Source: Herbidospora daliensis
GTDB taxonomy: Bacteria; Actinomycetota; Actinomycetes; Streptosporangiales; Streptosporangiaceae
NCBI RefSeq assembly: GCF_001570585.1
Contig: NZ_BBXF01000002.1
Location: 620,001 to 684,000 of the forward strand
Direction of reading: 5' to 3'
DNA: 64,000 nt
Made by a program: the position numbers and the translations under genes
Shown: positions 1 to 64,000 of the stretch, piece after piece
Numbering within the stretch: position 1 is the stretch's first letter
Layout of the letters: every line of letters begins with the position of its first letter
Notes under the pieces: generated by a model
Told to the model about the DNA's origin: nothing
What the model saw: only the letters and a program-made list of their open reading frames with translations
The model's database searches: none

Positions 1-366
1 GTCGGCGCGGGCGGGAGCGTCAGCACCCTGGTCTACCGGGGGCCGGTGGCGGCGTGCGAACTCGTACCGAGACCGCCCTTCGGCGGAGAGGCGATCGAGG
101 AGCCGTTCCGGTTCGCGGACGTGCCCGGCATCGAAGGCCGGACCGTCGGCGAGGCGCTGCCCGGACTGCCGGAGGAGGCCGTCGAGTTCATGGTCATCGA
201 CATTCCGCCGGGCAACCCCGGAGGCTGGGGGACGGGGCCGATCCGGAAAGAGGTCGACCACGACTGGCACGTCTGGGGGGCGGTCCGGTTCCACGACGAT
301 CCCGGCACTCTGGTCCTCCTGGTCACCGAGGAGGCGCTCGACCGCAACCCCGTCACCGGCGGCTAG
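1..366 (+). CDS. Hypothetical protein, 5' end outside the window
   Basis: The frame is open from the first base and closes with TAG, so 121 C-terminal residues are visible and the true start lies upstream. An internal GTG at 46 is possible but has no convincing ribosome site. The fragment is soluble and acidic, rich in Pro and Gly (a stretch around MVIDIPPGNPGGWG), with no membrane segment or signal sequence. I do not recognise a family. Its stop shares the four bases CTAG with the stop of the convergent metallo-hydrolase gene, so the two mRNAs must overlap at their 3' ends. Confidence 0.55.
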   Translation, partial: VGAGGSVSTLVYRGPVAACELVPRPPFGGEAIEEPFRFADVPGIEGRTVGEALPGLPEEAVEFMVIDIPPGNPGGWGTGPIRKEVDHDWHVWGAVRFHDDPGTLVLLVTEEALDRNPVTGG

Positions 367-1136
367 AACGACGTCGACTGGCCCGGCTCCAGGAGGCGCA
401 ACCGGTCGGCGAGTTCGTACTTCTCGAACGCGTCGAGCAGGTCGGCCGGGCCCTCGGTGAAGTGCTGCCAGCCCTCCATGTGGACGGGCACGACCACCTC
501 GGCGCCGGTGATCAGGGTCGCCTCCACCACCTCCTCGGCCGTGAAGGTCAGGAAGCCGTCGAGCAACGGGGTGCGGGCCGCGCCGGCGAAGAAGAGCCCG
601 GCGTCCATCGGGCCGAGCCGTTCGGTGATCTCCCTGGTGGCCTCCAGTGAGGCGTTGTCGCCGCTGACGTAGATCGCCGGTAGATCGAAGGCGGTCAGCA
701 CGAAGCCCGTCACCGGGCCGGTGAGATCTTCCGTGCCCGGCGGGCCGTGCCTGCCCGGCACCCACGTGATGCGGAGGGAGCCGCCGTCGGGCCGCTCGAA
801 GGTCACGTGGTCCCAGGGCCGCAGGCCGGTGATGTCCTCGCCGAGCCGTTCGGCCGCCTCCGGGGTGGTCAGCACCTCGGGCACCTCGTCGAGCAGGGCC
901 CGGCCCGAGCGGTCGAGGTTGTCGGCGTGCTGATCGTGGGAGAGCAGGATGATGTCCAGGTCGCCCAGCTCCTCCCGGGAGACGGCCGGGCCGGTGGTCT
1001 TGATCAGCGTCCGGGTGCCGCTGGCGATCGGTCCGGGCGCGTCCAGGGCCGGATCGGTGAGCAGCCGGAGGCCGCCGATCTCCAGCAGCGCGGTGGGCCC
1101 GCCCACCAGGCGCACGGTGCAGGTTTTCCGCTCCAT
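363..1136 (-). CDS. MBL-fold (metallo-beta-lactamase superfamily) hydrolase
   Basis: A 257-residue protein with the metallo-beta-lactamase fold pattern: an N-terminal beta segment (GPTALLEIGGLRLLTDPAL), the loop LLSHDQHADNLD in place of the classical HxHxDH, a later VSGDNA strand and a C-terminal VPVHMEGWQHF with conserved histidines. The motif-1 ligands are altered (the first His of HxHxDH is Asp and the last is Asn), as in UlaG-like branches; the substrate is unknown. The start ATG follows an AGGAT/GGGGT purine stretch; the frame runs on far upstream on this strand but that part is antisense to nrdA and not used. It reads away from nrdA, so it is not in that operon. Confidence 0.8.
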   Translation of the reverse strand: MERKTCTVRLVGGPTALLEIGGLRLLTDPALDAPGPIASGTRTLIKTTGPAVSREELGDLDIILLSHDQHADNLDRSGRALLDEVPEVLTTPEAAERLGEDITGLRPWDHVTFERPDGGSLRITWVPGRHGPPGTEDLTGPVTGFVLTAFDLPAIYVSGDNASLEATREITERLGPMDAGLFFAGAARTPLLDGFLTFTAEEVVEATLITGAEVVVPVHMEGWQHFTEGPADLLDAFEKYELADRLRLLEPGQSTSF

Positions 1137-1187
1137 CACCCCATCCTGCGCACACTCCGCTTGTGGGGATTCGTCCGGGGGTGCCGG

Positions 1188-1234
1188 ACACCACATGTTG
1201 ATGTGACAGCCGAGATCGATCCCATATATGGTGT
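1188..1234 (+). promoter_or_regulatory. Two tandem NrdR-like boxes upstream of nrdA
   Basis: Two 16-bp sites, 1188-1203 and 1219-1234, resemble the NrdR box ACACWATATATWGTGT. The second (centre ATATAT followed by GTGT) matches about 12 of 16 positions and the first (ACAC...TTG) about 10. Their starts are 31 bp apart, the spacing known for paired NrdR boxes. They lie just before the riboswitch, where the promoter should be. NrdR represses ribonucleotide reductase genes in bacteria; that it does so here is inference. Confidence 0.5.
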
Positions 1235-1239
1235 CCCCC

Positions 1240-1432
1240 GCGTTGGTTCGCCCCGCCCGCCAGGCGGGGCGCCGTAAGAGGGAACCCGGTGAGAGTCCGG
1301 GACTGCCCCGCAGCGGTGAGTGGGAACGAAAGCCGTCAATCGAGCACTGGGTTTTTCGAAAAGCCTGGGAAGCGACGGCCATTAGGCGCTTCGAGAACGA
1401 AGCACGCCCGCGAGTCCGAAGACCTGCCAATC
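1240..1432 (+). ncRNA. Cobalamin (adenosylcobalamin) riboswitch controlling nrdAB
   Basis: The segment contains the conserved parts of a B12 riboswitch in order: AAGAGGGAA then the CCGGTGAGAGTCCGGGACTG hairpin, the B12 box (GCCCCGCAGCGGTGAG, 1305-1320), GGGAACGAAAGCC, the GCACTGG...CTGGGAAG arm, and the 3' signature GAGTCCGAAGACCTGCC ending about 1428. It lies 90 nt before the nrdA start. In Streptomyces coelicolor a B12 riboswitch represses the class Ia nrdAB operon while the B12-dependent class II enzyme serves when cobalamin is present; the same logic is inferred here. Confidence 0.93.
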
Positions 1433-1520
1433 GCGTTTTTGGTCCGAGGCCGCGTGGGACGGCCCCGCCCGGTGCCTTCGTGCCCGCGCGCCTCGGTGAG
1501 TTCGCGAGGAGAGGACGAGG

Positions 1521-3806
1521 ATGCGCATCAAGAAGCGCGACGGCTCGCTCGAACCGGTCGACGTGACCAGGATCGTGGCCGCGGTGGAGAGCTGTTCCGG
1601 CGGGCTCGCCGACGTCGAGCCGCTGCGGGTCGCCACCCGGACGATCAGCGGCCTGTACGACGGCGCCACCACCGCCGAACTCGACCGCCTGTCGATCCAG
1701 ACCGCCGCCGAGATGATCGGCGAGGAGCCGCAGTACTCCCGGCTGGCCGCGCGGCTGCTGGCGGCCTACATCCGCAAGGAGGTGGACGCCGACACGTTCA
1801 GCCGGTCGATCAAGGAGGGCCACGCCCTCGGCCTGATCGGCGACGCCACCGCCGCCTTCGTGGCCGACCACGCCGACCTGCTCGACGCCACGATCGATCA
1901 CGACAACGACCGGCGGTTCGAGTACTTCGGCCTGCGCACCGTGTACGACCGCTACCTGCTCCGCCACCCCCAGACCCGGCTGCCCGTGGAGACCCCGCAG
2001 TTCTGGCTGCTCCGGGTGGCCTGCGGCCTGGCCCGGACGCCCGGCGAGGCGGTCGAGCTCTACCGGCTGATGTCGTCGCTGGCCTACCTGCCCAGCTCGC
2101 CGACCCTGTTCAACTCCGGCACCGGGCACACCCAGATGTCCTCGTGCTACCTGGTCGACTCCCCGCGCGACGAGCTCGGCTCGATCTACGAGCGGTACGC
2201 CCAGGTCGCCCACCTGTCGAAGTTCGCCGGCGGCATCGGCATCTCGTGGTCGCGGGTGCGTTCGCGGGGCGCCCTGATCAAGGGCACCAACGGCCACTCC
2301 AACGGCATCGTGCCGTTCCTGCGCACCCTCGACGCCTCCGTGGCCGCCGTCAACCAGGGCGGCCGCCGCAAGGGCGCCGCGTGCGTCTACCTGGAGCCCT
2401 GGCACCCCGACGTCGAGGAGTTCCTGGAGCTCCGCGACAACACCGGCGAGGACGCCCGCCGCACCCACAACCTCAACCTGGCCAACTGGATCCCGGACGA
2501 GTTCATGCGCCGTGTCGAGTCGGACGGCATGTGGTCGCTGTTCGACCCGAACGAGCTGCCCGAGCTGCCCGACCTGTGGGGCGACGCCTTCGACGAGGTC
2601 TACCGCGAGGCCGAAGAAAACCAGCGTTATGTACGCCAGATCCGCGCCCGCGACCTCTACGCCAAGATGATGCGCACCCTGGCCCAGACCGGCAACGGCT
2701 GGATGACCTTCAAGGACACCTCCAACCGCACCTGCAACCAGGCCGCCGAGCCGGGCAACGTGGTGCACCTGTCGAACCTGTGCACCGAGATCATCGAGGT
2801 GTCGAACGACACGGAGACCGCGGTCTGCAACCTGGGTTCGATCAACCTGGCCGCCCACCTGTCAGCGGGCGGAATCGACTGGGACAAACTGCGCAAGACC
2901 GTGAAGACCGCCGTCGTCTTCCTCGACCGCGTGATCGACATCAACTACTACCCGACCGAGCAGGCCGCGGCGAGCAACCCCCGCTGGCGTCCGGTCGGCC
3001 TGGGCCTGATGGGCCTCCAGGACGTCTTCTTCGCGCTCCGCCTGCCCTTCGACTCCCCCGAGGCCAAGGAGCTGTCCACCCGGATCTCCGAGGAGATCTA
3101 CCTGGCCGCCCTCGACACCTCGGCCGACCTCGCGGCGGAGCACGGGCCGCACCCGGCGTACGCCGAGACCTGGGCGGCCCGCGGCAAGCTCCAGCCCGAC
3201 CTGCACGGTCTCAGCCCCGAGTGGACCGCCCTCCGCGCGAAGATCGCCGAGCACGGGCTGCGCAACTCCCTGCTGATCGCCATCGCCCCCACGGCCACCA
3301 TCGCCTCGATCGCGGGCTGCTACGAGTGCGTCGAGCCGCAGGTGTCCAACCTCTTCAAGCGCGAGACGCTGAGCGGGGAGTTCCTCCAGATCAACAACGC
3401 GCTGGTCGCCGAGCTCAAGGCCCGCGGCCTGTGGACCGAGCCGATCCGGACCGCCATCCGCCAGGCCGAGGGCTCGGTCCAGGGCATCGCCGAGTTGCCC
3501 GGCGAGGTCAGGAGCCTGTTCCGGACCGCCTGGGAGCTGCCCCAGCGGGCCCTCATCGACATGGGGGCGGCGCGGGCGCCGTACATCGACCAGAGCCAGT
3601 CGCTCAACCTGTTCATGGCCAGCCCGACCATCGACAAGTTGTCGTCGATGTACCTGTACGCCTGGAAGTCGGGCCTGAAGACCACCTACTACCTGCGCTC
3701 GCGCCCCGCGACGCGCATCCAGCAGGCCACCGTGCCCGTCGCCGCCGTCGACGCCGCCATCGCCTGCTCCCTGGAGAACCCCGAGTCCTGTGAGGCGTGC
3801 CAGTGA
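1521..3806 (+). CDS. nrdA: Ribonucleoside-diphosphate reductase class Ia, alpha (large) subunit
   Basis: Reduces ribonucleoside diphosphates to deoxyribonucleotides with the radical-generating beta subunit. The 761-residue protein opens with an ATP-cone (about residues 1-90) and carries the catalytic set: Cys209 (SSCYL), Cys421 and Glu423 (NLCTEI), Cys436 (VCNLGS), plus the C-terminal redox tail with Cys749, Cys757 and Cys760 (CEAC). The ATG follows a strong GAGGAGAGGACGAGG ribosome site. It is the first gene after NrdR-like boxes and a cobalamin riboswitch, so cobalamin should switch it off. The end overlaps the start of nrdB, giving translational coupling. Confidence 0.97.
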   Translation: MRIKKRDGSLEPVDVTRIVAAVESCSGGLADVEPLRVATRTISGLYDGATTAELDRLSIQTAAEMIGEEPQYSRLAARLLAAYIRKEVDADTFSRSIKEGHALGLIGDATAAFVADHADLLDATIDHDNDRRFEYFGLRTVYDRYLLRHPQTRLPVETPQFWLLRVACGLARTPGEAVELYRLMSSLAYLPSSPTLFNSGTGHTQMSSCYLVDSPRDELGSIYERYAQVAHLSKFAGGIGISWSRVRSRGALIKGTNGHSNGIVPFLRTLDASVAAVNQGGRRKGAACVYLEPWHPDVEEFLELRDNTGEDARRTHNLNLANWIPDEFMRRVESDGMWSLFDPNELPELPDLWGDAFDEVYREAEENQRYVRQIRARDLYAKMMRTLAQTGNGWMTFKDTSNRTCNQAAEPGNVVHLSNLCTEIIEVSNDTETAVCNLGSINLAAHLSAGGIDWDKLRKTVKTAVVFLDRVIDINYYPTEQAAASNPRWRPVGLGLMGLQDVFFALRLPFDSPEAKELSTRISEEIYLAALDTSADLAAEHGPHPAYAETWAARGKLQPDLHGLSPEWTALRAKIAEHGLRNSLLIAIAPTATIASIAGCYECVEPQVSNLFKRETLSGEFLQINNALVAELKARGLWTEPIRTAIRQAEGSVQGIAELPGEVRSLFRTAWELPQRALIDMGAARAPYIDQSQSLNLFMASPTIDKLSSMYLYAWKSGLKTTYYLRSRPATRIQQATVPVAAVDAAIACSLENPESCEACQ

Positions 3807-4801
3807 TGCTGCTCGACCCCGGCATGAGCCTGACCCTGCGCCCGATGCGCTACCCGGCGTTCTTCGAGCGCTACCGCGACGCCATCAAGAACACCTGGAC
3901 CGTCGAGGAGGTCGACCTGCACTCCGACCTCGCCGACCTGGGCAGGTTGTCGCCGGCCGAACGCCACCTGGTGTCGCGGCTGGTGGCCTTCTTCGCCACG
4001 GGTGACACGATCGTCGCCAACAACCTGGTGCTCAACCTCTACCAGCACGTCAACGCCCCCGAAGCGCGCCTCTACCTGTCGCGGCAGCTCTTCGAGGAGG
4101 CCGTGCACGTGCAGTTCTACCTGAACCTGCTCGACACCTACGTGCCCGACGAGCAGGAGCGCTTCGCGGCGTTCGCGGCGGTGGAGAACATCCCGTCGAT
4201 CAGCCGCAAGGCCGAGTTCTGCTTCCGCTGGATCGACTCCCTCGGCGACCTCAAGAGCCTGGAGACCAAGGCCGACCGCCGGGCCTTCGTGCTCAACCTC
4301 ATCTGCTTCGCCGCGTGCATCGAGGGCCTGTTCTTCTACGGCGCCTTCGCGTACGTCTACTTCCTGCGCTCCCGCGGCCTGCTCAACGGCCTGGCCTCGG
4401 GCACGAACTGGGTGTTCCGCGACGAGTCGATGCACATGGCGTTCGCGTTCGACGTCGTCGAGGTGGCCCGCGCCGAGGAGCCCGACCTGTTCGACGACGA
4501 CCTGGTCGCCCAGATCAGGACCATGCTCGCCGAGGCGGTCGACTGCGAGGCCCAGTTCGCCGAGGACCTGCTGAACCAGGGCGTGCCCGGCATGTCGATC
4601 GCCGACATGCGCCTCTACCTGGAGCACGTCGCCGACCGGCGGCTGGCCCAGCTCGGCATCGCGCCCCTGTACGGCTCGAAGAACCCCTTCGCGTTCATGG
4701 AGCTCCAGGACGTGCAGGAGCTCTCGAACTTCTTCGAGCGCAAGGTCTCGGCCTACCAGGTCGGCGTCACCGGCTCGGTCAGCTTCGACGCCGACTTCTA
4801 G
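3806..4801 (+). CDS. nrdB: Ribonucleoside-diphosphate reductase class Ia, beta (small) subunit
   Basis: The 331-residue beta subunit holds the di-iron/tyrosyl radical cofactor. Ferritin-like helices carry the metal-ligand motifs EEAVHVQFY and VFRDESMHMAF, and the C-terminal tail ends in acidic and Phe residues that dock on the alpha subunit. I chose the ATG that overlaps the nrdA stop (TGATG) with GTGAGG about 10 nt upstream; in-frame GTGs 3 and 9 nt earlier are alternatives. Streptomyces class Ia NrdB is very similar throughout. The stop shares CTAG with the convergent downstream gene. Confidence 0.96.
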   Translation: MLLDPGMSLTLRPMRYPAFFERYRDAIKNTWTVEEVDLHSDLADLGRLSPAERHLVSRLVAFFATGDTIVANNLVLNLYQHVNAPEARLYLSRQLFEEAVHVQFYLNLLDTYVPDEQERFAAFAAVENIPSISRKAEFCFRWIDSLGDLKSLETKADRRAFVLNLICFAACIEGLFFYGAFAYVYFLRSRGLLNGLASGTNWVFRDESMHMAFAFDVVEVARAEEPDLFDDDLVAQIRTMLAEAVDCEAQFAEDLLNQGVPGMSIADMRLYLEHVADRRLAQLGIAPLYGSKNPFAFMELQDVQELSNFFERKVSAYQVGVTGSVSFDADF

Positions 4802-5469
4802 CCGCGGGCACCCGGGTGCCGCCGATCGCGCCACTCCGCGTACGCCGTCACCCGGGCCAGCGCCCCGACGGCCTGCTCGGGGTAGGCGTAACACGGCACC
4901 CGGCCGCCGACCAGCCCGTCGTGGCCGAGCACGCATGCCAGCGTGGTCACCTCGCGCTCGGCCGCCAGCACGGTCTTCCACGCCGTCCCGAGGTCCGACC
5001 CGAACGGCGCGACGACCAGACACGCGTCGGCGTCGTCGTCGGGCCCGCACGGCAGCAGCGGCGTGGCCGCGACGGTGTGCGGCAGGTCGCCGCCGACCGC
5101 CACCCGGCGGCCCGCCGGCAGCGGCTGGTAGGCCAGCAGCCGGACCGTGTCGACCAGATCACGCAGCCCCTCGACGAGGATCACCCCGGTGGCGCGGGCC
5201 AGCGCCGCCAGGCCCTCGGTCACGCCGGCGGGGGCGAGGACCACGATCGGCTTACGGCGGCTGACCCGCGCCGCGACCTGCGCGAACTCCCGGGGATCCC
5301 CCAGCGAGTCGACGACGATGACGGTCGTCAGCGGGTCGTCGCCCCAATGGGTGAGCATCTCCGCGTCGTCGGCCCGCACGTAGGAACACACCGGCAGCAC
5401 GTCGACTAGCGCCACCAGCACCGCCTCCGACCGTGCCAGCACGGCCACCTCACCAGGAATGGAAACCAC
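4798..5469 (-). CDS. Succinyl-CoA-ligase-like / acyl-CoA synthetase domain protein (no catalytic domain)
   Basis: A 223-residue protein shaped like the flavodoxin-like ligase part of ADP-forming acyl-CoA synthetases and PatZ/Pat-type enzymes: repeated hydrophobic strands (TTVIVVDSLG, KPIVVLAPAG, GVILVEGL) and the family-typical end YPEQAVGALARVTAYAEWRDRR. The ATP-grasp and GNAT parts of full-length enzymes are missing, so it is a stand-alone, probably regulatory or degenerate domain. Start is GTG. It is divergent from the DosS-like kinase gene, and the DosR-like box between them could serve both. Function unproven. Confidence 0.6.
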   Translation of the reverse strand: MVSIPGEVAVLARSEAVLVALVDVLPVCSYVRADDAEMLTHWGDDPLTTVIVVDSLGDPREFAQVAARVSRRKPIVVLAPAGVTEGLAALARATGVILVEGLRDLVDTVRLLAYQPLPAGRRVAVGGDLPHTVAATPLLPCGPDDDADACLVVAPFGSDLGTAWKTVLAAEREVTTLACVLGHDGLVGGRVPCYAYPEQAVGALARVTAYAEWRDRRHPGARG

Positions 5470-5526
5470 GCCCCCAGGCTGCCCGCGTCAAGATTTCCCG
5501 AGTAGGGCCGGACGGCTCGCCCCGAA

Positions 5527-5540
5527 AGGACCAAAGTCCC
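5527..5540. promoter_or_regulatory. DosR-type box in front of the DosS-like kinase gene
   Basis: AGGACCAAAGTCCC matches 12 of 14 positions of the DosR core GGGACTWWAGTCCC. It ends 24 bp before the kinase start and lies 58 bp before the divergent CoA-ligase-like gene. Confidence 0.6.
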
Positions 5541-5564
5541 GCCGGTTAGGAGCAGAATGTCGGC

Positions 5565-7106
5565 ATGGCTCACCCCCTCGTGCCCAGCATGCGCCTGGAT
5601 GAGCTGCTCGCCGAGCTGCAGACCCGGCTCGAGGCGGTGCTGGCCACCCGCGACCGCGTCCACTCCCTGCTCGAAGCCGTCGTGCTCATCGGCAGCGACC
5701 TCCAGCTGGAGACCGTGCTCGGCCGGATCGTGGAGACCGCCGCCCGGCTGGTCGACGCCACCTACGGCGCGCTCGGCGTGGTGGGCGAGGAGTCCACCCT
5801 CCTGGAGTTCATCCCGGTCGGGCTGAGCGAGGAGGAGATCGCCCGCATCGAGCACTGGCCCCACGGCCTCGGGCTGCTCGGCCTGCTCATCAAGGAGCCG
5901 AAGCCGCTGCGGCTGGCCCGGATCAGCGACCACCCCGACTCCTACGGCTTCCCGCCCGGCCACCCGCCGATGGGCAGCTTCCTCGGCGTGCCGCTGCGGG
6001 TGCGCGACGAGGTCTTCGGCAACCTCTACCTGACCGAGAAGCGCGGCGGCGCCGAGTTCGACGAAGAGGACCAGGCGGTCGTCACCGCGCTGGCCACCGC
6101 CGCCGGCGTCGCGATCGAGAACGCCCGCCTCTACGAGGAGACCCGCCGCCGCGAGATGTGGTTACAGGCGTCGTCCGAGGTGACCACGAGCCTGCTGTCG
6201 GGGGCCGGGCCCCACGAGGTGCTCACCCACGTGGTCGGCCGGGCCCGCGAGATGGCCGACGCCGACGTCGCGGTGTTGCGCTTCGGCAACGGCACCGAGA
6301 TCGTCGAGGGCGACCTGGCCGACCTCGTCGACCAGGCGTCGATACCGCTCGGCCGGGTCGGTTCGGTGCGCGCGGTGCTGCTGCTCGGCAAACGTCCGGG
6401 CCGGTTGCCGTTCACGCCGTCGCTGCTGCGCATGCTGAGCGCCTTCGCCGACCAGGCGTCGATCGCGCTGGAACTGGCCGAGGCCCGCGAGGACGCCGAG
6501 CGCCTGGGCCTGCTCGAAGACCGCCACCGCATCGCCAAGGACCTGCACGACGTCGTCATCCAGCGGCTGTTCGCCACCGCCATGACGCTGATGAGCACGG
6601 TCCGGCTGGTCGACCACCCCGAGGCGGCGACCCGGGTCAGGCACACGATCGACGAGCTCGACGAGACGATCCGGCAGATCCGCTCCACCATCTTCGCCCT
6701 GCAGTCGCCGGCCGTGATGGGCGAGCAGAGCCTGCGCTCCCACATCGTCGAACTGGTCGAGGGCGCCCGCGGCCACCTGGGCTTCATGCCGGGCCTGCGG
6801 ATGGACGGCTGGCTCGACAACGCCGTCAGCGACGCGGTCGCCGAACAGCTCCTCGCCGTCCTGCGCGAGGCCCTGTCGAATCTGGTACGCCACGCGAAGG
6901 CCACCCGCGCCGAAGTGGTGGCCGAGGTGACCGACGGCGTGCTGACCCTGATCGTCCAAGACGACGGCGTCGGCGTCACCGCCGGGGGCCGCCGCAGCGG
7001 CCTGCGCAACCTGGAGGAGCGGGCGGTCCTGCTGGGCGGCTCCTTCGCCATCGGCCCGGCCGACGGCTGGCACACCCGGCTGCGCTGGAGCGTGCCCGTT
7101 CGATGA
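5565..7106 (+). CDS. GAF-domain sensor histidine kinase, DosS/DevS-like
   Basis: A 513-residue soluble kinase with two GAF domains (about 38-192 and 205-308), a HisKA_3 dimerisation helix with phospho-acceptor His328 (AKDLHDVVIQRLF) and a HATPase module (about 390-513, DDGVGVT and GLRNLEERA). GAF-A has FPPGHPPM followed by LGVPLRVRDEVFG, the segment that in mycobacterial DosS/DosT holds the haem-ligand histidine (here His133), so haem-based sensing of O2, NO or CO is plausible but not proven. The partner is the DosR-like regulator two genes away. The ATG has an AGGAG 12 nt upstream; a DosR-type box lies just before it. Confidence 0.88.
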   Translation: MAHPLVPSMRLDELLAELQTRLEAVLATRDRVHSLLEAVVLIGSDLQLETVLGRIVETAARLVDATYGALGVVGEESTLLEFIPVGLSEEEIARIEHWPHGLGLLGLLIKEPKPLRLARISDHPDSYGFPPGHPPMGSFLGVPLRVRDEVFGNLYLTEKRGGAEFDEEDQAVVTALATAAGVAIENARLYEETRRREMWLQASSEVTTSLLSGAGPHEVLTHVVGRAREMADADVAVLRFGNGTEIVEGDLADLVDQASIPLGRVGSVRAVLLLGKRPGRLPFTPSLLRMLSAFADQASIALELAEAREDAERLGLLEDRHRIAKDLHDVVIQRLFATAMTLMSTVRLVDHPEAATRVRHTIDELDETIRQIRSTIFALQSPAVMGEQSLRSHIVELVEGARGHLGFMPGLRMDGWLDNAVSDAVAEQLLAVLREALSNLVRHAKATRAEVVAEVTDGVLTLIVQDDGVGVTAGGRRSGLRNLEERAVLLGGSFAIGPADGWHTRLRWSVPVR

Positions 7107-7120
7107 GGCAGATTCCGAAC

Positions 7121-7157
7121 GCGAGACACCGCCCGCCTTCGGCAGCCCGTGTCTCGC
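7121..7157. terminator. Hairpin between convergent genes
   Basis: A perfect 9-bp inverted repeat (GCGAGACAC at 7121-7129, GTGTCTCGC at 7149-7157) with a 19-nt loop fills the gap between the kinase stop and the PNPOx gene stop. No T run follows on either strand, so it may act as a weak or Rho-assisted bidirectional terminator. Confidence 0.55.
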
Positions 7158-7562
7158 TCAGGTGAGGCGGCGCCCCGACACCTCTTCGGTCGAGAGCGTC
7201 ACGAAGTGGTCGAACGCCGACGGCGCCCAGGGCATCAGCGGCAGCGCCGACAAGCGGGCGATCTCCTCGGGCGCGGTCACCCCGCGGGCGTGCCCGAGCA
7301 CGGTCACCGACCAGCCCGAGCCGGTGTCCTTGTCGACGTCGTCGATCTCGAACGCCACCACGGCGTCCCGGGTCGCGGCGGCCAGGCGGGAACCGATGGC
7401 GGTCCGGATGACGACGGTCTCCCCGTCGAGGACGTAGTTGACCGGCTGGACGGCGGGCAGCGCCCGGTAGGTGAAGACCAGCCGCCCGATAGGCGTGGTG
7501 GCCAACAGGCCCAGGCACTCCTCCCGCGACAACACCGAGAGTCCGGCCGAGTCGATTCTCAT
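7158..7562 (-). CDS. Pyridoxamine 5'-phosphate oxidase-fold flavin-binding protein (Rv3129-like)
   Basis: A 134-residue split-barrel protein: CLGLLATTPIGRLVFTYRALPAVQPVNYVLDG is the usual N-terminal half, and VVIRTAIGSRLAAAT and VAFEIDDVD the next strands. It resembles Rv3129, a DosR-regulon member of M. tuberculosis close to dosR-dosS. Such proteins bind FMN, F420 or haem; the cofactor here cannot be told. A perfect DosR core palindrome lies 37 nt upstream of its ATG and downstream of the DosR-like gene's stop, so it probably has its own hypoxia promoter. Confidence 0.82.
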   Translation of the reverse strand: MRIDSAGLSVLSREECLGLLATTPIGRLVFTYRALPAVQPVNYVLDGETVVIRTAIGSRLAAATRDAVVAFEIDDVDKDTGSGWSVTVLGHARGVTAPEEIARLSALPLMPWAPSAFDHFVTLSTEEVSGRRLT

Positions 7563-7598
7563 GACGTGAGTCTGCCGGTAACGGCATATAGGGGATTA

Positions 7599-7612
7599 GG
7601 GACTTAAGTCCC
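7599..7612. promoter_or_regulatory. Perfect DosR box core (GGGACTTAAGTCCC)
   Basis: A perfect 14-bp palindrome flanked by TTA and GTCAA, almost identical to the DosR consensus TTSGGGACTWWAGTCCCSAA. It sits in the 51-bp gap between the DosR-like regulator gene and the PNPOx-fold gene, both read on the minus strand, and so points at the latter. Confidence 0.85.
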
Positions 7613-7613
7613 G

Positions 7614-8255
7614 TCAATCGCGCCGATCTGCCCTCATCCGGGCCGCGAGCGCCGCCGCCTGGGTCCGGCGCTGCATGTTCAGCTTGGCCAGCAGGTTGGA
7701 GACGTAGTTCTTGACGGTCTTCTCCGCCAGATACATGCGCTCGCCGATCTGCCGGTTCGTCAGCCCCTCGCCGATCAGCTCCAGGATCGTGCGCTCCTGC
7801 TCCGACAGCGTCCCCAGCGGGTCGGTGCGGGCGGCCTGGTCGCGCAGCCGGTGGAGCATCGACCGGGTGGTCTGCGGGTCGAGCAGCGACTGCCCGGCGG
7901 CGACCGTGCGGACCGCGCCCACCAGGTCGGAGCCGTGGATCTGCTTCAGCACGTAGCCCGCCGCCCCGGCCATCACGGCCTCGAAGAGCGCGTCGTCGTC
8001 GGCGTAGGAGGTGAGCATGAGGCAGGCCAGGTCGGGCACCTGACTGCGCACCTCACGGCAGACCTGCACACCGTCGCCGTCGGGCAGCCGTACGTCGAGG
8101 ATCGCCACGTCGGGCCGCAGGGCGGGGATGCGCGCGGCCGCCGCGGCGGCGGTGCCCGCCTCGCCGACGACCTCGATGTCCTCCTCCGACTCCAGCAGCG
8201 CCGCCACACCACGCCGCACGACCTCGTGGTCGTCGAGCAGGAAGACACGAATCAT
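7614..8255 (-). CDS. Response regulator of the NarL/FixJ family, DosR/DevR orthologue-like
   Basis: A 213-residue regulator: receiver with Asp54 (AILDVRL), Thr82 and Lys104, and a LuxR-type HTH (about 146-208). The recognition region LTNRQIGERMYLAEKTVKNYVSNLLAKL, including Lys179, Lys182 and Asn183, has the same residues at the same positions as M. tuberculosis DosR, which explains the DosR-type palindromes nearby. It should be phosphorylated by the adjacent DosS-like kinase. A degenerate box (8291-8304) upstream suggests autoregulation. A function in hypoxia, NO or redox response is inferred from this similarity. Confidence 0.92.
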   Translation of the reverse strand: MIRVFLLDDHEVVRRGVAALLESEEDIEVVGEAGTAAAAAARIPALRPDVAILDVRLPDGDGVQVCREVRSQVPDLACLMLTSYADDDALFEAVMAGAAGYVLKQIHGSDLVGAVRTVAAGQSLLDPQTTRSMLHRLRDQAARTDPLGTLSEQERTILELIGEGLTNRQIGERMYLAEKTVKNYVSNLLAKLNMQRRTQAAALAARMRADRRD

Positions 8256-8290
8256 GGGACGAATCTAGATACCCGAGGTCTCCAGGGGAA

Positions 8291-8304
8291 GGGACCTAAG
8301 CCCT
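8291..8304. promoter_or_regulatory. Degenerate DosR-type box before the DosR-like gene
   Basis: GGGACCTAAGCCCT matches 11 of 14 positions of the perfect box at 7599-7612 and lies 36 bp upstream of the regulator's start. Confidence 0.5.
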
Positions 8305-8306
8305 CC

Positions 8307-8792
8307 CTACGAGTTGAGGCGGCCGAACTCGTAGCTCAGCGCGATGAGATAGGTCGTCCACGCCATGAACGGAAGTAGCAGCAGGGCCGCCATCTTGCTG
8401 TCGCGCCAGAAGACGAAGAAGCCGGCGAGCTGGAGCAGCAGGAAGATCGACGCCTCGACCGCGGCCACGTAGTGGAGGCGCAGCCCGAGCGAGAGGGGCG
8501 CCCACAGCCCGTAGGCGATCAGCAGGGCCACCCACCACCACAGGGCGAGCGGCCGGGCCTCCTCGTACCAGAGCAGACCGGCGATCAGGGCGATGGTGAG
8601 TGAGAGGAAGGCGAACATCGGCCCGTGCAGCCAGATGGGCAGCTCGAAGGGGGGACGCTGGAACTCCGCGAGCCCCGGCCGCGCGTTCTGTGCGATCACC
8701 CGGTTGTCGATCGCCGTCGCCAGCACGGCGAGCAGCGCGAGCACCAGCCCCGGCCAGCGCCGGAGCCAGTGGGTACGCGGGGGTTCACTCAT
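8307..8792 (-). CDS. TspO/MBR-like integral membrane protein
   Basis: A 161-residue protein with about five membrane helices, rich in Trp and Leu. The end, LLPFMAWTTYLIALSYEFGRLN, resembles the last helix of TspO/MBR (translocator/tryptophan-rich sensory) proteins, which bind tetrapyrroles and act in stress responses. The N-terminal third is atypical, so the assignment is tentative. TACGGT lies exactly 6 nt before the ATG, so a leaderless transcript is likely and supports this start. The gene ends only a few bases before the degenerate DosR-type box. Confidence 0.6.
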   Translation of the reverse strand: MSEPPRTHWLRRWPGLVLALLAVLATAIDNRVIAQNARPGLAEFQRPPFELPIWLHGPMFAFLSLTIALIAGLLWYEEARPLALWWWVALLIAYGLWAPLSLGLRLHYVAAVEASIFLLLQLAGFFVFWRDSKMAALLLLPFMAWTTYLIALSYEFGRLNS

Positions 8793-8846
8793 GGTGACAC
8801 CGTAACGTCCCGTAAAACGGCCCGGCCGGAACCGGGCCGTTTCCGG

Positions 8847-10160
8847 TCAGGCGACGGTGCAGGCGCTCCCGTTCAGCGTGAACGCGCCCGGCCGCGCGCT
8901 GTTGCCGGTGTGGTTGGCGTTGAACCCGAACGACTGGCTCCCGTTCACGGGGATCGTCGCGTTGTACGACATGTTGGTGGCCGTGACGTTCCCGCTGGCC
9001 GGCGAGACGGTGGCGTTCCACGCCGAGGTCACCGTCTGCCCGGAGGGCAGCGTGAAGGCCAGGTTCCACGAGCTGATCGGGCTGGTCCCGGTGTTGGTGA
9101 TGGTCACGCCGGCCGTCAGCCCGGTGTTCCACGGGTTGACCGTGTAGGCCACCCGGCAGGGCCCGTTGCCGGGGGTGGGCGTCGGCGTGGGCGTCGGGCT
9201 GGGAGTGGGCGACGGAGAGGGTGACGGAGAAGGCGAGGGCGACGGAGAAGGCGAGGGTGAGGGCGACGGCTGGGTGCCGTCGAGGCCGAAGAAGCTGATC
9301 GCCATCGCGGCCTGGCCCGACAGCGGCAGGTTGTGGCCCACCCCCTGGAGGCTGATCGCCTCGACCTGGGTGCCGTAGCGGGTCCGCGTCCAGCCGGAGC
9401 GCGGGGTGTCGGTGGAGGTCGGCGTCTGCGACAGGCCGTGGACGTTGGTCCACTGCTTGATCTGCTCCCCGAAGTTCGGGTAGCGCAGCGTGGCGTCCTC
9501 GGTGCCGTGCCAGATCTGCATCCTCGGCCACGGCCCGCCGTAGCCGGAGTAGGCGCCGCGCACCAGGTCACCCCACTGCTGCGCACTCCTGATCAGCTGC
9601 CCGTTGGCGCACTGGCTGTTCCACGTCGACCCGCCCGTGGTGGCGAAGCAGGCGAACGGCACGCCCATGAACGCCGCCCCGGCCTTGAACACGTCGGGGT
9701 AGTCGCCGAGCAGCACGTTGGTCATCATGCCGCCCGAGGAGGCCCCGGTCGCGAAGACCCGGTTGGGGTCGGCGTTGTAGCGCGACTTCACGTAGTTGAC
9801 CATCGAGACGATGCCCACCGGGTCGCTGTTGCCGTTGTGGGTGAGCGCGCCGGAGGAGTAGACGTCGAAACACTGGCCGCTGCGGGTCGCCGACGGGTAG
9901 ATCACGATGAAGCCGTGGCGGTCGGCCAGCGAGGCGAACTCCGTGCCCGAGTAGAACGCGGGGCCGGTCCCGGTGCAGTAGTGCACGGCCACCAGGATCG
10001 CCGGGCGCTGGGCGACGTTGTCGGGGACGTACAGGTGCATGCGCAGGTTGGTGGGGTTGGTGCCGAAACCCGTCACCTCGACGAGCGAGGCCGCCTGAGC
10101 CGACCGCACGGGTATCAACCCCGCCGCGAGGATCAGGAGCGCGACCAGGAGTCGTTTCAT
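8847..10160 (-). CDS. Secreted esterase of the PHB depolymerase/acetylxylan esterase family with CBM2
   Basis: A 437-residue exported enzyme. Signal peptide (about 1-23, MKRLLVALLILAAGLIPV), then an alpha/beta-hydrolase domain of the Esterase_phb/CE1 type (about 30-290) with the nucleophile elbow GASSGGM (Ser about 141), a late VGHNLPL histidine, a Pro-Ser/Pro-Thr linker of simple repeats (about 297-333), and a C-terminal cellulose-binding CBM2 (CRVAYTVNPWNTGLTAGVT onward). It probably removes acetyl or feruloyl groups from xylan at the cell exterior; PHB depolymerisation is less likely with CBM2. GGAGGAGAG precedes the ATG. Palindromes at 10169-10210 suggest LacI-type control. Confidence 0.9.
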   Translation of the reverse strand: MKRLLVALLILAAGLIPVRSAQAASLVEVTGFGTNPTNLRMHLYVPDNVAQRPAILVAVHYCTGTGPAFYSGTEFASLADRHGFIVIYPSATRSGQCFDVYSSGALTHNGNSDPVGIVSMVNYVKSRYNADPNRVFATGASSGGMMTNVLLGDYPDVFKAGAAFMGVPFACFATTGGSTWNSQCANGQLIRSAQQWGDLVRGAYSGYGGPWPRMQIWHGTEDATLRYPNFGEQIKQWTNVHGLSQTPTSTDTPRSGWTRTRYGTQVEAISLQGVGHNLPLSGQAAMAISFFGLDGTQPSPSPSPSPSPSPSPSPSPSPTPSPTPTPTPTPGNGPCRVAYTVNPWNTGLTAGVTITNTGTSPISSWNLAFTLPSGQTVTSAWNATVSPASGNVTATNMSYNATIPVNGSQSFGFNANHTGNSARPGAFTLNGSACTVA

Positions 10161-10168
10161 GCTCTCCT

Positions 10169-10210
10169 CCGAACGTTCGAAATATATCGGAGAGTGATCC
10201 GAAATATTTC
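10169..10210. promoter_or_regulatory. Cluster of palindromic operators upstream of the esterase gene
   Basis: Within 50 bp of the esterase start lie GAACGTTC (10171-10178), CGAAATATATCG (10178-10189) and the perfect palindrome GAAATATTTC (10201-10210). AT-rich CGAAA...TTTCG half sites are typical of LacI-family regulators of xylan and oligosaccharide genes in actinomycetes. The regulator is not in this window. Confidence 0.45.
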
Positions 10211-10256
10211 AACAGGCAACGTTCAGCACGGAGGAGATCCGCCCACCTGGGACGGG

Positions 10257-10640
10257 TCATGAAACATTCGGAAAGAGGTTCTTCCGGAAGACCGGACAGG
10301 TGGTGAAGTCATCGTGGGTACAGCGAAGCCCGCCCTCCAGGAAGTCGACCGCGGCCTGGATCTCGGCCATCCGCCGCTTCAGGTCGTCCTGGTGCCGCCT
10401 GATGATCGCCCGCCGATCCGACGGGACCGCGAAGAGCGCCCGGATGTCCGGGAGCGACAACCCCGCCTGCCGGGCCTTGACGATGACCGCCACCCGGAAC
10501 CGGTCGTCGTCGCCGTACCGCCGCCGCCCGCCGGAGTCGCGGGCCGGCCGCAGCAGCCCTTCGGCCTCCCAGTGCCGCAGCACGTGGGCGGCCAGGCCGA
10601 ACTCCCCGGCCAGCGTCCCGATCGCCACGCTTGACTTCAT
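10257..10640 (-). CDS. MerR-family transcriptional regulator
   Basis: A 127-residue regulator with an N-terminal winged HTH (IGTLAGEFGLAAHVLRHWEAEGLL, then GGRRRYGDDD), the coiled-coil dimer helix (about 75-110) and a short effector tail, RCTHDDFTTCP, whose two cysteines and histidine could bind a metal or sense redox state. I start at the ATG whose 5' side overlaps the shared palindrome; longer frames upstream cover the divergent gene. It is divergent from the methyltransferase gene and probably both represses itself and activates that gene. Confidence 0.85.
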   Translation of the reverse strand: MKSSVAIGTLAGEFGLAAHVLRHWEAEGLLRPARDSGGRRRYGDDDRFRVAVIVKARQAGLSLPDIRALFAVPSDRRAIIRRHQDDLKRRMAEIQAAVDFLEGGLRCTHDDFTTCPVFRKNLFPNVS

Positions 10641-10661
10641 GTCGACATTAAGTCGCACGAT
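10631..10661 (+). promoter_or_regulatory. MerR-type promoter with a 24-bp operator palindrome
   Basis: A near-perfect palindrome centred on GTCGAC (10632-10655; 10 of 12 half-site positions match) sits between a TTGACT -35 (10631-10636) and a CACGAT -10 (10656-10661) separated by exactly 19 bp, the over-long spacer typical of MerR-activated promoters. The -10 ends 7 nt before an ATG at 10669, suggesting a leaderless transcript for the methyltransferase. On the other strand TAATGT lies 4 nt before the regulator's ATG. Confidence 0.65.
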
Positions 10662-10668
10662 GTTCGGC

Positions 10669-11376
10669 ATGTCGAACACCGAGGTCATCGCCCTGCTGGA
10701 CGAGATAGAGAAGCACCCCGACGCGGTCCGCGTCCGCGAGCGCACCTACGAACTGCTCGGCGCGGCGGCCGAAATCGTCGACGTCGGCTGCGGCGGCGGC
10801 CGGGCCGTCCACGAACTGGGCGCCCGCGCGGTCGGCGTCGACCACGACCCGGCCACAGTCGCCATCGCCCGCGCCCGCTACCCCGGGTCCCGCTTCCACG
10901 TCGCCGACGCCCACGCCCTGCCCTTCCCCGACGCGAGCCTCGACGGCTACCGCGCCGAACGGGTGATCCACGTGCTGGACGCCCCGAGGGCGCTGGCCGA
11001 GGCCAGGCGGGTGCTGCGCCCGGGCGGCCGGCTGGTCCTGGCCGGGCACGACTGGGACCTGTTCGCCGTCGACTCCTCCCTGCCCGAGGTCACCCGCCGT
11101 GTCGTGCACGCCCGCGCCGACCAGATCGCCGACCCGAGAGCCGCCCGCCGGGCCCACCACCTGCTGCGCGAGGCCGGTTTCGCCGACGTCGCCACCGAGG
11201 TCTTCGGCACCGTGGTCACCGGCCCCGAGGGCCTGCCGGTGGTGCTGAACCTGGCCAAGGACCAGGAGGGCGAGGAGATCGCCGCCTGGCGCGACGACCA
11301 GCGCCGCAGAGCGGCCGAAGGCCGCCTGTTCCTGGCCGTTCCGGTTTTCGTCACCTCGGGCCAGGTGATTGCATGA
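10669..11376 (+). CDS. Class I SAM-dependent methyltransferase
   Basis: A 235-residue methyltransferase with the SAM motif I VDVGCGGGRAVHELG (about 34-48), an acidic motif II (GVDHDP) and the post-motif RAERVIHVLDAPRALAEARRVLRPGGRLVLAG, as in the UbiE/COQ5 (Methyltransf_11) family. The substrate is unknown; small molecules are typical. I chose the second ATG because the MerR-type -10 overlaps the first one (10660). Its promoter is shared with the divergent MerR gene, so a drug- or metabolite-induced modification is plausible. Confidence 0.85.
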   Translation: MSNTEVIALLDEIEKHPDAVRVRERTYELLGAAAEIVDVGCGGGRAVHELGARAVGVDHDPATVAIARARYPGSRFHVADAHALPFPDASLDGYRAERVIHVLDAPRALAEARRVLRPGGRLVLAGHDWDLFAVDSSLPEVTRRVVHARADQIADPRAARRAHHLLREAGFADVATEVFGTVVTGPEGLPVVLNLAKDQEGEEIAAWRDDQRRRAAEGRLFLAVPVFVTSGQVIA

Positions 11377-11380
11377 CTCC

Positions 11381-12202
11381 ATGCGTCTTGGCGTCGGATG
11401 TGCGATGTGGAACCAGAAGTCGTGGCCGTCACAGGGCCTGGCCGACTACGCGGCCTACTGCACCGCCGTCGAGGGCAACACGACCTTCTACGCCGTCCCG
11501 TCGCGCGAGACCGTCGAGTCGTGGGCCCGCCAGACCGGCCCCGACTTCCGCTTCCTGATCAAGCTCCCCAAGACCATCACCCACGAACGCCGCCTGACGG
11601 GCGCGGCCGACGAACTGCGGGCGTTCCTGCACACGATGGAGCCCCTCGGCCCCCGCAACCACGCCCTGTGGATCCAGTTGCCCGGCGGCTTCGGCCCGCC
11701 CGACCTCGGCGTCCTGGCGGCCTTCCTGCGCGGGCTGCCCACGGGCCACCGCTACGCCGTCGAGGTGCGCCACCGGGCCTTCTTCGACGACGAGCGGGCC
11801 GCCTCGGCCCTGGAGAAGGTACTGGCCGCCCGCGACGCCGAATGGGTGCCCTTCGACACCACGGTCCTGTTCGAGCGCCCGCCGACCTCCGACACCGAAC
11901 GCGAGGCGTGGACGCGCAAGCCGCGCATGCCCAGGAGGGACCGCGCGCTGACCGCCCACCCGCTGATCCGCTACATCGGCCGCGACGACCCCGACCGGAC
12001 CGTCGAGGGCTGGGCCTTCTGGGTGGAGAAGACCGTCGAGTGGCTGAAGGAGGGCCGCTCGCCGACGATGTTCGTGCACACCCCCGACAACGTCGACGCG
12101 CTCACCCTCAACCGGCGTTTCCACGAGGCGGTCAGGGCCCGCCTGCCCGAACTGGAGCCGCTGCCCGAGCCTCCCGAGACCGAGCCGCTGACCCTCTTCT
12201 AG
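11381..12202 (+). CDS. DUF72 domain protein (YecE-like)
   Basis: A 273-residue TIM-barrel-like protein: the start RLGVGCAMWNQKSW, then EGNTTFYAVPSRETVESWARQT, FLIKLPKTITHERR and YAVEVRHRAFF are DUF72 signatures. The family's biochemical role is unknown. An in-frame TTG 12 nt earlier overlaps the methyltransferase stop, so the two are probably co-transcribed, but the ATG fits the family start better. The stop shares CTAG with the convergent anti-sigma-like gene. Confidence 0.85.
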   Translation: MRLGVGCAMWNQKSWPSQGLADYAAYCTAVEGNTTFYAVPSRETVESWARQTGPDFRFLIKLPKTITHERRLTGAADELRAFLHTMEPLGPRNHALWIQLPGGFGPPDLGVLAAFLRGLPTGHRYAVEVRHRAFFDDERAASALEKVLAARDAEWVPFDTTVLFERPPTSDTEREAWTRKPRMPRRDRALTAHPLIRYIGRDDPDRTVEGWAFWVEKTVEWLKEGRSPTMFVHTPDNVDALTLNRRFHEAVRARLPELEPLPEPPETEPLTLF

Positions 12203-13059
12203 AGCACCGACAGGTGCAGGCCCTCGCCGACGGCGTACAGGTCGAAGAGCCGCAGCGTCGCGGCGTCGTCGGCGCACAACGTCACCCGTTCCGACTGGCG
12301 GCTCACGGCGTCCAGGCAGGCTCCGGCGCGGGAGACGCCCGACCCGATCCGCACCGTCACGGGCCGGCCGTGGAACGTGTAGTGCACCCGCTGCTCCCAG
12401 GACCTGGGCGCGGTCTCGGCGCCGAGCCTGACCACCTCGATCCGGTCGAGCCGCCACCCTTCGGGCAGCAGCGTGTCCGCCGCGTACGACCTCGCCCGCT
12501 GGACGACCGTCAGCTCCGACGCGACGCGGTGCAGCACGCCGCGCACGCCCGGCTCCTCGAGTTCGTTCGCGCCGGCCTGGACCCAGGTGCCGTCGGGCAT
12601 GCGCCAGCGCAGCCAGTCGTCCTGCCAGAACGCCGGGTTGCCGTTCACCGGCGGCGCCGCCTCACCGCTCCCCGGAGGCACCAGCAGGTCGAGCAGGATC
12701 GCCGACTTGGGCTGGTCTCCCGACTCGTAGATCGCCGCGCGCTCGTCGTCGACGTCGTAGATCGACAGGCTGCCGCCTCCGCGCCTGACCGACTCGGGCA
12801 ACCAGCCGAAGACGGGATAGCGGTCGAGGACCACGCCGCGGGTGATCGAAGGACCGGCGACGGTGTCCGCTTCCCGGTCGGCCGGGTTGATGAACACCGC
12901 CAGCGCCCCCGCGAGCGCCAGTGCCCCCGCCAGGCCGCCGGCCCGCCGCGCCCGCCGCCGTCTCCGCCCGCCGCGCACGGCCGCGCCGACGTCGATGGTG
13001 GTGTGCGGGGGCGGGTCTCGTACCAGATCATGAAGTTGCGCGGTCAGCCCGTCGGACAC
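12199..13059 (-). CDS. Membrane protein, probable partner (anti-sigma type) of the SigE-family factor
   Basis: A 286-residue protein with a short cytoplasmic N-terminus containing an Arg cluster (GGRRRRRARRAGG), one membrane segment (about 41-58) and a long extracytoplasmic domain with two C-terminal cysteines. The order of sigma gene then single-pass membrane gene, almost overlapping (GTG start 1 base after the sigma stop), is the usual layout for a sigma factor and its membrane regulator. There is no zinc-binding anti-sigma motif, so anti-sigma function is inferred from context only. Confidence 0.65.
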   Translation of the reverse strand: MSDGLTAQLHDLVRDPPPHTTIDVGAAVRGGRRRRRARRAGGLAGALALAGALAVFINPADREADTVAGPSITRGVVLDRYPVFGWLPESVRRGGGSLSIYDVDDERAAIYESGDQPKSAILLDLLVPPGSGEAAPPVNGNPAFWQDDWLRWRMPDGTWVQAGANELEEPGVRGVLHRVASELTVVQRARSYAADTLLPEGWRLDRIEVVRLGAETAPRSWEQRVHYTFHGRPVTVRIGSGVSRAGACLDAVSRQSERVTLCADDAATLRLFDLYAVGEGLHLSVL

Positions 13060-13060
13060 G

Positions 13061-13537
13061 TCAGACCCTCTCCAGGTTCCTGCGCAGCGTCGCCAGCCCC
13101 CGCGAGGCCTGGCTCTTGACGTTCCCGGGCGAACAGTTCATCGTCCGCGCCGCCTCCTCGATCGACAGGTCGCAGTAGTACCGCAGCACCACCGCCGCCC
13201 GCTGCCGCGGCGGCAGCGCGTCGAGGGCGGTCTGCAGGTCGAGAGCGGTCTCCAGGTCCTGTACGGCTACCGCCTCGTCCGTCCCCGTCCACGGCACCAC
13301 CCACCGCGCCCAGAACCTCCGACGCTCGGCCAGGAACTCGTTCACGAGCACCGCCCGCGCGTAGCCGTCGAGGTTGCCGGCCTGTCTCGCCCGCTTCCAG
13401 TGCACGAACAACTTCGTGATCGCCGCCTGGACCAGGTCGTCGGCCTGGTGCCAGTCGCCGCACAACAAATAGGCCACCCTGCGTAACCAGGGCGACTTCG
13501 CCGTGGCGTACTCGATGAACTCGGCGTCCGCCGCCAT
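13061..13537 (-). CDS. SigE-family (ECF) RNA polymerase sigma factor
   Basis: A 158-residue ECF factor: region 2 (about 5-75, VAYLLCGDWHQADDLVQAAITKLF) and region 4 (about 100-150, LPPRQRAAVVLRYYCDLSIEEAARTMNCSPGNVKSQASRGL). The short length and sequence fit the actinobacterial SigE (ECF41-like small) group. GGGAGG lies 7 nt before the chosen ATG; a longer GTG-initiated frame is less likely. It is co-transcribed with the downstream membrane protein gene. Confidence 0.92.
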   Translation of the reverse strand: MAADAEFIEYATAKSPWLRRVAYLLCGDWHQADDLVQAAITKLFVHWKRARQAGNLDGYARAVLVNEFLAERRRFWARWVVPWTGTDEAVAVQDLETALDLQTALDALPPRQRAAVVLRYYCDLSIEEAARTMNCSPGNVKSQASRGLATLRRNLERV

Positions 13538-13603
13538 CAGGTGCCCTCCCGGGGATGCCGTCACATCTCTGATGGCCCGAACCCGCGGAAAGGTTGCACG
13601 GCT

Positions 13604-14782
13604 CTAGAGCTTTTCCTGCCGGGGCAGGACCACCTCCCGCAGGATCAGCAGCAGGGCGGCGGCCAGCGGGATGCCCAGCAGGGCGCCCACCACGCCGAGC
13701 AGCGCGCCGCCGAGCAGCGCCCCGATGATCGTCGCGATCGGCGGCACGTCGACCGACGACTTGAAGACCCTCGGCGAGATGATGTAGTTCTCGATCTGCT
13801 GGTAGATCACGAAGAAGACCACACAGGCGATGCCGACGGGCAACGAGGTCAGCAGGCCGACCAGGGAGGCCACGGCGGCCCCGATGACCGCGCCGACCAT
13901 GGGGATCAGGTCGGTGATCGCCACGAAGATGGCCAGCGCCAGGGCGTAGGGCACCCCGGCGATGCTCAGGAAGATGAACGTCACGATGCCGGCGATCAGC
14001 GAGATGATCAGGTTGCCGCCGACGTAGCCGCCGATCTGCCTGATCACCTCGTCCACGAGCTTGGTCACCCGCTCGCGCCGCGAGCGCGGCACCAGGCGGT
14101 AGCCCGACTCCTTGATCGTGTTCAGCGACCCGAGGAAGTAGAGCGTCAGGACCAGCACGGTCAGGAAGCTGAACACCGCGCTGATCACCACCCCGGCCAC
14201 GCCGAGGAGCCCGCCGAAGAGCTGGGTGGCCAGGTCGCCGCTGGTGACGTACTGCGTCAGCTTGTCGAGGACCTGATACTCCTGGTCGAGCGACCGGATC
14301 AGGGGATGGTTCTGGAGCTGCTGGACGAGCGTCGGCACGTCCTGGATGAACCCGGTCGTCTGCTCGGTGAGGGCGGGCACGATCGACACCGCGAAGATCG
14401 CGAAGAACGCGATCACCCCGACGAACACGATGGTGATCGCCCAGATGCGGGCCATGCCCCGGCCGTGCAGCCACTCGACGGCCGGGTTGAGCCCGATCGC
14501 CAGGAACAGCGAGACCACGATCAGGACCAGGACCGACCCGGCGGCGGCCATCATCTGCACCAGCCACCAGGCCGTCAGCACGCCCAGCGCGGCCACCAGG
14601 CCGAACATGAACGGGTTGTTGCCCATGGGCTTGCCGGGGCGGCCGAACGGCAGCTTGTGCTCGCCGGTCGACTCGGTCCGCGGCGGAGGCGGGGGCGCCG
14701 GTTCGGCTACGGCGCCGATGGGAGCGTGTGCGATGGGCGTCTCGACGGGCGAGGGCCCGGAGGAAACGGATTTGTCCGTCAC
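13604..14782 (-). CDS. AI-2E family (PerM/YdiK-type) permease
   Basis: A 392-residue inner-membrane protein with a Pro-rich cytoplasmic N-terminus (PAPPPPPRTES) followed by about eight helices in the UPF0118/AI-2E pattern (SLFLAIGLNPAVEWLHGRG, GGYVGGNLIISLIAGIV, DLIPMVGAVIGA, ENYIISPRVFKSSVDVPP). Members have been linked to autoinducer-2 export or Na+(Li+)/H+ antiport; the substrate here is unknown. I start at the GTG giving MTDKSV; another GTG 36 nt upstream lies against the terminator of the previous gene. Confidence 0.88.
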   Translation of the reverse strand: MTDKSVSSGPSPVETPIAHAPIGAVAEPAPPPPPRTESTGEHKLPFGRPGKPMGNNPFMFGLVAALGVLTAWWLVQMMAAAGSVLVLIVVSLFLAIGLNPAVEWLHGRGMARIWAITIVFVGVIAFFAIFAVSIVPALTEQTTGFIQDVPTLVQQLQNHPLIRSLDQEYQVLDKLTQYVTSGDLATQLFGGLLGVAGVVISAVFSFLTVLVLTLYFLGSLNTIKESGYRLVPRSRRERVTKLVDEVIRQIGGYVGGNLIISLIAGIVTFIFLSIAGVPYALALAIFVAITDLIPMVGAVIGAAVASLVGLLTSLPVGIACVVFFVIYQQIENYIISPRVFKSSVDVPPIATIIGALLGGALLGVVGALLGIPLAAALLLILREVVLPRQEKL

Positions 14783-14823
14783 GAGAGCCAAGACTGCCCC
14801 AAACGTGCCCTCATACACAAAGA

Positions 14824-14851
14824 AGCCGGCGCCCGATCATGGGCACCGGCT
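14824..14851 (-). terminator. Terminator of the minus-strand DUF3618-like gene
   Basis: An 11-bp stem (AGCCGGTGCCC/GGGCGCCGGCT, one G-T pair) with a 6-nt loop, followed on the minus strand by TCTTTG. Confidence 0.7.
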
Positions 14852-14866
14852 CCTCCGACCTGGGCC

Positions 14867-15418
14867 TCAGGACATGCGGTTCTGCATCTCGTCGGCCTTC
14901 TGCTCCATCGTCTCGCCCGCCTGCTGGGCGCGGTGCCGCACGTGCTCGACCTTGCCGCGGACCGCCTCCTTGGTGTCGGACATGGTGTCCGCCCACTGCC
15001 GGGCGTTCCGCTTGTAGAGCGCGAAACCGATCGCGCCCATGGCCAAACCGCCCATCAGCACCATCATCGGCATCCGGCTGCGCCGGCGCATCGGCGGCGC
15101 CGGGTCGATCCGCCGCGCCATCTCGGCCATCATCGCGGCCACCCTCGGCGCGATGTGCTCCTCGAACGACACCGCCGCGTGGTCAAGCCGCGGGGCGGCC
15201 CAGTAACGGGCGTCCTCGAACCGGCTCGACGCGACGTCACGGGCGCTGCCCGCGTAGTCACGCGCGTTGCCGGCCATGCCGATCGCGCTGTCACGGGCCA
15301 TGCCGGCCATCGGGCCGACCCTGTTGGCCGTGCGGTACGCCGAGTGTTTCGCCCGGCTAGCCCACGTTTCTGGATAGTCGAGCGCGGCGCGCGCCTTCTT
15401 CTTCATTGTCCGGGACAC
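14867..15418 (-). CDS. Small membrane-associated protein (DUF3618-like)
   Basis: A 183-residue basic protein: a long amphipathic region rich in Ala, Arg and repeats of the type ARDSA/ARDYA/ARDVA (about 40-75), one membrane helix (about 122-140, MPMMVLMGGLAMGAIGFAL) and a helical, charged tail. This resembles actinobacterial envelope-stress and DUF3618-like proteins but I cannot name it firmly. The GTG start has GGGGAGG 6 nt upstream; an internal ATG follows four codons later. It is single, ended by its own terminator, and is divergent from the cyclophilin gene. Confidence 0.65.
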   Translation of the reverse strand: MSRTMKKKARAALDYPETWASRAKHSAYRTANRVGPMAGMARDSAIGMAGNARDYAGSARDVASSRFEDARYWAAPRLDHAAVSFEEHIAPRVAAMMAEMARRIDPAPPMRRRSRMPMMVLMGGLAMGAIGFALYKRNARQWADTMSDTKEAVRGKVEHVRHRAQQAGETMEQKADEMQNRMS

Positions 15419-15562
15419 GACAACCTCCCCTGTCGAATTGGGGCCCCGAAGCGTCACCTTCCCGGCGGAATGCCCCTCAATCATCACCAGGGGCGCTCCG
15501 GACGATCGCTACCCTTGCCCTTGGAAAACATCGAGTCTGTGACACAAAGGGGGCGGCCTCGC

Positions 15563-16093
15563 ATGGCTGAGAACCTCATCGCGACCCTGAACACCAACCG
15601 GGGCACGATCAAAATCAAGCTTTGGCCGAACCAGGCGCCGAAGACCGTCCGCAACTTCGTCGAGCTCGCCGAGGGCACCCGGGAGTGGACCCACCCCGAG
15701 ACCGGCCAGAAGACCAACGCCAAGCTCTACGACGGCACCGTCTTCCACCGCGTGATCGCCGGGTTCATGCTCCAGGGCGGCGACCCGCTGGGCCAGGGCA
15801 TCGGCGGCCCCGGCTACGACTTCGACGACGAGATCCACACCGAGAACCAGTTCGACCGCCCCTACCTGCTGGCCATGGCCAACGCGGGCAAGCGGTTCGG
15901 CAAGGGCACCAACGGTTCCCAGTTCTTCATCACCGTCGCCAAGACCCCCCACCTCAACCAGGGGCACACGATCTTCGGCGAGGTCATCGAGGGCACCGAG
16001 GTGGTCGACGCGATCGCCGTCACCGACACCGACGGCCGCGACCGGCCGATCAAGGAAGTCGTGCTGGAGTCGGTCGTCATCGACCGGGTCTGA
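15563..16093 (+). CDS. ppiA: Peptidyl-prolyl cis-trans isomerase, cyclophilin type
   Basis: A 176-residue cytoplasmic cyclophilin that speeds proline isomerisation in protein folding. The core VFHRVIAGFMLQGGDPLGQG carries the catalytic Arg and GGD, and NGSQFFIT and LNQGHTIFGEV the rest of the active site. There is no signal peptide. Cyclophilin next to the rhomboid/crgA/pknB block is conserved in Actinobacteria. TACCCT at about 15512 is a possible -10, giving a roughly 40-nt leader; a strong terminator follows. Confidence 0.95.
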   Translation: MAENLIATLNTNRGTIKIKLWPNQAPKTVRNFVELAEGTREWTHPETGQKTNAKLYDGTVFHRVIAGFMLQGGDPLGQGIGGPGYDFDDEIHTENQFDRPYLLAMANAGKRFGKGTNGSQFFITVAKTPHLNQGHTIFGEVIEGTEVVDAIAVTDTDGRDRPIKEVVLESVVIDRV

Positions 16094-16100
16094 TCGCCCG

Positions 16101-16140
16101 CGGCGAAGGCGCCCCACGGTGGGCGCCTTCGCCGTTTCCT
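16101..16140 (+). terminator. Rho-independent terminator after ppiA
   Basis: A perfect 14-bp stem (16101-16114 with 16121-16134) with loop CACGGT, followed by TTTCCTT. Confidence 0.92.
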
Positions 16141-16179
16141 TGTGGCAGGCTGGGGTGAGGCCCCTCCGGAAGGACCCCA

Positions 16180-17067
16180 TTGACCACCCAGCCTCCCTCG
16201 ATGGAACCGGGCTCGGCGGCGGTGCCCACCTGCTACCGGCACCCCGAGCGCGAGACCTACGTCCGCTGCCAGCGGTGCGACAAGCCCATCTGCCCCGACT
16301 GCATGCAAGACGCGGCGGTCGGCTTCCAGTGCGTCGAGTGCGTCCGCGAGGGCAACAAGGGCGTCCGGCAGGCCAAGGCCCAGTTCGGCGGCGGCCACGT
16401 CACCGTGCCCCGGGTCACCTGGGCGCTGCTGGGCCTCAACGTGGTGGCCTACCTGGCCGAACTGGTGCTCGGCAACGAGTTCGTCGATCAGTACGCCACC
16501 TCGCCGTTCCACATCTTCAACGGCGAATACTGGCGGCTGATCACCGGCGCCTTCCTGCACTCCCGGCCCACGTCGGCCTTCGCGATCACCCACATCCTGT
16601 TCAACATGTGGGCGTTGTGGGCCATCGGCCCGGAACTCGAACGCCGCCTGGGCCACGCGCGGTTCGCCGCGCTCTACCTGACCGCCGCGCTGGGCGGCTC
16701 GGTCGCCGTCTACCTGTTCAGCGCCTTCTCGGCGGTCGGCGCCTCGGGCGCCATCTACGGCCTGTTCGGCGCGATGTTCGTCATGGCCCGCCGCCTCGGC
16801 TACGACGCCCGCGGAGTGCTCTGGCTGATCGGGATCAACGTCTTCGTGACCTTCGTGATCCCCGGCATCAGCTGGCAGGGCCACCTGGGCGGCCTGGTCG
16901 TGGGCGCGCTGGTGGCGGTCATCTTCGCCTACGCGCCCGAACGCAACCGGTCGGTCATCCAGTGGGCAGGCGTGGCGGCGGTGCTGCTCGTGCTGGTGCT
17001 GACGGTCTTCCTGGCCGACCCTTACGCGCTCATCGCCGAGCTGGAGCGACGGTTCGGCCCCCAGTGA
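16180..17067 (+). CDS. Rhomboid-family intramembrane serine protease with N-terminal zinc-ribbon
   Basis: A 295-residue protein. Residues about 17-55 form a B-box-like zinc motif (CYRHPERETYVRCQRCDKP, then CPDC and CVEC). The membrane domain (about 75-285) has the rhomboid WR motif (EYWRLITGAFLH), the catalytic Ser in GASGAIYG (about residue 190) and the catalytic His in WQGHLGG (about 234). It cleaves membrane proteins inside the bilayer; the substrate is unknown. The start is TTG with GGAAGG about 7 nt upstream. Confidence 0.93.
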   Translation: MTTQPPSMEPGSAAVPTCYRHPERETYVRCQRCDKPICPDCMQDAAVGFQCVECVREGNKGVRQAKAQFGGGHVTVPRVTWALLGLNVVAYLAELVLGNEFVDQYATSPFHIFNGEYWRLITGAFLHSRPTSAFAITHILFNMWALWAIGPELERRLGHARFAALYLTAALGGSVAVYLFSAFSAVGASGAIYGLFGAMFVMARRLGYDARGVLWLIGINVFVTFVIPGISWQGHLGGLVVGALVAVIFAYAPERNRSVIQWAGVAAVLLVLVLTVFLADPYALIAELERRFGPQ

Positions 17068-17142
17068 ACGAATAACGGGCTGATGCTTCCCCAGGCTGTG
17101 GAAAAACCTGTGGAAAGTGTCAGCCCGTCGTCGTGAACCCGG

Positions 17143-17391
17143 CTAGCGCCACTTGGTGGAGAGAACCACACCGAAGATGATCAGGGCGAACCCGATCGCC
17201 AGGTTCCAGTTGCCGAGGGGCTCGAACACCGGGCCCGTGCGACCGACGATGTAGTAGGCCGCGATCCAGCCGATGCCGAGAATCCAGGACGCCACCATCA
17301 CCGGCGCGAGCCAGCGGGGGCTCACCTTGACCGTCGTCGTCTTCTGCGGCGGGGTGTAGACGGCCTTCTTGCGAACCTTCGAGTTGGGCAC
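17143..17391 (-). CDS. crgA: Cell division protein CrgA
   Basis: An 82-residue membrane protein with a basic N-terminus (MPNSKVRKKAVYTPP) and two helices separated by a short loop (GPVFEPLGNWN), ending in STKWR. CrgA coordinates FtsZ-ring and septal peptidoglycan synthesis with PbpA and RodA/FtsW in actinobacteria, whose genes lie nearby. AGGAGA precedes the GTG start. Confidence 0.93.
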   Translation of the reverse strand: MPNSKVRKKAVYTPPQKTTTVKVSPRWLAPVMVASWILGIGWIAAYYIVGRTGPVFEPLGNWNLAIGFALIIFGVVLSTKWR

Positions 17392-17558
17392 GGGAGTCTC
17401 CTGATGGTCACCCGCGCTCGATGCGGGTCTGGCAGTAAGCGTAGTCGCTAAGAATAGACGCCGACGTCCCCGAAGGGCGATTCCCCTTTCCATCGGGCGT
17501 CCGCAAACAATAGGTCAACACCGGGGATCTCGGGCACCCCCGCTTCTACGGTGGCCCG

Positions 17559-18176
17559 GTGAGGGCGATCCTGCGGACCATCGGTGAGCTCAGCATCACC
17601 CTGGGTGTCGTGTTGCTGCTCTTCTGCGCCTACCTGCTGTGGGGCACCAGCGCCTACACCGAACGCCACCAGCGCATCCTTCAGCGGCAACTCGAGGCCG
17701 AGCAGGCCGCCAAGCCCCTCGGAAAGGTCGAACTCGGCGGCGCCGTGGCCCTCATCCGGATCCCCCGCCTCGGTGCAAGTTACAAGTACGCCATCGTCGA
17801 GGGCGTCGAGGACGAACACCTCCGCCAGGGCCCCGGCCATTATCCCGGCTCGGCCCAGCCGGGCGAGGTCGGCAACTTCGTCGTCTCGGGCCACCGCACC
17901 ACCTACGCCGCCCCGTTCAACCGCATCGACGAACTCAAGAAGGGCGACCCCATCGTGGTCGACGCCCGCGAGGCCCGGTACACCTACCAGGTCACCGGCA
18001 CGAAGATCGTCGAACCCACCGAGGTCGACGTGATCGAGCCCGTCCCCGGCCACCCCGGCAGGAAGGCCGAGAAGGCCGTGATCACCCTCTCGACCTGCCA
18101 CCCCGAATACTCGGCCCGCCAGCGCCTCATCGTCTTCGGCACCCTGAGCAAGACCGAGGAACGCGACGTCATATAG
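17559..18176 (+). CDS. Class E sortase
   Basis: A 205-residue membrane-anchored transpeptidase: N-terminal helix (about 8-29) and sortase barrel with catalytic His (VSGHRTTY, about 112), Cys (TLSTCHP, about 180) and Arg (SARQR). Class E sortases attach LAXTG-type proteins to the peptidoglycan of high-GC Gram-positives. TACGGT lies 6 nt before the GTG, indicating a leaderless mRNA. It reads into the small membrane gene and pabA/trpG. Confidence 0.92.
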   Translation: MRAILRTIGELSITLGVVLLLFCAYLLWGTSAYTERHQRILQRQLEAEQAAKPLGKVELGGAVALIRIPRLGASYKYAIVEGVEDEHLRQGPGHYPGSAQPGEVGNFVVSGHRTTYAAPFNRIDELKKGDPIVVDAREARYTYQVTGTKIVEPTEVDVIEPVPGHPGRKAEKAVITLSTCHPEYSARQRLIVFGTLSKTEERDVI

Positions 18177-18233
18177 CGGTCGCGGTCGGCCGTGGCTCGC
18201 GCCCGGAAAGCCGCCCAGACATCAGGAGAGCTC

Positions 18234-18389
18234 GTGTATGCCTTCATCTGGCGCCACCTGCCCGGCAACCTCGCCGCCAAGCTGGCCGGCACGCTCCTGC
18301 TGCTCGTGCTGGCCGGGCTCGCCCTCTGGTACGGCGTGTTCCCCTGGCTGGAGCCGCGTGTCGCCCTTGACGAGGTGACCGTAGGGTGA
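18234..18389 (+). CDS. Small single-pass membrane protein
   Basis: A 51-residue protein with one central helix (LAAKLAGTLLLLVLAGLALWYGVFPWLEP) and an acidic tail. The GTG is set by AGGAGA 5 nt upstream; a 65-residue form from an earlier GTG lacks a ribosome site. Small proteins of this type lie between the sortase and pabA/trpG genes of many actinomycetes; their role is unknown. Confidence 0.72.
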   Translation: MYAFIWRHLPGNLAAKLAGTLLLLVLAGLALWYGVFPWLEPRVALDEVTVG

Positions 18390-18393
18390 GCAG

Positions 18394-18960
18394 GTGCGCA
18401 TTCTGGTCGTCGACAACCATGACAGTTTCGTGCACACCATCGTGCAGTACCTGCGGGTCCTCGGCGCCGACTGCGACGTCCGGCCCCGCGACGACGTAGA
18501 CGTCGGCGACGCCGGCGGGTTCGACGGGGTGCTGGTCTCACCGGGCCCCGGGGCTCCCGAAGACGCCGGGGTCAGCGTGCCGCTGGTCCACTGGTGTGCC
18601 GCCCGGCGGGTGCCCTATCTGGGCGTCTGCCTGGGCCATCAGGCCCTGGCCGTGGCCTACGGTGGCGAGGTGAAGCAGGCCCCCGAACTCCTCCACGGGC
18701 GCACCAGCCCGATCGCCCACGACGGCCACGGGGTCTTCGAGGGGCTGCCGAGCCCGGTCACCATGACCCGCTACCACTCGCTGGCGGTCGTGCCGGAGAC
18801 CGTGCCCGGGGAGCTGGCCGTCACCGCGACCACCCCGGACGGGGTGGTCATGGGACTGCGGCACAGGTCGGCGCCCCTGGAAGGGGTGCAATTCCACCCA
18901 GAGTCGGTCCTGTCCGAGCATGGCTCACAATTGCTCGGAAATTGGCTCAGAAACCTGTAA
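18394..18960 (+). CDS. pabA: Aminodeoxychorismate/anthranilate synthase component II (glutamine amidotransferase)
   Basis: A 188-residue class I amidotransferase: oxyanion strand SPGPGAPEDAG, nucleophile Cys79 in GVCLGHQ, and His/Glu in VQFHPESVL. It supplies ammonia for p-aminobenzoate or anthranilate formation; without component I next to it, PabA and TrpG roles cannot be separated. A TAGGGT hexamer 6 nt before the GTG suggests an own leaderless promoter inside the end of the preceding gene. Confidence 0.93.
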   Translation: MRILVVDNHDSFVHTIVQYLRVLGADCDVRPRDDVDVGDAGGFDGVLVSPGPGAPEDAGVSVPLVHWCAARRVPYLGVCLGHQALAVAYGGEVKQAPELLHGRTSPIAHDGHGVFEGLPSPVTMTRYHSLAVVPETVPGELAVTATTPDGVVMGLRHRSAPLEGVQFHPESVLSEHGSQLLGNWLRNL

Positions 18961-18991
18961 CGCGGCGGGGGCTGTAACCGAAGTCACAGTG

Positions 18992-19030
18992 AGGGTTTCC
19001 GCCATTGCCCCCGAGTGGCGGAAACCCTTT
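18992..19030. terminator. Bidirectional terminator between pabA and pknB
   Basis: A 13-bp stem (18992-19004 with 19016-19028), loop of 11 nt, followed by TT and C/T-rich sequence on the plus strand. Confidence 0.85.
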
Positions 19031-19038
19031 CTGCTTTC

Positions 19039-20943
<1,905 letters not shown>

Positions 20944-21007
20944 TTCCTGCACAGTCCCTTGCCGTTCATCGTGGGGTGCCGCCGTTGTCCATCATCGACC
21001 CCATACG

Positions 21008-22354
21008 TCATGGCGTCTCCTCGTTCGGGAGGGTCGTGGCGCTTGGGGAAGGTGAGGGCATTGTTGGAGTCTCACTGGGCGTCGGAGTCTCGCTCGGCGT
21101 CGGGGTCGGGGTGGGAGTCGTCGTGGTCGTCGGCGACGGCGCGGGGCTCCTGCTCGGGATCGCCGTCTTGACAACGGTAGCCGACGGCGTGGAAATAGGC
21201 CGGGCCGACGGCGCCGAGGGCGGCCGGCGCGTGGCCGGGACGAGGGGTGTCAGGGTGGCCCGCCTCGGCTGGTCGACCGGGGAGAACGTCACCTCACCAC
21301 CGTCTTCGGGTGACCTCCCGGTCACCGTCTCCGGCTCGTTCGAAGTCGGTATGAATTGAATCGCCCCGAACCCGGCCGCCGCGGCCGCACCGACGGCGGC
21401 GACGACGAGGGCGGTCGTGCGACGCCCGTTCTGGGGCAGCGGCTTGGTCGACAGCGGCCCGCCCGACGGCGGGGCGCCCACCCGGTTGGTGATGACGACG
21501 CTCGGCCCGGTCAGGGTGCTCAGCGCCGCCTCCTGCGGCCCGGCCAGCGAGTCGCGCAGCACCATCGCCCGGTCGCCCAGCTCACGCGCGCTGCCGGGAC
21601 GCCGTGCGGGGTCCTTCGACAGCAGGGCCATCACCAGCGCCCGTACGCCCTCGGGCACGTCGGCGGGCAGCGGCGGCGGCTGCTCGTTGAGGTGGAGCAG
21701 CGCCACGGCCACCTGGGTCTCGGCCAGGAACGGCGGCCGGCCGGTCAGGCACTCGTAGGCCACCACGCCCAGCGAGTAGAGGTCGGTCGAGGGGGTCAGC
21801 TGATGGCCCGACGCCTGCTCGGGGCTGACGTACTGGGCGGTGCCGAGGACCGTTCCCGTCGCCGTGACCGAGGCCGACTCGAGGGCCCGCGCGATGCCGA
21901 AGTCGGTGATCTTGATCAGCCCGGTGCGGGTGACCAGCAGGTTCCCCGGCTTGACGTCGCGGTGGATGACGCCCGCCTGGTGGGCGGCGTGGAGCCCGCG
22001 TGACGACTGCGAGACGACGTCGAGGGTGACCTCGGCGCTGAGCTTCCCGTTGCGGGCCAGGATCGCCGACAGCGGCTCTCCCGGCACCAGCTCCATCACC
22101 AGATAGGCGAGGTCGTTGGCCTCGCCGTAGTCGAAGACCTGGGCGATGCCCGGGTCGGCCAGCCCGGCGGTGATGCGGGCCTCGGTCCGGAACCGGTCGC
22201 GGAACGCCGGATCGGCGGCCACGTGGGCGCGCAGCAGCTTGACCGCGACCTCCCGGTGGAGGAGGTCGTCGGTCGCGCGCCAGACCTCACCCATTCCGCC
22301 GATGGCGATCCGGGAGGTCAGACGGTATCGGTTGCCGAGCAGGCCATGGCTCAT
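21008..22354 (-). CDS. pknA: Serine/threonine protein kinase PknA
   Basis: A 448-residue kinase: domain about 8-265 (IGGMGEVWRA, HRDVKPGNLLV, DFGIARALESASVT, GTAQYVSPEQASG), a helix (about 305-325), and an extracytoplasmic tail rich in Pro, Ser and Thr, ending in repeated PTPTPTPSETPTPSE-type sequence. No PASTA domain, as in other PknA proteins. It starts with ATGA overlapping the pbpA stop, so it is translationally coupled. Confidence 0.95.
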   Translation of the reverse strand: MSHGLLGNRYRLTSRIAIGGMGEVWRATDDLLHREVAVKLLRAHVAADPAFRDRFRTEARITAGLADPGIAQVFDYGEANDLAYLVMELVPGEPLSAILARNGKLSAEVTLDVVSQSSRGLHAAHQAGVIHRDVKPGNLLVTRTGLIKITDFGIARALESASVTATGTVLGTAQYVSPEQASGHQLTPSTDLYSLGVVAYECLTGRPPFLAETQVAVALLHLNEQPPPLPADVPEGVRALVMALLSKDPARRPGSARELGDRAMVLRDSLAGPQEAALSTLTGPSVVITNRVGAPPSGGPLSTKPLPQNGRRTTALVVAAVGAAAAAGFGAIQFIPTSNEPETVTGRSPEDGGEVTFSPVDQPRRATLTPLVPATRRPPSAPSARPISTPSATVVKTAIPSRSPAPSPTTTTTPTPTPTPSETPTPSETPTMPSPSPSATTLPNEETP

Positions 22355-23814
22355 TTCGCTTCGAGCACCGCCTGCATGACGTCACGCGCCAGCGGCGCCG
22401 CCGTGCCACCGCCGGTGGCGTCGTTGCCGGCGCTGCCGGCCTCGATGAAGACGCAGATGGCCGTCTGCGGGTCTTCGGCCGGAGCGAAGCCGATGAACCA
22501 CGCGTGCGGGGCGGGAGCGTCGCCCGCCTCGGCGGTGCCGGTCTTGCCGGCCACCGTCACGCCCGGGATCTGGGCGCCGGTGCCGGTGCCGTTGGTGATG
22601 ACCGAGACCATCATCTGCTTGAGCTCGTCGGCGACCTCGCCGCTCAGCGCCTCGGTGAGCTGTTCGCCCTTCAGCTCCTCGATGACGCTGCCGCCCGGGT
22701 CGGTGATCTTGTTGATCAGGGTCGGCTTCATCAGCACGCCGCTGTTGGCGATCGCCGAGGCGATCTGGGCCATCTGGAGCGGGGTCTGCTGGTTGTTGCG
22801 CTGGCCGATGGAGAGCTGCGCGAGCGCCGCCGTCTCCTCTTCGGGCCCGATCGTGGTGTCGGCGGTCGGCAGGTCGAACTGGATCGGCTCGCCGATGCCG
22901 AACTTGGCCGACTCCTCGCGCATCTTCTCCCACCCGAGGTCCATGCCCATCTGGCCGAATGGGGTGTTGCACGAGCGCTCCAGCGCGAACCGCAGCGTCA
23001 CCTCGCCGCTGCCGCAGGCCGCGCCGCCGTAGTTGGGCAGGCCCGCCGTGGTGTCGGGCAGGTCGAGCACCTGCGGCGCCGGGACCGTCGTCTCGGGGTC
23101 GCGGCTGCGGTCGGCCTCGAGGAAGGCCGCCGCGGTGACGACCTTGAAGGTCGAGCCCGGGGGGTAGGTCTTCTCGGTCACCCGGTTGAGCAGCGGGTCG
23201 GTGTCGTCTTTGGCCAGCTTGTTGTAGGCCTTCGCCACGTCGCCGCGGTCGGGGATCGCCAGCTCGTTGGGGTCGTAGGTGGGCAGCGAGACCATCACCT
23301 GGATGGCGCCGTTCTTCGGATTGAGCGCGACCACCGCGCCGCGCTTGCCGCTCGCCCGCAGTTTGTCGTAGGCGACTTTCTGGGCGGCCGGAATGAGCGT
23401 CAGGTCGACGCTGGCGCCCTTCGGCGGCTTCTTGCTGACGAAGTCGATCAGGCGGCCGACGACCAGGTCGGGGTCGCTGCCGTTGAGGAGCTTGTTCTCG
23501 TTCAGTTCGATCCCGCGCGCACTCTCGGGTGCGAAGAAGCCCAGGACGTGGGCGTACATGCGTCCGTTGGGGTATTCGCGCTCGTAGCGGAACGTCTTGT
23601 CGCCGGTGTCGACGGTCTTGGCCAGGGTGGTCTTGCCGTCGTCGGCGGTGATCCAGCCTCGGTCGATCGCGTAGCGGGCGTAGAACGATCGTTGGTTGCG
23701 GTTGTCGGTGCTGTAGTCGCCGGCCTTGACGGCGCCCAGGTAGTTCACGTTGATCATGAGCAGGCCGAACATGACGATGCAGGCGACCGCCGCGCGTTTG
23801 AGGGTGCCGTTCAT
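22351..23814 (-). CDS. pbpA: Penicillin-binding protein 2-type transpeptidase PbpA
   Basis: A 487-residue class B PBP: N-terminal anchor (ACIVMFGLLMINVNYLG), dimerisation region, and transpeptidase domain with the active-site Ser in GSTFKVVTA (SxxK), the SCN motif (LERSCNTPF) and KTGTAE. It cross-links peptidoglycan at the pole/septum with RodA. The start overlaps the rodA stop (ATGA). Confidence 0.96.
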   Translation of the reverse strand: MNGTLKRAAVACIVMFGLLMINVNYLGAVKAGDYSTDNRNQRSFYARYAIDRGWITADDGKTTLAKTVDTGDKTFRYEREYPNGRMYAHVLGFFAPESARGIELNENKLLNGSDPDLVVGRLIDFVSKKPPKGASVDLTLIPAAQKVAYDKLRASGKRGAVVALNPKNGAIQVMVSLPTYDPNELAIPDRGDVAKAYNKLAKDDTDPLLNRVTEKTYPPGSTFKVVTAAAFLEADRSRDPETTVPAPQVLDLPDTTAGLPNYGGAACGSGEVTLRFALERSCNTPFGQMGMDLGWEKMREESAKFGIGEPIQFDLPTADTTIGPEEETAALAQLSIGQRNNQQTPLQMAQIASAIANSGVLMKPTLINKITDPGGSVIEELKGEQLTEALSGEVADELKQMMVSVITNGTGTGAQIPGVTVAGKTGTAEAGDAPAPHAWFIGFAPAEDPQTAICVFIEAGSAGNDATGGGTAAPLARDVMQAVLEAK

Positions 23815-25199
23815 CGCGTGAACACCTGAGTGAGTCCTTCGTTCTGGATTGCCTGGGGCGGCGGGCGTCGTGCCGCGTCCGACATGCGTACCAGCAGGGC
23901 GATAAGGATCCAGTTAGCCAGCAGGGCCGAACCGCCCGCCGACATGAACGGGGTGACGAGTCCCGTGAGCGGGATCAGCCTGGTCACGCCGCCGACGATG
24001 ATGAAGACCTGCCAGGCGAGGATGAACGACAACCCGCCCGCCAGCAGCTTCGAGAACGGGTCGCGAGCGGCCAGGGCGGTGCGCAGGCCGCGCTGGACGA
24101 TGAGGGCGTACACCATCAGCAGCGCCATCAGCCCGGTCAGGCCGAGCTCCTCGCCGACGACGGCCATGATGAAGTCGGAGAACGACAGCGGGATCAGGTC
24201 GGGGAAGCCCTCGCCGAGCCCGGTGCCCAGGATGCCGCCGGAGCCGAACGCGAACAGGCCCTGCATGAGCTGGTAACTGCCGCCCAGCTCACGGTCGTAG
24301 TACTCGGGCAGCTCGGGGTGGAGCCAGACCTCGAACCGCGCCTGTACGTGGTCGAACAGCTGCCCCGCCAGCACGGCGCCGCCGATGAACAGCAGGATGC
24401 CGATGAGCACCCAGGAGGTGCGCTGGGTGGCGACGTAGAGCATCACGATGAACGTGCCGAACACCAGCAGCGAGCTGCCCAGGTCCTTCTGCAGGATCAG
24501 CACGCCGAGGCTGAGCCCCCACGTGGCCAGGACGGGCCCGAGGTCGCGGGCGCGGGGCAGGTCGATGAAGAGCAGCCGCCGCCCGGCCAGCGCCAGCACG
24601 TCGCGCTTGGCCACGAGGTAGCCGGCGAAGAAGATGACCAGCGCCAGCTTGGAGAACTCGGCCGGCTGGATGGTGAACGGGCCGACGCCGATCCAGATGC
24701 GGGCGCCGTTGATCTCGCGGCCGACGAACGGCAGCAGCGGCATGATCAGCAGCCCGAGGCCGATGAAGCCCATCGTGTAGGTGAGGCGCTGCAAGGCCCG
24801 GTGGTCCTTCAACACGATCAGGGTCGCGGAGAACATCACCACGCCGAGCGCGGTCCACATGAGCTGGTTGGTGGCCGAGGCGCCGCCCTGACCGGTCTGC
24901 TCGATCCGGTAGATGATCACCAGGCCGAGGCCGTTGACCAGCGTCACCAGGGGGAGCAGCAGGGGATCTGCCCAGGGGGCCCATTTCGCCAGCACGCCGT
25001 AGGCGGCGAACATCAGCGCGGCCAGGCCGAGGCCGTAGGTGAAGGTGCCCGAGGGGATCTGACCGTCGAGGCCGAGGCCGACGCTCGCGTAGGCGCCCAT
25101 CACGACGACGATCGCGAAGGCGAGCATGGCGAGCTGAGCGCCCCGCCGCTTCGCGGTCATCGGGACGGCCGGGGCCTCCGCTACGGGTGCGGTGGTCAC
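23811..25199 (-). CDS. rodA: FtsW/RodA/SpoVE family peptidoglycan glycosyltransferase
   Basis: A 462-residue SEDS protein with about ten to twelve helices and the family motifs INGARIWIGVGPFTIQPAEFSKLAL, LQKDLGSSLLVFG and AVVGEELG. It polymerises lipid II for the neighbouring transpeptidase PbpA. The GTG start overlaps the pstP stop (GTGA), which fixes it; the frame extends upstream but is antisense or out of phase there. Confidence 0.96.
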   Translation of the reverse strand: MTTAPVAEAPAVPMTAKRRGAQLAMLAFAIVVVMGAYASVGLGLDGQIPSGTFTYGLGLAALMFAAYGVLAKWAPWADPLLLPLVTLVNGLGLVIIYRIEQTGQGGASATNQLMWTALGVVMFSATLIVLKDHRALQRLTYTMGFIGLGLLIMPLLPFVGREINGARIWIGVGPFTIQPAEFSKLALVIFFAGYLVAKRDVLALAGRRLLFIDLPRARDLGPVLATWGLSLGVLILQKDLGSSLLVFGTFIVMLYVATQRTSWVLIGILLFIGGAVLAGQLFDHVQARFEVWLHPELPEYYDRELGGSYQLMQGLFAFGSGGILGTGLGEGFPDLIPLSFSDFIMAVVGEELGLTGLMALLMVYALIVQRGLRTALAARDPFSKLLAGGLSFILAWQVFIIVGGVTRLIPLTGLVTPFMSAGGSALLANWILIALLVRMSDAARRPPPQAIQNEGLTQVFTR

Positions 25200-26506
25200 G
25201 ACGGCGTTTCCGAGCTGTCGGCCGGCTGGTCGGCGGAGCTCTCGGTGGGGCTGGGGGACGCGTCGGGCGTGGGGCTCTCGGTGCCGCCGGTGAGCGCGGC
25301 GATCTTGGCCTTGCCGGCGTCGACGTCGTTGACCATGATCCCGCTCTGCACCTTGTCCTGTTCCACCTGTGGGAGAGCCGAGACCGACAGGTCGGAGGTG
25401 TGGACGACGTGCTTGAACGAGATGAAGCCCAGGTCGGCGTCGACCCCCTGGAACACCACCAGGCGGCCCTTGTCGGCGCCGACGTAGAACTGGTTCTGCG
25501 TCCACTGGTAGCCGAAGTAGCCCCCGGCTCCGAGGACTCCGACGACGACGACCAGTAACGTCGTGACGACCGGCCAGGTGCGCCGCTTGCGGGCGGCCCG
25601 GCGGCCGGAGACCGCGAGGGCCTCCGGCGCGGGTCTGTCGTCGAGGTCGAGGTCGACGATGACCGGCTGGGGCGCGGTCACCGTCGTGGCCCGGCCCGCC
25701 GGGTTGTCGGGCGGCGCCGAACGGACGCGTCCGGAACCGGCCGCCCCGACCACCGCCGCCGCGTGGCTGAGCGGCTGCACGTCGTCGGTCTCGATGACGT
25801 CGGCCACCACACAGGTGATGTTGTCAGGTCCGCCGCCGCGATTGGCCAGGTCGATGAGCTGGCGTACCACGTCGTCGGGATCGTCGATGGTGGAGAGCGT
25901 GTGATGGAGTGTCTCGGCGCTGACGACGGTGGACAGGCCGTCCGAGCACAGCAGGTAGCGGTCGCCGATCTGGGCTTCCCGGTCCTGCAGGTCGGGGTCG
26001 ACCTCGCCGCTGCCGTCGAGGGCGCGCAGGAGGATCGAGCGTTGCGGGTGGTTGGCGGCCTCTTCCTGGGTGATGCGGCCGTCGTCCACCAGCGACTGCA
26101 CGAGCGTGTGGTCGTGGGTGATCTGGTAGAGCTCACCGTTGCGCAGCAGGTAGGCCCGCGAGTCGCCCACGTGGACGAGCGCGAACCTGGTGCCGTTCCA
26201 CAACATGGCGGTGAGCGTGGTCCCCATGCCCTTGAGGCTGGGATCGCGGGCCACCATCATGTGGAGCTGGTGGTTGGCGTCGCGGACCGCGGCCTCGATC
26301 GTGCCGACCAGGTCACTCCCGTAGGCGTCCCGGTCAAGGGACGACAGTGCGGCGATGGCGACCGAGGAGGCCACCTCACCGTGAGCGTGCCCGCCCATGC
26401 CGTCGGCGACGGCGAGCAGGCGGCCGCTGGCGTACGCCGAGTCCTCGTTTCCTTCACGGAGGAGGCCGACGTCCGAGCGGGCGGCGTATCGGAGTGCTGT
26501 TGTCAT
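25196..26506 (-). CDS. pstP: PP2C-type serine/threonine phosphatase PstP
   Basis: A 436-residue protein: phosphatase domain about 1-235 with VGLLREGNEDSAY, ADGMGGHAHGEVAS, VHVGDSRAYLLRNG, LLCSDGLS and GGPDNITCVVAD (metal-binding Asp residues), a helix (about 310-330) and an extracytoplasmic domain. It removes phosphate from PknA/PknB and their substrates. ATGA overlap with fhaB fixes the start. Confidence 0.95.
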   Translation of the reverse strand: MTTALRYAARSDVGLLREGNEDSAYASGRLLAVADGMGGHAHGEVASSVAIAALSSLDRDAYGSDLVGTIEAAVRDANHQLHMMVARDPSLKGMGTTLTAMLWNGTRFALVHVGDSRAYLLRNGELYQITHDHTLVQSLVDDGRITQEEAANHPQRSILLRALDGSGEVDPDLQDREAQIGDRYLLCSDGLSTVVSAETLHHTLSTIDDPDDVVRQLIDLANRGGGPDNITCVVADVIETDDVQPLSHAAAVVGAAGSGRVRSAPPDNPAGRATTVTAPQPVIVDLDLDDRPAPEALAVSGRRAARKRRTWPVVTTLLVVVVGVLGAGGYFGYQWTQNQFYVGADKGRLVVFQGVDADLGFISFKHVVHTSDLSVSALPQVEQDKVQSGIMVNDVDAGKAKIAALTGGTESPTPDASPSPTESSADQPADSSETPS

Positions 26507-26976
26507 TTGCGCAATTCGATGACGGTCTTGCCGATGCGGATCGGAGTCCCGAGAGGCACCGGCGTCGGGCGGGTCACTTTGGAACGGTCGAGATAGGTTC
26601 CGTTGGTCGAGCCGAGGTCTTCCACGATCCACTGGCCGTCCTGGGGGAAGAGCTGGGCATGGCGGCTGGACGCGTAGTCGTCGCTCAGGACGAGCGTCGA
26701 GTCAGTGGCCCGGCCTATCGTGATCGGCTGTTCGGTGAGGTTGATGATGGTCCCTTGCAGGGGGCCACCTGTGACGACCATCTGACGTGGCTCCCCCCTC
26801 TTGGGCTTGGCAGGAATATTCTTCGCCGGTTTCGTGGGCAGCTTCCTGGGATTCGCGGAAGGAGCCGTTCGCGGACCGAACAAGTCTGTCCGGATCACGC
26901 CGACCGCGGCAATGACGAAGAACCAGAGCACCGCCAGGAAGGCGAGCCTGATCAGCAGCAGCGCGAGCTCGGACAT
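26503..26976 (-). CDS. fhaB: FHA-domain membrane protein FhaB/FipA-like
   Basis: A 157-residue protein: N-terminal helix (about 4-26) and a C-terminal FHA domain (about 78-150) with GRATDSTLVL, SSRHAQL and GSTNGTYLD, the phosphothreonine-binding residues. The orthologue binds phospho-FtsZ/PBP partners of PknB. It is followed by pstP with ATGA overlap. Confidence 0.93.
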   Translation of the reverse strand: MSELALLLIRLAFLAVLWFFVIAAVGVIRTDLFGPRTAPSANPRKLPTKPAKNIPAKPKRGEPRQMVVTGGPLQGTIINLTEQPITIGRATDSTLVLSDDYASSRHAQLFPQDGQWIVEDLGSTNGTYLDRSKVTRPTPVPLGTPIRIGKTVIELRK

Positions 26977-26993
26977 GGACCGTTTGTCTACCT

Positions 26994-27737
26994 TTAATCG
27001 CGTCTGAACACCAGGGTCGTGCGCCCCAGTGTCACCCTCGTCCCGTCTTGCATCTCGATCCTGCGGACCGGCTGCCCGTTGACGAAGGTGCCGTTCGTGG
27101 AACCGAGATCAACCAGAACGACCTGCTGACCCTCGACCCGTAGCTCGGCATGATGCCGCGATACGCCCGGATCCACCAGCCGTAGATCACAATCGGTCCC
27201 CCGGCCCAGCAGAGTGACCGGTGTGGTCAGCTCGTAGGACCGCTGGCCCTGCGGGTCGTCCTGGGTGGACACCAGCAGGCGGGGCCGGCCGCCGAACGCG
27301 CTGCTCTTGCGAGCGGCGGGCACGTCGCTGACCGGCTGTCTGATCTCGTCTTGCTCGACCGTCGCGCCGCGGATGACCCCGGACCTGATCCGGAACAGCC
27401 CGACCGCTAGGTCTTCGGCGATCTCGAAGCGCACCCGGACGGGTCCGACGAACGAGTAGCCCTGCTCCTTGGCGTATTCCCGAGCGAGGTTGGCGAGCTC
27501 GTGGCTGATGCTGTCGGCATAGACCTCGAGACGCTCGTTGTCGGTCGTGGACAGCTCCACCACGAAGTCGTTGGGCACGAGCGTTCTGCCCTGAGCGACG
27601 ATCGCGGCACGGTCGTCCATCTCCCTCTGCACCGCGCTGGCGACCTCTACGGGCTGAAGGTCGGACTTGAACGCACGTGCGAAGGCCCCCTCAACCAAAC
27701 CTTCGAGCCTGCGCTCGAAGCGCTGAAGGACTCCCAC
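26994..27737 (-). CDS. fhaA: DUF3662 and FHA-domain protein FhaA
   Basis: A 247-residue protein: DUF3662 (about 1-115, VLQRFERRLEGLVEGAFARAF onward) and a C-terminal FHA domain (about 165-240, GRGTDCDLRL, SRHHAEL, GSTNGTFVNG). FhaA binds phosphorylated partners of PknB, including the MviN-type lipid II flippase. GGGAGG lies 7 nt before the chosen GTG; an ATG seven codons upstream would place that ribosome site inside the gene. First gene of the operon. Confidence 0.92.
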   Translation of the reverse strand: MGVLQRFERRLEGLVEGAFARAFKSDLQPVEVASAVQREMDDRAAIVAQGRTLVPNDFVVELSTTDNERLEVYADSISHELANLAREYAKEQGYSFVGPVRVRFEIAEDLAVGLFRIRSGVIRGATVEQDEIRQPVSDVPAARKSSAFGGRPRLLVSTQDDPQGQRSYELTTPVTLLGRGTDCDLRLVDPGVSRHHAELRVEGQQVVLVDLGSTNGTFVNGQPVRRIEMQDGTRVTLGRTTLVFRRD

Positions 27738-27845
27738 CGGGTACCTCCCTTCCTCCATCGTCTACACGGATCGTATCCGGGTTCAGTGGCACTGGCGGAT
27801 CCGTGCTAACCTTTCCAGGCAGCCGAAAAGAGGCGCACCCGTAAG

Positions 27846-27928
27846 GGGCAAGTGGCGGAATGGCAGACGCGCACGGTTCAGGTCCGTGTGTCCGAAAGGA
27901 CGTGGGGGTTCAACTCCCCCCTTGCCCA
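27846..27928 (+). tRNA. tRNA-Leu (anticodon CAG)
   Basis: An 83-nt gene with acceptor stem GGGCAAG/CTTGCCC, a 5-bp anticodon stem with loop TTCAGGT (anticodon CAG), a long variable arm as expected for leucine, and T-arm GGGGGTTCAACTCCCCC. The 3' CCA is not encoded. It decodes CUG, the commonest leucine codon here. It reads away from fhaA. Confidence 0.96.
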
Positions 27929-27939
27929 CAGAGAATCGA

Positions 27940-27982
27940 CCTCGCTGGTCGGAAGGATCACCTTCCACCTGCGGGGTTTTTT
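27940..27982 (+). terminator. Rho-independent terminator of tRNA-Leu
   Basis: A stem of about 15 pairs (CCTCGC-GGT-GGAAGG with CCTTCC-ACC-GCGGGG, small internal mismatches) and loop ATCA, followed by TTTTTT. Confidence 0.92.
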
Positions 27983-28246
27983 CGTTGTGGGGCATAACGT
28001 CCCTGCTGGCACGGCGGATCCTCCGTAGTCTGAACGGCGTTGATCCATATTCTCCGAAGCGCGGCTTTCAAACCGCTTGCACCGGTCTTCTGATGAAAAA
28101 AGTTTGCCCGAAGTCTCGTCATGCGAGACCGAATGTCCCGAAATGCGGGCCGCTCCCTGTTACAGGAGCGACCCGTGAGATTAGACGGGTGAAGCGAGGG
28201 CGGGGGCTGAAAGCGCCCGAGCCCGCCGCGCCGGAGGCGCGGCCTT
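27983..28246. other. Gene-free region with a row of hairpins
   Basis: No convincing coding sequence. It contains GTCTCG-TCATG-CGAGAC (28113-28129), a bulged CGCTC/GAGCG stem (28151-28170), ACCCGT/ACGGGT (28171-28190) and GCCGCGCC-GGA-GGCGCGGC (28225-28243). The last one directly follows the stop of the minus-strand CorC-like gene and is its likely terminator; the others could belong to a small RNA. Confidence 0.5.
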
Positions 28247-29245
28247 CTACATCGTGAGAAGTTCGCCGATCAGTGACGTCACGCTGATCTCGCCGACGAC
28301 CTCCCCGCGTTCGTCGACCACCAGGCCCAGCTGGGCGCGCGCCTCCTGGAGCGCGGTCACCGCGTCGGGGATGGGGGTCGAGACCTTCAGGGTCGGTACG
28401 GGTGTCGCCAGCTCCCCGGGAGTCATCTCGGGATGGACCAGGCTGTCGCGGACGTGCAGCACGCCTCTGACGCCCTCGGGTGAGGTCACCAGCATGCGCA
28501 GCCGGTTGGCCGCCACCGCCGTCTTGTGGACCCGGTCGGCCGGGGCGTCGGCGGCGATCGTGACCGCGTCGGCGAGCGGCGTCATGAGGCGTTCGACCGA
28601 CTGGTTCTGCACCCGCAGGGCCCGGGTGAGCAGGTCGTGCTCGTCGCGGTCGAGCATGCCCATCCGGCCCGACTCGGCCACCAGCACGGCCAGCTGGTGC
28701 GGCGTGCGGGCGGTGGCGAGCTCGTCGCGGGGGCGGACGCCGCACAGCCGCAGCAGGCCGTTGGTCAGCCCGTTCAGGCCGGCCAGCAGCGGGCGGACGA
28801 CCCAGACGAAGCCGCGGAACGGCAGCGCCAGGGCCAGGGCGGCCGGCTCGGGGTGGGTCAGGGCCAGCGACTTGGGCGCCATCTCCCCGACCACCATGTG
28901 CAGGAAGGTGACGATCCCGAGGGCGAGCACGTACGAGAGCGCGGTGCCCACGCTCTCGGGCAGGCCGGACAGGACCGGTTCGAGCAGGTGGTGCAGCGCG
29001 GGTTCGGTCACCATGCCCAGGCCCAGCGAGCAGAGCGTGATGCCGAGCTGGGCGCCGGCCAGCATCAGCGAGAGCTGGCGGCTGCCGCGCAGTGCGGCCC
29101 GTGCGGCGATTCGGGCGAACGGACCGGTGGCCGACTCTTCGAGGCGGTGACGGCGGGCCGAGATGACCGCGAACTCCGCGGCCACGAAGAACCCGTTCAG
29201 CGCCAGCAGCACGACGCCGAGCAGGAGCGCCATCGTGGAGCTCAC
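28247..29245 (-). CDS. CNNM/CorC-type transporter protein (hemolysin family), second copy
   Basis: A 332-residue protein: DUF21/CNNM membrane domain (about 1-180; LNGFFVAAEFAVISARRHRLEE) and a CBS pair (about 200-330). The C-terminal CorC_HlyC domain of the neighbour is absent. CNNM/CorC proteins take part in Mg2+ (or Co2+) efflux. The GTG start overlaps the upstream copy's stop (GTGA), so both probably form a heteromeric unit. Confidence 0.9.
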   Translation of the reverse strand: MSSTMALLLGVVLLALNGFFVAAEFAVISARRHRLEESATGPFARIAARAALRGSRQLSLMLAGAQLGITLCSLGLGMVTEPALHHLLEPVLSGLPESVGTALSYVLALGIVTFLHMVVGEMAPKSLALTHPEPAALALALPFRGFVWVVRPLLAGLNGLTNGLLRLCGVRPRDELATARTPHQLAVLVAESGRMGMLDRDEHDLLTRALRVQNQSVERLMTPLADAVTIAADAPADRVHKTAVAANRLRMLVTSPEGVRGVLHVRDSLVHPEMTPGELATPVPTLKVSTPIPDAVTALQEARAQLGLVVDERGEVVGEISVTSLIGELLTM

Positions 29246-30663
29246 ACCGGCCTCCCCTGGAACAGGGCCGAGAAGAGCTCGGGCGCGTAGTCCTGCGGCC
29301 CGGTGCTCTCGTGGGCGGGCTCCTCGACGGCCGCCTCGGCGGCCGGGGCCGCGAAGGCGAGACGGATCATCTGGGGCACCCGCCGGTGGACGTCGAGCAC
29401 GGTCAGCAGCGCGTGGCGCGGCTCCTCGTCGTCGTCGAGCAGGTCGTGCTCCTCGACGGTCGCGACGGTCACCGCGTCGCCGGGCTCGGCCATGCGGCCC
29501 AGCTCGGCCAGCACGAGGCCGCCGACGGTCTCGTAGCCGTCGTCTTCGGGGAGGGTGACGCCGGTCGCGCGCTCGACCTCGTCGATGCGCAGCGTGCCGG
29601 GCACGTCCCAGGAGCCGTCGGGGTTGACGGTGACGCCGAGGGGCTCGGGGTCGTTCTCGTCGACCAGTTCGCCGACGAGCTCCTCGGCCAGGTCTTCGAT
29701 GGTGACGACGCCCGCGAGGCCGCCGTACTCGTCGATGACGCAGGCGAAGGTGCCGCCGGACATGCGGGAGAGCAGGACCGGCACGGGCAGGGTGGCCGGG
29801 ACCAGCAGCGGGGTGCGCATGATCCCGGCGATGGTGGCCTCGCCCTCGTGGCCCAGGTAGTCGAGCAGGCCGACGACGCCCACGACGTCGTCGGTGTCGC
29901 TGCCGAGCACCGGGTAGCGGGAGTGGCCGTGGTCGCGTACGGCGTCGACCAGGGACGACACCGGCGCGTCGGCGTGCAGCGAGACCACACGGGGGCGGGG
30001 GACCATGACGTCCTCCGCGGCGCGGTCGCCGAAGTCGAGGGCGCGCTCCAGCAGGTCGGCCAGCCGGGGCGGCAGGTCGCCGGCCTCCCGGGAGTCGTCG
30101 ACGATGCGGTGCAGTTCCTCGGGCGTGGCGCCGTGCTCGAGTTCCTCGACGGGCTCGATGCCGAACAGCCGGACCAGCCGGGTGGCGGAGCCGTCGAAGA
30201 ACCGGATCAGCGGCCCGAAGATCTTCAAGTAGAGCAGGGTCGGCCTGGACAACCACATGGCGACCGGCTCGGGCCTGGCGATGCCCAGGTTCTTGGGCGC
30301 CAGCTCGCCGAGGATCATCTGGATGATCGTGGCGATGGCGACGCCGATCGCGACACTCACCCCGGGCACGGCCCCCGGCGGCAGCCCGAGGTCTTCGAGC
30401 GGGCCGCGGAAGGAGACCGAAATGGCCGGTTCCGCGAGGAAGCCGACCAGCAGGGTGGTGACGGTGATGCCGAGCTGGGCGCCCGACAACATGAAGGAGA
30501 GCCGGCCGGTGACGTCGAGGGCCCGGCGGGCGGCGGGGTTGGTGTCGGCCTGCTGGCGCAGCAGCGCGCGGTCGGCGGCGACGTAAGCGAACTCCTGGGC
30601 GACGAAGAAGCCGGTCGCCAAGGTGAGGAGCAGGACGGCGAGGAGGCCGAGGGCGATGGTCAT
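29242..30663 (-). CDS. CNNM/CorC-type transporter protein (hemolysin family) with CBS and CorC_HlyC domains
   Basis: A 473-residue protein: DUF21/CNNM membrane domain (about 1-190, FFVAQEFAYVAADRALLRQQ, QMILGELAPKNLGIARP), CBS pair (about 210-330; EDVMVPRP, YPVLGSDTDDVVGVV, DEYGGLAGVVTIEDLAEELVG), and a C-terminal CorC_HlyC domain (about 350-430). Probably Mg2+ homeostasis. A short structured leader precedes it. It is the first gene of a two-gene operon. Confidence 0.92.
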   Translation of the reverse strand: MTIALGLLAVLLLTLATGFFVAQEFAYVAADRALLRQQADTNPAARRALDVTGRLSFMLSGAQLGITVTTLLVGFLAEPAISVSFRGPLEDLGLPPGAVPGVSVAIGVAIATIIQMILGELAPKNLGIARPEPVAMWLSRPTLLYLKIFGPLIRFFDGSATRLVRLFGIEPVEELEHGATPEELHRIVDDSREAGDLPPRLADLLERALDFGDRAAEDVMVPRPRVVSLHADAPVSSLVDAVRDHGHSRYPVLGSDTDDVVGVVGLLDYLGHEGEATIAGIMRTPLLVPATLPVPVLLSRMSGGTFACVIDEYGGLAGVVTIEDLAEELVGELVDENDPEPLGVTVNPDGSWDVPGTLRIDEVERATGVTLPEDDGYETVGGLVLAELGRMAEPGDAVTVATVEEHDLLDDDEEPRHALLTVLDVHRRVPQMIRLAFAAPAAEAAVEEPAHESTGPQDYAPELFSALFQGRPV

Positions 30664-30681
30664 CTCATCGCCTCACGTGGA

Positions 30682-30736
30682 CCCGTGCCAAGGCACGGGC
30701 CGGTACTCCAGGGGTCCGAAACGGACACGACGGTCC
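30682..30736 (-). promoter_or_regulatory. Structured leader with competing hairpins before the CorC operon
   Basis: Immediately upstream of the CorC start, read on the minus strand, GGAC (30736-30733 side) can pair either with GTCC at 30726-30723, or GTCCG can pair with CGGAC at 30718-30714; one partner is shared so the two are exclusive. A perfect 8-bp hairpin CCCGTGCC/GGCACGGG (30682-30699) then lies about 20 nt before the start codon, near the GTGAGG ribosome site. This geometry fits an RNA switch, but no known riboswitch class is recognised. Confidence 0.4.
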
Positions 30737-30906
30737 TTTCAACTAGGGGTGCTTCAACCGTAACGGGCGAGCTGCCGATGATGTTTCCCGGATCGGATCT
30801 GTGTACTTTTCCATAGGAAAACCTTGATAACGGGCCCGCCCCGGGGGGTCGGATCGGCGTACCGTCAAGGCAGAGTCAGATGTCGGCAAGCGGGGGGTAG
30901 AGGAAC

Positions 30907-32061
30907 GTGGTTGAGGACAACGAGCCGACGCGAATGGTGCGGCGGCCGCTGGAGCCTCCGGCCTACCCGGTACGCGAGCCGGAAGTCAAGGGACCCGAGC
31001 CCAAAGGCCGTTCCAAGGTCTACGGCAAGCCCCGGAAGGGCGACTCACCGGTCAGGATGTTCGACGGCGGGAACGAGCCAAGGGCGGAGAAGGGCCCGCG
31101 CAAGCCGCGCCGGATCGGCCGCAACATCGCGATCGGCGTGGCGGTCTTCCTCTCGCTGGTGCTCATCGGCGTCGTGGCGGTGTTCTTCAGCGTCCAGGGG
31201 AAGATGAACAACGTCGACGCCTTCACCGAGTACGACGGGCGGCCGGCCGAGACCCCCGGGCAAGACTGGTTGCTGGTCGGCTCCGACAGCCGGGCCGGGC
31301 TGAGCGCGGCCGAGAAGAAGAAGCTGCGCACCGGGTCGGCGGTCGGGCGGCGCACCGACACGATGATGCTGCTGCACATCCCCGACGGCGACGGCCGGCC
31401 CACGCTGGTCAGCCTCCCGCGCGACTCCTACGTGCCGATCCCGGGCAACGGCAACGGCAAGCTGAACGCGGCCTACGCCTTCGGCGGCCCCAAGCTGCTG
31501 ACGCAGACGGTCGAGCAGGTCACCGGCATCCGGATCGACCACTACATGGAGATCGGCTTCGGCGGCTTCGTCGGCATCGTCGACGCGGTCGGCGGCGTCG
31601 AGATCTGCCCCAAGCAGGCGATCAAAGACCCGAAGGCGGCCCTGAACATCAAGAAGGGCTGTCAGGTCATGGACGGCGGCACCGCCCTCGGCTACGTCCG
31701 CACCCGCAAGACCGGCGCCATCCCCGACTTCGACCGCACCCAGCGCCAGCGCGAGTTCTTCTCCGCCGTGGTCAAGAAGGCCGCCAGCCCCGGCACCCTG
31801 ATCAACCCGTTCACGGCCGTCCCGCTGGCCAACAGCGCCGCCGAGTCGGTCGCGGTCGACCCGAACACCGGCCCGTTCAACCTGCTCTCGCTGGGCCTGG
31901 CCATGAAGAACAACCCGGTCACCACCGCGGTGCCGATCGGCTCGCTGCCCACCATCGACGGGCAGTCGGTCGTCAAGTGGGACACGACCCGGGCGAACCA
32001 GCTGTTCGAGGCGCTGGAAGCCGACAAGCCGGTGCCGAAGAGCGCGCTCGAGAAGGGCTAG
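30907..32061 (+). CDS. LytR-CpsA-Psr (LCP) family cell-wall ligase
   Basis: A 384-residue protein: basic, Pro-rich cytoplasmic tail (about 1-72), one helix (about 73-96) and the LCP catalytic domain (about 118-300) with DWLLVGSDSRAG, RRTDTMMLLHI, VSLPRDSYVPIPG, KLNAAYAFGG and YVRTRKTG (phosphate-binding Arg and Asp residues). LCP enzymes join lipid-linked polymers (arabinogalactan or teichoic acid) to peptidoglycan. GGGGGGTAGAGGAAC precedes the GTG. The stop shares CTAG with the GPP34 gene. Confidence 0.94.
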   Translation: MVEDNEPTRMVRRPLEPPAYPVREPEVKGPEPKGRSKVYGKPRKGDSPVRMFDGGNEPRAEKGPRKPRRIGRNIAIGVAVFLSLVLIGVVAVFFSVQGKMNNVDAFTEYDGRPAETPGQDWLLVGSDSRAGLSAAEKKKLRTGSAVGRRTDTMMLLHIPDGDGRPTLVSLPRDSYVPIPGNGNGKLNAAYAFGGPKLLTQTVEQVTGIRIDHYMEIGFGGFVGIVDAVGGVEICPKQAIKDPKAALNIKKGCQVMDGGTALGYVRTRKTGAIPDFDRTQRQREFFSAVVKKAASPGTLINPFTAVPLANSAAESVAVDPNTGPFNLLSLGLAMKNNPVTTAVPIGSLPTIDGQSVVKWDTTRANQLFEALEADKPVPKSALEKG

Positions 32062-32705
32062 CTCACGGCGGTGACGATGACGACCGTGGCGATCACCATC
32101 AGCACGGCCGCCTCCACGGCCTTGATGGCGTCGCGGACGCCCTCCCCGGCCCAGTCGCCCTCGGTGATCTCCTTCACCCGGGCCTCGTCGGAGCCGGGGA
32201 ACTGCTTCTTCAGCGCTTTGGTGGCGTGCATGATCCCGATGAGCACGGCGGTCCGCTCATCGGGCTCGGCGCCGTTCAGCACGCTCTCGACCCGCATGCG
32301 TACGGCCCTCTCGACGCTGCCGTCGAGCTCGGGGTACTTGACGGTCTTGAACAGGCCGAGGATCTTGCCGCGCTCCTCCGAGAGCACCCCGCCCTCGACG
32401 AGCCGGACGAGCAGCCGCTCGCGCAGCTTGGCGCCCTGCAGCTTGTCGATCCACCACTCGGGCTTGCGCACCTTGGCCTCGGCGGCGATCCGGGCCAGCG
32501 CGGCGTCGAGTTCCTCGTCGCCGACGGGGGTCGCGTCGGTGACGACGACCTTCTTGTCGGCCAGGCTGAGCCGGCCCTTGATCGACAGCTCGGCCAACAG
32601 CGCGCCGGCGAGGCCCGCGTTCAGTTCGGTGGAGCCGATCGTGGGCTGGCCCGTCTTCTCGTCGTAACCGAGAAGCAGCACGTCTTCGGCGATGATGCTG
32701 GTCAT
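32058..32705 (-). CDS. GPP34 (GOLPH3-like) family phosphoprotein
   Basis: A 215-residue protein with the GPP34 pattern: IIAEDVLLLGYDEKTGQP, ELNAGLAGALLAELSIKGRLSL, then KLRERLLVRLVEGGVLSEERGKILGLF and a C-terminal hydrophobic helix (AAVLMVIATVVIVTAV) that most eukaryotic members lack. GOLPH3 binds phosphoinositides; bacterial roles are unknown. It is divergent from the Fpg/Nei gene with 26 bp between starts. Confidence 0.9.
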   Translation of the reverse strand: MTSIIAEDVLLLGYDEKTGQPTIGSTELNAGLAGALLAELSIKGRLSLADKKVVVTDATPVGDEELDAALARIAAEAKVRKPEWWIDKLQGAKLRERLLVRLVEGGVLSEERGKILGLFKTVKYPELDGSVERAVRMRVESVLNGAEPDERTAVLIGIMHATKALKKQFPGSDEARVKEITEGDWAGEGVRDAIKAVEAAVLMVIATVVIVTAVS

Positions 32706-32731
32706 GTGCCCGTCCCTACGTAGTCTGAAGT

Positions 32732-33610
32732 ATGCCTGAATTGCCCGAGGTGGAGTCGCTGGCCGAGTACCTGCGGGAACGTGCGGTCGGTCAGGTCGTG
32801 CAGGCCGTCGACGTGGTGGCCTTCTCGGCGCTGAAGACCGTTTCGCCCCAGATCTCCGCATTGGGCGGTCTTACCGTGACGACGGTCGCCCGCCACGGGA
32901 AGTTCCTCGATCTCGACTGCGACGGGATCCACCTCATCTTCCACCTCGCCCGCGGCGGCTGGCTTCGCTGGCGCGACGACCTCTCGGGCGCCAAGCCGGT
33001 CAGGCCGGGGAAGGGCCCGCTCGCCCTCCGGGTGCGGTTCGCCCCCGATCCGCTCGGCGTCGCCCCCGGCTTCGAGCTGACCGAGGCGGGCACCCAGAAA
33101 CGGCTGGCCGTATATGTCGCGACCGCGCCCGGCGACGTGCCGGGCATCGCAGCCCTCGGCCCCGATCCGCTGACGCCCTCGTTCACCGTCGAGACGCTGA
33201 CCTCGATCGTCGAGGGCAAGCGCACCCAGATCAAGGGCCTGCTGCGCGACCAGAAGATCATCGCCGGCATCGGGAACGCCTACTCCGACGAGGTGCTCCA
33301 CGCGGCGAAGATGTCTCCGTTCAAGGTCGCCTCGACCCTGACGCCCGAACAGATCTCCTCCCTGTACGACGCCATCGTCGTCACCCTGAAAGAGGCGATC
33401 GAGCGGGCCCGGGGCATCGCCGCCAAGGACCTGAAGGCCGAGAAGAAGTCGGGGCTTCGGGTGCACGGGCGTACCGGCGAGAAGTGCGAGGTGTGCGGCG
33501 ACACGGTGCGCGAGGTGTCGTTCGCCGACTCCTCGTTGCAGTACTGCCCGACCTGCCAGACGGGCGGGAAACCGCTGGCCGACCGGCGGATGAGCAAACT
33601 GCTCAAGTAG
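32732..33610 (+). CDS. Fpg/Nei family DNA glycosylase/AP lyase
   Basis: A 292-residue base-excision repair enzyme: catalytic N-terminus MPELPEVE (Pro2 nucleophile, Glu3 acid) after removal of Met, an H2TH region (IKGLLRDQKIIAGIGNAYSDEVLHAAKMSP), and a C-terminal zinc finger (CEVC...CPTC). Actinobacteria have several Fpg/Nei paralogues, so the lesion preference is open. TAGTCT lies 5 nt before the ATG, suggesting a leaderless mRNA. The rhodanese gene follows 27 bp later with its own leaderless signal. Confidence 0.93.
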   Translation: MPELPEVESLAEYLRERAVGQVVQAVDVVAFSALKTVSPQISALGGLTVTTVARHGKFLDLDCDGIHLIFHLARGGWLRWRDDLSGAKPVRPGKGPLALRVRFAPDPLGVAPGFELTEAGTQKRLAVYVATAPGDVPGIAALGPDPLTPSFTVETLTSIVEGKRTQIKGLLRDQKIIAGIGNAYSDEVLHAAKMSPFKVASTLTPEQISSLYDAIVVTLKEAIERARGIAAKDLKAEKKSGLRVHGRTGEKCEVCGDTVREVSFADSSLQYCPTCQTGGKPLADRRMSKLLK

Positions 33611-33637
33611 GGAGCAGCTGTCCCTACACTGGGGCGC

Positions 33638-33961
33638 ATGACTCTGCGGGACGTGCAACCGACCGGTGTGCCTGACGGCGCTTACCTGCTTGACGTGCGT
33701 GAACTCGACGAGTGGCGGGCCGGCCACGCCCCCTCGGCGACCCACATCCCGCTCGGCCAGCTGCAGAACCGGGTCGGCGAGGTGCCGCAGGGCCAGCCCG
33801 TTTACGTGATCTGCCGGGTCGGCGGCCGGTCGGCCCAGGCGGCGACCTGGCTCAACCACGTGGGCTGGGAAGCGGTCAACGTCGGCGGCGGCATGCAGTC
33901 GTGGGCGGCCTCGGGGCTGCCGATGCAGAGCGAGAGCGGCCAGCCGCCCTACGTGGCCTGA
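33638..33961 (+). CDS. Rhodanese-like domain protein
   Basis: A 107-residue single-domain rhodanese with the active Cys in ICRVGGRSAQAA (CxxGxR loop) and the usual LLDVRELDEWRAGHAPSATHIPLG start. It transfers sulfane sulfur or senses thiols. TACACT lies 7 nt before the ATG (leaderless). The 3' end overlaps the convergent CqsA-like gene by 13 bp. Confidence 0.93.
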   Translation: MTLRDVQPTGVPDGAYLLDVRELDEWRAGHAPSATHIPLGQLQNRVGEVPQGQPVYVICRVGGRSAQAATWLNHVGWEAVNVGGGMQSWAASGLPMQSESGQPPYVA

Positions 33962-35148
33962 CTTTCGCGCTTCCGGCTGGACAACCAGCCGGCCATGCCC
34001 GCCTCATTCCGTACTGCCGCGCAGGCGCGGATGATCTGTTCGGCGTGGGCGTCGGTGAGGCCGGCGTGCAGTGACAGGCGCAGCAGGGTGCGGGTGACCG
34101 AGGTCGCGGGCGGCACGAACACCGCGCCGAACACGTCGTGGCGTTCGAGCAGGTCGCGCAGGAGCATCACGTCGGCTTCCCGGCCGACCTCCAGGGCGAT
34201 GATCTGCTCGGTGCCCCCGCCCAGGTCGTAGCCGAGTTCGGCCAGTTCGGGCCGCAACCAGGCCGTCAGCTCCCGCAGCCGGGTGCGCCGGCCCTCCTCC
34301 TGGGCGACCAGGTCGAGGGCGGCGGCCAGCAGCGCGGTGTCGTGGGGCAGCAGGGCGCTGCTGAAGACGGCGGGGCCGGCTTCGTACTTGAAGTAGTCGA
34401 CGAATTCGGGATCGTCGCAGACGACCAGCCCGGCCCGGCCGGGGATCGCCTTCGACAGGCTGACCGTGCGGAACGCCACCCGGCCCTCCAGGCCCTCGGC
34501 GGCCACCAGGCCCTCGCCCCGCGCTCCGTGGGTGCCCACCGAGTGGGACTCGTCGACGACCAGCAGCGAGTCGTAGCGCTCGGCCACCTCGACGAACCGC
34601 GCCAGCGGGCAGCGGGAGCCGTGGGAGCTGTAGACCGAGTCGACGACCACGACGCCGGGGCCGTGGCGTTCGAGTCTGGCCGCCAGGTGGACCGGGTCGT
34701 TGTGCCGGAAGATCTTCATGGGGGCGCCCGCGAGCTGGACCCCGGTCCGCAACGAGGCGTGGGCCCGCTGGTCGAGGTAGACCGGCACGCCGGGCCCGGC
34801 GATCACCTGGATCAGGCCCGCGTTGGCCATCCAGCCCGACTGGCAGAGCACCCCGGCGGCGGCCTTGAGATGGCGGGCGAACGCGCCTTCGAGCAGGGTC
34901 TGCGGGTGGTCGTCGCGGAGGAAAGGCGCGGCCTGCAACGGCGCGGTCTCGCGGCCGATCGACCGGGCCATGGCGTCGAGCAGCCGGGGATGGCCGCTGA
35001 GGTCGAGGTAGTCGTTGCGGGTCAGCACGATCGAGGACGGGCCGGGCGCGCGCCCTTGCAGCGCCCGGCGGCCCGCCCACGTCGCGGTCACCCGGTCTCG
35101 GTGGAAGGCGTCGAGCCGGCTCTGGAGGTGGTCGCGCGCCCCGCCCAC
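33949..35148 (-). CDS. CqsA-like PLP-dependent alpha-oxoamine synthase (autoinducer-synthase type)
   Basis: A 399-residue fold-type I PLP enzyme. It has the CqsA/alpha-oxoamine synthase signatures: VLTRNDYLDLSGHP, CQSGWMANAGLIQ, VVVVDSVYSSHGSRCPL, VVDESHSVGTHGARGEGL (Asp199, His202) and SLSKAIPGRAG with the PLP Lys233 (Lys236 in Vibrio CqsA), then FGAVFVPPATS near the end. The similarity to Vibrio CqsA (alpha-aminoketone/CAI-1 synthase) spans the whole length and is closer than to KBL or AONS. It should join an acyl-CoA to SAM or an amino acid. It follows the EF-hand gene by 1 base, so they form an operon. Confidence 0.85.
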   Translation of the reverse strand: MGGARDHLQSRLDAFHRDRVTATWAGRRALQGRAPGPSSIVLTRNDYLDLSGHPRLLDAMARSIGRETAPLQAAPFLRDDHPQTLLEGAFARHLKAAAGVLCQSGWMANAGLIQVIAGPGVPVYLDQRAHASLRTGVQLAGAPMKIFRHNDPVHLAARLERHGPGVVVVDSVYSSHGSRCPLARFVEVAERYDSLLVVDESHSVGTHGARGEGLVAAEGLEGRVAFRTVSLSKAIPGRAGLVVCDDPEFVDYFKYEAGPAVFSSALLPHDTALLAAALDLVAQEEGRRTRLRELTAWLRPELAELGYDLGGGTEQIIALEVGREADVMLLRDLLERHDVFGAVFVPPATSVTRTLLRLSLHAGLTDAHAEQIIRACAAVRNEAGMAGWLSSRKRESQAT

Positions 35149-35149
35149 G

Positions 35150-35692
35150 TCAGATCCGCCCGAGCAGCGCCGAGCCGTAGGCCGCCGGGTCTTCGCTGCA
35201 GAAGTAGCCCTCGACCGCGCGGTGCACCTCCCCGAAGGACAACGCGCCCGCGTTCGCGGCGTCGAGCTGGTCGAAGGCGTGTTCGCCGTCCTCCTCGGGG
35301 AGGCCGAAGGCGCTGTTCATGGTGGTGACGTATTCGGCGCGGGTGAGCACGCCGTCTCCGTCGGTGTCGGCGAGCTGGAGGAACGCCTGCGCCACCGGCT
35401 GCACTCTTTGGTAGCCGTCGGGCAGGCCGAGGATCGTCTTGCGGTGGGCGGTCAGGTATTCGTGGAAGTCGAGGCCGGCGTCGCCGTCGAGGTCCATCGG
35501 CGCGTAGACCTCCTGCCACAGGGCGGTGTAGCTCTGCCGGATGGCGATGCTCTCGTCGGAGGCCGGGCTCCAGCCGAAGGCCGTCGCGGCCCGGTTGGCC
35601 GCCGCGGTGAAGTCGGCGAGGGTCAGGACGTCGTCGCCGTCGGCGTCGAGCAGGGTGAAGAACTTGTGCATCTTGCGGCTGTAGTGATCCAC
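35150..35692 (-). CDS. EF-hand calcium-binding protein (calerythrin-like)
   Basis: A 180-residue soluble protein with four EF-hand loops: 16-27 (DADGDDVLTLAD), 67-78 (DLDGDAGLDFHE) and 109-120 (DTDGDGVLTRAE) are canonical or nearly so; 144-155 (DAANAGALSFGE) lacks the ligands at positions 3 and 5. Three working and one dead site resembles calerythrin of Saccharopolyspora, although there a different loop is dead. Ca2+ buffering or sensing is likely. Start GTG after AGGAAG. A -35/-10 pair lies upstream and the CqsA-like gene follows directly. Confidence 0.9.
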   Translation of the reverse strand: MDHYSRKMHKFFTLLDADGDDVLTLADFTAAANRAATAFGWSPASDESIAIRQSYTALWQEVYAPMDLDGDAGLDFHEYLTAHRKTILGLPDGYQRVQPVAQAFLQLADTDGDGVLTRAEYVTTMNSAFGLPEEDGEHAFDQLDAANAGALSFGEVHRAVEGYFCSEDPAAYGSALLGRI

Positions 35693-35724
35693 GAGGCTTC
35701 CTCTCAGTGAGACGACGATTACCG

Positions 35725-35753
35725 AGAGTAAATAGCGAAGATCGGGCTGTTAA
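35725..35753 (-). promoter_or_regulatory. Probable promoter of the EF-hand/CqsA-like operon
   Basis: On the minus strand TTAACA (35753-35748) and TACTCT (35730-35725) are 17 bp apart, a good sigma-70-type match, about 32 bp upstream of the GTG. Confidence 0.55.
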
Positions 35754-35771
35754 TGGCCGCGGGGATAGGGT

Positions 35772-36269
35772 TCACATCCGGTAGTAACCGAGCAGGTCGT
35801 CGAGCGCGTTCACCGGGTCGATCCTGACGACGGTCCCGGTCTTGTACGCGTTGATCATCTTGCCGTCGCCGATGTAGACGCCGACGTGGTGGGTGCGCTT
35901 GGCCGTGCCGAAGAAGACCAGGTCGCCGGGGGCCGGAACGGGCGCCTCGCGCAGCCTGCGCAGGTGGTCGTCGGTCGTGCCGGGGCCCAGCACGTCGTGG
36001 TCGTAGGCGATCTCGTAGACCCAGCGGGCGAGCCCGGAGCAGTCGAGGCCGGTGGTGCGCTCGGCCGGGCACGGCTTGATGTCGCCCCGGTAACCCCGGC
36101 AGGTGCCCGGCGACGGCCCGGCGCTCCCGGCGTGACCGCCGCCCCACGAGTAGGGGTACTGCCCGATCAGCGCGTACGCCGAAGCGAGGATCTGGGCCCG
36201 TTCGTCCGGCCGGGGAACCGACGCCACCGCGAAGACCAGGATCAGTGCCGCGATCACGGAAATCTTCAT
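35772..36269 (-). CDS. Secreted NlpC/P60 cell-wall peptidase
   Basis: A 165-residue exported protein: signal peptide (about 1-20, MKISVIAALILVFAVASV) and an NlpC/P60 domain with the catalytic Cys in TTGLDCSGLARWVYE and His in THHVGVYIGDG. It cleaves peptide bonds of peptidoglycan stems. TAGGCT lies exactly 7 nt before the ATG, a leaderless signal that supports this start over longer frames. The central insert (GGGHAGSAGPSPGTCRGYRG) with extra cysteines is unusual. Confidence 0.88.
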   Translation of the reverse strand: MKISVIAALILVFAVASVPRPDERAQILASAYALIGQYPYSWGGGHAGSAGPSPGTCRGYRGDIKPCPAERTTGLDCSGLARWVYEIAYDHDVLGPGTTDDHLRRLREAPVPAPGDLVFFGTAKRTHHVGVYIGDGKMINAYKTGTVVRIDPVNALDDLLGYYRM

Positions 36270-36345
36270 CGATATGAGCCTATGGGTGACAGTCGTCATC
36301 CGCGGTCGGTGTTGATCGCGTCTGGCGGCGGGCGCCACGTACGGG

Positions 36346-36370
36346 CGAAACTTTTAGGTGAAAAGTTTCG
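36346..36370. promoter_or_regulatory. 10-bp inverted repeat upstream of the ThuA gene
   Basis: CGAAACTTTT-AGGTG-AAAAGTTTCG is a perfect inverted repeat between the NlpC and ThuA genes. It may be a LacI/TetR-type operator. A TTGACA lies about 35 bp further toward the ThuA gene. Confidence 0.4.
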
Positions 36371-36509
36371 TCGATGAAAATCAGAAGTCCGTAAGATCGT
36401 TGACAAATGTGTGGGACGAAGTTCACACTCTCGACATTCATCGCGTTAGGCATTGGGTCGGCACTCAGACGCGATGGAGTTCCTGTACGACCCGAAAAAG
36501 AGGAGCGAC

Positions 36510-38888
36510 ATGCCGTCCTCTCGCCCCCGTCCCACCCGATCGTTAGCCACTGCCCTGCTGGCAGTGCCCGCCTTGCTGCTCGGCACCCCCGGCGTAGCCC
36601 TCGCCGCCGAGACCGGAGCCCCGCCCGTCCTCGACGTCGCCACGCTCTCCCCGGTCCACCCCGTCCCGAACTACAACGGCGTGGCCAACAACGCATATGT
36701 GACCTCAACCAGCACCGGCCCCGGCGGCTGGTTCACCGGCAACGACGTCACGCTGAACCTCTCGGCGACCGACGACGACGCCGTCAACCTGTTCCGGGTG
36801 ACCGTCGCGGGCGTCACCGTCGAGGTGCCCGCCGTCCGGAACGGCAACCGGGGCACCGCCCAGCACGTGATCAGCGGAGACCGCAACGGCAGCGTGAGTT
36901 ACGTCGCCGTCGACGCGGCCGGCAACGCCTCGGCCTCGCGGTCGATCACCGTGCGCATCGACACCAAGGTGCCGGTGGCCGCCTGGCCCGGCATCCCCAA
37001 CGGCAAGGTCGCGCACAGCGCGCTGCCCGCGGCCATCACCCCGACCCGTACCGACCCCACCCCCGGTGCGGGCGGCGCGGCGGTCCGGGACATGTGGATC
37101 GACGGCGTCTGGACCTACCCGATGCCGCTCGACCTGGCCACCCTCTCCGTGGGCCAGCACACCTGGGCGGTCAACGTCGGCGACTCCGCCGGCAACGCCG
37201 CCAAGTACACCCTGACCTTCGAGATCACCACCTCGATCGCCGACCTGCGCGCGCTGGTCCAGCGCTACGTCACGGCCGGCAAGGTCTCCGCCGCCAACGG
37301 CAACCGCCTGCTGGCGCTGCTGACCGAGGCCGAGGCCGGCTCCGCCGAGGCGTCTCTGGTCAAGTTCGGCGCGCTGGCCGCGAAGGTGACCCCCGCCGGC
37401 TACATGCGGGACTCGCTGGTCAAGGACGCCGCCTGGCTCGTCGAGGAGCTGCAGGGCGTCGACCACCCCGACGTCGTCACCGGCGTCGCGGTCAGCGCCG
37501 GCCAGGGCATGGAACGTTACCCGTTCCGCGCTCCGGGCGAGGCCGTGCGCAACAACCGGCCCAAGTTCAAGGTCCTGCTGTTCGGCAACCGTCCGGGCGC
37601 CTTCCGGCACGAGCACATCCCGGCCACGATGGCGATGATCCAGGACCTCGGCCGCGCCAACTCGTTCGACGTCGACGTGTACGACTACCTCAGCCCCGAG
37701 GTGTCGGTCGCGGGCAACCCGTTCGAGAGCGCCGAGCGCCTGTCGCAGTACGACGCCCTGATCGGCGTCTCCAGCGTCGGCAACGACGTGTTCGTCACCA
37801 ACCGCCCCTCGACGACCACCCCCGGCGCCACGGTCGACGAGCAGGCCGCGCTGCAGACCTACATCCGCAACGGCGGCGGCTTCGTCGCCATCCACGGCGC
37901 GACCGACTCCATGCACAACTGGGACTGGTACAAGAACCTGGTCGGCGGCGAGTTCGACAACCACGGTTCCAACGCCGGCGGCATCCAGAACACCTGTGGC
38001 GGCTGCGTCATCGGCGAACTGGTCACCGAGGACGACACCCACCCGTCCACCCGTCACTTCGAGAAGAAGATGCCGGTCATGGACGAGCTGTACAACTGGC
38101 GGGGCTTCCTCCCCCGCGAGAAGGTGCACGTCCTGCAGACGCTGACCGAGTCGACCTACGTGTCGGGCATCGGCAACAGCGCCGGCCGCGTCGAGGGCGC
38201 CGACCACCCGATCTCGTGGTGCGCCAACTACGACGGCGGGCGTTCGTTCACCCAGGCGCTCATGCACAACTGGAAGAACACCGCCGACCCGATCTTCCAG
38301 AAGAACATCCTGGAAGGCATCAAGTGGGCCGCCGGCGCCACCTCCGGCAACTGCGTCACCCACGTCGAGATGCGCGCGCTGGTCGCCGCCGGCGTGACCG
38401 ACGGATCGGTCGACACCGCTCTGGCCGCCACGCTGAACGGCGCGATCGACGCTTCGTACAACGCCTACCTGGTCAAGGACTACGTCGAGGCCATGGAGCA
38501 GGCCAAGGTCGTCCGCCGCGAGGTGAAGGCCAACCTGCCCGGCGCCGACAACACCCCGATCCGGGAGCGTGCGAAGGAACTGGCCGAGTGGATGAAGGTG
38601 CTCGCCGACGAGGCGATCATCCTGCGCTTCCAGTCGGAGCCCGTGTCCGCCACCCACGCCGCCGGTGACGACGCGGTCTTCGCGGCGCCCGCCGAGGGCC
38701 AGAACGTCGCCTACCAGTGGCAGGTCAAGGCCCCGGGTTCGGCCGACTGGGCCGACGTCGCCGGCCAGACCTCGTTCGCGATCGCCCTGACCGCGACGCC
38801 GGAACTGGACGGCTCCGAGTACCGGGTCCGCGCCACCGACCCGACCGGCGAGATCGTCTCGCGCTCGGCGGTTCTGCGGGTCGGCTGA
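36510..38888 (+). CDS. Large secreted ThuA-domain protein
   Basis: A 792-residue exported protein: signal peptide (about 1-33), an Ig-like/bacterial cohesin-type region (about 45-235), a helical segment repeated after the ThuA core (DLRALVQRYVTAGKVS and again MRALVAAGVTDGSVD), the ThuA domain (about 350-607; VLLFGNRPGAFRHEHIPATM, GGGFVAIHGATDS) and a C-terminal Ig-like domain (about 710-792). ThuA is a glutamine-amidotransferase-like trehalose-utilisation fold; related secreted proteins act on sugars. AGAGGAG precedes the ATG. The exact substrate is unknown. Confidence 0.88.
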   Translation: MPSSRPRPTRSLATALLAVPALLLGTPGVALAAETGAPPVLDVATLSPVHPVPNYNGVANNAYVTSTSTGPGGWFTGNDVTLNLSATDDDAVNLFRVTVAGVTVEVPAVRNGNRGTAQHVISGDRNGSVSYVAVDAAGNASASRSITVRIDTKVPVAAWPGIPNGKVAHSALPAAITPTRTDPTPGAGGAAVRDMWIDGVWTYPMPLDLATLSVGQHTWAVNVGDSAGNAAKYTLTFEITTSIADLRALVQRYVTAGKVSAANGNRLLALLTEAEAGSAEASLVKFGALAAKVTPAGYMRDSLVKDAAWLVEELQGVDHPDVVTGVAVSAGQGMERYPFRAPGEAVRNNRPKFKVLLFGNRPGAFRHEHIPATMAMIQDLGRANSFDVDVYDYLSPEVSVAGNPFESAERLSQYDALIGVSSVGNDVFVTNRPSTTTPGATVDEQAALQTYIRNGGGFVAIHGATDSMHNWDWYKNLVGGEFDNHGSNAGGIQNTCGGCVIGELVTEDDTHPSTRHFEKKMPVMDELYNWRGFLPREKVHVLQTLTESTYVSGIGNSAGRVEGADHPISWCANYDGGRSFTQALMHNWKNTADPIFQKNILEGIKWAAGATSGNCVTHVEMRALVAAGVTDGSVDTALAATLNGAIDASYNAYLVKDYVEAMEQAKVVRREVKANLPGADNTPIRERAKELAEWMKVLADEAIILRFQSEPVSATHAAGDDAVFAAPAEGQNVAYQWQVKAPGSADWADVAGQTSFAIALTATPELDGSEYRVRATDPTGEIVSRSAVLRVG

Positions 38889-38904
38889 CCCGTCTGTCTC
38901 ACCA

Positions 38905-38934
38905 CCGGTGGCCCGAGACACCTCGGGCCACCGG
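38905..38934. terminator. Hairpin after the ThuA gene
   Basis: A perfect 13-bp stem (38905-38917 with 38922-38934) and a 4-nt loop, without a T run. It precedes a gene on the same strand, so it may attenuate rather than stop transcription. Confidence 0.6.
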
Positions 38935-38962
38935 CCTGGCGATCCATCAGGAGTTGAACTTC

Positions 38963-39421
38963 ATGCGCCGCCGTCTCATCCCGGCCGTGGCCGCGCTCAT
39001 GTGGTGCGCCGCGTGCGGGACCCCGGCCGATTCTCCGCCGGGGGCGGTCACCTGCGAATCAGGCCCCCGTACGTCTCTGGCGACCCCCGGCGACACCCAG
39101 TGGCGCCACCCCGACCGTTCGTTCTACGCCGCGGGCGACCCCGACGTGCCCACCGGCGGCAGCCTGGAACACTTGATCGTCGGGGACAACGCCGTGATCG
39201 TCCAGTACTCCCCGCAGCTGCCCCAGCCGTCGGTCGACGCGCTGCGCGACTGGGCCGCGATGCAGACCGCGACGGTCGCCATACCGGGGGAGGCCGAGCC
39301 CGTCATCCGCGCCGCCATCGCCTCGACGGAACTCACCTGCGACGGCCTGGACACCGACCAGCTCACCGAACTGGCCCGCTCCCGCGCCCCCGGCCAGGCA
39401 CCCGACCACGAGGCCCCGTGA
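38963..39421 (+). CDS. Putative lipoprotein, DUF3105-like
   Basis: A 152-residue exported protein with a signal sequence and a lipobox-like CAAC-G at residues 15-18. The domain TPGDTQWRHPDRSFYAAGDPDVPTGGSLEHLIVGDNAVIVQY recalls DUF3105 (LEH, then a VIVQY-type strand), but the match is weak. AGGAG lies 9 nt before the ATG. It may be co-transcribed with the ThuA gene through the hairpin. Confidence 0.62.
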   Translation: MRRRLIPAVAALMWCAACGTPADSPPGAVTCESGPRTSLATPGDTQWRHPDRSFYAAGDPDVPTGGSLEHLIVGDNAVIVQYSPQLPQPSVDALRDWAAMQTATVAIPGEAEPVIRAAIASTELTCDGLDTDQLTELARSRAPGQAPDHEAP

Positions 39422-39454
39422 CATCGAGCCCCCGGGGGTGGTCGAAGCCCGGCG

Positions 39455-39468
39455 CATGATGCATCATG
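39455..39468. promoter_or_regulatory. 14-bp perfect palindrome upstream of the TPP riboswitch
   Basis: CATGATGCATCATG is fully self-complementary and lies about 43 bp before the riboswitch, where the cytX promoter should be. It may be an operator for an unknown regulator. Confidence 0.35.
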
Positions 39469-39510
39469 TGGGAGCGAACCGGGATGATCCCGGCTAGCGA
39501 CAACCTAAGA

Positions 39511-39598
39511 ACCGCGGGAGCTCGGGCGTAACCGGGCTGAGAGGGCGACCAGCGTCGCCGACCGCATGAACCTGTCCGGGTAATGCCGGCGTAGGGAG
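39511..39598 (+). ncRNA. TPP (thiamine pyrophosphate) riboswitch
   Basis: Contains the THI-box: GGAGCTCGGGCGTAACCGGG, CTGAGAGGG (39537-39545), then GACCGCATGAACCTG and CCGGGTAATGCCGGCGTAGGGA. It ends at the ribosome site, 9 nt before the cytX start, so TPP probably blocks translation. Confidence 0.96.
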
Positions 39599-39606
39599 CG
39601 TGTGTG

Positions 39607-40974
39607 ATGACAGCCGTCGTCGATTCCGAGGCCCCGCTCACCCTTCACGAGGCTCCGCCGAAGACTCTCGGCCTGCTCGATCAGGGTGCACTGTGGGCCA
39701 ACCTCGGAGTGTCACTGCTCGGGTTCTCAGGAGCGATCGCGCTCGTCAATCCTCTCGGCGACCGTCCGCTGAGCTTCGTCGCGGCCCTGACGGCCGCCGT
39801 GGTGGGCAGTCTCATCGGTACGGCCATGGTCGGCCTGGCCGCCATCCCGGGCACCCAGACGGGGGCTCCGGCGATGATGCTGCTCAGAGGGCTTTTCGGG
39901 GCGCGGCTCTCCTATCTCCCGAGCGTGCTGAACATCATCCAGATGCTGGGCTGGGGGGCGTTCGAGCTCTGGGTCATCGCCCAGGGCGCGCAGGCCATCG
40001 CGGGGCAGTTCGGCGTCACCGTGCCGTATGCGGTGTGGGTGGTCATCGCGGGGGTGATCACGACGGCGCTCACGATCAAGCCGCTGGGGGCGGTGCGCAT
40101 CCTGCGGCGGTACGTCACCGTCGGCGTCGTCGTGGCGATGGTCTACTTCGCGTACGAGCTGATCTCCCGAGGACCCTCGCTGGGGGCCGGATCGTGGGAG
40201 GCGTTCACGCCGGCCGTCGATTACGTCATCGCGCTGAGCGTGTCGTGGGTGCCGCTGGCGGCCGACTTCTCGCGGTTCTCGCGGAGCTCGCGGGCGGCGT
40301 TCGGCGGGGTGGTCGGCGGTTACACGATCGCCCAGGTGTCGTGCCTGGCGCTGGGGATCGCCGCGCTGGCGCTGGTCGGGAACGACACGAACAAGGTGTG
40401 GGACCCGTTCGTCACCGCGTCGCTCGGCGCGGTCTTCTTCGGGATCCTGGTGCTGCGGGAGACCGACCAGTCGTTCGTGAACGTCTACTCGGTGACGATG
40501 TCGCTGCAGAACCTGATGCCGAGGGTCGACCGGCGCATTCTCTCGGTCGTCATCGGGGTGCTGGTCACGCTGCTGGCGATCTTCGTGAGCGCGGACACGT
40601 ACTCGGCGTTCCTGGGGATCATCGGGGCGGTGTTCGTGCCGATGTTCGCCGTGCTGGTGGTCGACTACTTCCTGCTCGGCGGGTCGCGCGGATGGGACAC
40701 CTCCGACCACGCGCCCTCGCGGTGGCTGATGACGGTGCCCTGGCTGCTCGGGTTCGCCACCTGGTGGATGCTCGGCGCGCTGCCCGACATCGAGTGGTGG
40801 GCGGCCATCTGGACGTCGGCGCGGGAGGCCCTCGGGTTCACCCCCGCGCCCTGGATGAGCGCCGCGCTCGGCTCGTTCCTGGTCGCCGCGCTGGTCACGC
40901 TGGCGATCGGGGCCTCACGCGGCGCTCGGCCGCGACGGCTATCTGATGCGGGTGAAGGCCACCGCCGCGGCTGA
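39607..40974 (+). CDS. cytX: CytX-type NCS1 permease (thiamine-precursor pyrimidine importer)
   Basis: A 455-residue permease with about twelve helices in the cytosine/purine/thiamine permease (NCS1) family; GWGAFELWVIAQGAQAI and SWVPLAADFSRFSR are typical. Placement under a TPP riboswitch indicates uptake of a thiamine precursor such as hydroxymethylpyrimidine. ATG chosen over the GTG just before it because of the spacing to GGGAG. The 3' end overlaps the convergent polyproline gene by 36 bp. Confidence 0.93.
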   Translation: MTAVVDSEAPLTLHEAPPKTLGLLDQGALWANLGVSLLGFSGAIALVNPLGDRPLSFVAALTAAVVGSLIGTAMVGLAAIPGTQTGAPAMMLLRGLFGARLSYLPSVLNIIQMLGWGAFELWVIAQGAQAIAGQFGVTVPYAVWVVIAGVITTALTIKPLGAVRILRRYVTVGVVVAMVYFAYELISRGPSLGAGSWEAFTPAVDYVIALSVSWVPLAADFSRFSRSSRAAFGGVVGGYTIAQVSCLALGIAALALVGNDTNKVWDPFVTASLGAVFFGILVLRETDQSFVNVYSVTMSLQNLMPRVDRRILSVVIGVLVTLLAIFVSADTYSAFLGIIGAVFVPMFAVLVVDYFLLGGSRGWDTSDHAPSRWLMTVPWLLGFATWWMLGALPDIEWWAAIWTSAREALGFTPAPWMSAALGSFLVAALVTLAIGASRGARPRRLSDAGEGHRRG

Positions 40975-41610
40975 CGCGATCACGGTCGACAACACGACCA
41001 TGAACAGCACCGACTTCAGCGGGTTCTCCCGCTTCGGCGGGGTGGCCACGGCCGCGACCCTCGGCTTGCGCGGCTCCGGCGTGGCGGCCGGGGTCGGCTT
41101 GGGACGCGGAGACGGCTTCTTCGTGGTCGGGGCCGGTTTCGGCAGACGTACCGGAACGACCCTGGCCGGGCGCTCCACCCTCGGCGTCGGCTCCTTCACC
41201 GGAGGCGGCGGCGGGGGTGGGGGCGGCGGTGGCGGAGGAGGCGGCGGTGGCGGTTCCTCGGCCGGCGGCGGTGGCGGCGGTTGCTCCACCTCCGGTTCCT
41301 CCGGCGGGGGCGGCGGTGGTTCCTCCTCGGCCGGCGGTGGCGGAGGCGGCGGCTCCTCCTCAGCAGGAGGCGGTGGTGGAGGCGGTGGCGGCGGTGGTGG
41401 CGGCTGCTGGCCGCACGGCGGCTGCTGGAGGACGCCGACCCCCAGCTCCACGTCGATGACCACTCCGACCTGGACGCACACGCCCACGCCCGGACCCACG
41501 TCGAGGCCCACCCCGAGGATGTCGTCGGCCGTCGCCGCCGGGGCCGAGGCCACCGTCAGGGTCGACAACATCAGGAAGCCCAGTGCGGCGGCGGTGATGC
41601 GGCTGTTCAT
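40939..41610 (-). CDS. Polyproline-rich cell-surface protein
   Basis: A 223-residue protein: signal peptide (about 1-28, ending ASAPAATADD), a short Gly/Val region, then about 90 residues almost only of Pro runs (6 to 18 prolines each) broken by AEEE or EEPEVEQ, a Pro/Lys/Arg stretch, and a C-terminal helix (about 200-217). This would be a stiff rod spanning the wall, with a membrane-anchored C-terminus. The translation would depend on EF-P. The start overlaps the stop of the DUF4239 gene (TGATG), so both are co-expressed. No family is recognised. Confidence 0.75.
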   Translation of the reverse strand: MNSRITAAALGFLMLSTLTVASAPAATADDILGVGLDVGPGVGVCVQVGVVIDVELGVGVLQQPPCGQQPPPPPPPPPPPPPAEEEPPPPPPPAEEEPPPPPPEEPEVEQPPPPPPAEEPPPPPPPPPPPPPPPPPPVKEPTPRVERPARVVPVRLPKPAPTTKKPSPRPKPTPAATPEPRKPRVAAVATPPKRENPLKSVLFMVVLSTVIASAAAVAFTRIR

Positions 41611-42377
41611 CAGCTCAACCCCGATATGCGGCCGAATTCGGCCAGCGCGCTGGTGAACGCGTCGGGCTTCACGGCCAGCCCGCCGTCGAACACGTGGACG
41701 ATGTCGAACGCCATGTAGATGCCGACCCCCAGCAGCGCCGCCATGGCCAGCATCGGCAGCAGCGCCATCCCCTTCGGCCGGGCCCCGGCCAGGAACGGGA
41801 AGACCAGCACGATCAGGCCGGTCACCACGGTCAGCACCAGCAGGATCGTCGGGGGCGTCGCCCCGGCGTCGGCGGCGCGCTGCCGCCTCGACGAGCTCAG
41901 CTGGGAGATCTGGTCCATGACGGCCGCCTTGGCGTCCTCCTGGTCTTCGCCGTCGACGATCAGACCGGACACCTGGGCGCGCAGCGTGTTCAGGCGGGTG
42001 GTGCCCTCGGTGCTGAGCTGGCCGTCGGCCATCAGCGGCCACTCCTGGTCGACCACGAAGCCGACGTAGTCGCGCAGACCGGCCTGGATCTGGATGGCGG
42101 ACGGGCCGGGCAGCTCGTTGGCGGCCCAGTAGGCCTCCACGGCCGACTGGCTCTCGGTGTAGGTGTTCTGGCGGGCCGAGTCGGCGGTCGTCCACGGCAC
42201 CACGATCGCGATGGCGAAGACCAGCAGGAACAGCGCCGACAACATCGACCCGGCGTGACCGACGGACGGGCCGCCCGGGTCGGAGTCTTCACTTCCGGCG
42301 CCGAAGCGCCGGAACAGGAACGCCGACAGTGCCACCACGGCGATCGCCGACCCCACGGCGACGATGAACCCCAGCAT
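41610..42377 (-). CDS. DUF4239 (bestrophin-like) membrane protein
   Basis: A 255-residue protein with two N-terminal helices, an extracytoplasmic region and two C-terminal helices (TILLVLTVVTGLIVLVFPFLAG; MALLPMLAMAALLGVGIYMAF). The DUF4239 pattern is AYWAANELPGPS, WPLMADGQLS, and SRRQRAADAGA before the third helix. Channel-like activity has been suggested for this family. GGGGAG lies 6-7 nt before the ATG. It is upstream of, and coupled to, the polyproline gene. Confidence 0.82.
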   Translation of the reverse strand: MLGFIVAVGSAIAVVALSAFLFRRFGAGSEDSDPGGPSVGHAGSMLSALFLLVFAIAIVVPWTTADSARQNTYTESQSAVEAYWAANELPGPSAIQIQAGLRDYVGFVVDQEWPLMADGQLSTEGTTRLNTLRAQVSGLIVDGEDQEDAKAAVMDQISQLSSSRRQRAADAGATPPTILLVLTVVTGLIVLVFPFLAGARPKGMALLPMLAMAALLGVGIYMAFDIVHVFDGGLAVKPDAFTSALAEFGRISGLS

Positions 42378-42473
42378 GACCACTCCCCACTAGTGACCTG
42401 GTGATTGCTCGGCGTGAGATTACTATCACATTGAGTGATCACAGGTTTACCGTGTGGGGACAGACACGTTGCG

Positions 42474-43043
42474 CTAAGCGATTTCCATGGTCAGCAGCAG
42501 TTCTTTGGCGGCTTTTCCACCGGCGTACGCCCCCGGCGACCCCGGCCCCTCGATCACCCGGTGACACGGAACCAGGAGGCAGACGGGGTTCTCGGTGACC
42601 GCGTTGGCGACCGCGCGCAGCGCCTGCGGGCGGCCGATGCGGGCGGCGACCTCGGCGTAGGTGGTGGTCGTGCCGTAGCGGACCGAGGTGATCATCTGGA
42701 GCACGCTGCGGGCGAAGGCGGTCGCCAGGCGGAGGTCGAACGGCAGGGTGAAGGTCCGCAGCCGGCCGTCGAAGTAGGCGTCGATCTCCCGCTTCAGCGG
42801 GTCGAGGCGCTTGGAGTCGTGGCCGATGAACGACCCGACCTCGCGGTAGACGCGTTCGTAGACGGCGTGTTCGTCGTCGAATGTGGTGGCAATCACACCC
42901 TTCGCCGTGACGGCCAGCACGAGCCGCCCGGCGGAGGTGTCGTGGGTGCCGAAGGCGATGTCGGGTGCCGATTCCCCTACGTACGTGGGCGAGGTGACCC
43001 GGAGCAGTGCCTCCAGGTCGCCCGATGCGGCCGACGCGTCCAT
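42474..43043 (-). CDS. ogt: Methylated-DNA-[protein]-cysteine S-methyltransferase
   Basis: A 189-residue protein with the suicide Cys160 in the LVPCHRVI motif and the C-terminal GKAAKELLLTME. It removes O6-alkyl groups from guanine. The N-terminal half is the usual poorly conserved cap. GGAAGTG precedes the ATG; longer frames upstream are antisense to the histidine kinase gene. Divergent from that kinase. Confidence 0.94.
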   Translation of the reverse strand: MDASAASGDLEALLRVTSPTYVGESAPDIAFGTHDTSAGRLVLAVTAKGVIATTFDDEHAVYERVYREVGSFIGHDSKRLDPLKREIDAYFDGRLRTFTLPFDLRLATAFARSVLQMITSVRYGTTTTYAEVAARIGRPQALRAVANAVTENPVCLLVPCHRVIEGPGSPGAYAGGKAAKELLLTMEIA

Positions 43044-43131
43044 GGCACTTCCCTTCCCCGGGTTCGAGGGCAGCGTAGCGGAGCATTGGAAAAGGTCATG
43101 ATCACGATCGGAAAAGCGGCACGATGGACCC

Positions 43132-45024
43132 GTGGAATGTGACCACTGGGACAAACGTGATGACGAGGACGAAGGGATCGCGCGGGCGGTAGTCGCCAGC
43201 GCGGCCGATGCCATCGTCGCCCTCGACCGCGATCTGTCGGTGGTCACGTGGAACCCGGCCGCGGAGCGGCTGTTCGGCTGGCCCGCCGACGAGATCCTCG
43301 GCCGCCGGCCCCCCTTCGTGCCCGAGGAGCTGATGGCCGAGCACAACGCGGTGCTCGAACGGGTGCGCACGGGTGGCACCGTACAGCTGAGAACCCGCAG
43401 GTTCCGGCGCGACGGCACGCTGATCGAGGTGCAGGCCGACATCAGCGGGCTGCGCACGCCCTCGGGCGCGTTGCTCGGCTACGTGGGCGTCTACCACCAG
43501 CGCGACGACAACGAGGCCGCGCGGGCCCGGTCGGTGCGCCGCGCCCAGCTGGTCCGCCGCCTCACCGACGTCGTCGGCGACATCAACGCCGAACTCGACC
43601 AGAACGTGGTGCTCGACCGGATCGCCGGCTCGCTGACCGAGCTGACCGGGGCCGACGCGGGCGGGTTCGTGCTGATCGACGGCGAGAAGCTGCGGCTGGT
43701 CAGCTCCCACCGGCTGCCCGAGGGCATGAAGGGCGCCACCGCCGACCTGGGCAGCAGCCTGGTCGGCAAGCTGCTGCGCACCGGCAAGCCGGTGATCCTG
43801 GAAACCGGGCCCGAGGGCCTGCAAGACCTCATCTGGGCCCAGCTCGACGGGCTGCACACCATCGCGGTCGGCATCGCCGCCGTCGGCGGGCGGCCCTACG
43901 GCGCCCTCTACGCCCTGTTCGCCCGGCGCAAGCCCGGCCACGTCGAGCTCGAACTGCTCGAACTGCTCGCCGGGCACGCCGGCATCGCGGTCGGCAACGC
44001 GGTGGCCTACCAGGACGCGATCAGGCAGCGGGCGCACGAACGCGCGGTCTTCGACGCCAGCGCCGACGGCATCGCCGTGCTCAGCGAGAGCGGCACGGTC
44101 ATGCGCTGGAACCCCAAGGCGGCCGAGCTGACCGGCTACGCCTACGAGGACGTGATCGGCAAGCCCTCGCCCTTCGACCTGCCCGCCCCCGGCGAGAAGC
44201 TGACCTTCCAGCTCGAATCGGGCCGCTGGCTCGACGTGCTCTGCGCGACCATCCCCGAGACCGGCGAGATCGTCGCCGACTTCCGCGACATCACCAGCGC
44301 CAAGGAGCTGGAGGAGGCCAAAGATCTGTTCCTGGCCACCACCAGCCACGAGCTGCGCACCCCGATCACCGTCGTCACCGGCTTCGCCAGCACCCTGGCC
44401 GACCGCTGGGACAAGCTCTCCGACGCCGACCGGCGGGCCCACGTCCACACGATCGCCGAACGGGCCAAGTCGCTCGGGCGGCTGATCGACCACCTGCTGC
44501 TCGGCGCCCGCGCCGGCGCGGCCGAGCCGTCGGTCCGCGACGAGGCCTTCGACCTGGCCGAACGGGTGCGGGCCGCGACTCTGGGGTTGCCGGTGCTCTC
44601 CGACCGCCACCGCGTCGAGGTGCGGGTGCCCGACGACCTTCCCCTGGTACGCGGCGACGCGCTCGCCACCGACATACTGCTCGACCAGCTGCTGGAGAAC
44701 GCCTTCAAGTACTCCCCCGACGGGGGTCTCATCCAGGTGTCGGCCTGGTCGGAGGAGTCCCGGGTGGTCCTCACCGTCGACGACGAGGGCATCGGCATCG
44801 CCCCGTCAGACCGGGAGCGCGTCTTCGAGCGGTTCGTCCAGGGCGAGAGCGGCGACCGCCGCCGGTTCGGCGGGGTGGGGCTGGGTCTCTACATCGTCCG
44901 GAGCCTCGCGCGGGCCCAAGGAGGGGAGGTGGCCGCACTGCCTCGACCCGAGGGTGGTACACGTATGCAGTTCGTGCTGCGCAGAGAGGGGTTTGTCACC
45001 GCACCCGACACACCGGGGCGGTAA
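43132..45024 (+). CDS. PAS/GAF/PAS sensor histidine kinase
   Basis: A 630-residue soluble kinase: PAS (about 15-125, ADAIVALDRDLSVVTWNPAAERLFGW), GAF (about 155-300), a second PAS (about 305-395, FDASADGIAVLSESGTVMRWNPKAAELTGY), HisKA with His406 (ATTSHELRTPITVV) and HATPase (about 510-615, LENAFKYSPDGG, DDEGIGIAP, GVGLGLYIV). No membrane helix, so a cytoplasmic signal is expected. CACGAT lies 6 nt before the GTG (leaderless). No response regulator directly follows; the OmpR-type gene 1.8 kb downstream is a candidate partner. Confidence 0.92.
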   Translation: MECDHWDKRDDEDEGIARAVVASAADAIVALDRDLSVVTWNPAAERLFGWPADEILGRRPPFVPEELMAEHNAVLERVRTGGTVQLRTRRFRRDGTLIEVQADISGLRTPSGALLGYVGVYHQRDDNEAARARSVRRAQLVRRLTDVVGDINAELDQNVVLDRIAGSLTELTGADAGGFVLIDGEKLRLVSSHRLPEGMKGATADLGSSLVGKLLRTGKPVILETGPEGLQDLIWAQLDGLHTIAVGIAAVGGRPYGALYALFARRKPGHVELELLELLAGHAGIAVGNAVAYQDAIRQRAHERAVFDASADGIAVLSESGTVMRWNPKAAELTGYAYEDVIGKPSPFDLPAPGEKLTFQLESGRWLDVLCATIPETGEIVADFRDITSAKELEEAKDLFLATTSHELRTPITVVTGFASTLADRWDKLSDADRRAHVHTIAERAKSLGRLIDHLLLGARAGAAEPSVRDEAFDLAERVRAATLGLPVLSDRHRVEVRVPDDLPLVRGDALATDILLDQLLENAFKYSPDGGLIQVSAWSEESRVVLTVDDEGIGIAPSDRERVFERFVQGESGDRRRFGGVGLGLYIVRSLARAQGGEVAALPRPEGGTRMQFVLRREGFVTAPDTPGR

Positions 45025-45085
45025 GGCCGGGGTAACACCGAAGCTGACCTATTGTCCAATGTGCACAAGCTGTAATCAGTGCTCG

Positions 45086-45111
45086 GTTTCCACGGTCAGC
45101 GAACGGGGCAT
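45086..45111 (+). promoter_or_regulatory. Possible SigB-type promoter before the RsbW-like gene
   Basis: GTTTC, 15 bp, then GGGCAT resembles the actinobacterial stress-sigma consensus GNNTN(14-16)GGGTAY with one mismatch. Confidence 0.35.
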
Positions 45112-45161
45112 TTCGGTCTTACTGGGGTGACCATCTTCAGGGGGTTCGGGAGAACGGGGAG

Positions 45162-45614
45162 GTGAGTGCGTCGAGCGTCGTCATGCTGCCGTACGCTCTG
45201 TCGAGCGTGGCTGTGGCGCGTCAACGCCTCAGCGCCGACCTGCTCGCTTCCGGGGTTTTCGAAGCGGCGGTCGACGACACGGTCCTGGTGATGAGCGAAC
45301 TGTTGAGCAATGCCCTACGCCACGCACACCCCCTCGCGTCTGGGCAGCTCAGAGTCACATGGGCCTGTGGTGACGGACATGTGGAAGTGGCCGTGAGCGA
45401 CGGTGGGGCGACCACCGAGCCGCGTGCCGGAAGGCCTACCCTCTCGTCTCTGGGGGGCCGGGGGCTCGGCATCGTCGAGTTCCTGGCAGAGCGCTGGGGA
45501 GTACGCCACGAGGGCGAGACGACGACTGTTTGGGCCATCGTCCACGCCCCGCAGCCTGCCCGAAAAGGGCAGTCAGGTGAGTCCGAAATAAGCGCACTGC
45601 GCGAAGTCGTCTAA
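45162..45614 (+). CDS. RsbW-like ATP-binding protein (HATPase_c_2, anti-sigma type)
   Basis: A 150-residue protein: ATPase/kinase fold of the RsbW/SpoIIAB type with the N-box VMSELLSNALRHAHP, VSDGGATTEP and GRGLGIVEFLAERWGV. Such proteins bind or phosphorylate sigma factors or STAS antagonists; a STAS protein is encoded 2.3 kb downstream. GGGGAGG overlaps the GTG, so the exact start is uncertain; an ATG seven codons later is possible. The stop overlaps that of yidC by 4 bp (CTAA). Confidence 0.86.
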   Translation: MSASSVVMLPYALSSVAVARQRLSADLLASGVFEAAVDDTVLVMSELLSNALRHAHPLASGQLRVTWACGDGHVEVAVSDGGATTEPRAGRPTLSSLGGRGLGIVEFLAERWGVRHEGETTTVWAIVHAPQPARKGQSGESEISALREVV

Positions 45615-46270
45615 ACGGCGAGTAGTCGCCGTTCGGTCGTCGTCCATGCGGTGCTGATCAGCAGGTAGACGCCGGCCGCGAACGGCAGGAACGCGGCGGC
45701 GAGCACGGTCCCGTAGGGAAGCAGTTTCAACAGCCCGCTTCCCGGCATTTCAGGCGTCCCGATCACCAGTCGGGACGACTGCCAGGCCACCAGTGCGATC
45801 AGCACGAGGAGGCCGACGAACACCAGGGTGGGCCCGCCGAACAATCCGGAGTGGGCGACGACCGCCCCGAGGTGCTCACTCAGGGGCACCGACAGCGCGC
45901 TGTGGGTCATCAGGACGTTCTGCTGCCCGGCGATCACCGGGTGGCTGAACAGGTTGTACAACACGAACACGAACGGGATCTGGGCCAGGCCCGTACCGAC
46001 GCCCGCGAACATCGACGTGCCGGCGCCGGCGTAGAGGGCCTGGACCTCCCTGGCCATGCGCTCCGGGTCGTTGGCATGGCGTTTGCGGAGTTTCGCCAGG
46101 TCGGGGGCGAGCTTCTGGCGGACGCGCTGGATCTTCGCCTGGCGGATCCCCAGGGGAAGCAGGGCGAGCCGGACCAGCAGGGTCAGCAGCACGATCGCCG
46201 GGGCGGCGCCGATCAGGCCGGCCAGCGCCGCCGTGGCGTCGTAGGCGGGGCCCAGGATGAAGTCGAACAC
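45611..46270 (-). CDS. YidC/Oxa1-family membrane insertase, short paralogue
   Basis: A 219-residue protein with five helices and the Oxa1 core: AIVLLTLLVRLALLPLGIRQAKIQRVRQKLAPDLAKLRKRH, then GAGTSMFAGVGTGLAQIPFVFVLYNLF. The first helix has the conserved Arg of the hydrophilic groove. It is much shorter than the housekeeping YidC beside rnpA, so it is probably a second copy. Two tiny membrane protein genes lie just upstream on the same strand. Confidence 0.9.
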   Translation of the reverse strand: MFDFILGPAYDATAALAGLIGAAPAIVLLTLLVRLALLPLGIRQAKIQRVRQKLAPDLAKLRKRHANDPERMAREVQALYAGAGTSMFAGVGTGLAQIPFVFVLYNLFSHPVIAGQQNVLMTHSALSVPLSEHLGAVVAHSGLFGGPTLVFVGLLVLIALVAWQSSRLVIGTPEMPGSGLLKLLPYGTVLAAAFLPFAAGVYLLISTAWTTTERRLLAV

Positions 46271-46332
46271 GATTCAGGAACCTTTCGTCGGTTTTCGGGA
46301 ATGACGAAGGCGCCCTTGCCGATCAAAGGCGA

Positions 46333-46566
46333 TCAGCGGGGCGCCGGGGTTCCTGTCGGAGCTCTCGACCGGGTGCGGCCCGGTGAATTGGGGCGGCGGA
46401 GCCGTACAAGAACGGCTTCGACGCCCGCGCCGAGCGGCGCGTGCGCGACGTGCGGCGCTGCGGACAGCAGCCGCAGCGCCCACGCGACGAGCAGCAGGCC
46501 CAGCACGGCGAGGAACGCGATGCCACCGGGCATCGCGAGCGCGCCGAGCAGGGCCTGGACGAACAT
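46333..46566 (-). CDS. Small membrane protein (DUF6412-like)
   Basis: A 77-residue protein with two close helices (about 5-36) and a basic tail ending in SPGRTRSRAPTGTPAPR, which resembles DUF6412 proteins found next to YidC paralogues in actinobacteria. The stop-start distance to the next small gene is 3 bp. Function unknown. Confidence 0.65.
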   Translation of the reverse strand: MFVQALLGALAMPGGIAFLAVLGLLLVAWALRLLSAAPHVAHAPLGAGVEAVLVRLRRPNSPGRTRSRAPTGTPAPR

Positions 46567-46569
46567 GTG

Positions 46570-46731
46570 TTACTTCTTGCCCACCAGCGTGATCACACCG
46601 ACCACGACCGCCGCGATCAGCGCGACGATAAGGAGGAACTTCAGCGTCGCGAAGAGCGCGGGGATGACGAATCCGATCACCAGCCAGATGGCGAGGAAGA
46701 TCCCCACGACCGCCAGAACAGTACGGGTCAT
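46570..46731 (-). CDS. Small membrane protein, 53 residues
   Basis: MTRTVLAVVGIFLAIWLVIG begins a very hydrophobic protein with two helices and the basic end VGKK. It forms an operon with the DUF6412-like and YidC genes. The ATG lies 51 bp from the divergent regulator start. The frame continues upstream but is antisense there. Confidence 0.65.
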   Translation of the reverse strand: MTRTVLAVVGIFLAIWLVIGFVIPALFATLKFLLIVALIAAVVVGVITLVGKK

Positions 46732-46782
46732 GGCCAACAAACTACGCGTTCGGCGATCGCCGTGCGACCTAGTCTTTGGTGC

Positions 46783-47424
46783 GTGACCGTCATTCTCGTG
46801 GTCGACGACGACCCCGCCGTGGCCGAGGTCGTCGCACGCTATCTCGAACGTGACGGCCACGAGGTCGAACGTGATCCCCTGGCCCTCACCGGGCCGCCCG
46901 ATCTGCTCATCCTGGACATGAACCGGCTCGCCGTCGGCCGCGAGCTGCGGGCCCGCTGGCCGGTCCCGGTGATCATGCTCGGCGAGGCCATCGACCTGGC
47001 CGTCGACCTCGACGCCGACGCCGACGACTACGTCACCAAGCCCTTCAGCCCCCGTGAGCTGGCCCTGCGGGTCGCCGCGGTGCTCCGCAGAGCCCGTGGA
47101 TCGATCGTGCCGGCCGGAACCGGGGTGCTGCGCGACGCCGACCTCGTCGTCGACGTCGGCGCCCGCCACGTGCGCCTGGGCGACGCGGAGGTCACCCTGA
47201 CCGCCCGCGAGTTCGACCTGCTCGTCTACCTGCTGCGCAACCCGCGTCAGGCGTTCAGCCGCACCGACCTGCTCGACCGGGTCTGGGGCTGGGCCTTCGG
47301 CGACTCCTCGACGGTCACCGTGCACGTGCGTCGCCTGAGGGAGAAGATCGAACGCGACCCGACCGACCCCGGCCGCATCATCACCGTGTGGGGCGTCGGT
47401 TACCGCTACGAACCCATGTCGTGA
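46783..47424 (+). CDS. OmpR/PhoB-family response regulator
   Basis: A 213-residue regulator: receiver (about 1-105) with VVDDD, phospho-acceptor Asp45 (LLILDMNRL) and Lys87 (DDYVTKPFSPREL), and a winged HTH (about 118-210, LTAREFDLLVYLLRNP, VHVRRLREKIE, VWGVGYRYEP). The receiver is slightly shortened between Asp45 and the next strand. TAGTCT 7 nt before the GTG marks a leaderless mRNA. No kinase gene is adjacent. Its 3' end overlaps the next gene by 19 bp. Confidence 0.92.
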   Translation: MTVILVVDDDPAVAEVVARYLERDGHEVERDPLALTGPPDLLILDMNRLAVGRELRARWPVPVIMLGEAIDLAVDLDADADDYVTKPFSPRELALRVAAVLRRARGSIVPAGTGVLRDADLVVDVGARHVRLGDAEVTLTAREFDLLVYLLRNPRQAFSRTDLLDRVWGWAFGDSSTVTVHVRRLREKIERDPTDPGRIITVWGVGYRYEPMS

Positions 47425-47795
47425 CCGATCGAGAACGCCTCGGTGATCGCCCGGAACGTCGGGCACGGCCAGCGCCACATGCAGCTGCGGCACCGCAGGA
47501 TCGGATGGGCCGTGTCACTCGTGATGCCGCCCGCGTCGCGCGGCTGGTGGAGGTCGATCAGCCGCAGCGACAACTCGGAGAAGGCCAGCAGATCGTCTCG
47601 GGACGCTTCCAGGAAGTCGAGGTCGGTCGAGGCGAGCCGCGTCTTGATCGGTACGAAGCCCTCACGGTTCAGCAGGTATCGCAAAGGTCTGACCGCGTCA
47701 CGCCATGAACTCGCCTTGTCGGTGCGGATCTGGATGACTTCCAGCCGCTCACGAAGCCGCCGTCTCTGTGGATCTTCGGGAAGTTCCGTGTTCAT
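47406..47795 (-). CDS. Hypothetical protein with C-terminal cysteine cluster
   Basis: A 129-residue, charged, helical protein (LEVIQIRTDKASSWRDAVRPLRY, DLLAFSELSLRLIDLHQP) ending in ILRCRSCMWRWPCPTFRAI, a CxxC plus Cys that may bind zinc. GGAG precedes the ATG. I do not recognise a family. Convergent with the OmpR regulator gene. Confidence 0.62.
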   Translation of the reverse strand: MNTELPEDPQRRRLRERLEVIQIRTDKASSWRDAVRPLRYLLNREGFVPIKTRLASTDLDFLEASRDDLLAFSELSLRLIDLHQPRDAGGITSDTAHPILRCRSCMWRWPCPTFRAITEAFSIGHDMGS

Positions 47796-47959
47796 GAGCG
47801 CCGCTCCTCCTCGGGCTCCGGCGGGAGCCGGTTCCATAGCGTCAAGCTTCGCGCACTCTGCGTTTACATGGGACCGAAATCGGGGACAAAGGGCGGACGA
47901 CTCTTCGGTAATCCCAGAGGAACGTGACCCAGCGCCCGACCGGCGCTAGTGTGCGCGCT

Positions 47960-48307
47960 GTGGAGCTCAAAGTCTCGACTCGATCGCATGCGGGTCACGC
48001 TGTGATGGCCGTAATCGGAGAAATCGACCTCTATACCGCGCCTCGCCTGCAGTCGGAGTTCACCCGAGTGCTCGAAGAGACCGCGCTTGACCGGGTCGTC
48101 ATCGACATGTCCGGCGTGGAGTTCTGTGACTCCACCGGCATGAACGTGCTGCTGTCCGCTCTCAAGCGGCTCAAGGAACGCGGCGGCGTGCTGGAGGTGG
48201 CCGCACCACGTCCGGCTGTCCGTAAGATCCTGCAGGTCACCGGTCTCGACTCGGTGTTCACCGTGCACGAGAGCGTGCCCGCGGAGCTGGCCAACCCGAC
48301 CGGATGA
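47960..48307 (+). CDS. STAS-domain anti-sigma factor antagonist
   Basis: A 115-residue SpoIIAA/RsbV-type protein: IGEIDLYTAPRLQSEF, VVIDMSGVEFCDSTGMNVLL with the phosphorylatable Ser58, and VLEVAAPRPAVRKILQVTGL. It would release a sigma factor from an RsbW-type kinase, possibly the one encoded upstream. TAGTGT lies 7 nt before the GTG (leaderless). Overlaps the next gene by 4 bp (ATGA). Confidence 0.93.
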   Translation: MELKVSTRSHAGHAVMAVIGEIDLYTAPRLQSEFTRVLEETALDRVVIDMSGVEFCDSTGMNVLLSALKRLKERGGVLEVAAPRPAVRKILQVTGLDSVFTVHESVPAELANPTG

Positions 48308-49053
48308 GCGACCTTTCCCCCCGCTCGGACACCGCGGTCGTCATCCCGGCCAAAGACGAGGGCGACCGCATCGCCACGACGGTGGCCGCCGCCCTGCGCC
48401 TGCCCGGCGTCTCGATCGTCCTGGTGGTCGACGACGGCTCGTCAGACGAGACCGGGCGGGTGGCGCGCGCCGCCGGCGCCCGCGTCGTGCGCCACAGCCG
48501 CAACCGGGGCAAGGCCGCGGCCATGGAGAGCGGCGCGGAGGCCGTGCGCCTGCTCGACGAAGACTGCAACCTGCTCTTTCTCGACGCCGACCTGGGGGAG
48601 ACGGCCGCCGCCGCGGCCCCCCTGATCGGACCGGTCCGCGACGGCATGGCCGACATGACCATCGCGACCTTCACCACCCGCGTGAAACTCGGCGGCCACG
48701 GCGTCGTGGTCAGGGTCGCCCGCGACGGCATCAAACGGCTGACCGGCTTCGACCCGGCGCAACCCCTCAACGGCCAGCGCTGCCTGACCCGCGCGGCGTT
48801 CGAGGCGGCCCGGCCGCTGGCGGCCGGCTTCGGCGTGGAGACCGGATTGACGATCGACCTCGTCCGGAAGGGCTTCCGGGTGAAGGAGGTCGAGGTGGAG
48901 ATGGCCCACCGCGCCACCGGCACCGACTGGCGGGCCCAGCTGCACCGGGCCAAGCAACTGCGCGACGTGTCGCGGGCGCTGGCGGCCCGGGAGCCGACGG
49001 TGGTCAAGGCGATGGAGACGATCGAGGGCCTGCGGCCGAACACGCGTCCTTAG
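48304..49053 (+). CDS. Glycosyltransferase family 2
   Basis: A 249-residue GT-A enzyme: VVIPAKDEGDRIATTVAAAL, VVDDGSSDETGRVARAAGARVV, the DXD-like FLDADLGE and NGQRCLTRAAF. Similar to actinobacterial enzymes that use nucleotide sugars to glycosylate small acceptors or lipid phosphates. Translationally coupled to the STAS gene, which is an unusual pairing. No membrane anchor. Confidence 0.9.
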   Translation: MSDLSPRSDTAVVIPAKDEGDRIATTVAAALRLPGVSIVLVVDDGSSDETGRVARAAGARVVRHSRNRGKAAAMESGAEAVRLLDEDCNLLFLDADLGETAAAAAPLIGPVRDGMADMTIATFTTRVKLGGHGVVVRVARDGIKRLTGFDPAQPLNGQRCLTRAAFEAARPLAAGFGVETGLTIDLVRKGFRVKEVEVEMAHRATGTDWRAQLHRAKQLRDVSRALAAREPTVVKAMETIEGLRPNTRP

Positions 49054-49086
49054 GCGCGGGTGACGTGCGGCTCTAGGCTTCTCGGC

Positions 49087-50463
49087 GTGGAGCGTGTGGT
49101 TGCGGGCAGGCTGGCCGTCGGGTGTGTGGCGGCGGCCCTTGGGCTGACGGTGCTGCTGGCCCTGCTCGGGCCGTCGGCGCTGCAGCCCCGGCTGACCGGG
49201 GCCGGGTGGTTGCCCTTCTTCGTCGACGCCGGGTTGCCCGGCTGGACCGCGATCGGGCTCGCGGCGGCGGTGGTCGTGTTCGGGACCATCGGGACTCTGC
49301 TGGGGCTCTATGGCACACCCTCGTTGCGGGTGCTGCGGTGGCTGGGCGTCGGGGCGGTCGTGCTGCTCGCCTTCCTGCCGCCGATCGGGTCGTCCGACCA
49401 TCTGAACTACGCCGCCTACGGGCGGCTCGTGACTTTGGGGCATGACCCTTATTCGGTCACGCCTGACCGAATACCCGGTGACCCGGTTCTCGGGGCGGTC
49501 GAGGAGTGGGCCTCGACGCCGAGCGTCTACGGTCCCGTCACGACCGGGGTGCAGGCGCTGGCCAGCTTCATCGGCGGCGACTCCGTTCGGCTGACCGTGT
49601 TCGTGATGGCGCTCGTCAACGCCGCCGCCTTCCTCGCCGTCGCCTGGATGCTCGGGTCACGCGGGGTGGTTCTCTGGACGGCCAATCCGCTGGTCGTCCA
49701 CCACCTCGTCGGCGGCATGCACGCCGACACCCTCGCCGTCGCCTTCGTGGTCGCCGCGCTCGTCACCCGGTTCAAGGGCGTCTTCCTCGGCCTGGGGGTC
49801 GCGGCCAAGGTGACCGTGGGGGTGGCCGCGCTCGGCGTCGCCTGGGAACTGCGCAGGAACCTGGGCCGGTTGGCGCTGGTCGCCGCGACCGCGCTGGCGG
49901 TGTCGGGGGTGGCCTACTGGCTCGCCGGACCCCATTCGCTGGGCCAGGTGCTCAACGCCAGCAAGATGGTCTCGCTCGCGACGCCGTGGAGCGTGGTCAA
50001 GGCCGGGCTGCAGACGGTGGTCGGCCCGGGGTCCTACCAGGTCTGGATCCAGATCGGCTCGCTGCTGCTGTTCGCCGCGCTGGCCGCGCTGCTGCTGCGG
50101 GCGCTGGCGCCGCTCGACGCCGCGCGGGTCGCCGTGGCGTTCTCGGTCGCGTGGTTGTTCGCCACGCCCTACGCGCTGCCCTGGTACGACGGGCTGGCGT
50201 TCGCGCTGCTCGCGCTGGTGCCCCGGTCGTGGCTCGACTACGTCCTGGTCGCCCGGATCGCGTTGTTGTCGCTGGCCTACCTGCCGGCGCGCCAGTTCGA
50301 CCAGCCCGCCGGGTCGGAGTGGCTGGTCGACGTGGTCAGGTCTGAGCTCGTTCCGTGGGCGCTGCTCGCGGTGGTGGTGTTTCTGCTCGTACGGCTGCCG
50401 CGAGGGTCAGCGGTACGGCCACCGTCAGTGCCATCGCCGGAATCGCGATCCCCGAGTCGTTGA
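49087..50463 (+). CDS. GT-C membrane mannosyltransferase-like protein (MptB/GT87-like)
   Basis: A 458-residue protein with about twelve helices. The first loop has FLPPIGSSDHLNYAAYGRLVTLGHDPY with the Asp-containing GT-C motif, then STPSVYGPVTTGVQAL. This fits polyprenol-phosphate-mannose-dependent transferases (MptB type) of actinobacterial lipoglycan synthesis. TAGGCT lies 7 nt before the GTG (leaderless). Its last 128 bp overlap the convergent gene. Confidence 0.8.
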   Translation: MERVVAGRLAVGCVAAALGLTVLLALLGPSALQPRLTGAGWLPFFVDAGLPGWTAIGLAAAVVVFGTIGTLLGLYGTPSLRVLRWLGVGAVVLLAFLPPIGSSDHLNYAAYGRLVTLGHDPYSVTPDRIPGDPVLGAVEEWASTPSVYGPVTTGVQALASFIGGDSVRLTVFVMALVNAAAFLAVAWMLGSRGVVLWTANPLVVHHLVGGMHADTLAVAFVVAALVTRFKGVFLGLGVAAKVTVGVAALGVAWELRRNLGRLALVAATALAVSGVAYWLAGPHSLGQVLNASKMVSLATPWSVVKAGLQTVVGPGSYQVWIQIGSLLLFAALAALLLRALAPLDAARVAVAFSVAWLFATPYALPWYDGLAFALLALVPRSWLDYVLVARIALLSLAYLPARQFDQPAGSEWLVDVVRSELVPWALLAVVVFLLVRLPRGSAVRPPSVPSPESRSPSR

Positions 50464-52498
50464 TCAGGAACCCCACGAACGCCGCCGTCAGCGCGCCGAT
50501 CAACCCGGCCCGCAGCTCCGGGGCCTGCTCGTAGGCCACGCTCAGCGCGGCGACCTTCATCTCGCGCGGCCGGGCCAGCACGAGGAACAGGAACGCCACC
50601 GCGACCAGCGAGAGCAGGGTCAGCGGCCAGTTGCCCAGGGTGCCGAGCATCGCGCCGAGCTTGCGCGCCAGCACCCCGCCGGCCTCGCCGTCGATGACCT
50701 GCTGGACGAACGCGCCCAGGTGGGTGCGCTGCTCGGCCGGTCTCGACCAGTCGGCCAGCGCGATCGCCGTGATGAGCGCCGCGCCGCCGACGGCGATCAG
50801 GGCCAGCCGGGTCACCGACACCCGCAGGCCCGCCAGGAGCAGCAGGAACACCGCGAAACCGAGCACGAACGACGGCACCCCGCCGAAGTCGGCCCCCCAG
50901 GAGGGCCAGCCGTCGGCGGCGATGGCGAGCAGGCCGTACAGGCCGCAGAAGACGAACGCGGGCCCGCGGCGGCGGATGAAGTGCGCGGCGGCGGCCAGGA
51001 ACAGGATCGTGCCGGTCGAGTAGACGGCGAAGGCCATGTTGCCGAAGCCGTAGAACCGGCCGCCGGTGACGGGCTCGTAGCCGGTGACCGCGTTGACCTG
51101 CAGGTGCGAGCCGGTCATGACGTCGAGCAGCAGCGCGACCGACGACACGCCCGCCACCACGCCCAGCGGCCCGAGCACGTCGCGCCGCCACGGACCCGCG
51201 AACGCGACCCCCGCGATGAGCAGGGCGAAGCCGAGGATCGTGCCGACCAGCGCGGGCATCGGATGGGCGACGCTCCACCACGGCACGAGCTGCGCCAGGA
51301 AGGTCGAGATCGGCACCGCGCCGCTGATCACGCCGACGATCATCATGGCCCGCCCGGCGCCCGCGACCTGACGGCGCATGATGTACGACGCGACGGCGTA
51401 GAAGAGCACCTGGATCATGACCAACGCGAAGAAGAACGGCTCCCGCACGTCCCTGAGAACCTGGCTGGCAAGATCGTCGTCGGCGAGGGCCTGCGGATCG
51501 GCGGGCGCGGTCGTGGACGTCCAGGCGCGGCCCACGACGCCGTCGGGGACGGGCAGGCCGAGGGCGGTCAGCGCGGTCGCGGTCAGGTCGGTGATGGTGA
51601 CCAGGCCGACCTGCCGGGTCGACGACGCGGTCAGCAGCCCCGTCCCGAACCCGGGACCCTTGGCCATGGCGACGTGCAGGTGCGCGCCGGGACGGGCGTC
51701 GGAGATGCCGCCGACCAGGATCGTGGCCCCGGCGGGGACCTTGGCGAGGATGGCCCCCACGGTCGCGTCGGCGGCGGCGACGGCCTGGTCGCGTCCGCGG
51801 TCGCTCAGTCCGGCGGCGAGCCAGGCGTCGGAGATCTCCGGGGCCTCGGTGACGATGAGCTGGTAGCCGGCGGGGTCGAGATCGGCGATGCTCTCGAACC
51901 AGCTGGTGGCGGCTCCGGACCGGTCGGCGGCGGCCAGCAGCGCCCCCCGGCCCACCGCGACGGTCTGGCCGCCCGCGTCCTTCACCGCCTGGCCCAGGGT
52001 GCCGATCCCGGCCTGGAACGACGAGTCCTCCTGGAGCGCGAGGAGCGCCGGCCAGTCGGGCACCTCCCTGCCCCGGGGTTCGACAGGCGGCGCGCAACCC
52101 GGCGAGGCGGCCCGCTGCCCGGCCGAGACGGTCAGCCAGCCCGCGACCGGGCACGTGACACCCCGGCCTTCGAGCGGGACCGCGCGGGTCGAGAGCGAGG
52201 CGTTCGCGGAGCCTTCGGCGAGCTTCCACAGGTTGGGCGTTCCCGAGGGGCTGAGGTCGGCCCACTCCAGACCGGGGACCCCGATGATCACCACCTGGCC
52301 CTGGGGCGCGGCGAGCGCGGTTCCCGGCAGGCAGAAGGCCCCGGCGAAGAAGGCGACGAACAGAACCCAGACGATCCGGTGGATCAGCGGTCGCCTCCTG
52401 GCCCGGATCGTTGCTGTGTGACTCTTCAGAAGGGCGTGGTCGCCTGCGGTGTCCGGAGCGGGTCCCCGTGCGGCCTCGATTGTGGAGGGGTCGTGCAC
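50336..52498 (-). CDS. Large membrane protein with alkaline-phosphatase-like extracytoplasmic domain
   Basis: A 720-residue protein: signal-anchor helix (about 40-60), a domain of about 260 residues beginning GQVVIIGVPGLEWADLSPSGTPNLWKLAEGSA (an alkaline phosphatase superfamily-like strand and metal-ligand pattern, with WLTVSAGQRA and a later ILVGGISDARPG), then about ten helices (360-700). It resembles sugar/phospholipid-head-group transferases in overall plan, but the catalytic Thr/Ser is not obvious. GGAGACC precedes the GTG. It sits between two GT-C genes, so a cell-envelope role is likely. Confidence 0.72.
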   Translation of the reverse strand: MHDPSTIEAARGPAPDTAGDHALLKSHTATIRARRRPLIHRIVWVLFVAFFAGAFCLPGTALAAPQGQVVIIGVPGLEWADLSPSGTPNLWKLAEGSANASLSTRAVPLEGRGVTCPVAGWLTVSAGQRAASPGCAPPVEPRGREVPDWPALLALQEDSSFQAGIGTLGQAVKDAGGQTVAVGRGALLAAADRSGAATSWFESIADLDPAGYQLIVTEAPEISDAWLAAGLSDRGRDQAVAAADATVGAILAKVPAGATILVGGISDARPGAHLHVAMAKGPGFGTGLLTASSTRQVGLVTITDLTATALTALGLPVPDGVVGRAWTSTTAPADPQALADDDLASQVLRDVREPFFFALVMIQVLFYAVASYIMRRQVAGAGRAMMIVGVISGAVPISTFLAQLVPWWSVAHPMPALVGTILGFALLIAGVAFAGPWRRDVLGPLGVVAGVSSVALLLDVMTGSHLQVNAVTGYEPVTGGRFYGFGNMAFAVYSTGTILFLAAAAHFIRRRGPAFVFCGLYGLLAIAADGWPSWGADFGGVPSFVLGFAVFLLLLAGLRVSVTRLALIAVGGAALITAIALADWSRPAEQRTHLGAFVQQVIDGEAGGVLARKLGAMLGTLGNWPLTLLSLVAVAFLFLVLARPREMKVAALSVAYEQAPELRAGLIGALTAAFVGFLINDSGIAIPAMALTVAVPLTLAAAVRAETPPPRAAPTERAQT

Positions 52499-52551
52499 AG
52501 GGTCTCCTTCCCCGCGGTCGGTCGGCGGGCTAAACGGTAGCCTGCCTGGTC

Positions 52552-53709
52552 GTGGGAAGCGTTGCGCGGAGTCGGACGAGCTGGTGGCCGCTGGCGGGCC
52601 TGCTGCTGGTGGTGGCCGCGGCCGCGCCGCTGGTGCACTACTGGCTGACCAACCCCGACGACCAGCGGCTCGTCGACCTCGACGTCTACCGCCTCGGCGG
52701 GCAGGCGCTGCTCGACGGGCTGCCCGTCTACGGGGTGGTCACCCCGGCGCCGCAGCTGCTGCCGTTCACCTATCCGCCGATCGCGGCCATGTTCGCGGTG
52801 CCGCTCGCGCTGCTGTCGTGGCCGGTGCTCCAGTGGGTCTGGACGGCGGCCATCGTCGCGACGCTCGTCGCCGTCGTCTGGGTGGCCTTTCCCGAGCAGC
52901 GGAAATGGTTGCCGCTGGTCACGATCGCGTGCCTTTACCTGATGCCCATCCGCGACCAGATCAGGTTCGGTCAGGTCGATCTGTTCCTCGTCGCGTTGTG
53001 CCTGTTCGACGTCGTGGTCAAACGCCCCTGGTGGCCGCGCGGCATTCTCATCGGCATCGCGACGGCGGTGAAGCTCACGCCCGGCGTGTTTCTCATCCTC
53101 TTGCTGCTGGTGGCGTGGCGGAAGCCGTACCGGAATGAGGAAATGAAAACGTTCCTCACGGCCTCGGGAACGGCGGCCGTCCTGACGGTCATTCCGTTTC
53201 TGGTGATTCCGCGGGACGCCGTCGACTTCTGGTTCGGGGCGCTGCTCGATTCGGAAAGGCTCGGGGCCAATACGGCGACCACGAATCAGTCGATGCGCGG
53301 GATGCTGCTGCGCCTCTACTGGCCCGATGCGCTGACCACCGTGCTCTGGCTCGCCGCCGTCGCCTTTATCGGCTGGTACGGCTTCCGCGCCGCCTGCCGC
53401 CATTACCTCGACGGCGACCTGCTGACCGCGACGGCGCTCACCGGTTTGATGGCGGTGCTGCTTTCGCCCGTCGCCTGGATTCACCATCTCGCCTGGATCG
53501 TGGTCGTGCTGGCGGCGCTGCCGGAACTCCGGCAGAAGGCGGTCGCCTGGGTCTATTACGTGCTGCCGATCCCCTGGTGGGGGGCCTACATCAAGATGTG
53601 GGAGATCCCCGTGTTGTCGCCGACGCTGGGGAAGATCGTGCAGAACGCGTTCGGGCTCGGGGCCGTCGCCCTGGTGTTCATCCTTGCCCGAACCCGGGCG
53701 AAACCGTGA
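52552..53709 (+). CDS. GT87 (DUF2029) polyprenol-phosphate mannosyltransferase-like protein
   Basis: A 385-residue protein with about ten helices. The first loop has DLDVYRLGGQALLDGLPVYG and LPFTYPPIAAMFAVPL (GT-C Asp motif and YPP), then IRDQIRFGQVDLFLVALCL, hallmarks of DUF2029/PimE-type transferases that add mannose to phosphatidylinositol mannosides. TAGCCT is 8 nt before the GTG. Related to the GT-C gene two loci upstream. Confidence 0.9.
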   Translation: MGSVARSRTSWWPLAGLLLVVAAAAPLVHYWLTNPDDQRLVDLDVYRLGGQALLDGLPVYGVVTPAPQLLPFTYPPIAAMFAVPLALLSWPVLQWVWTAAIVATLVAVVWVAFPEQRKWLPLVTIACLYLMPIRDQIRFGQVDLFLVALCLFDVVVKRPWWPRGILIGIATAVKLTPGVFLILLLLVAWRKPYRNEEMKTFLTASGTAAVLTVIPFLVIPRDAVDFWFGALLDSERLGANTATTNQSMRGMLLRLYWPDALTTVLWLAAVAFIGWYGFRAACRHYLDGDLLTATALTGLMAVLLSPVAWIHHLAWIVVVLAALPELRQKAVAWVYYVLPIPWWGAYIKMWEIPVLSPTLGKIVQNAFGLGAVALVFILARTRAKP

Positions 53710-53731
53710 CCGCGCCATTACGCTCGGTCGC

Positions 53732-54190
53732 GTGCTGGTTACCGCTTTCGTGATCGTCGGGCTGCTCGCCGGGTTCACCGGGGTCGTCATAGGGCTCTAT
53801 TCGCTGCGCAACGCGCGGGCCGCCGTCCAAGACTGCCTCGACGTGCTGGCCAGGCGGGCGGCGGTCGAGGGGGTCGTCGACACCAAGGCGATCCGCGACG
53901 TCGCCGTCTTCCGCTACGACGCCCTGGAGGAGATGACCGGGCGGTTGTCGTTCTCGGTCGCGCTGATCAACGGGCTGGGCGACGGGATCGTGCTCACGTC
54001 CATCAACGGGCGGACCGAAACCCGCACCTACGTCAGGGCCCTAAGGGGCGGCAAGGGGCTCCAGCCGCTCTCTCCGGAGGAGGAGCAGGCGGTGCGGGCC
54101 GCGCGGCTCGGCCTGGGGCCCGAAGTCGAGGCCGCCGACGGTGACCTGCTGCGACCCGCCGGAGGGCTCTGGAGCAACTCCGCCCGCTGA
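53732..54190 (+). CDS. DUF4446 family protein
   Basis: A 152-residue protein: N-terminal helix (about 3-23), then the typical IRDVAVFRYDALEEMTGRLSFSVALINGLGDGIVLTSINGRTETRTYVRALRGG. Conserved in many Gram-positives but without known function. TACGCT lies 7 nt before the GTG, which fixes the start. A hairpin with a T run follows. Confidence 0.92.
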   Translation: MLVTAFVIVGLLAGFTGVVIGLYSLRNARAAVQDCLDVLARRAAVEGVVDTKAIRDVAVFRYDALEEMTGRLSFSVALINGLGDGIVLTSINGRTETRTYVRALRGGKGLQPLSPEEEQAVRAARLGLGPEVEAADGDLLRPAGGLWSNSAR

Positions 54191-54219
54191 GCTCGCCTGT
54201 CTCCTGGCGGATTCATGGC

Positions 54220-54258
54220 GGAGACACGGCCAACCTGCGGTCGTCTGTGTCTCCTTTT
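54220..54258 (+). terminator. Terminator after the DUF4446 gene
   Basis: An 8-bp stem (GGAGACAC at 54220-54227 with GTGTCTCC at 54247-54254), 19-nt loop, then TTTT. Confidence 0.7.
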
Positions 54259-54296
54259 CCGCATACACCACCCCCGCCTGTGGCTAACCTGGTGTT

Positions 54297-55223
54297 ATGT
54301 CAAAGCTCGCCTATCTGGGCCCCGAGGGCACCTTCTGTGAGGCCGCCCTTCGTGAACTGGCGCCCGAGGCCGAGCGCCTGCCGTGCGCCAACGTGAGGGC
54401 CGCGCTCGACGCGGTCCGCAAGGGTGAGGCCGAAGGGGCCGTCGTGCCCCTCGAGAACTCGCTCGAAGGCGGCATCGCCCAGACGCTCGACGAGCTCGCT
54501 TGGGGGCAGCCGCTGCTGATCGTCGCGGAACTGTTGCTGCCGGTCGAGTTCTCCCTTCTCGTCCGTCCGGGCACCGAGATGCGGCAGATCAAGCGCATCT
54601 TCACCCACCCCGCCGCGCACACCCAGTGCCGCGACTTCATCGACCGGGAGATCCCGGGCGCCGTGGTCGTCCACGCCTCCTCGACCGCCGGCGCGGCCCA
54701 GGAGATCGCCAACCCCGAGTCCCCCTACGACGCCGCCATCGGGCCGGCCATCGCGGGTGAGATCTACGAACTGACCGAGCTGGCCTCCGACATCGGCGAC
54801 CGCAACGACACGGTGACCCGGTTCGTCCGGGTCGCGCCCCCCGGGACGCTGCCCGAGCCGACCGGCGCCGACCGTTCGTCGATGGTGGCTTTCCTGCGCG
54901 ACGACCACGCGGGCGCGCTGCTGGAGATGCTCTCCGAGTTCTCGGTACGCGGCGTCAACCTGACCCGCATCGAGTCGCGGCCGACCGGTGACGGCATCGG
55001 CAGCTACTTCTTCCACTTCGACTGCGAGGGGCACATCGCCGAGGCGCGGGTCGGAGAGGCGATCTCGGGGCTCCACCGCATCTCCGGCGATCTGCGCTTC
55101 CTCGGGAGCTACCCCCGGGCCGACAAGGTGCCGACGCAGGTCAAGCGCGGCACGGCCGACCCCGATTTCGCCGAGGCCGCCGGGTGGCTAAGCCGAATGC
55201 GGGCAGGCTCCGTGCAACGGTAG
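54297..55223 (+). CDS. pheA: Prephenate dehydratase
   Basis: A 308-residue enzyme that makes phenylpyruvate. Catalytic domain about 1-185 ([25 protein letters not shown], and NDTVTRF with the essential Thr) and a C-terminal ACT domain (about 200-280, [24 protein letters not shown]) for Phe feedback control. TAACCT lies 6 nt before the ATG (leaderless). serS follows 10 bp later, as in many actinobacteria. Confidence 0.96.
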
Positions 55224-55233
55224 CGTTTGCCTT

Positions 55234-56496
55234 GTGATTGACCTGCGAACCCTACGCGAAGATCCCGACCGGCTGCGCGCCTCGCAGCGCGCCCGCGGGG
55301 AGGACGACACCGTCGTCGACACGCTGCTCTCCCTCGACGAGCGTCGTCGCAGTGCGCTGGGCTCCTTCGAGTCCCTGCGCGCCGAGCAGAAGAACGTGGG
55401 CAAGTCGGTCTCCAAGGCGTCCGGCGACGAGCGGCAGGCGCTGCTCGACCGGGCGAAGGATCTCGCGGCGCAGGTGAAGGCGGCCGAGGCGGAGGCCGAG
55501 CAGCTCGGCGCCGAACTCGAGGCCATGACGATGGCGGTGCCCAACATCGTCGACCCGGCCGCGCCCGTCGGCGGCGAGGACGACTACGTCGTCCTCGACC
55601 ACGTGGGCACCCCCAGGGAGTTCGACTTCACCCCACGCGACCACCTTGAGCTGGGCGAACTGCTCGGCGCGATCGACATGGAGCGGGGCGCCAAGGTCTC
55701 GGGCTCGCGCTTCTTCTTCCTGCGCGGCGCCGGGGCCCGGCTCCAGCTCGGGCTGCTCAACATGGCCATGCAGCAGGCCGTCGAGGCCGGCTTCGTGCCG
55801 ATGATCACCCCGGTGCTGGTCAAGCCCGAGTCGATGCAGGGCACCGGCTTCACGATCGCCCACGACAGCGAGATCTACCGGCTGCCCGAAGACGACCTCT
55901 ACCTGGTCGGCACCTCCGAGGTGCCGCTCGCGGCCTACCACGCCGACGAGATCCTCGACGGCTCCCAGCTGCCCTACCGCTACGCCGGCTGGTCGTCGTG
56001 CTTCCGCCGGGAGGCCGGGTCGTACGGGAAGGACACCCGCGGCATCATCCGGGTGCACCAGTTCGACAAGGTCGAGATGTTCTCCTACTGCAAGCCGGAG
56101 GATTCGGCCGAGGAGCACCAGCGGCTGCTCGCGTGGGAGAAGCAGATGCTCGACAAGTGCGAGCTGCCCTACCGCGTCATCGACACCGCCGCCGGCGACC
56201 TCGGCATGTCGGCCGCCCGCAAGTTCGACTGCGAGGGCTGGATCCCCAGCCAGGGGCGTTACCGCGAACTCACCTCGACCTCGAACTGCACCGAGTTCCA
56301 GGCCCGCCGCCTCAAGGTGCGTTTCCGCGACGAAGACGGCAAGCCTCGCGTGGTGTCGACGCTGAACGGCACACTCGCGACCACCAGATGGATTGTGGCG
56401 ATTCTCGAGAACCACCAGCAGGCCGACGGTTCGGTCGTGGTTCCCAAGGCGCTGCGGCCCTTTGTGGGGCTCGACGTTCTCGAACCCGTCAAATAA
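55234..56496 (+). CDS. serS: Seryl-tRNA synthetase
   Basis: A 420-residue class II synthetase: N-terminal coiled-coil arm (about 1-110), motif 2 (about 250-270, [17 protein letters not shown]) and motif 3 ([14 protein letters not shown]). Attaches Ser to tRNA-Ser, one of which is encoded in this window. TAGCGT, formed partly by the pheA stop, lies 7 nt before the GTG, so it may have its own leaderless promoter. Confidence 0.97.
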
Positions 56497-56501
56497 CACG
56501 A

Positions 56502-56541
56502 CGAAGGCCGGGGTTCTTCTTTCGAAGAGCCCCGGCCTTCG
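56502..56541. terminator. Bidirectional terminator between serS and the cold-shock gene
   Basis: A nearly perfect 18-bp stem (56502-56519 with 56524-56541, one G-T pair) with a 4-nt loop TTTC. Confidence 0.92.
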
Positions 56542-56555
56542 CCGTTGTCAGTGGT

Positions 56556-56759
56556 CTAGAGGGCGCGGACCTGCGAGGCCTGCGGACCCTTCGGGCCCTC
56601 GGTGACCTCGAACTCCACCCGCTGGCCGTCTTCCAGGTTCCGGTAACCGGAACCGGTGATGGCCGAGAAGTGCACGAACACGTCCGGCGCGCCGCCGTCC
56701 GGGGCGATGAAGCCGAAGCCCTTTTCAGCGTTGAACCACTTGACGGTTCCCTGAGCCAT
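56556..56759 (-). CDS. cspA: Cold-shock protein
   Basis: A 67-residue single-OB-fold RNA chaperone: [20 protein letters not shown] (RNP1) and DVFVHFSAI (RNP2). GGGAG precedes the ATG. The gap of 240 bp to the divergent HAD gene leaves room for a long 5' leader, which cold-shock genes often have, though no known cold box is visible. Confidence 0.96.
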
Positions 56760-56999
56760 TAACGCTCTCCCTAAGGAAGTGAATCTTGGGGCACACACCT
56801 CGTGAGCCCCGGTGTGTCGCACAGCTCCCCGGGTGGCTCATAACAGTCAAGCTGGTTTTCGCTAGCGGGAACAGCTAATACAACGCGTTCACATCTAACA
56901 CTATGTCGACCCCCCGGTGTTCCAAGTCCGGGGGAGAATTCTTGTCCTGAGATCCCCCTGACCGGGGCGTCTCGGGGACAGGGCAAACTGGGAGCTGTT
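56760..56999. other. Divergent promoter region between cspA and the HAD gene
   Basis: 240 bp without a gene. It is less GC-rich than its surroundings (CTAATACAACGCGTTCACATC around 56875) and probably holds the cspA promoter and 5' leader. TTGACT on the minus strand near 56851 is a candidate -35. A GGGAG ribosome site for the HAD gene is at its right end. No riboswitch is recognised. Confidence 0.4.
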
Positions 57000-57809
57000 A
57001 TGGCCCCACCGCGCCTCATCGCCACCGACCTCGACGGCACCGCTCTGCGCTCCGACGGCACCATCTCGGCCCGCACCGCCGCCGCCTTCGCCTCCGTCGA
57101 GGACTCCGGGGCGACCCTGGTCTTCGTCACCGCCCGCCCGCCCCGCTGGATGACGACCGTCTCCCACGTCGTCAACCACCGAGGGCTGGCCATCTGCGCC
57201 AACGGCGCGCTCCTTTACGACCTGCACACCGAGTCGATCGCCGACGCCCACCTGATGCCGTCAGAGGTGGTGGCCGAAACGGTCGACCTGCTGCGGGCCG
57301 CCGTGCCTTCGCTGGCCTTTTCCGTCGAGTACGAGGACGGCTACGCCTACGAGGGCGATTTCCCCCTGGGCGGCTGGGACCTGCGTTTCGGCGACGGCCG
57401 GCCGCCCGTTCCCTCGGTCCTCGGCCGTTCGTGCGCGAAGCTGCTCGCCTACCACGACACGATGGACGCCGACGATCTCTACGAGCAGGTCGTGGCGTTG
57501 GTCGGGGGCCTGGTGACGCCCACGCACTCGAGCGGACGGGCGCTGATCGAGATGAGCGCACTGGGGGTGACCAAGGCGACCGCCCTGGCCCGCTTCGCCG
57601 AACGCAACGGGATCGCGCCCGGGGAGGCGGCGGCGTTCGGCGACATGCCCAACGACCTGCCGATGCTGAGCTGGGCGGGCACGTCGTACGGGGTCGCCAA
57701 CGCCCATCCCGACGTGCTGGCGGCGGTCGACGAGGTGACGGCGGCCAACGACGACGACGGGGTGGCCTTGGTCCTCGAACGCCTGTATGGGGGCGCTTCG
57801 GCGGCCTGA
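57000..57809 (+). CDS. HAD-superfamily hydrolase (Cof-type)
   Basis: A 269-residue phosphatase: motif I DLDGTALRSDG, motif II FVTARPP, the C2B cap, motif III with Lys in LGVTKATAL, and motif IV FGDMPNDLPMLSWAG. Cof-type HADs act on sugar phosphates, FMN or pyridoxal phosphate; the substrate is unknown. GGGAG 6 nt upstream of the ATG. Confidence 0.93.
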   Translation: MAPPRLIATDLDGTALRSDGTISARTAAAFASVEDSGATLVFVTARPPRWMTTVSHVVNHRGLAICANGALLYDLHTESIADAHLMPSEVVAETVDLLRAAVPSLAFSVEYEDGYAYEGDFPLGGWDLRFGDGRPPVPSVLGRSCAKLLAYHDTMDADDLYEQVVALVGGLVTPTHSSGRALIEMSALGVTKATALARFAERNGIAPGEAAAFGDMPNDLPMLSWAGTSYGVANAHPDVLAAVDEVTAANDDDGVALVLERLYGGASAA

Positions 57810-57893
57810 GGGCGCATGGTCCGGTCGTGGGCAGGTGGTTCCTGCTTCGCCGGCACCCTTGGGGCGGGCGATGTCACGAGATTTCGCCCGATC

Positions 57894-57931
57894 TCGTGTT
57901 CGGGCTGGGGGGTCGCCCAGCCCGTACACGA
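57894..57931. terminator. Bidirectional terminator between the HAD gene and bpa
   Basis: A 15-bp stem (TCGTGT-CGGGCTGGG with CCCAGCCCG-ACACGA, one T-T mismatch) and a 6-nt loop, between two convergent stop codons. Confidence 0.82.
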
Positions 57932-57936
57932 AAGGC

Positions 57937-58446
57937 TTAGAGGTAGGGGCCTGAGGCGCCGCGGCCGGGGTCGTCCTGGCCGCCCTGCTGGGAGAAGCCG
58001 CCCGGGAGGGCGCGGCGCATCTGCTCCAGCTGGGCGCGGGCCGCCATCTGCTGGGCGAACAGGGTGGTCTGGATGCCGTGGAAGAGGCCTTCGAGCCAGC
58101 CGACCAGCTGGGCGTGGGCGACGCGGAGCTCGGCCTCGCTGGGCGGGGTGCCGTTGGCGTCGGTGAACGGGAGGGAGAGGCGCTCGAGTTCGTCGACGAG
58201 TTCGGGGGCCAGTCCGTCTTCGAGCTCCTTGATCGAACTCTGGTGGATCTCCATGAGACGCTTGCGGCTGGCCTCGTCGAGCGGGGCCGCGCGGACCTCT
58301 TCGAGGAGCTGGCGGATCATGCTGCCGATCCGCATCACCTTCGCGGGCTGTTCCACCAGGTCGGCGACCGACCGCTCCTCGCCGTCCGGGGCCTCTTCGC
58401 CTGCCGGAAGAACCACGATGTGTGGAGTGCTCTCGTCAGCGTTCAT
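57937..58446 (-). CDS. bpa: Bacterial proteasome activator Bpa
   Basis: A 169-residue helical protein close to Rv3780: VEQPAKVMRIGSMIRQLLEEVRAAPLDEASRKRL, IHQSSIKELEDGLAPEL and VGWLEGLFHGIQTTLFAQQMAARAQLEQMRR. It forms a dodecameric ring that opens the 20S proteasome without ATP. The C-terminus is SGPYL, in place of the mycobacterial GQYL, and keeps the HbYX-like Tyr-Leu that docks on the proteasome. Convergent with the HAD gene. Confidence 0.95.
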   Translation of the reverse strand: MNADESTPHIVVLPAGEEAPDGEERSVADLVEQPAKVMRIGSMIRQLLEEVRAAPLDEASRKRLMEIHQSSIKELEDGLAPELVDELERLSLPFTDANGTPPSEAELRVAHAQLVGWLEGLFHGIQTTLFAQQMAARAQLEQMRRALPGGFSQQGGQDDPGRGASGPYL

Positions 58447-58451
58447 GTCTC

Positions 58452-59411
58452 TCAACCTACTAGCAGGATCTTGCCGATGTGGTCGCCGGCTTCGAGCATG
58501 CGGTGGGCCTCCGCAGCGTGTTCCATCGGTATCTCAGCGTGGACGATCGGGTTGATCGCACCCGCGCTGACCAGCGGCCACACGCTGTCGGCCACGCCCC
58601 GGCAGATGGCGCCCTTCTCGTCGGGGGTGCGGCTGCGCAGGGCCGCGGCCATGACGGTCGCGCGCTTCTGCAGCAGGGCGGCGATGTCGAGCTCGCCCTT
58701 CGTGCCGCCTTGCATCCCGATGATGGCCAGTCGTCCGCCTTTGGCCAAGATCGCGACGTTGGGCTTCAGGTACTTGGCGCCCATGATGTCGAGGATGACG
58801 TCGGGGCGGTCATCTACGAGTACTTGGGAAAAATCTTCTTCTCGGTAGTTGATTCCTCTATCCGCGCCGAGCGTTAGGCATCGTTCGAGTTTCGCCTCCG
58901 AACCCGCCGTGACGATCACCCGCGACCCGAAGGCCTTGCCGAGCTGGATGGCCATCGTCCCGATGCCGCTGGCGCCGCCGTGGACGAGCAGGGTCTCGCC
59001 CTTGCGCAGGCGCGCGGCCATGAAGACGTTCGACCAGACCGTGCACGCCACCTCGGGCAGCGCGGCCGACTCGGCCAGCGAGGTGGGGGCGGGCATCACC
59101 TGCTGCCACGGAACTGCCACCTTTTCGGCATATCCGCCGCCGGCCAGCAGGGCGGTGACTTCGTCACCGACAGTGAGACTGTCGACACCCTCGCCGACTT
59201 CGGTGATCACCCCAGAACATTCCAACCCGGGAATTTCAGACGCGCCGGGCGGAGGCGAGTAGAGTCCTTGCCGCTGCAGGAGGTCGGCTCGATTCACGGC
59301 CGACGCCGTGATCTCAATCACCACCTCACCTCGGGCGGGGACGGGATCCGGCACCCCGCGCCACTCCAGGACCTCCGGTCCGCCGGGGCTTGAAATCACG
59401 ATCGCACGCAT
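58452..59411 (-). CDS. Quinone oxidoreductase (zeta-crystallin/PIG3 family, zinc-independent MDR)
   Basis: A 319-residue NADPH-dependent MDR enzyme: ITASAVNRADLLQRQGLYSPPPG, PGLECSGVITEVGEGV, and the Rossmann LVHGGASGIGTMAIQLGKAFG. The catalytic zinc ligands of alcohol dehydrogenases are absent. It reduces quinones or alkenals, often in stress. TACTTT lies 7 nt before the ATG (leaderless). The bpa start lies 5 bp after its stop, so they may be co-transcribed. Confidence 0.94.
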   Translation of the reverse strand: MRAIVISSPGGPEVLEWRGVPDPVPARGEVVIEITASAVNRADLLQRQGLYSPPPGASEIPGLECSGVITEVGEGVDSLTVGDEVTALLAGGGYAEKVAVPWQQVMPAPTSLAESAALPEVACTVWSNVFMAARLRKGETLLVHGGASGIGTMAIQLGKAFGSRVIVTAGSEAKLERCLTLGADRGINYREEDFSQVLVDDRPDVILDIMGAKYLKPNVAILAKGGRLAIIGMQGGTKGELDIAALLQKRATVMAAALRSRTPDEKGAICRGVADSVWPLVSAGAINPIVHAEIPMEHAAEAHRMLEAGDHIGKILLVG

Positions 59412-59526
59412 GTGACCTAAAGTAACCGAGCAGCCAACTCGACGGTTGGCCGCGTTCGCCTGTATACGGGGCGCTAATCTGCAATGTGTTTGCTGCCCCT
59501 TTAGCCCATCCCGAGGGGGAAACACG

Positions 59527-61536
59527 GTGGCACGACACGATCGTGAGGATCCCCACTCGCTCGAAGACCAGCTGGCCTGGCTCGACGCGATCAAGGAGAT
59601 GCCCGACGAGGTCGACATCGCGGTGTCCGCGGTGACGGCGTCGTCGCTTGCTGCGTCCCAGCAGCCTGCGACGCCAACCGACGAGGTGCCTTCGCCATAC
59701 CCGAAGGACCCATGGCGCTCGGTCCCGGCCGAGCCGGCTCCGTTCCGCGCGGTCGCCGACGTCGACGAGCCGCCCGCGGCCGACAACGGGGTGGAGACGC
59801 TCGACCCGCTGCCGTTCACGACGGGCCGGGGAGCGTTCGCCGACTCCCCGGTCGACACCGACTCCTACAACGTCGGCGCTTTCGGCGAACGGCCGCCGGC
59901 CGAGCCCGACCTCTCCGACGAGCCGGTACGCGGCTGGCTGGAACCGGCCGTGCCGGTGTCGGACGAGCAGGCCGACTCCGGCCGCTTCCCCCGGCCCGAC
60001 GCCGAGACGGGCCGCTTCTCGCCCGAGGTCGTCTCCGATCTGGCGACCTACGGCCGCCACGACACCGACCCGGGGACCTTCGGGCTGCGTACCGAGAACG
60101 AATCGGACTCCGGCGGTTTCCGGTTCTCCCGCGACACCGACCGGGTCTCCCGCCCCGAGACCGACTCAGGGCCGTTCAAGCTGCCCTCGGAGTCGCGCAC
60201 CGACAGCGACTCCGGCCGCTTCTCCTGGCCCGGCACCGAGCCCGAGGAGATCCCCGCCCCGGACGACACCGACCCGGGCGACCGCTTCCGGCCCATCCGC
60301 GACGCCGAGGAGCCGTTAAGGGGATCCCTGCGGGAGAACCTCAGCACCCCGGCCGAAGCCGCCGCCCCCGCCCCCGGAGAGGCGTTCCGGTCGTCGGCGC
60401 GTGAGGCGCTGGACGCGTACACGAGAGAAGTGCAGCCACCGATCTCGGAGTCGCGCGAGATCGCCGAGCGCGAGCCCTACCAGGCGCGCCGCCGCCAGCC
60501 CGACAACCTGCCCGCACCGGCCTTCTCCACCCCGTCGCGGGCCCTCGTGCCCCGCACGTCGAAGCCCTCGGCCGACAGCCTCGACCCCGCGACCCTGCTC
60601 AAGGGCCGCAAAGACGGCCCGGCCACCGGCTGGCGCCGCGTCGTCTTCAAGGCGACGGCCGGCTTGATAAAGCCCGGCGAGGCGCCCGAGGTACGCCGCC
60701 GGCAGGAACTGGTCGCCCGCGCCCGCACCCCCGTCTCGGCGGGCCACCACCGCGTCGCGGTCCTCAGTCTCAAGGGCGGCGTCGGCAAGACGACCACGAC
60801 CGTGGGCCTCGGCGCGACGCTGGCCCAGGTCCGCGGCGACCGCGTGATCGCCGTCGACGCCAACCCCGACCGTGGAACGCTCTCCGACAAGGTCGAACTG
60901 GAGACCTCGGCGACCATCCGTGACCTGCTGAACGAGCGCGGGGACATCCGGCGGTACGTCGACATCCGGGCCTTCACCTCTCAGACGCCCTCGCGGCTGG
61001 AGATCCTGGGGTCTGACCGGGACCCTTCGGTGTCCGAAGCCTTCTCCGCCGAGGACTACCAGGCGGTTTCCGCGGTCCTGGAGAACTTCTACTCGATCTG
61101 CATCACCGACTGCGGGACGGGGCTGCTGCACTCGGCCATGTCCGGGGTGCTCGGGCTTGCTGACCAATTGGTTCTCGTCAGCAGTCCTTCTGTGGACGGG
61201 GCTCGGGCGGCTTCGGCGACGCTGGACTGGCTGGAGGCGCACGACTACGGAGACCTGGTTCGGTCGGCGACTGTGGTGTTGTGCAGTGTGCGGCCTCGGT
61301 CGAAGTCGACGGTGGACCTGAAGCGGCTTGAGGCGCACTTCGCGGCTCGGTGCCGGGCTGTGGTTCGGGTGCCTTACGACCCGCACCTTGAGGAAGGGGC
61401 GGAGATCGACCTGGAGAGGCTGCAGGAGCCTACTCGGGCGGCGTTCCTTCGGCTGGCTGCTTCTGTGGGGGATGGGTTCGCGGGGGCGCCGGGGATGGGG
61501 GAACGGCGGTACTCCGAGATTCCGGATCACATCTAG
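59527..61536 (+). CDS. MinD/ParA-like P-loop ATPase with a long acidic repeat domain
   Basis: A 669-residue protein. Residues about 1-350 are acidic and disordered and contain six copies of [DE][STP]GxF (about 148-232: DSGRF, ETGRF, DPGTF, DSGGF, DSGPF, DSGRF). Residues about 408-669 are a deviant-Walker ATPase: LSLKGGVGKTTTTVGLG, AVDANPDRGTLSDKV, ITDCGTGLLHSAM. It resembles the MinD-like ATPases of type VII secretion/EspI and CpaE proteins, so a positioning role is possible. GAGGGGGAAACACG precedes the GTG. The last third has more T-ending codons. Confidence 0.8.
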   Translation: MARHDREDPHSLEDQLAWLDAIKEMPDEVDIAVSAVTASSLAASQQPATPTDEVPSPYPKDPWRSVPAEPAPFRAVADVDEPPAADNGVETLDPLPFTTGRGAFADSPVDTDSYNVGAFGERPPAEPDLSDEPVRGWLEPAVPVSDEQADSGRFPRPDAETGRFSPEVVSDLATYGRHDTDPGTFGLRTENESDSGGFRFSRDTDRVSRPETDSGPFKLPSESRTDSDSGRFSWPGTEPEEIPAPDDTDPGDRFRPIRDAEEPLRGSLRENLSTPAEAAAPAPGEAFRSSAREALDAYTREVQPPISESREIAEREPYQARRRQPDNLPAPAFSTPSRALVPRTSKPSADSLDPATLLKGRKDGPATGWRRVVFKATAGLIKPGEAPEVRRRQELVARARTPVSAGHHRVAVLSLKGGVGKTTTTVGLGATLAQVRGDRVIAVDANPDRGTLSDKVELETSATIRDLLNERGDIRRYVDIRAFTSQTPSRLEILGSDRDPSVSEAFSAEDYQAVSAVLENFYSICITDCGTGLLHSAMSGVLGLADQLVLVSSPSVDGARAASATLDWLEAHDYGDLVRSATVVLCSVRPRSKSTVDLKRLEAHFAARCRAVVRVPYDPHLEEGAEIDLERLQEPTRAAFLRLAASVGDGFAGAPGMGERRYSEIPDHI

Positions 61537-61544
61537 TGGCGTGG

Positions 61545-61574
61545 CTCTCCCGTCTTCTGGTGGGGGCGGGAGAG
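61545..61574 (+). terminator. Hairpin after the MinD-like gene
   Basis: CTCTCCCG (61545-61552) pairs with CGGGAGAG (61567-61574), loop 14 nt. Confidence 0.55.
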
Positions 61575-61615
61575 AGTAGGGTTGCGTTCTGTGGTGCCCC
61601 TTTGGGGGTGCTGTT

Positions 61616-61704
61616 GGAGAGCTCGCCTAGTGGACGATGGCGGCGGTCTTGAAAACCGCTAGGGGCGGTGACGTTCCTCGTGGGTTCGAATCCCACGCTC
61701 TCCG
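61616..61704 (+). tRNA. tRNA-Ser (anticodon UGA)
   Basis: An 89-nt gene: acceptor stem GGAGAGC/GCTCTCC, anticodon stem GCGGT/ACCGC with loop CTTGAAA (anticodon TGA), a long variable arm, T-arm GTGGGTTCGAATCCCAC. CCA is not encoded. A decayed copy lies about 1.9 kb downstream, so its 3' end probably served as an attachment site. Confidence 0.96.
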
Positions 61705-62045
61705 CCTAGCTTGGAAAACGTGGTCTGACCTGGCCTGACGGGTGGCCTGGGTGATCATTTCTTGGGTATGCAGCCGTGAGCCGTCGTGGGCGGCCCTGCC
61801 CCGCTTCGGCCTTCCTAGCCTCGGATCGAGCGTCGTACATCACCGGCGCCGACTACCTGGTGACCTACCGCCTCCATGCGCGCTTGATATGAGGCTCAAC
61901 CGGAACGTGTTGACCGGGGTCGCGTGACTATTTACGGTGCTTTCGACTCATCGCGCCGGAAGCGGCGCCATCGACACTGACGGGGTGTTCAAAACGGGGG
62001 ATCGACTTCGCCATGCCTTTAACGGTGCAAATCGGAGGACAGTAC
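61705..62045. other. Gene-poor left flank of the tRNA-Ser segment
   Basis: 341 bp. It begins with CTAGCTTGGAAAA, which recurs after the tRNA copy at 63625-63637. A 61-codon frame at 61742-61927 has unusual composition and no ribosome site and is not accepted. Base composition is less GC-rich than neighbours (GTGACTATTTACGGTGCTTTCG at about 61925). TATTTACGGTGC may be the promoter of the secreted-protein gene. Confidence 0.4.
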
Positions 62046-63293
62046 ATGGCTGCATCAAAGTCGGTAGTCGCCTTACTCCTCATCTCGATCTTCGTAGCTC
62101 CAGCTGTTCCACCGGCTCAGGCGCACGAAATCCAAGCGCCCACATCCGAAATCACGGCCAACAGCCTCAAGCGTCCAAATCTCGAACTCTCCAGGGCCCT
62201 GGCGGCCGCGGCCACGCCGGGTGCCCGGCGGGCGCCGATCCTCTCGGGAATCCTCCTGGACGAAGCGGGCGAACCCATCAGGGACACCCCGCTGCGCCTG
62301 GACCTCGAACCGTCGCGAGAGGTCACCGCCGCCACGGCAGCGGGTGTCGGCGTCGAGGTCATCAAGCTTGACGAGACCACCACTGACGGCAGCGGCGCCT
62401 TCACGTTCGACGCCCCGGCGCTGACCTCCCTCGACGGCTACATCGACGCCTCGGGGCGGGTCTCCGTCCTCGTCACCTCCGCGGGCGGGCAGCACGCGGT
62501 CATGCGCAGGACGTATTTGTATCCTCCATCGAGAAAAGCGGCACGCTGGCTGAATGCCGGCCCAACCGGTGTGGAATCACCCGTCCGCCGCCTCGCCGCA
62601 AGCTCGGGCGCACCCCGTCTGCAACTGACCGGCCATCGCTCCACCACGTCGATTCCCAACCCGGGGAAATACTGCCCCGATGGCTACGGCGGCTACTCCT
62701 GGAGGAAGTCGAGCCTCCCGGTCATCAAACGCTGGGTCCCGCTCCAGACCGTGCACACGAGATCGAAGACCACCGCCCTGTACGAGTGGTCGACGACCGC
62801 GAAGACCTCAGTCGAGGCGGTGGCCGTCGTCAGCGGCCAAGGCCGTGAGTTCAAGGCCGGATACACGCACGCGCAGACCGTCTCCAGCGGGGTCAAATTC
62901 AAGATCGGGACCAACCAGAACGTCCGCCTTCGGGCCGAGTTCGAGTTCAGAACATGGGATCTGGTGTGTGTCGACAACATCACGCTCAAAACCAAGCTCG
63001 TTGGAGTCTTCGAGTGGCGCCCGGACCGCTTTACGGGAGGAAACTCAAAGCAGTCTCTCAAGAGCAGCTGGCCCTGCAAGTCGGATAACACCACCCAGAT
63101 CGGAAGCGACACGTGGGTGTCGCGAGACTCCACCCACACGGCGTCGGCCTCGATAAAGATCGGAAACGTCAGTGTCGGAGCCATTCAGGAGAACGGCAGT
63201 TCCTGGAAGATGACCTGGAAGCCCAAGAAGAAGACGAAGATCTGCGGAAACAACGACGTCCCCATCCACGCCGCCCAGGTCCGCGAGAAGTAA
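62046..63293 (+). CDS. Secreted protein of unknown function in the tRNA-Ser segment
   Basis: A 415-residue exported protein: signal peptide (about 1-27, ending PAQAHE), a short Ig/carboxypeptidase-regulatory-like domain (about 65-160: GILLDEAGEPIRDTPLRLDLE, TTDGSGAFTFDAPAL), and a C-terminal beta-rich half with six or so cysteines and many Lys/Thr/Ser, ending in KMTWKPKKKTKICGNNDVP. GGAGG lies 7 nt before the ATG. The codon use and amino acids (more Lys, Asn, Ile) differ from the neighbours, in line with transfer. No family is recognised. Confidence 0.8.
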   Translation: MAASKSVVALLLISIFVAPAVPPAQAHEIQAPTSEITANSLKRPNLELSRALAAAATPGARRAPILSGILLDEAGEPIRDTPLRLDLEPSREVTAATAAGVGVEVIKLDETTTDGSGAFTFDAPALTSLDGYIDASGRVSVLVTSAGGQHAVMRRTYLYPPSRKAARWLNAGPTGVESPVRRLAASSGAPRLQLTGHRSTTSIPNPGKYCPDGYGGYSWRKSSLPVIKRWVPLQTVHTRSKTTALYEWSTTAKTSVEAVAVVSGQGREFKAGYTHAQTVSSGVKFKIGTNQNVRLRAEFEFRTWDLVCVDNITLKTKLVGVFEWRPDRFTGGNSKQSLKSSWPCKSDNTTQIGSDTWVSRDSTHTASASIKIGNVSVGAIQENGSSWKMTWKPKKKTKICGNNDVPIHAAQVREK

Positions 63294-63533
63294 ATGAAGC
63301 ATTTAGGACCGCCGCGTCTTCGAATGTGCACGAGATCGAGCCGCCGGCCGCTCGACGGCGCGGCCGGCGCTTCCTGGGCGCCGTTCAAGAAGCCCGCGAA
63401 AGGAAGCCCGGGAGAGGTCGCCGGCTTGCTGCTTGCGAACGCCCAAGAGGTGGTGGAGACGGTTGTCCAGTCGGCCGGTCGCGCCGTGGAGGCAGGCGGC
63501 GTACGCGATATACGCGAGATGATCTTGTGGTGA
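63294..63533 (+). CDS. Doubtful short ORF after the secreted protein
   Basis: A 79-residue frame starting directly at the base after the upstream stop (TAA then ATG). The middle, PAKGSPGEVAGLLLANAQEVVETVVQSAGRAVEAGG, looks like real amphipathic helix, but there is no ribosome site and the first 25 residues are unusual. It may be the end of an older broken gene. Confidence 0.35.
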   Translation: MKHLGPPRLRMCTRSSRRPLDGAAGASWAPFKKPAKGSPGEVAGLLLANAQEVVETVVQSAGRAVEAGGVRDIREMILW

Positions 63534-63548
63534 GTCTTGATCGCAAAT

Positions 63549-63637
63549 GGGAGGGCTATCATCGCCAATTTCGCGGGGTCTTGAAACCGTCAGGGGATGG
63601 TGACGTGCCTCGTGGGTTCTCCGCCTAGCTTGGAAAA
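63549..63637 (+). pseudogene. Decayed partial copy of tRNA-Ser (probable attachment-site remnant)
   Basis: From 63577 on, GGTCTTGAAA-CCG, then AGGGG, GGTGACG and CCTCGTGGGTT, and after a 13-nt deletion of the T-loop (CGAATCCCACGCT) CTCCGCCTAGCTTGGAAAA, match the tRNA-Ser gene and its 3' flank in order. The 5' part (GGAGGGCT at about 63550) is weakly similar. It cannot fold as a functional tRNA. Confidence 0.85.
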
Positions 63638-63733
63638 TGGGCTTATGTCGATTCCAGCCCTCCTTTTCGGCTGATCAGAGACCGTTGACCACATCGCCTG
63701 ACCTGGTTCCTGGGCCTTGCAGGCATGCTTCTG

Positions 63734-63753
63734 TGTACTATCTCACTAGTACA
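63734..63753. promoter_or_regulatory. Operator of the GntR-family gene
   Basis: TGTACTA-TCTCAC-TAGTACA is a perfect 7-bp inverted repeat with a 6-bp spacer, the form of YtrA-subfamily operators. It lies 28 bp before the start codon and probably overlaps the promoter. Confidence 0.7.
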
Positions 63754-63781
63754 TTGAGACATGCTGTCATGGAGGTCGTGC

Positions 63782-64000
63782 GTGTTCGCGTTCCGAGTGC
63801 TTGACCGGTCAGGCGTACCGGCCTATCTCCAGCTGGTCGATCAGGTGCGTCGCGGCCTTCTGCTGGGCCACCTTCAGGAGGGCGACCAGTTGCCCACCGT
63901 GCGGGCGGTCGCGTCCGCGGTGGTGATCAATCCGAATACCGTGGCCAAGGCCTATCGCGAGCTGGAGCACGCCGGGCTGGCCGTGGCGCGCGCCGGGCAG
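63782..64000 (+). CDS. GntR-family (YtrA-type) transcriptional regulator, 3' end cut off
   Basis: The first 73 codons are visible: VPAYLQLVDQVRRGLLLGHLQEGDQLPTVRAVASAV then NPNTVAKAYRELEHAGLA, a GntR winged HTH. The YtrA type has only a short C-terminal helix pair and usually represses an ABC exporter encoded downstream. GGAGG lies 6 nt before the GTG. A palindromic operator upstream indicates autoregulation. Confidence 0.93.
   Translation, partial: MFAFRVLDRSGVPAYLQLVDQVRRGLLLGHLQEGDQLPTVRAVASAVVINPNTVAKAYRELEHAGLAVARAGQ

Follow-up and report, generated by a model that had tools for sequence, protein, structure and literature searches.

The window analysed here, a stretch of 64,000 nucleotides from Herbidospora daliensis, carries a gene for a CqsA-like PLP enzyme directly behind a gene for an EF-hand protein, and it raises the question of whether an enzyme related to autoinducer synthases is tied to Ca2+ in an actinobacterium. 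Our answer, which we hold to be fairly probable, is that the two genes form a module in which a Ca2+-binding partner controls an alkyl α-aminoketone synthase or handles its product. As the preliminary description had it, the 180-residue EF-hand protein is encoded one base ahead of the synthase: both genes lie on the minus strand, with the EF-hand gene upstream and a single base between its stop and the synthase start (Table 1). The pair is flanked by a convergent rhodanese gene, an NlpC/P60 gene upstream on the same strand and a gene for a ThuA-domain protein (Pfam assignments). The source genome comprises 8.52 Mb in 18 contigs, and the nearest named loci are those of Herbidospora yilanensis (92% identity over the synthase) and H. 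cretacea (90%). Because the close pairing is a conserved feature, the two genes are probably co-expressed.

Table 1 Features of the synthase/EF-hand locus (positions in the window).
Feature	Position	Strand	Basis
CqsA/LqsA-type α-oxoamine synthase, 399 aa, GTG start	33949..35148	-	NF005526, tree, structure
Lys233 codon (residue aligns with V. cholerae CqsA Lys236)	34450..34452	-	Alignment column; coordinates from gene start
EF-hand protein, SCP/CabC fold, 180 aa, GTG start	35150..35692	-	Pfam EF-hand, CabC 3aka
EF loop 4, residues 144-155, degenerate	35228..35263	-	Alignment
EF loop 3, residues 109-120, canonical	35333..35368	-	By eye
EF loop 2, residues 67-78, canonical	35459..35494	-	By eye
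EF loop 1, residues 16-27, canonical, Asp at position 12	35612..35647	-	By eye
Presumed control region, 79-base gap ahead of the pair	35693..35771	-	Three-species alignment, well conserved

Family and predicted chemistry of the synthase

The synthase scored 447 bits against NF005526, the model for α-hydroxyketone-type quorum-sensing autoinducer synthases, and passed its curated cut-off of 428, while staying below the cut-offs of the remaining 11 models listed beside it. That the synthase is really a primary-metabolic KBL, AONS or SPT with a mere likeness to CqsA is highly improbable. These enzymes belong to the same fold superfamily and their models match the synthase too, but the scores are far below the cut-offs (217 against 426 bits for bioF, 171 against 460 and 135 against 493 for the KBL models, 185 against 500 for SPT, with ALAS also far below). 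Among alignment columns that are constant in four proteobacterial CqsA sequences and rare in ten outgroup proteins, the synthase carries 33 of 52, against 2 of 30 columns diagnostic of the outgroup; the same count for four outgroup proteins, which had themselves helped to define the columns, gave 0 to 8 of the 52. In a careful phylogenetic tree, 35 CqsA-type rows including Vibrio CqsA were separated from 10 KBL/AONS/SPT-like rows with 100 UFBoot and 100 SH-aLRT support, the outgroup being drawn from the genomes of relatives, classed with NCBIfam and containing no characterised SPT or ALAS. The long-branch sequence L160 and 30 of the 38 rows of genus g82 (see below) were omitted from this tree; a quick tree holds all of them. 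The curated cut-offs and the tree rule out a placement with KBL/AONS, and the synthase stands with Vibrio CqsA, as first proposed.

The structural comparisons gave the same picture. The V. cholerae CqsA chains were the best matches in a PDB sequence search (E 1.6e-77), followed by the SPT group (1.6e-35), and they also supplied the six top Foldseek matches of an AlphaFold model of the synthase (pLDDT 88). The motifs VVDSVYSSHGS and FGAVFVPPATS and the lysine named in the preliminary description, Lys233, are all present, and in the region of the VDESHS motif Ser201 and Ser203 are in place. Lys233 aligns with Lys236, the PLP lysine of V. cholerae CqsA. Nine residues are named as the decanoyl pocket of that enzyme in PMC3285556, and four of the nine are identical in the window synthase (F76, F262, P347 and A348), although two of the four identical residues (listed as F264 and P348) are also constant in the outgroup. 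Three further positions are conservative, and the differences are H30 to Arg and C346 to Val. Because pocket residues differ, the acyl chain length, and perhaps the amino donor too, may differ from those of CqsA.

CqsA uses S-adenosylmethionine (SAM) and acyl-CoA and loses methylthioadenosine and CO2, according to PMC10491745. By analogy, the chemistry of the window synthase may be like that of CqsA: judged from its family, it would condense a fatty acyl-CoA with an amino-acid donor by means of PLP, the donor being SAM in V. cholerae, and the product would be an alkyl α-aminoketone or an enaminone.

The curated model, the tree, the diagnostic columns and the fold place the synthase in one enzyme family with Vibrio CqsA and with LqsA and JqsA of Legionella and Janthinobacterium, the likeness having been compared with Vibrio, Cupriavidus and Tistrella sequences and not with LqsA and JqsA themselves. 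It is about 38% identical to V. cholerae CqsA, from which it differs in being actinobacterial and in being paired with an EF-hand gene, and 48.7% identical to CqsA of Cupriavidus sp. EM10, which has a similar C-terminal tail. We considered whether this tail might be a calmodulin-binding element peculiar to EF-linked synthases, but rejected the idea, as the same W/R-rich C-terminus occurs in Cupriavidus and in two streptomycete proteins without an EF-hand partner. The preliminary description had given the family as known from Vibrio and Legionella; both are correct, but the range was drawn too narrowly, since JqsA of Janthinobacterium and homologs from other proteobacteria and from CPR/DPANN organisms have been published (PMC3566124, PMC3376566 and PMC7567580).

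The EF-hand protein and the upstream region

The EF-hand protein matches the Pfam EF-hand model and CabC (3aka, E 1.3e-18). Three intact Ca2+ loops had been reported for it, a count that our inspection by eye bears out, and with three of four loops canonical the protein is a predicted Ca2+ binder. Loops 2 and 3 are retained in 8/8 partners of the two main groups of linked loci described below (by eye); loop 4 is canonical in five of the six Streptomycetaceae partners (by eye), unlike in the window protein. The AlphaFold model (pLDDT 88.6) is a compact four-EF-hand fold of the SCP/CabC type, and its Foldseek matches include calexcitin, juvenile hormone (JH) diol kinase, Nereis SCP and CabC (TM over query 0.89, 0.86, 0.83 and 0.75, respectively), together with coelenterazine-binding protein, sarcoplasmic Ca2+-binding proteins, obelin and aequorin.

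Some members of the SCP fold bind lipophilic small molecules. Coelenterazine-binding protein, aequorin/obelin and okadaic acid binding protein 2.1 are EF-hand proteins that hold such a molecule, and the window protein is alike in fold (Foldseek), with identities below 25%. CabC of Streptomyces coelicolor shares the fold and the four-hand layout (TM 0.74-0.75 over query, 32-33% identity) but branches elsewhere in the EF-hand tree, and it reportedly has a part in Ca2+-linked spore germination (PMC5693915). In actinomycetes Ca2+ is reported to influence both aerial growth and the germination of spores; the accessible text of PMC5693915 and PMC10574481 names no enzyme target for the EF-hand proteins.

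Upstream of the pair, an inverted repeat at 35701-35728 (eight pairs, one of them G-U) overlaps the ribosome-binding region of the EF-hand gene. The exact 8-base form of the repeat was found only in the H. yilanensis loci; H. cretacea has a shorter one. A possible RNA hairpin ahead of the EF-hand start codon was not clearly more stable than shuffled sequences (z-scores -0.28, -1.16 and -0.89). The good -35/-10 pair that had been described ahead of both genes was not recovered, as a scan of 33500-36600 found no sigma-70-type pair.

Distribution and history of the pair

We collected 65 cqsA-type loci: 49 places from a draw of the family, 12 from Streptomycetaceae and 4 from a plasmid collection. 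In the family draw, 46/341 genomes had a match at E<=1e-90 and 26/341 one over the curated cut-off, and all 49 synthase places were fetched. The 12 distinct Streptomycetaceae genomes (E<=1e-75) came from overlapping draws of a class (3/394), a genus (5/392) and the Streptomycetaceae (9/384), and a draw of the phylum gave 1/346, namely the genome of the window itself; these four draws are samples of larger groups. Of seven synthase matches in the plasmid collection four were fetched, and H5-H7 (Vibrio) were left out. Phage records held no copy of the synthase at E<=1e-20.

With a profile run against all ORFs, an EF-hand gene was found as the first or second neighbor of the synthase in 9/65 loci. 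These are all three window-type Herbidospora loci and 6/12 Streptomycetaceae loci. No linked EF-hand gene accompanies the second Herbidospora paralogue (0/6), the g82 synthases of the same family (0/38), those of g4 (0/2) or the plasmid loci (0/4); g82 appears to be Actinomadura and, likewise by inference, g50 Streptomyces. Recurrence of the linkage in relatives, which the preliminary description had set as a test, is thus seen in 3/7 genomes of the genus and in half of the cqsA-bearing Streptomycetaceae, and it is not universal. Since 56/65 loci have no EF-hand neighbor, the partner is not required by the synthase family. No EF-hand gene stood beside other AOS/PLP synthases in 32 loci, whose flanks were smaller.

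The Herbidospora pairs are co-directional with a one-base gap in 3/3, while the Streptomycetaceae pairs are divergent and about 107-187 bases apart, except in the weakest case, L171, where the distance is 312 bases and the gene caller puts an 82-aa ORF between the two genes. The 65 loci contain ten EF-hand ORFs, and none lies farther from the synthase than the second called gene (eight are immediate neighbors, two are second); such clustering among 915 non-synthase called genes has P of about 5e-6 in a calculation that ignores relatedness. The linked proteins match partly by construction, because the profile was built from linked and unlinked ones; an earlier five-seed profile picked up four linked EF-hand proteins unseen. 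EF-hand genes are few: the 19 genomes searched had between 1 and 19 domain matches each at E<=1e-4, numbers that are undercounts because this search missed the window's own gene. One streptomycete locus has a second EF-hand ORF near the synthase (L152:6282-7649), with an MGS-like domain at its C-terminus.

The pair could instead be accidental: the synthase would be a true CqsA relative, and the EF-hand gene beside it a chance neighbor or a passenger of the same transferred segment that encodes a general Ca2+ buffer. The many loci without an EF-hand gene speak for this, as does the description of calerythrin and CabB as Ca2+ buffers and/or transporters in the accessible text of PMC10574481. We nevertheless judge it unlikely, because the pairing recurs in non-monophyletic synthase lineages and in two orientations, because loops 2 and 3 are kept in all main-group partners, and because the genomes with the five main streptomycete pairs share no further syntenic neighbor; between their flanks, 2/10 genome comparisons gave a single distant match (26% identity in one, 35% in the other), in unlike positions. 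Within these five pairs the synthase and EF-hand identities co-diverge (Mantel r 0.75, with 4/120 permutations as high).

The two main groups comprise eight EF-linked synthases, for which a single clade was rejected (AU p 1.2e-4). The Herbidospora ones cluster with g82 and g4 (100/99), and the streptomycete ones, with weaker support, with the second Herbidospora paralogue (89/86). For the eight EF-hand partners of the same groups, one clade was not rejected (p 0.44). A single origin of all nine partners was rejected once L171 was included (p 1.7e-48): its EF-hand protein comes from another lineage, and L159 and L161, which are close to this sixth streptomycete case, have no EF-hand gene. Since the EF-linked synthases fall into separate lineages, there are two possible histories: an ancient pair that has often been lost, or at least two recruitments of an EF-hand partner.

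In the genus, both genes are absent together from the four genomes without the pair, and rhodanese adjoins NlpC/P60 there. The empty site of G002 (L155, about 5432-5449) retains a remnant resembling the 3' end of the synthase, which reads as loss of both genes in one step; the other three sites have no such remnant. The seventh genus genome, G006, encodes an unlinked EF-hand protein 34% identical to that of the window, and no synthase of the family over the cut-off.

The second CqsA-type paralogue of the window's genome lies at G000:C9:228662-229786 (L042:7567-8793). It occurs in all six synthase-bearing genomes of the genus, with an α/β hydrolase gene just upstream in 5/6 loci (Pfam, one representative). 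The g82 synthases (L074-L113 except L102 and L109) are a large subfamily that occupies one syntenic site in most loci. They have changed columns, for example Gln106 to Pro and Phe79 to Cys (V. cholerae numbering), and their activity may differ. In G936, the synthase lies in apparent terminal repeats, with one copy near each contig end (C1:4345-5472 and C1:11535364-11536491).

Receptor, product and the possible role of calcium

The preliminary description had seen no CqsS-like receptor in the window, and a profile search found none in the whole genome either. With a seven-row profile of the CqsS-type sensor domain (E<=0.1), none of 21 actinobacterial genomes gave a match, and an earlier three-row profile gave 0/24. 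Both held-out controls were found (Tistrella, 1.4e-33; Paraburkholderia, 9.4e-27), but a far more divergent sensor could be missed because tblastn with a single row of the profile had served to choose both. With no CqsS-type sensor found, the Cqs/Lqs quorum-sensing system is incomplete in the window's genome, in contrast to the Vibrio Cqs system with its cognate CqsS and to Cupriavidus sp. EM10, in which cqsA is followed by an adjacent gene with a CqsS-type sensor domain. In Paraburkholderia caribensis (L210:1352-4993), the gene ahead of a CqsS-type sensor resembles ketoacyl-ACP synthase III; this is perhaps a case of a different signal read by the same sensor fold.

The apparent lack of a sensor also fits a reading in which the product serves as a building block, for example a precursor of a pyrazine, a lipid or an antibiotic, rather than as a signal, and in which the EF-hand fold is recruited by lipid-handling enzymes generally. 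This account is compatible with the module described above and differs from it on the role of the product; we regard it as a real but tentative possibility. It draws on the settings of EF-hand relatives elsewhere. In the plasmid collection, 14/29 matching records were opened, two of them without annotation, and in at least three (L200-L202) no enzyme of the kinds named below stood directly beside the EF-hand relative. In three Streptomyces plasmids (L191-L193, 3878-5276), the EF-hand gene lies 130 bases upstream of an iron-containing redox enzyme, which is haem-oxygenase-like by Pfam (run on one of the three, L191). A further Streptomyces plasmid (L194:1966-3384) encodes an MpaB-type oxygenase that ends in a fused EF-hand domain akin to the EF-hand protein of the window, and six further plasmid matches bear the product name of this fusion. 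Other relatives adjoin genes for an acyl-CoA dehydrogenase and a P450, or for a cyclodipeptide synthase and a P450. These settings are suggestive of a general role of EF-hand relatives with enzymes of lipophilic substrates. On the other side, no other biosynthetic gene is common to the five unrelated contexts of the streptomycete pairs, so these loci do not encode a longer pathway in common.

Two observations concern synthases without an EF-hand partner. An MpaB-type gene adjoins the synthase in 23/38 g82 loci (by clustering, with Pfam on one representative), and one CqsA-type gene (L154:6562-8311) lies beside apparent ketosynthase and acyl carrier protein genes (by eye).

For the pair as a module, the linkage suggests co-production of the EF-hand protein and the synthase. 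The EF-hand protein would couple the enzyme to Ca2+, whether by regulating it or by binding its lipophilic product. The compound would then act with no receptor of the CqsS type: it could be a developmental signal perceived in another way, or a precursor. The product may serve as a signal, and Ca2+ may control it. Against the module stand the many loci without an EF-hand gene, the limited match of the acyl pocket, the separate lineage of the L171 partner and the unlinked EF-hand protein of G006. A more specific form of this idea, which we think rather improbable, makes the EF-hand protein a Ca2+-controlled soluble binder or receptor for the alkyl aminoketone that replaces the CqsS kinase, in the manner of coelenterazine-binding protein. 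If it held, actinobacteria would have a Cqs variant without a kinase receptor, in which Ca2+ gates the capture or the release of a fatty ketone, and the small EF-hand fold would be a detachable Ca2+ module common to enzymes of lipophilic compounds.

We found no work in the open-licence literature that joins CqsA with an EF-hand protein or with actinobacterial genes, which does not prove that none exists. The occurrence of the pairing in distantly related soil bacteria as well suggests that Ca2+ is tied to the making or handling of a fatty ketone. An autoinducer enzyme family known mainly from proteobacteria is now found in actinobacteria without its usual receptor, and its recurring pairing with an EF-hand gene names one enzyme and one class of small molecules as candidates for Ca2+ action.
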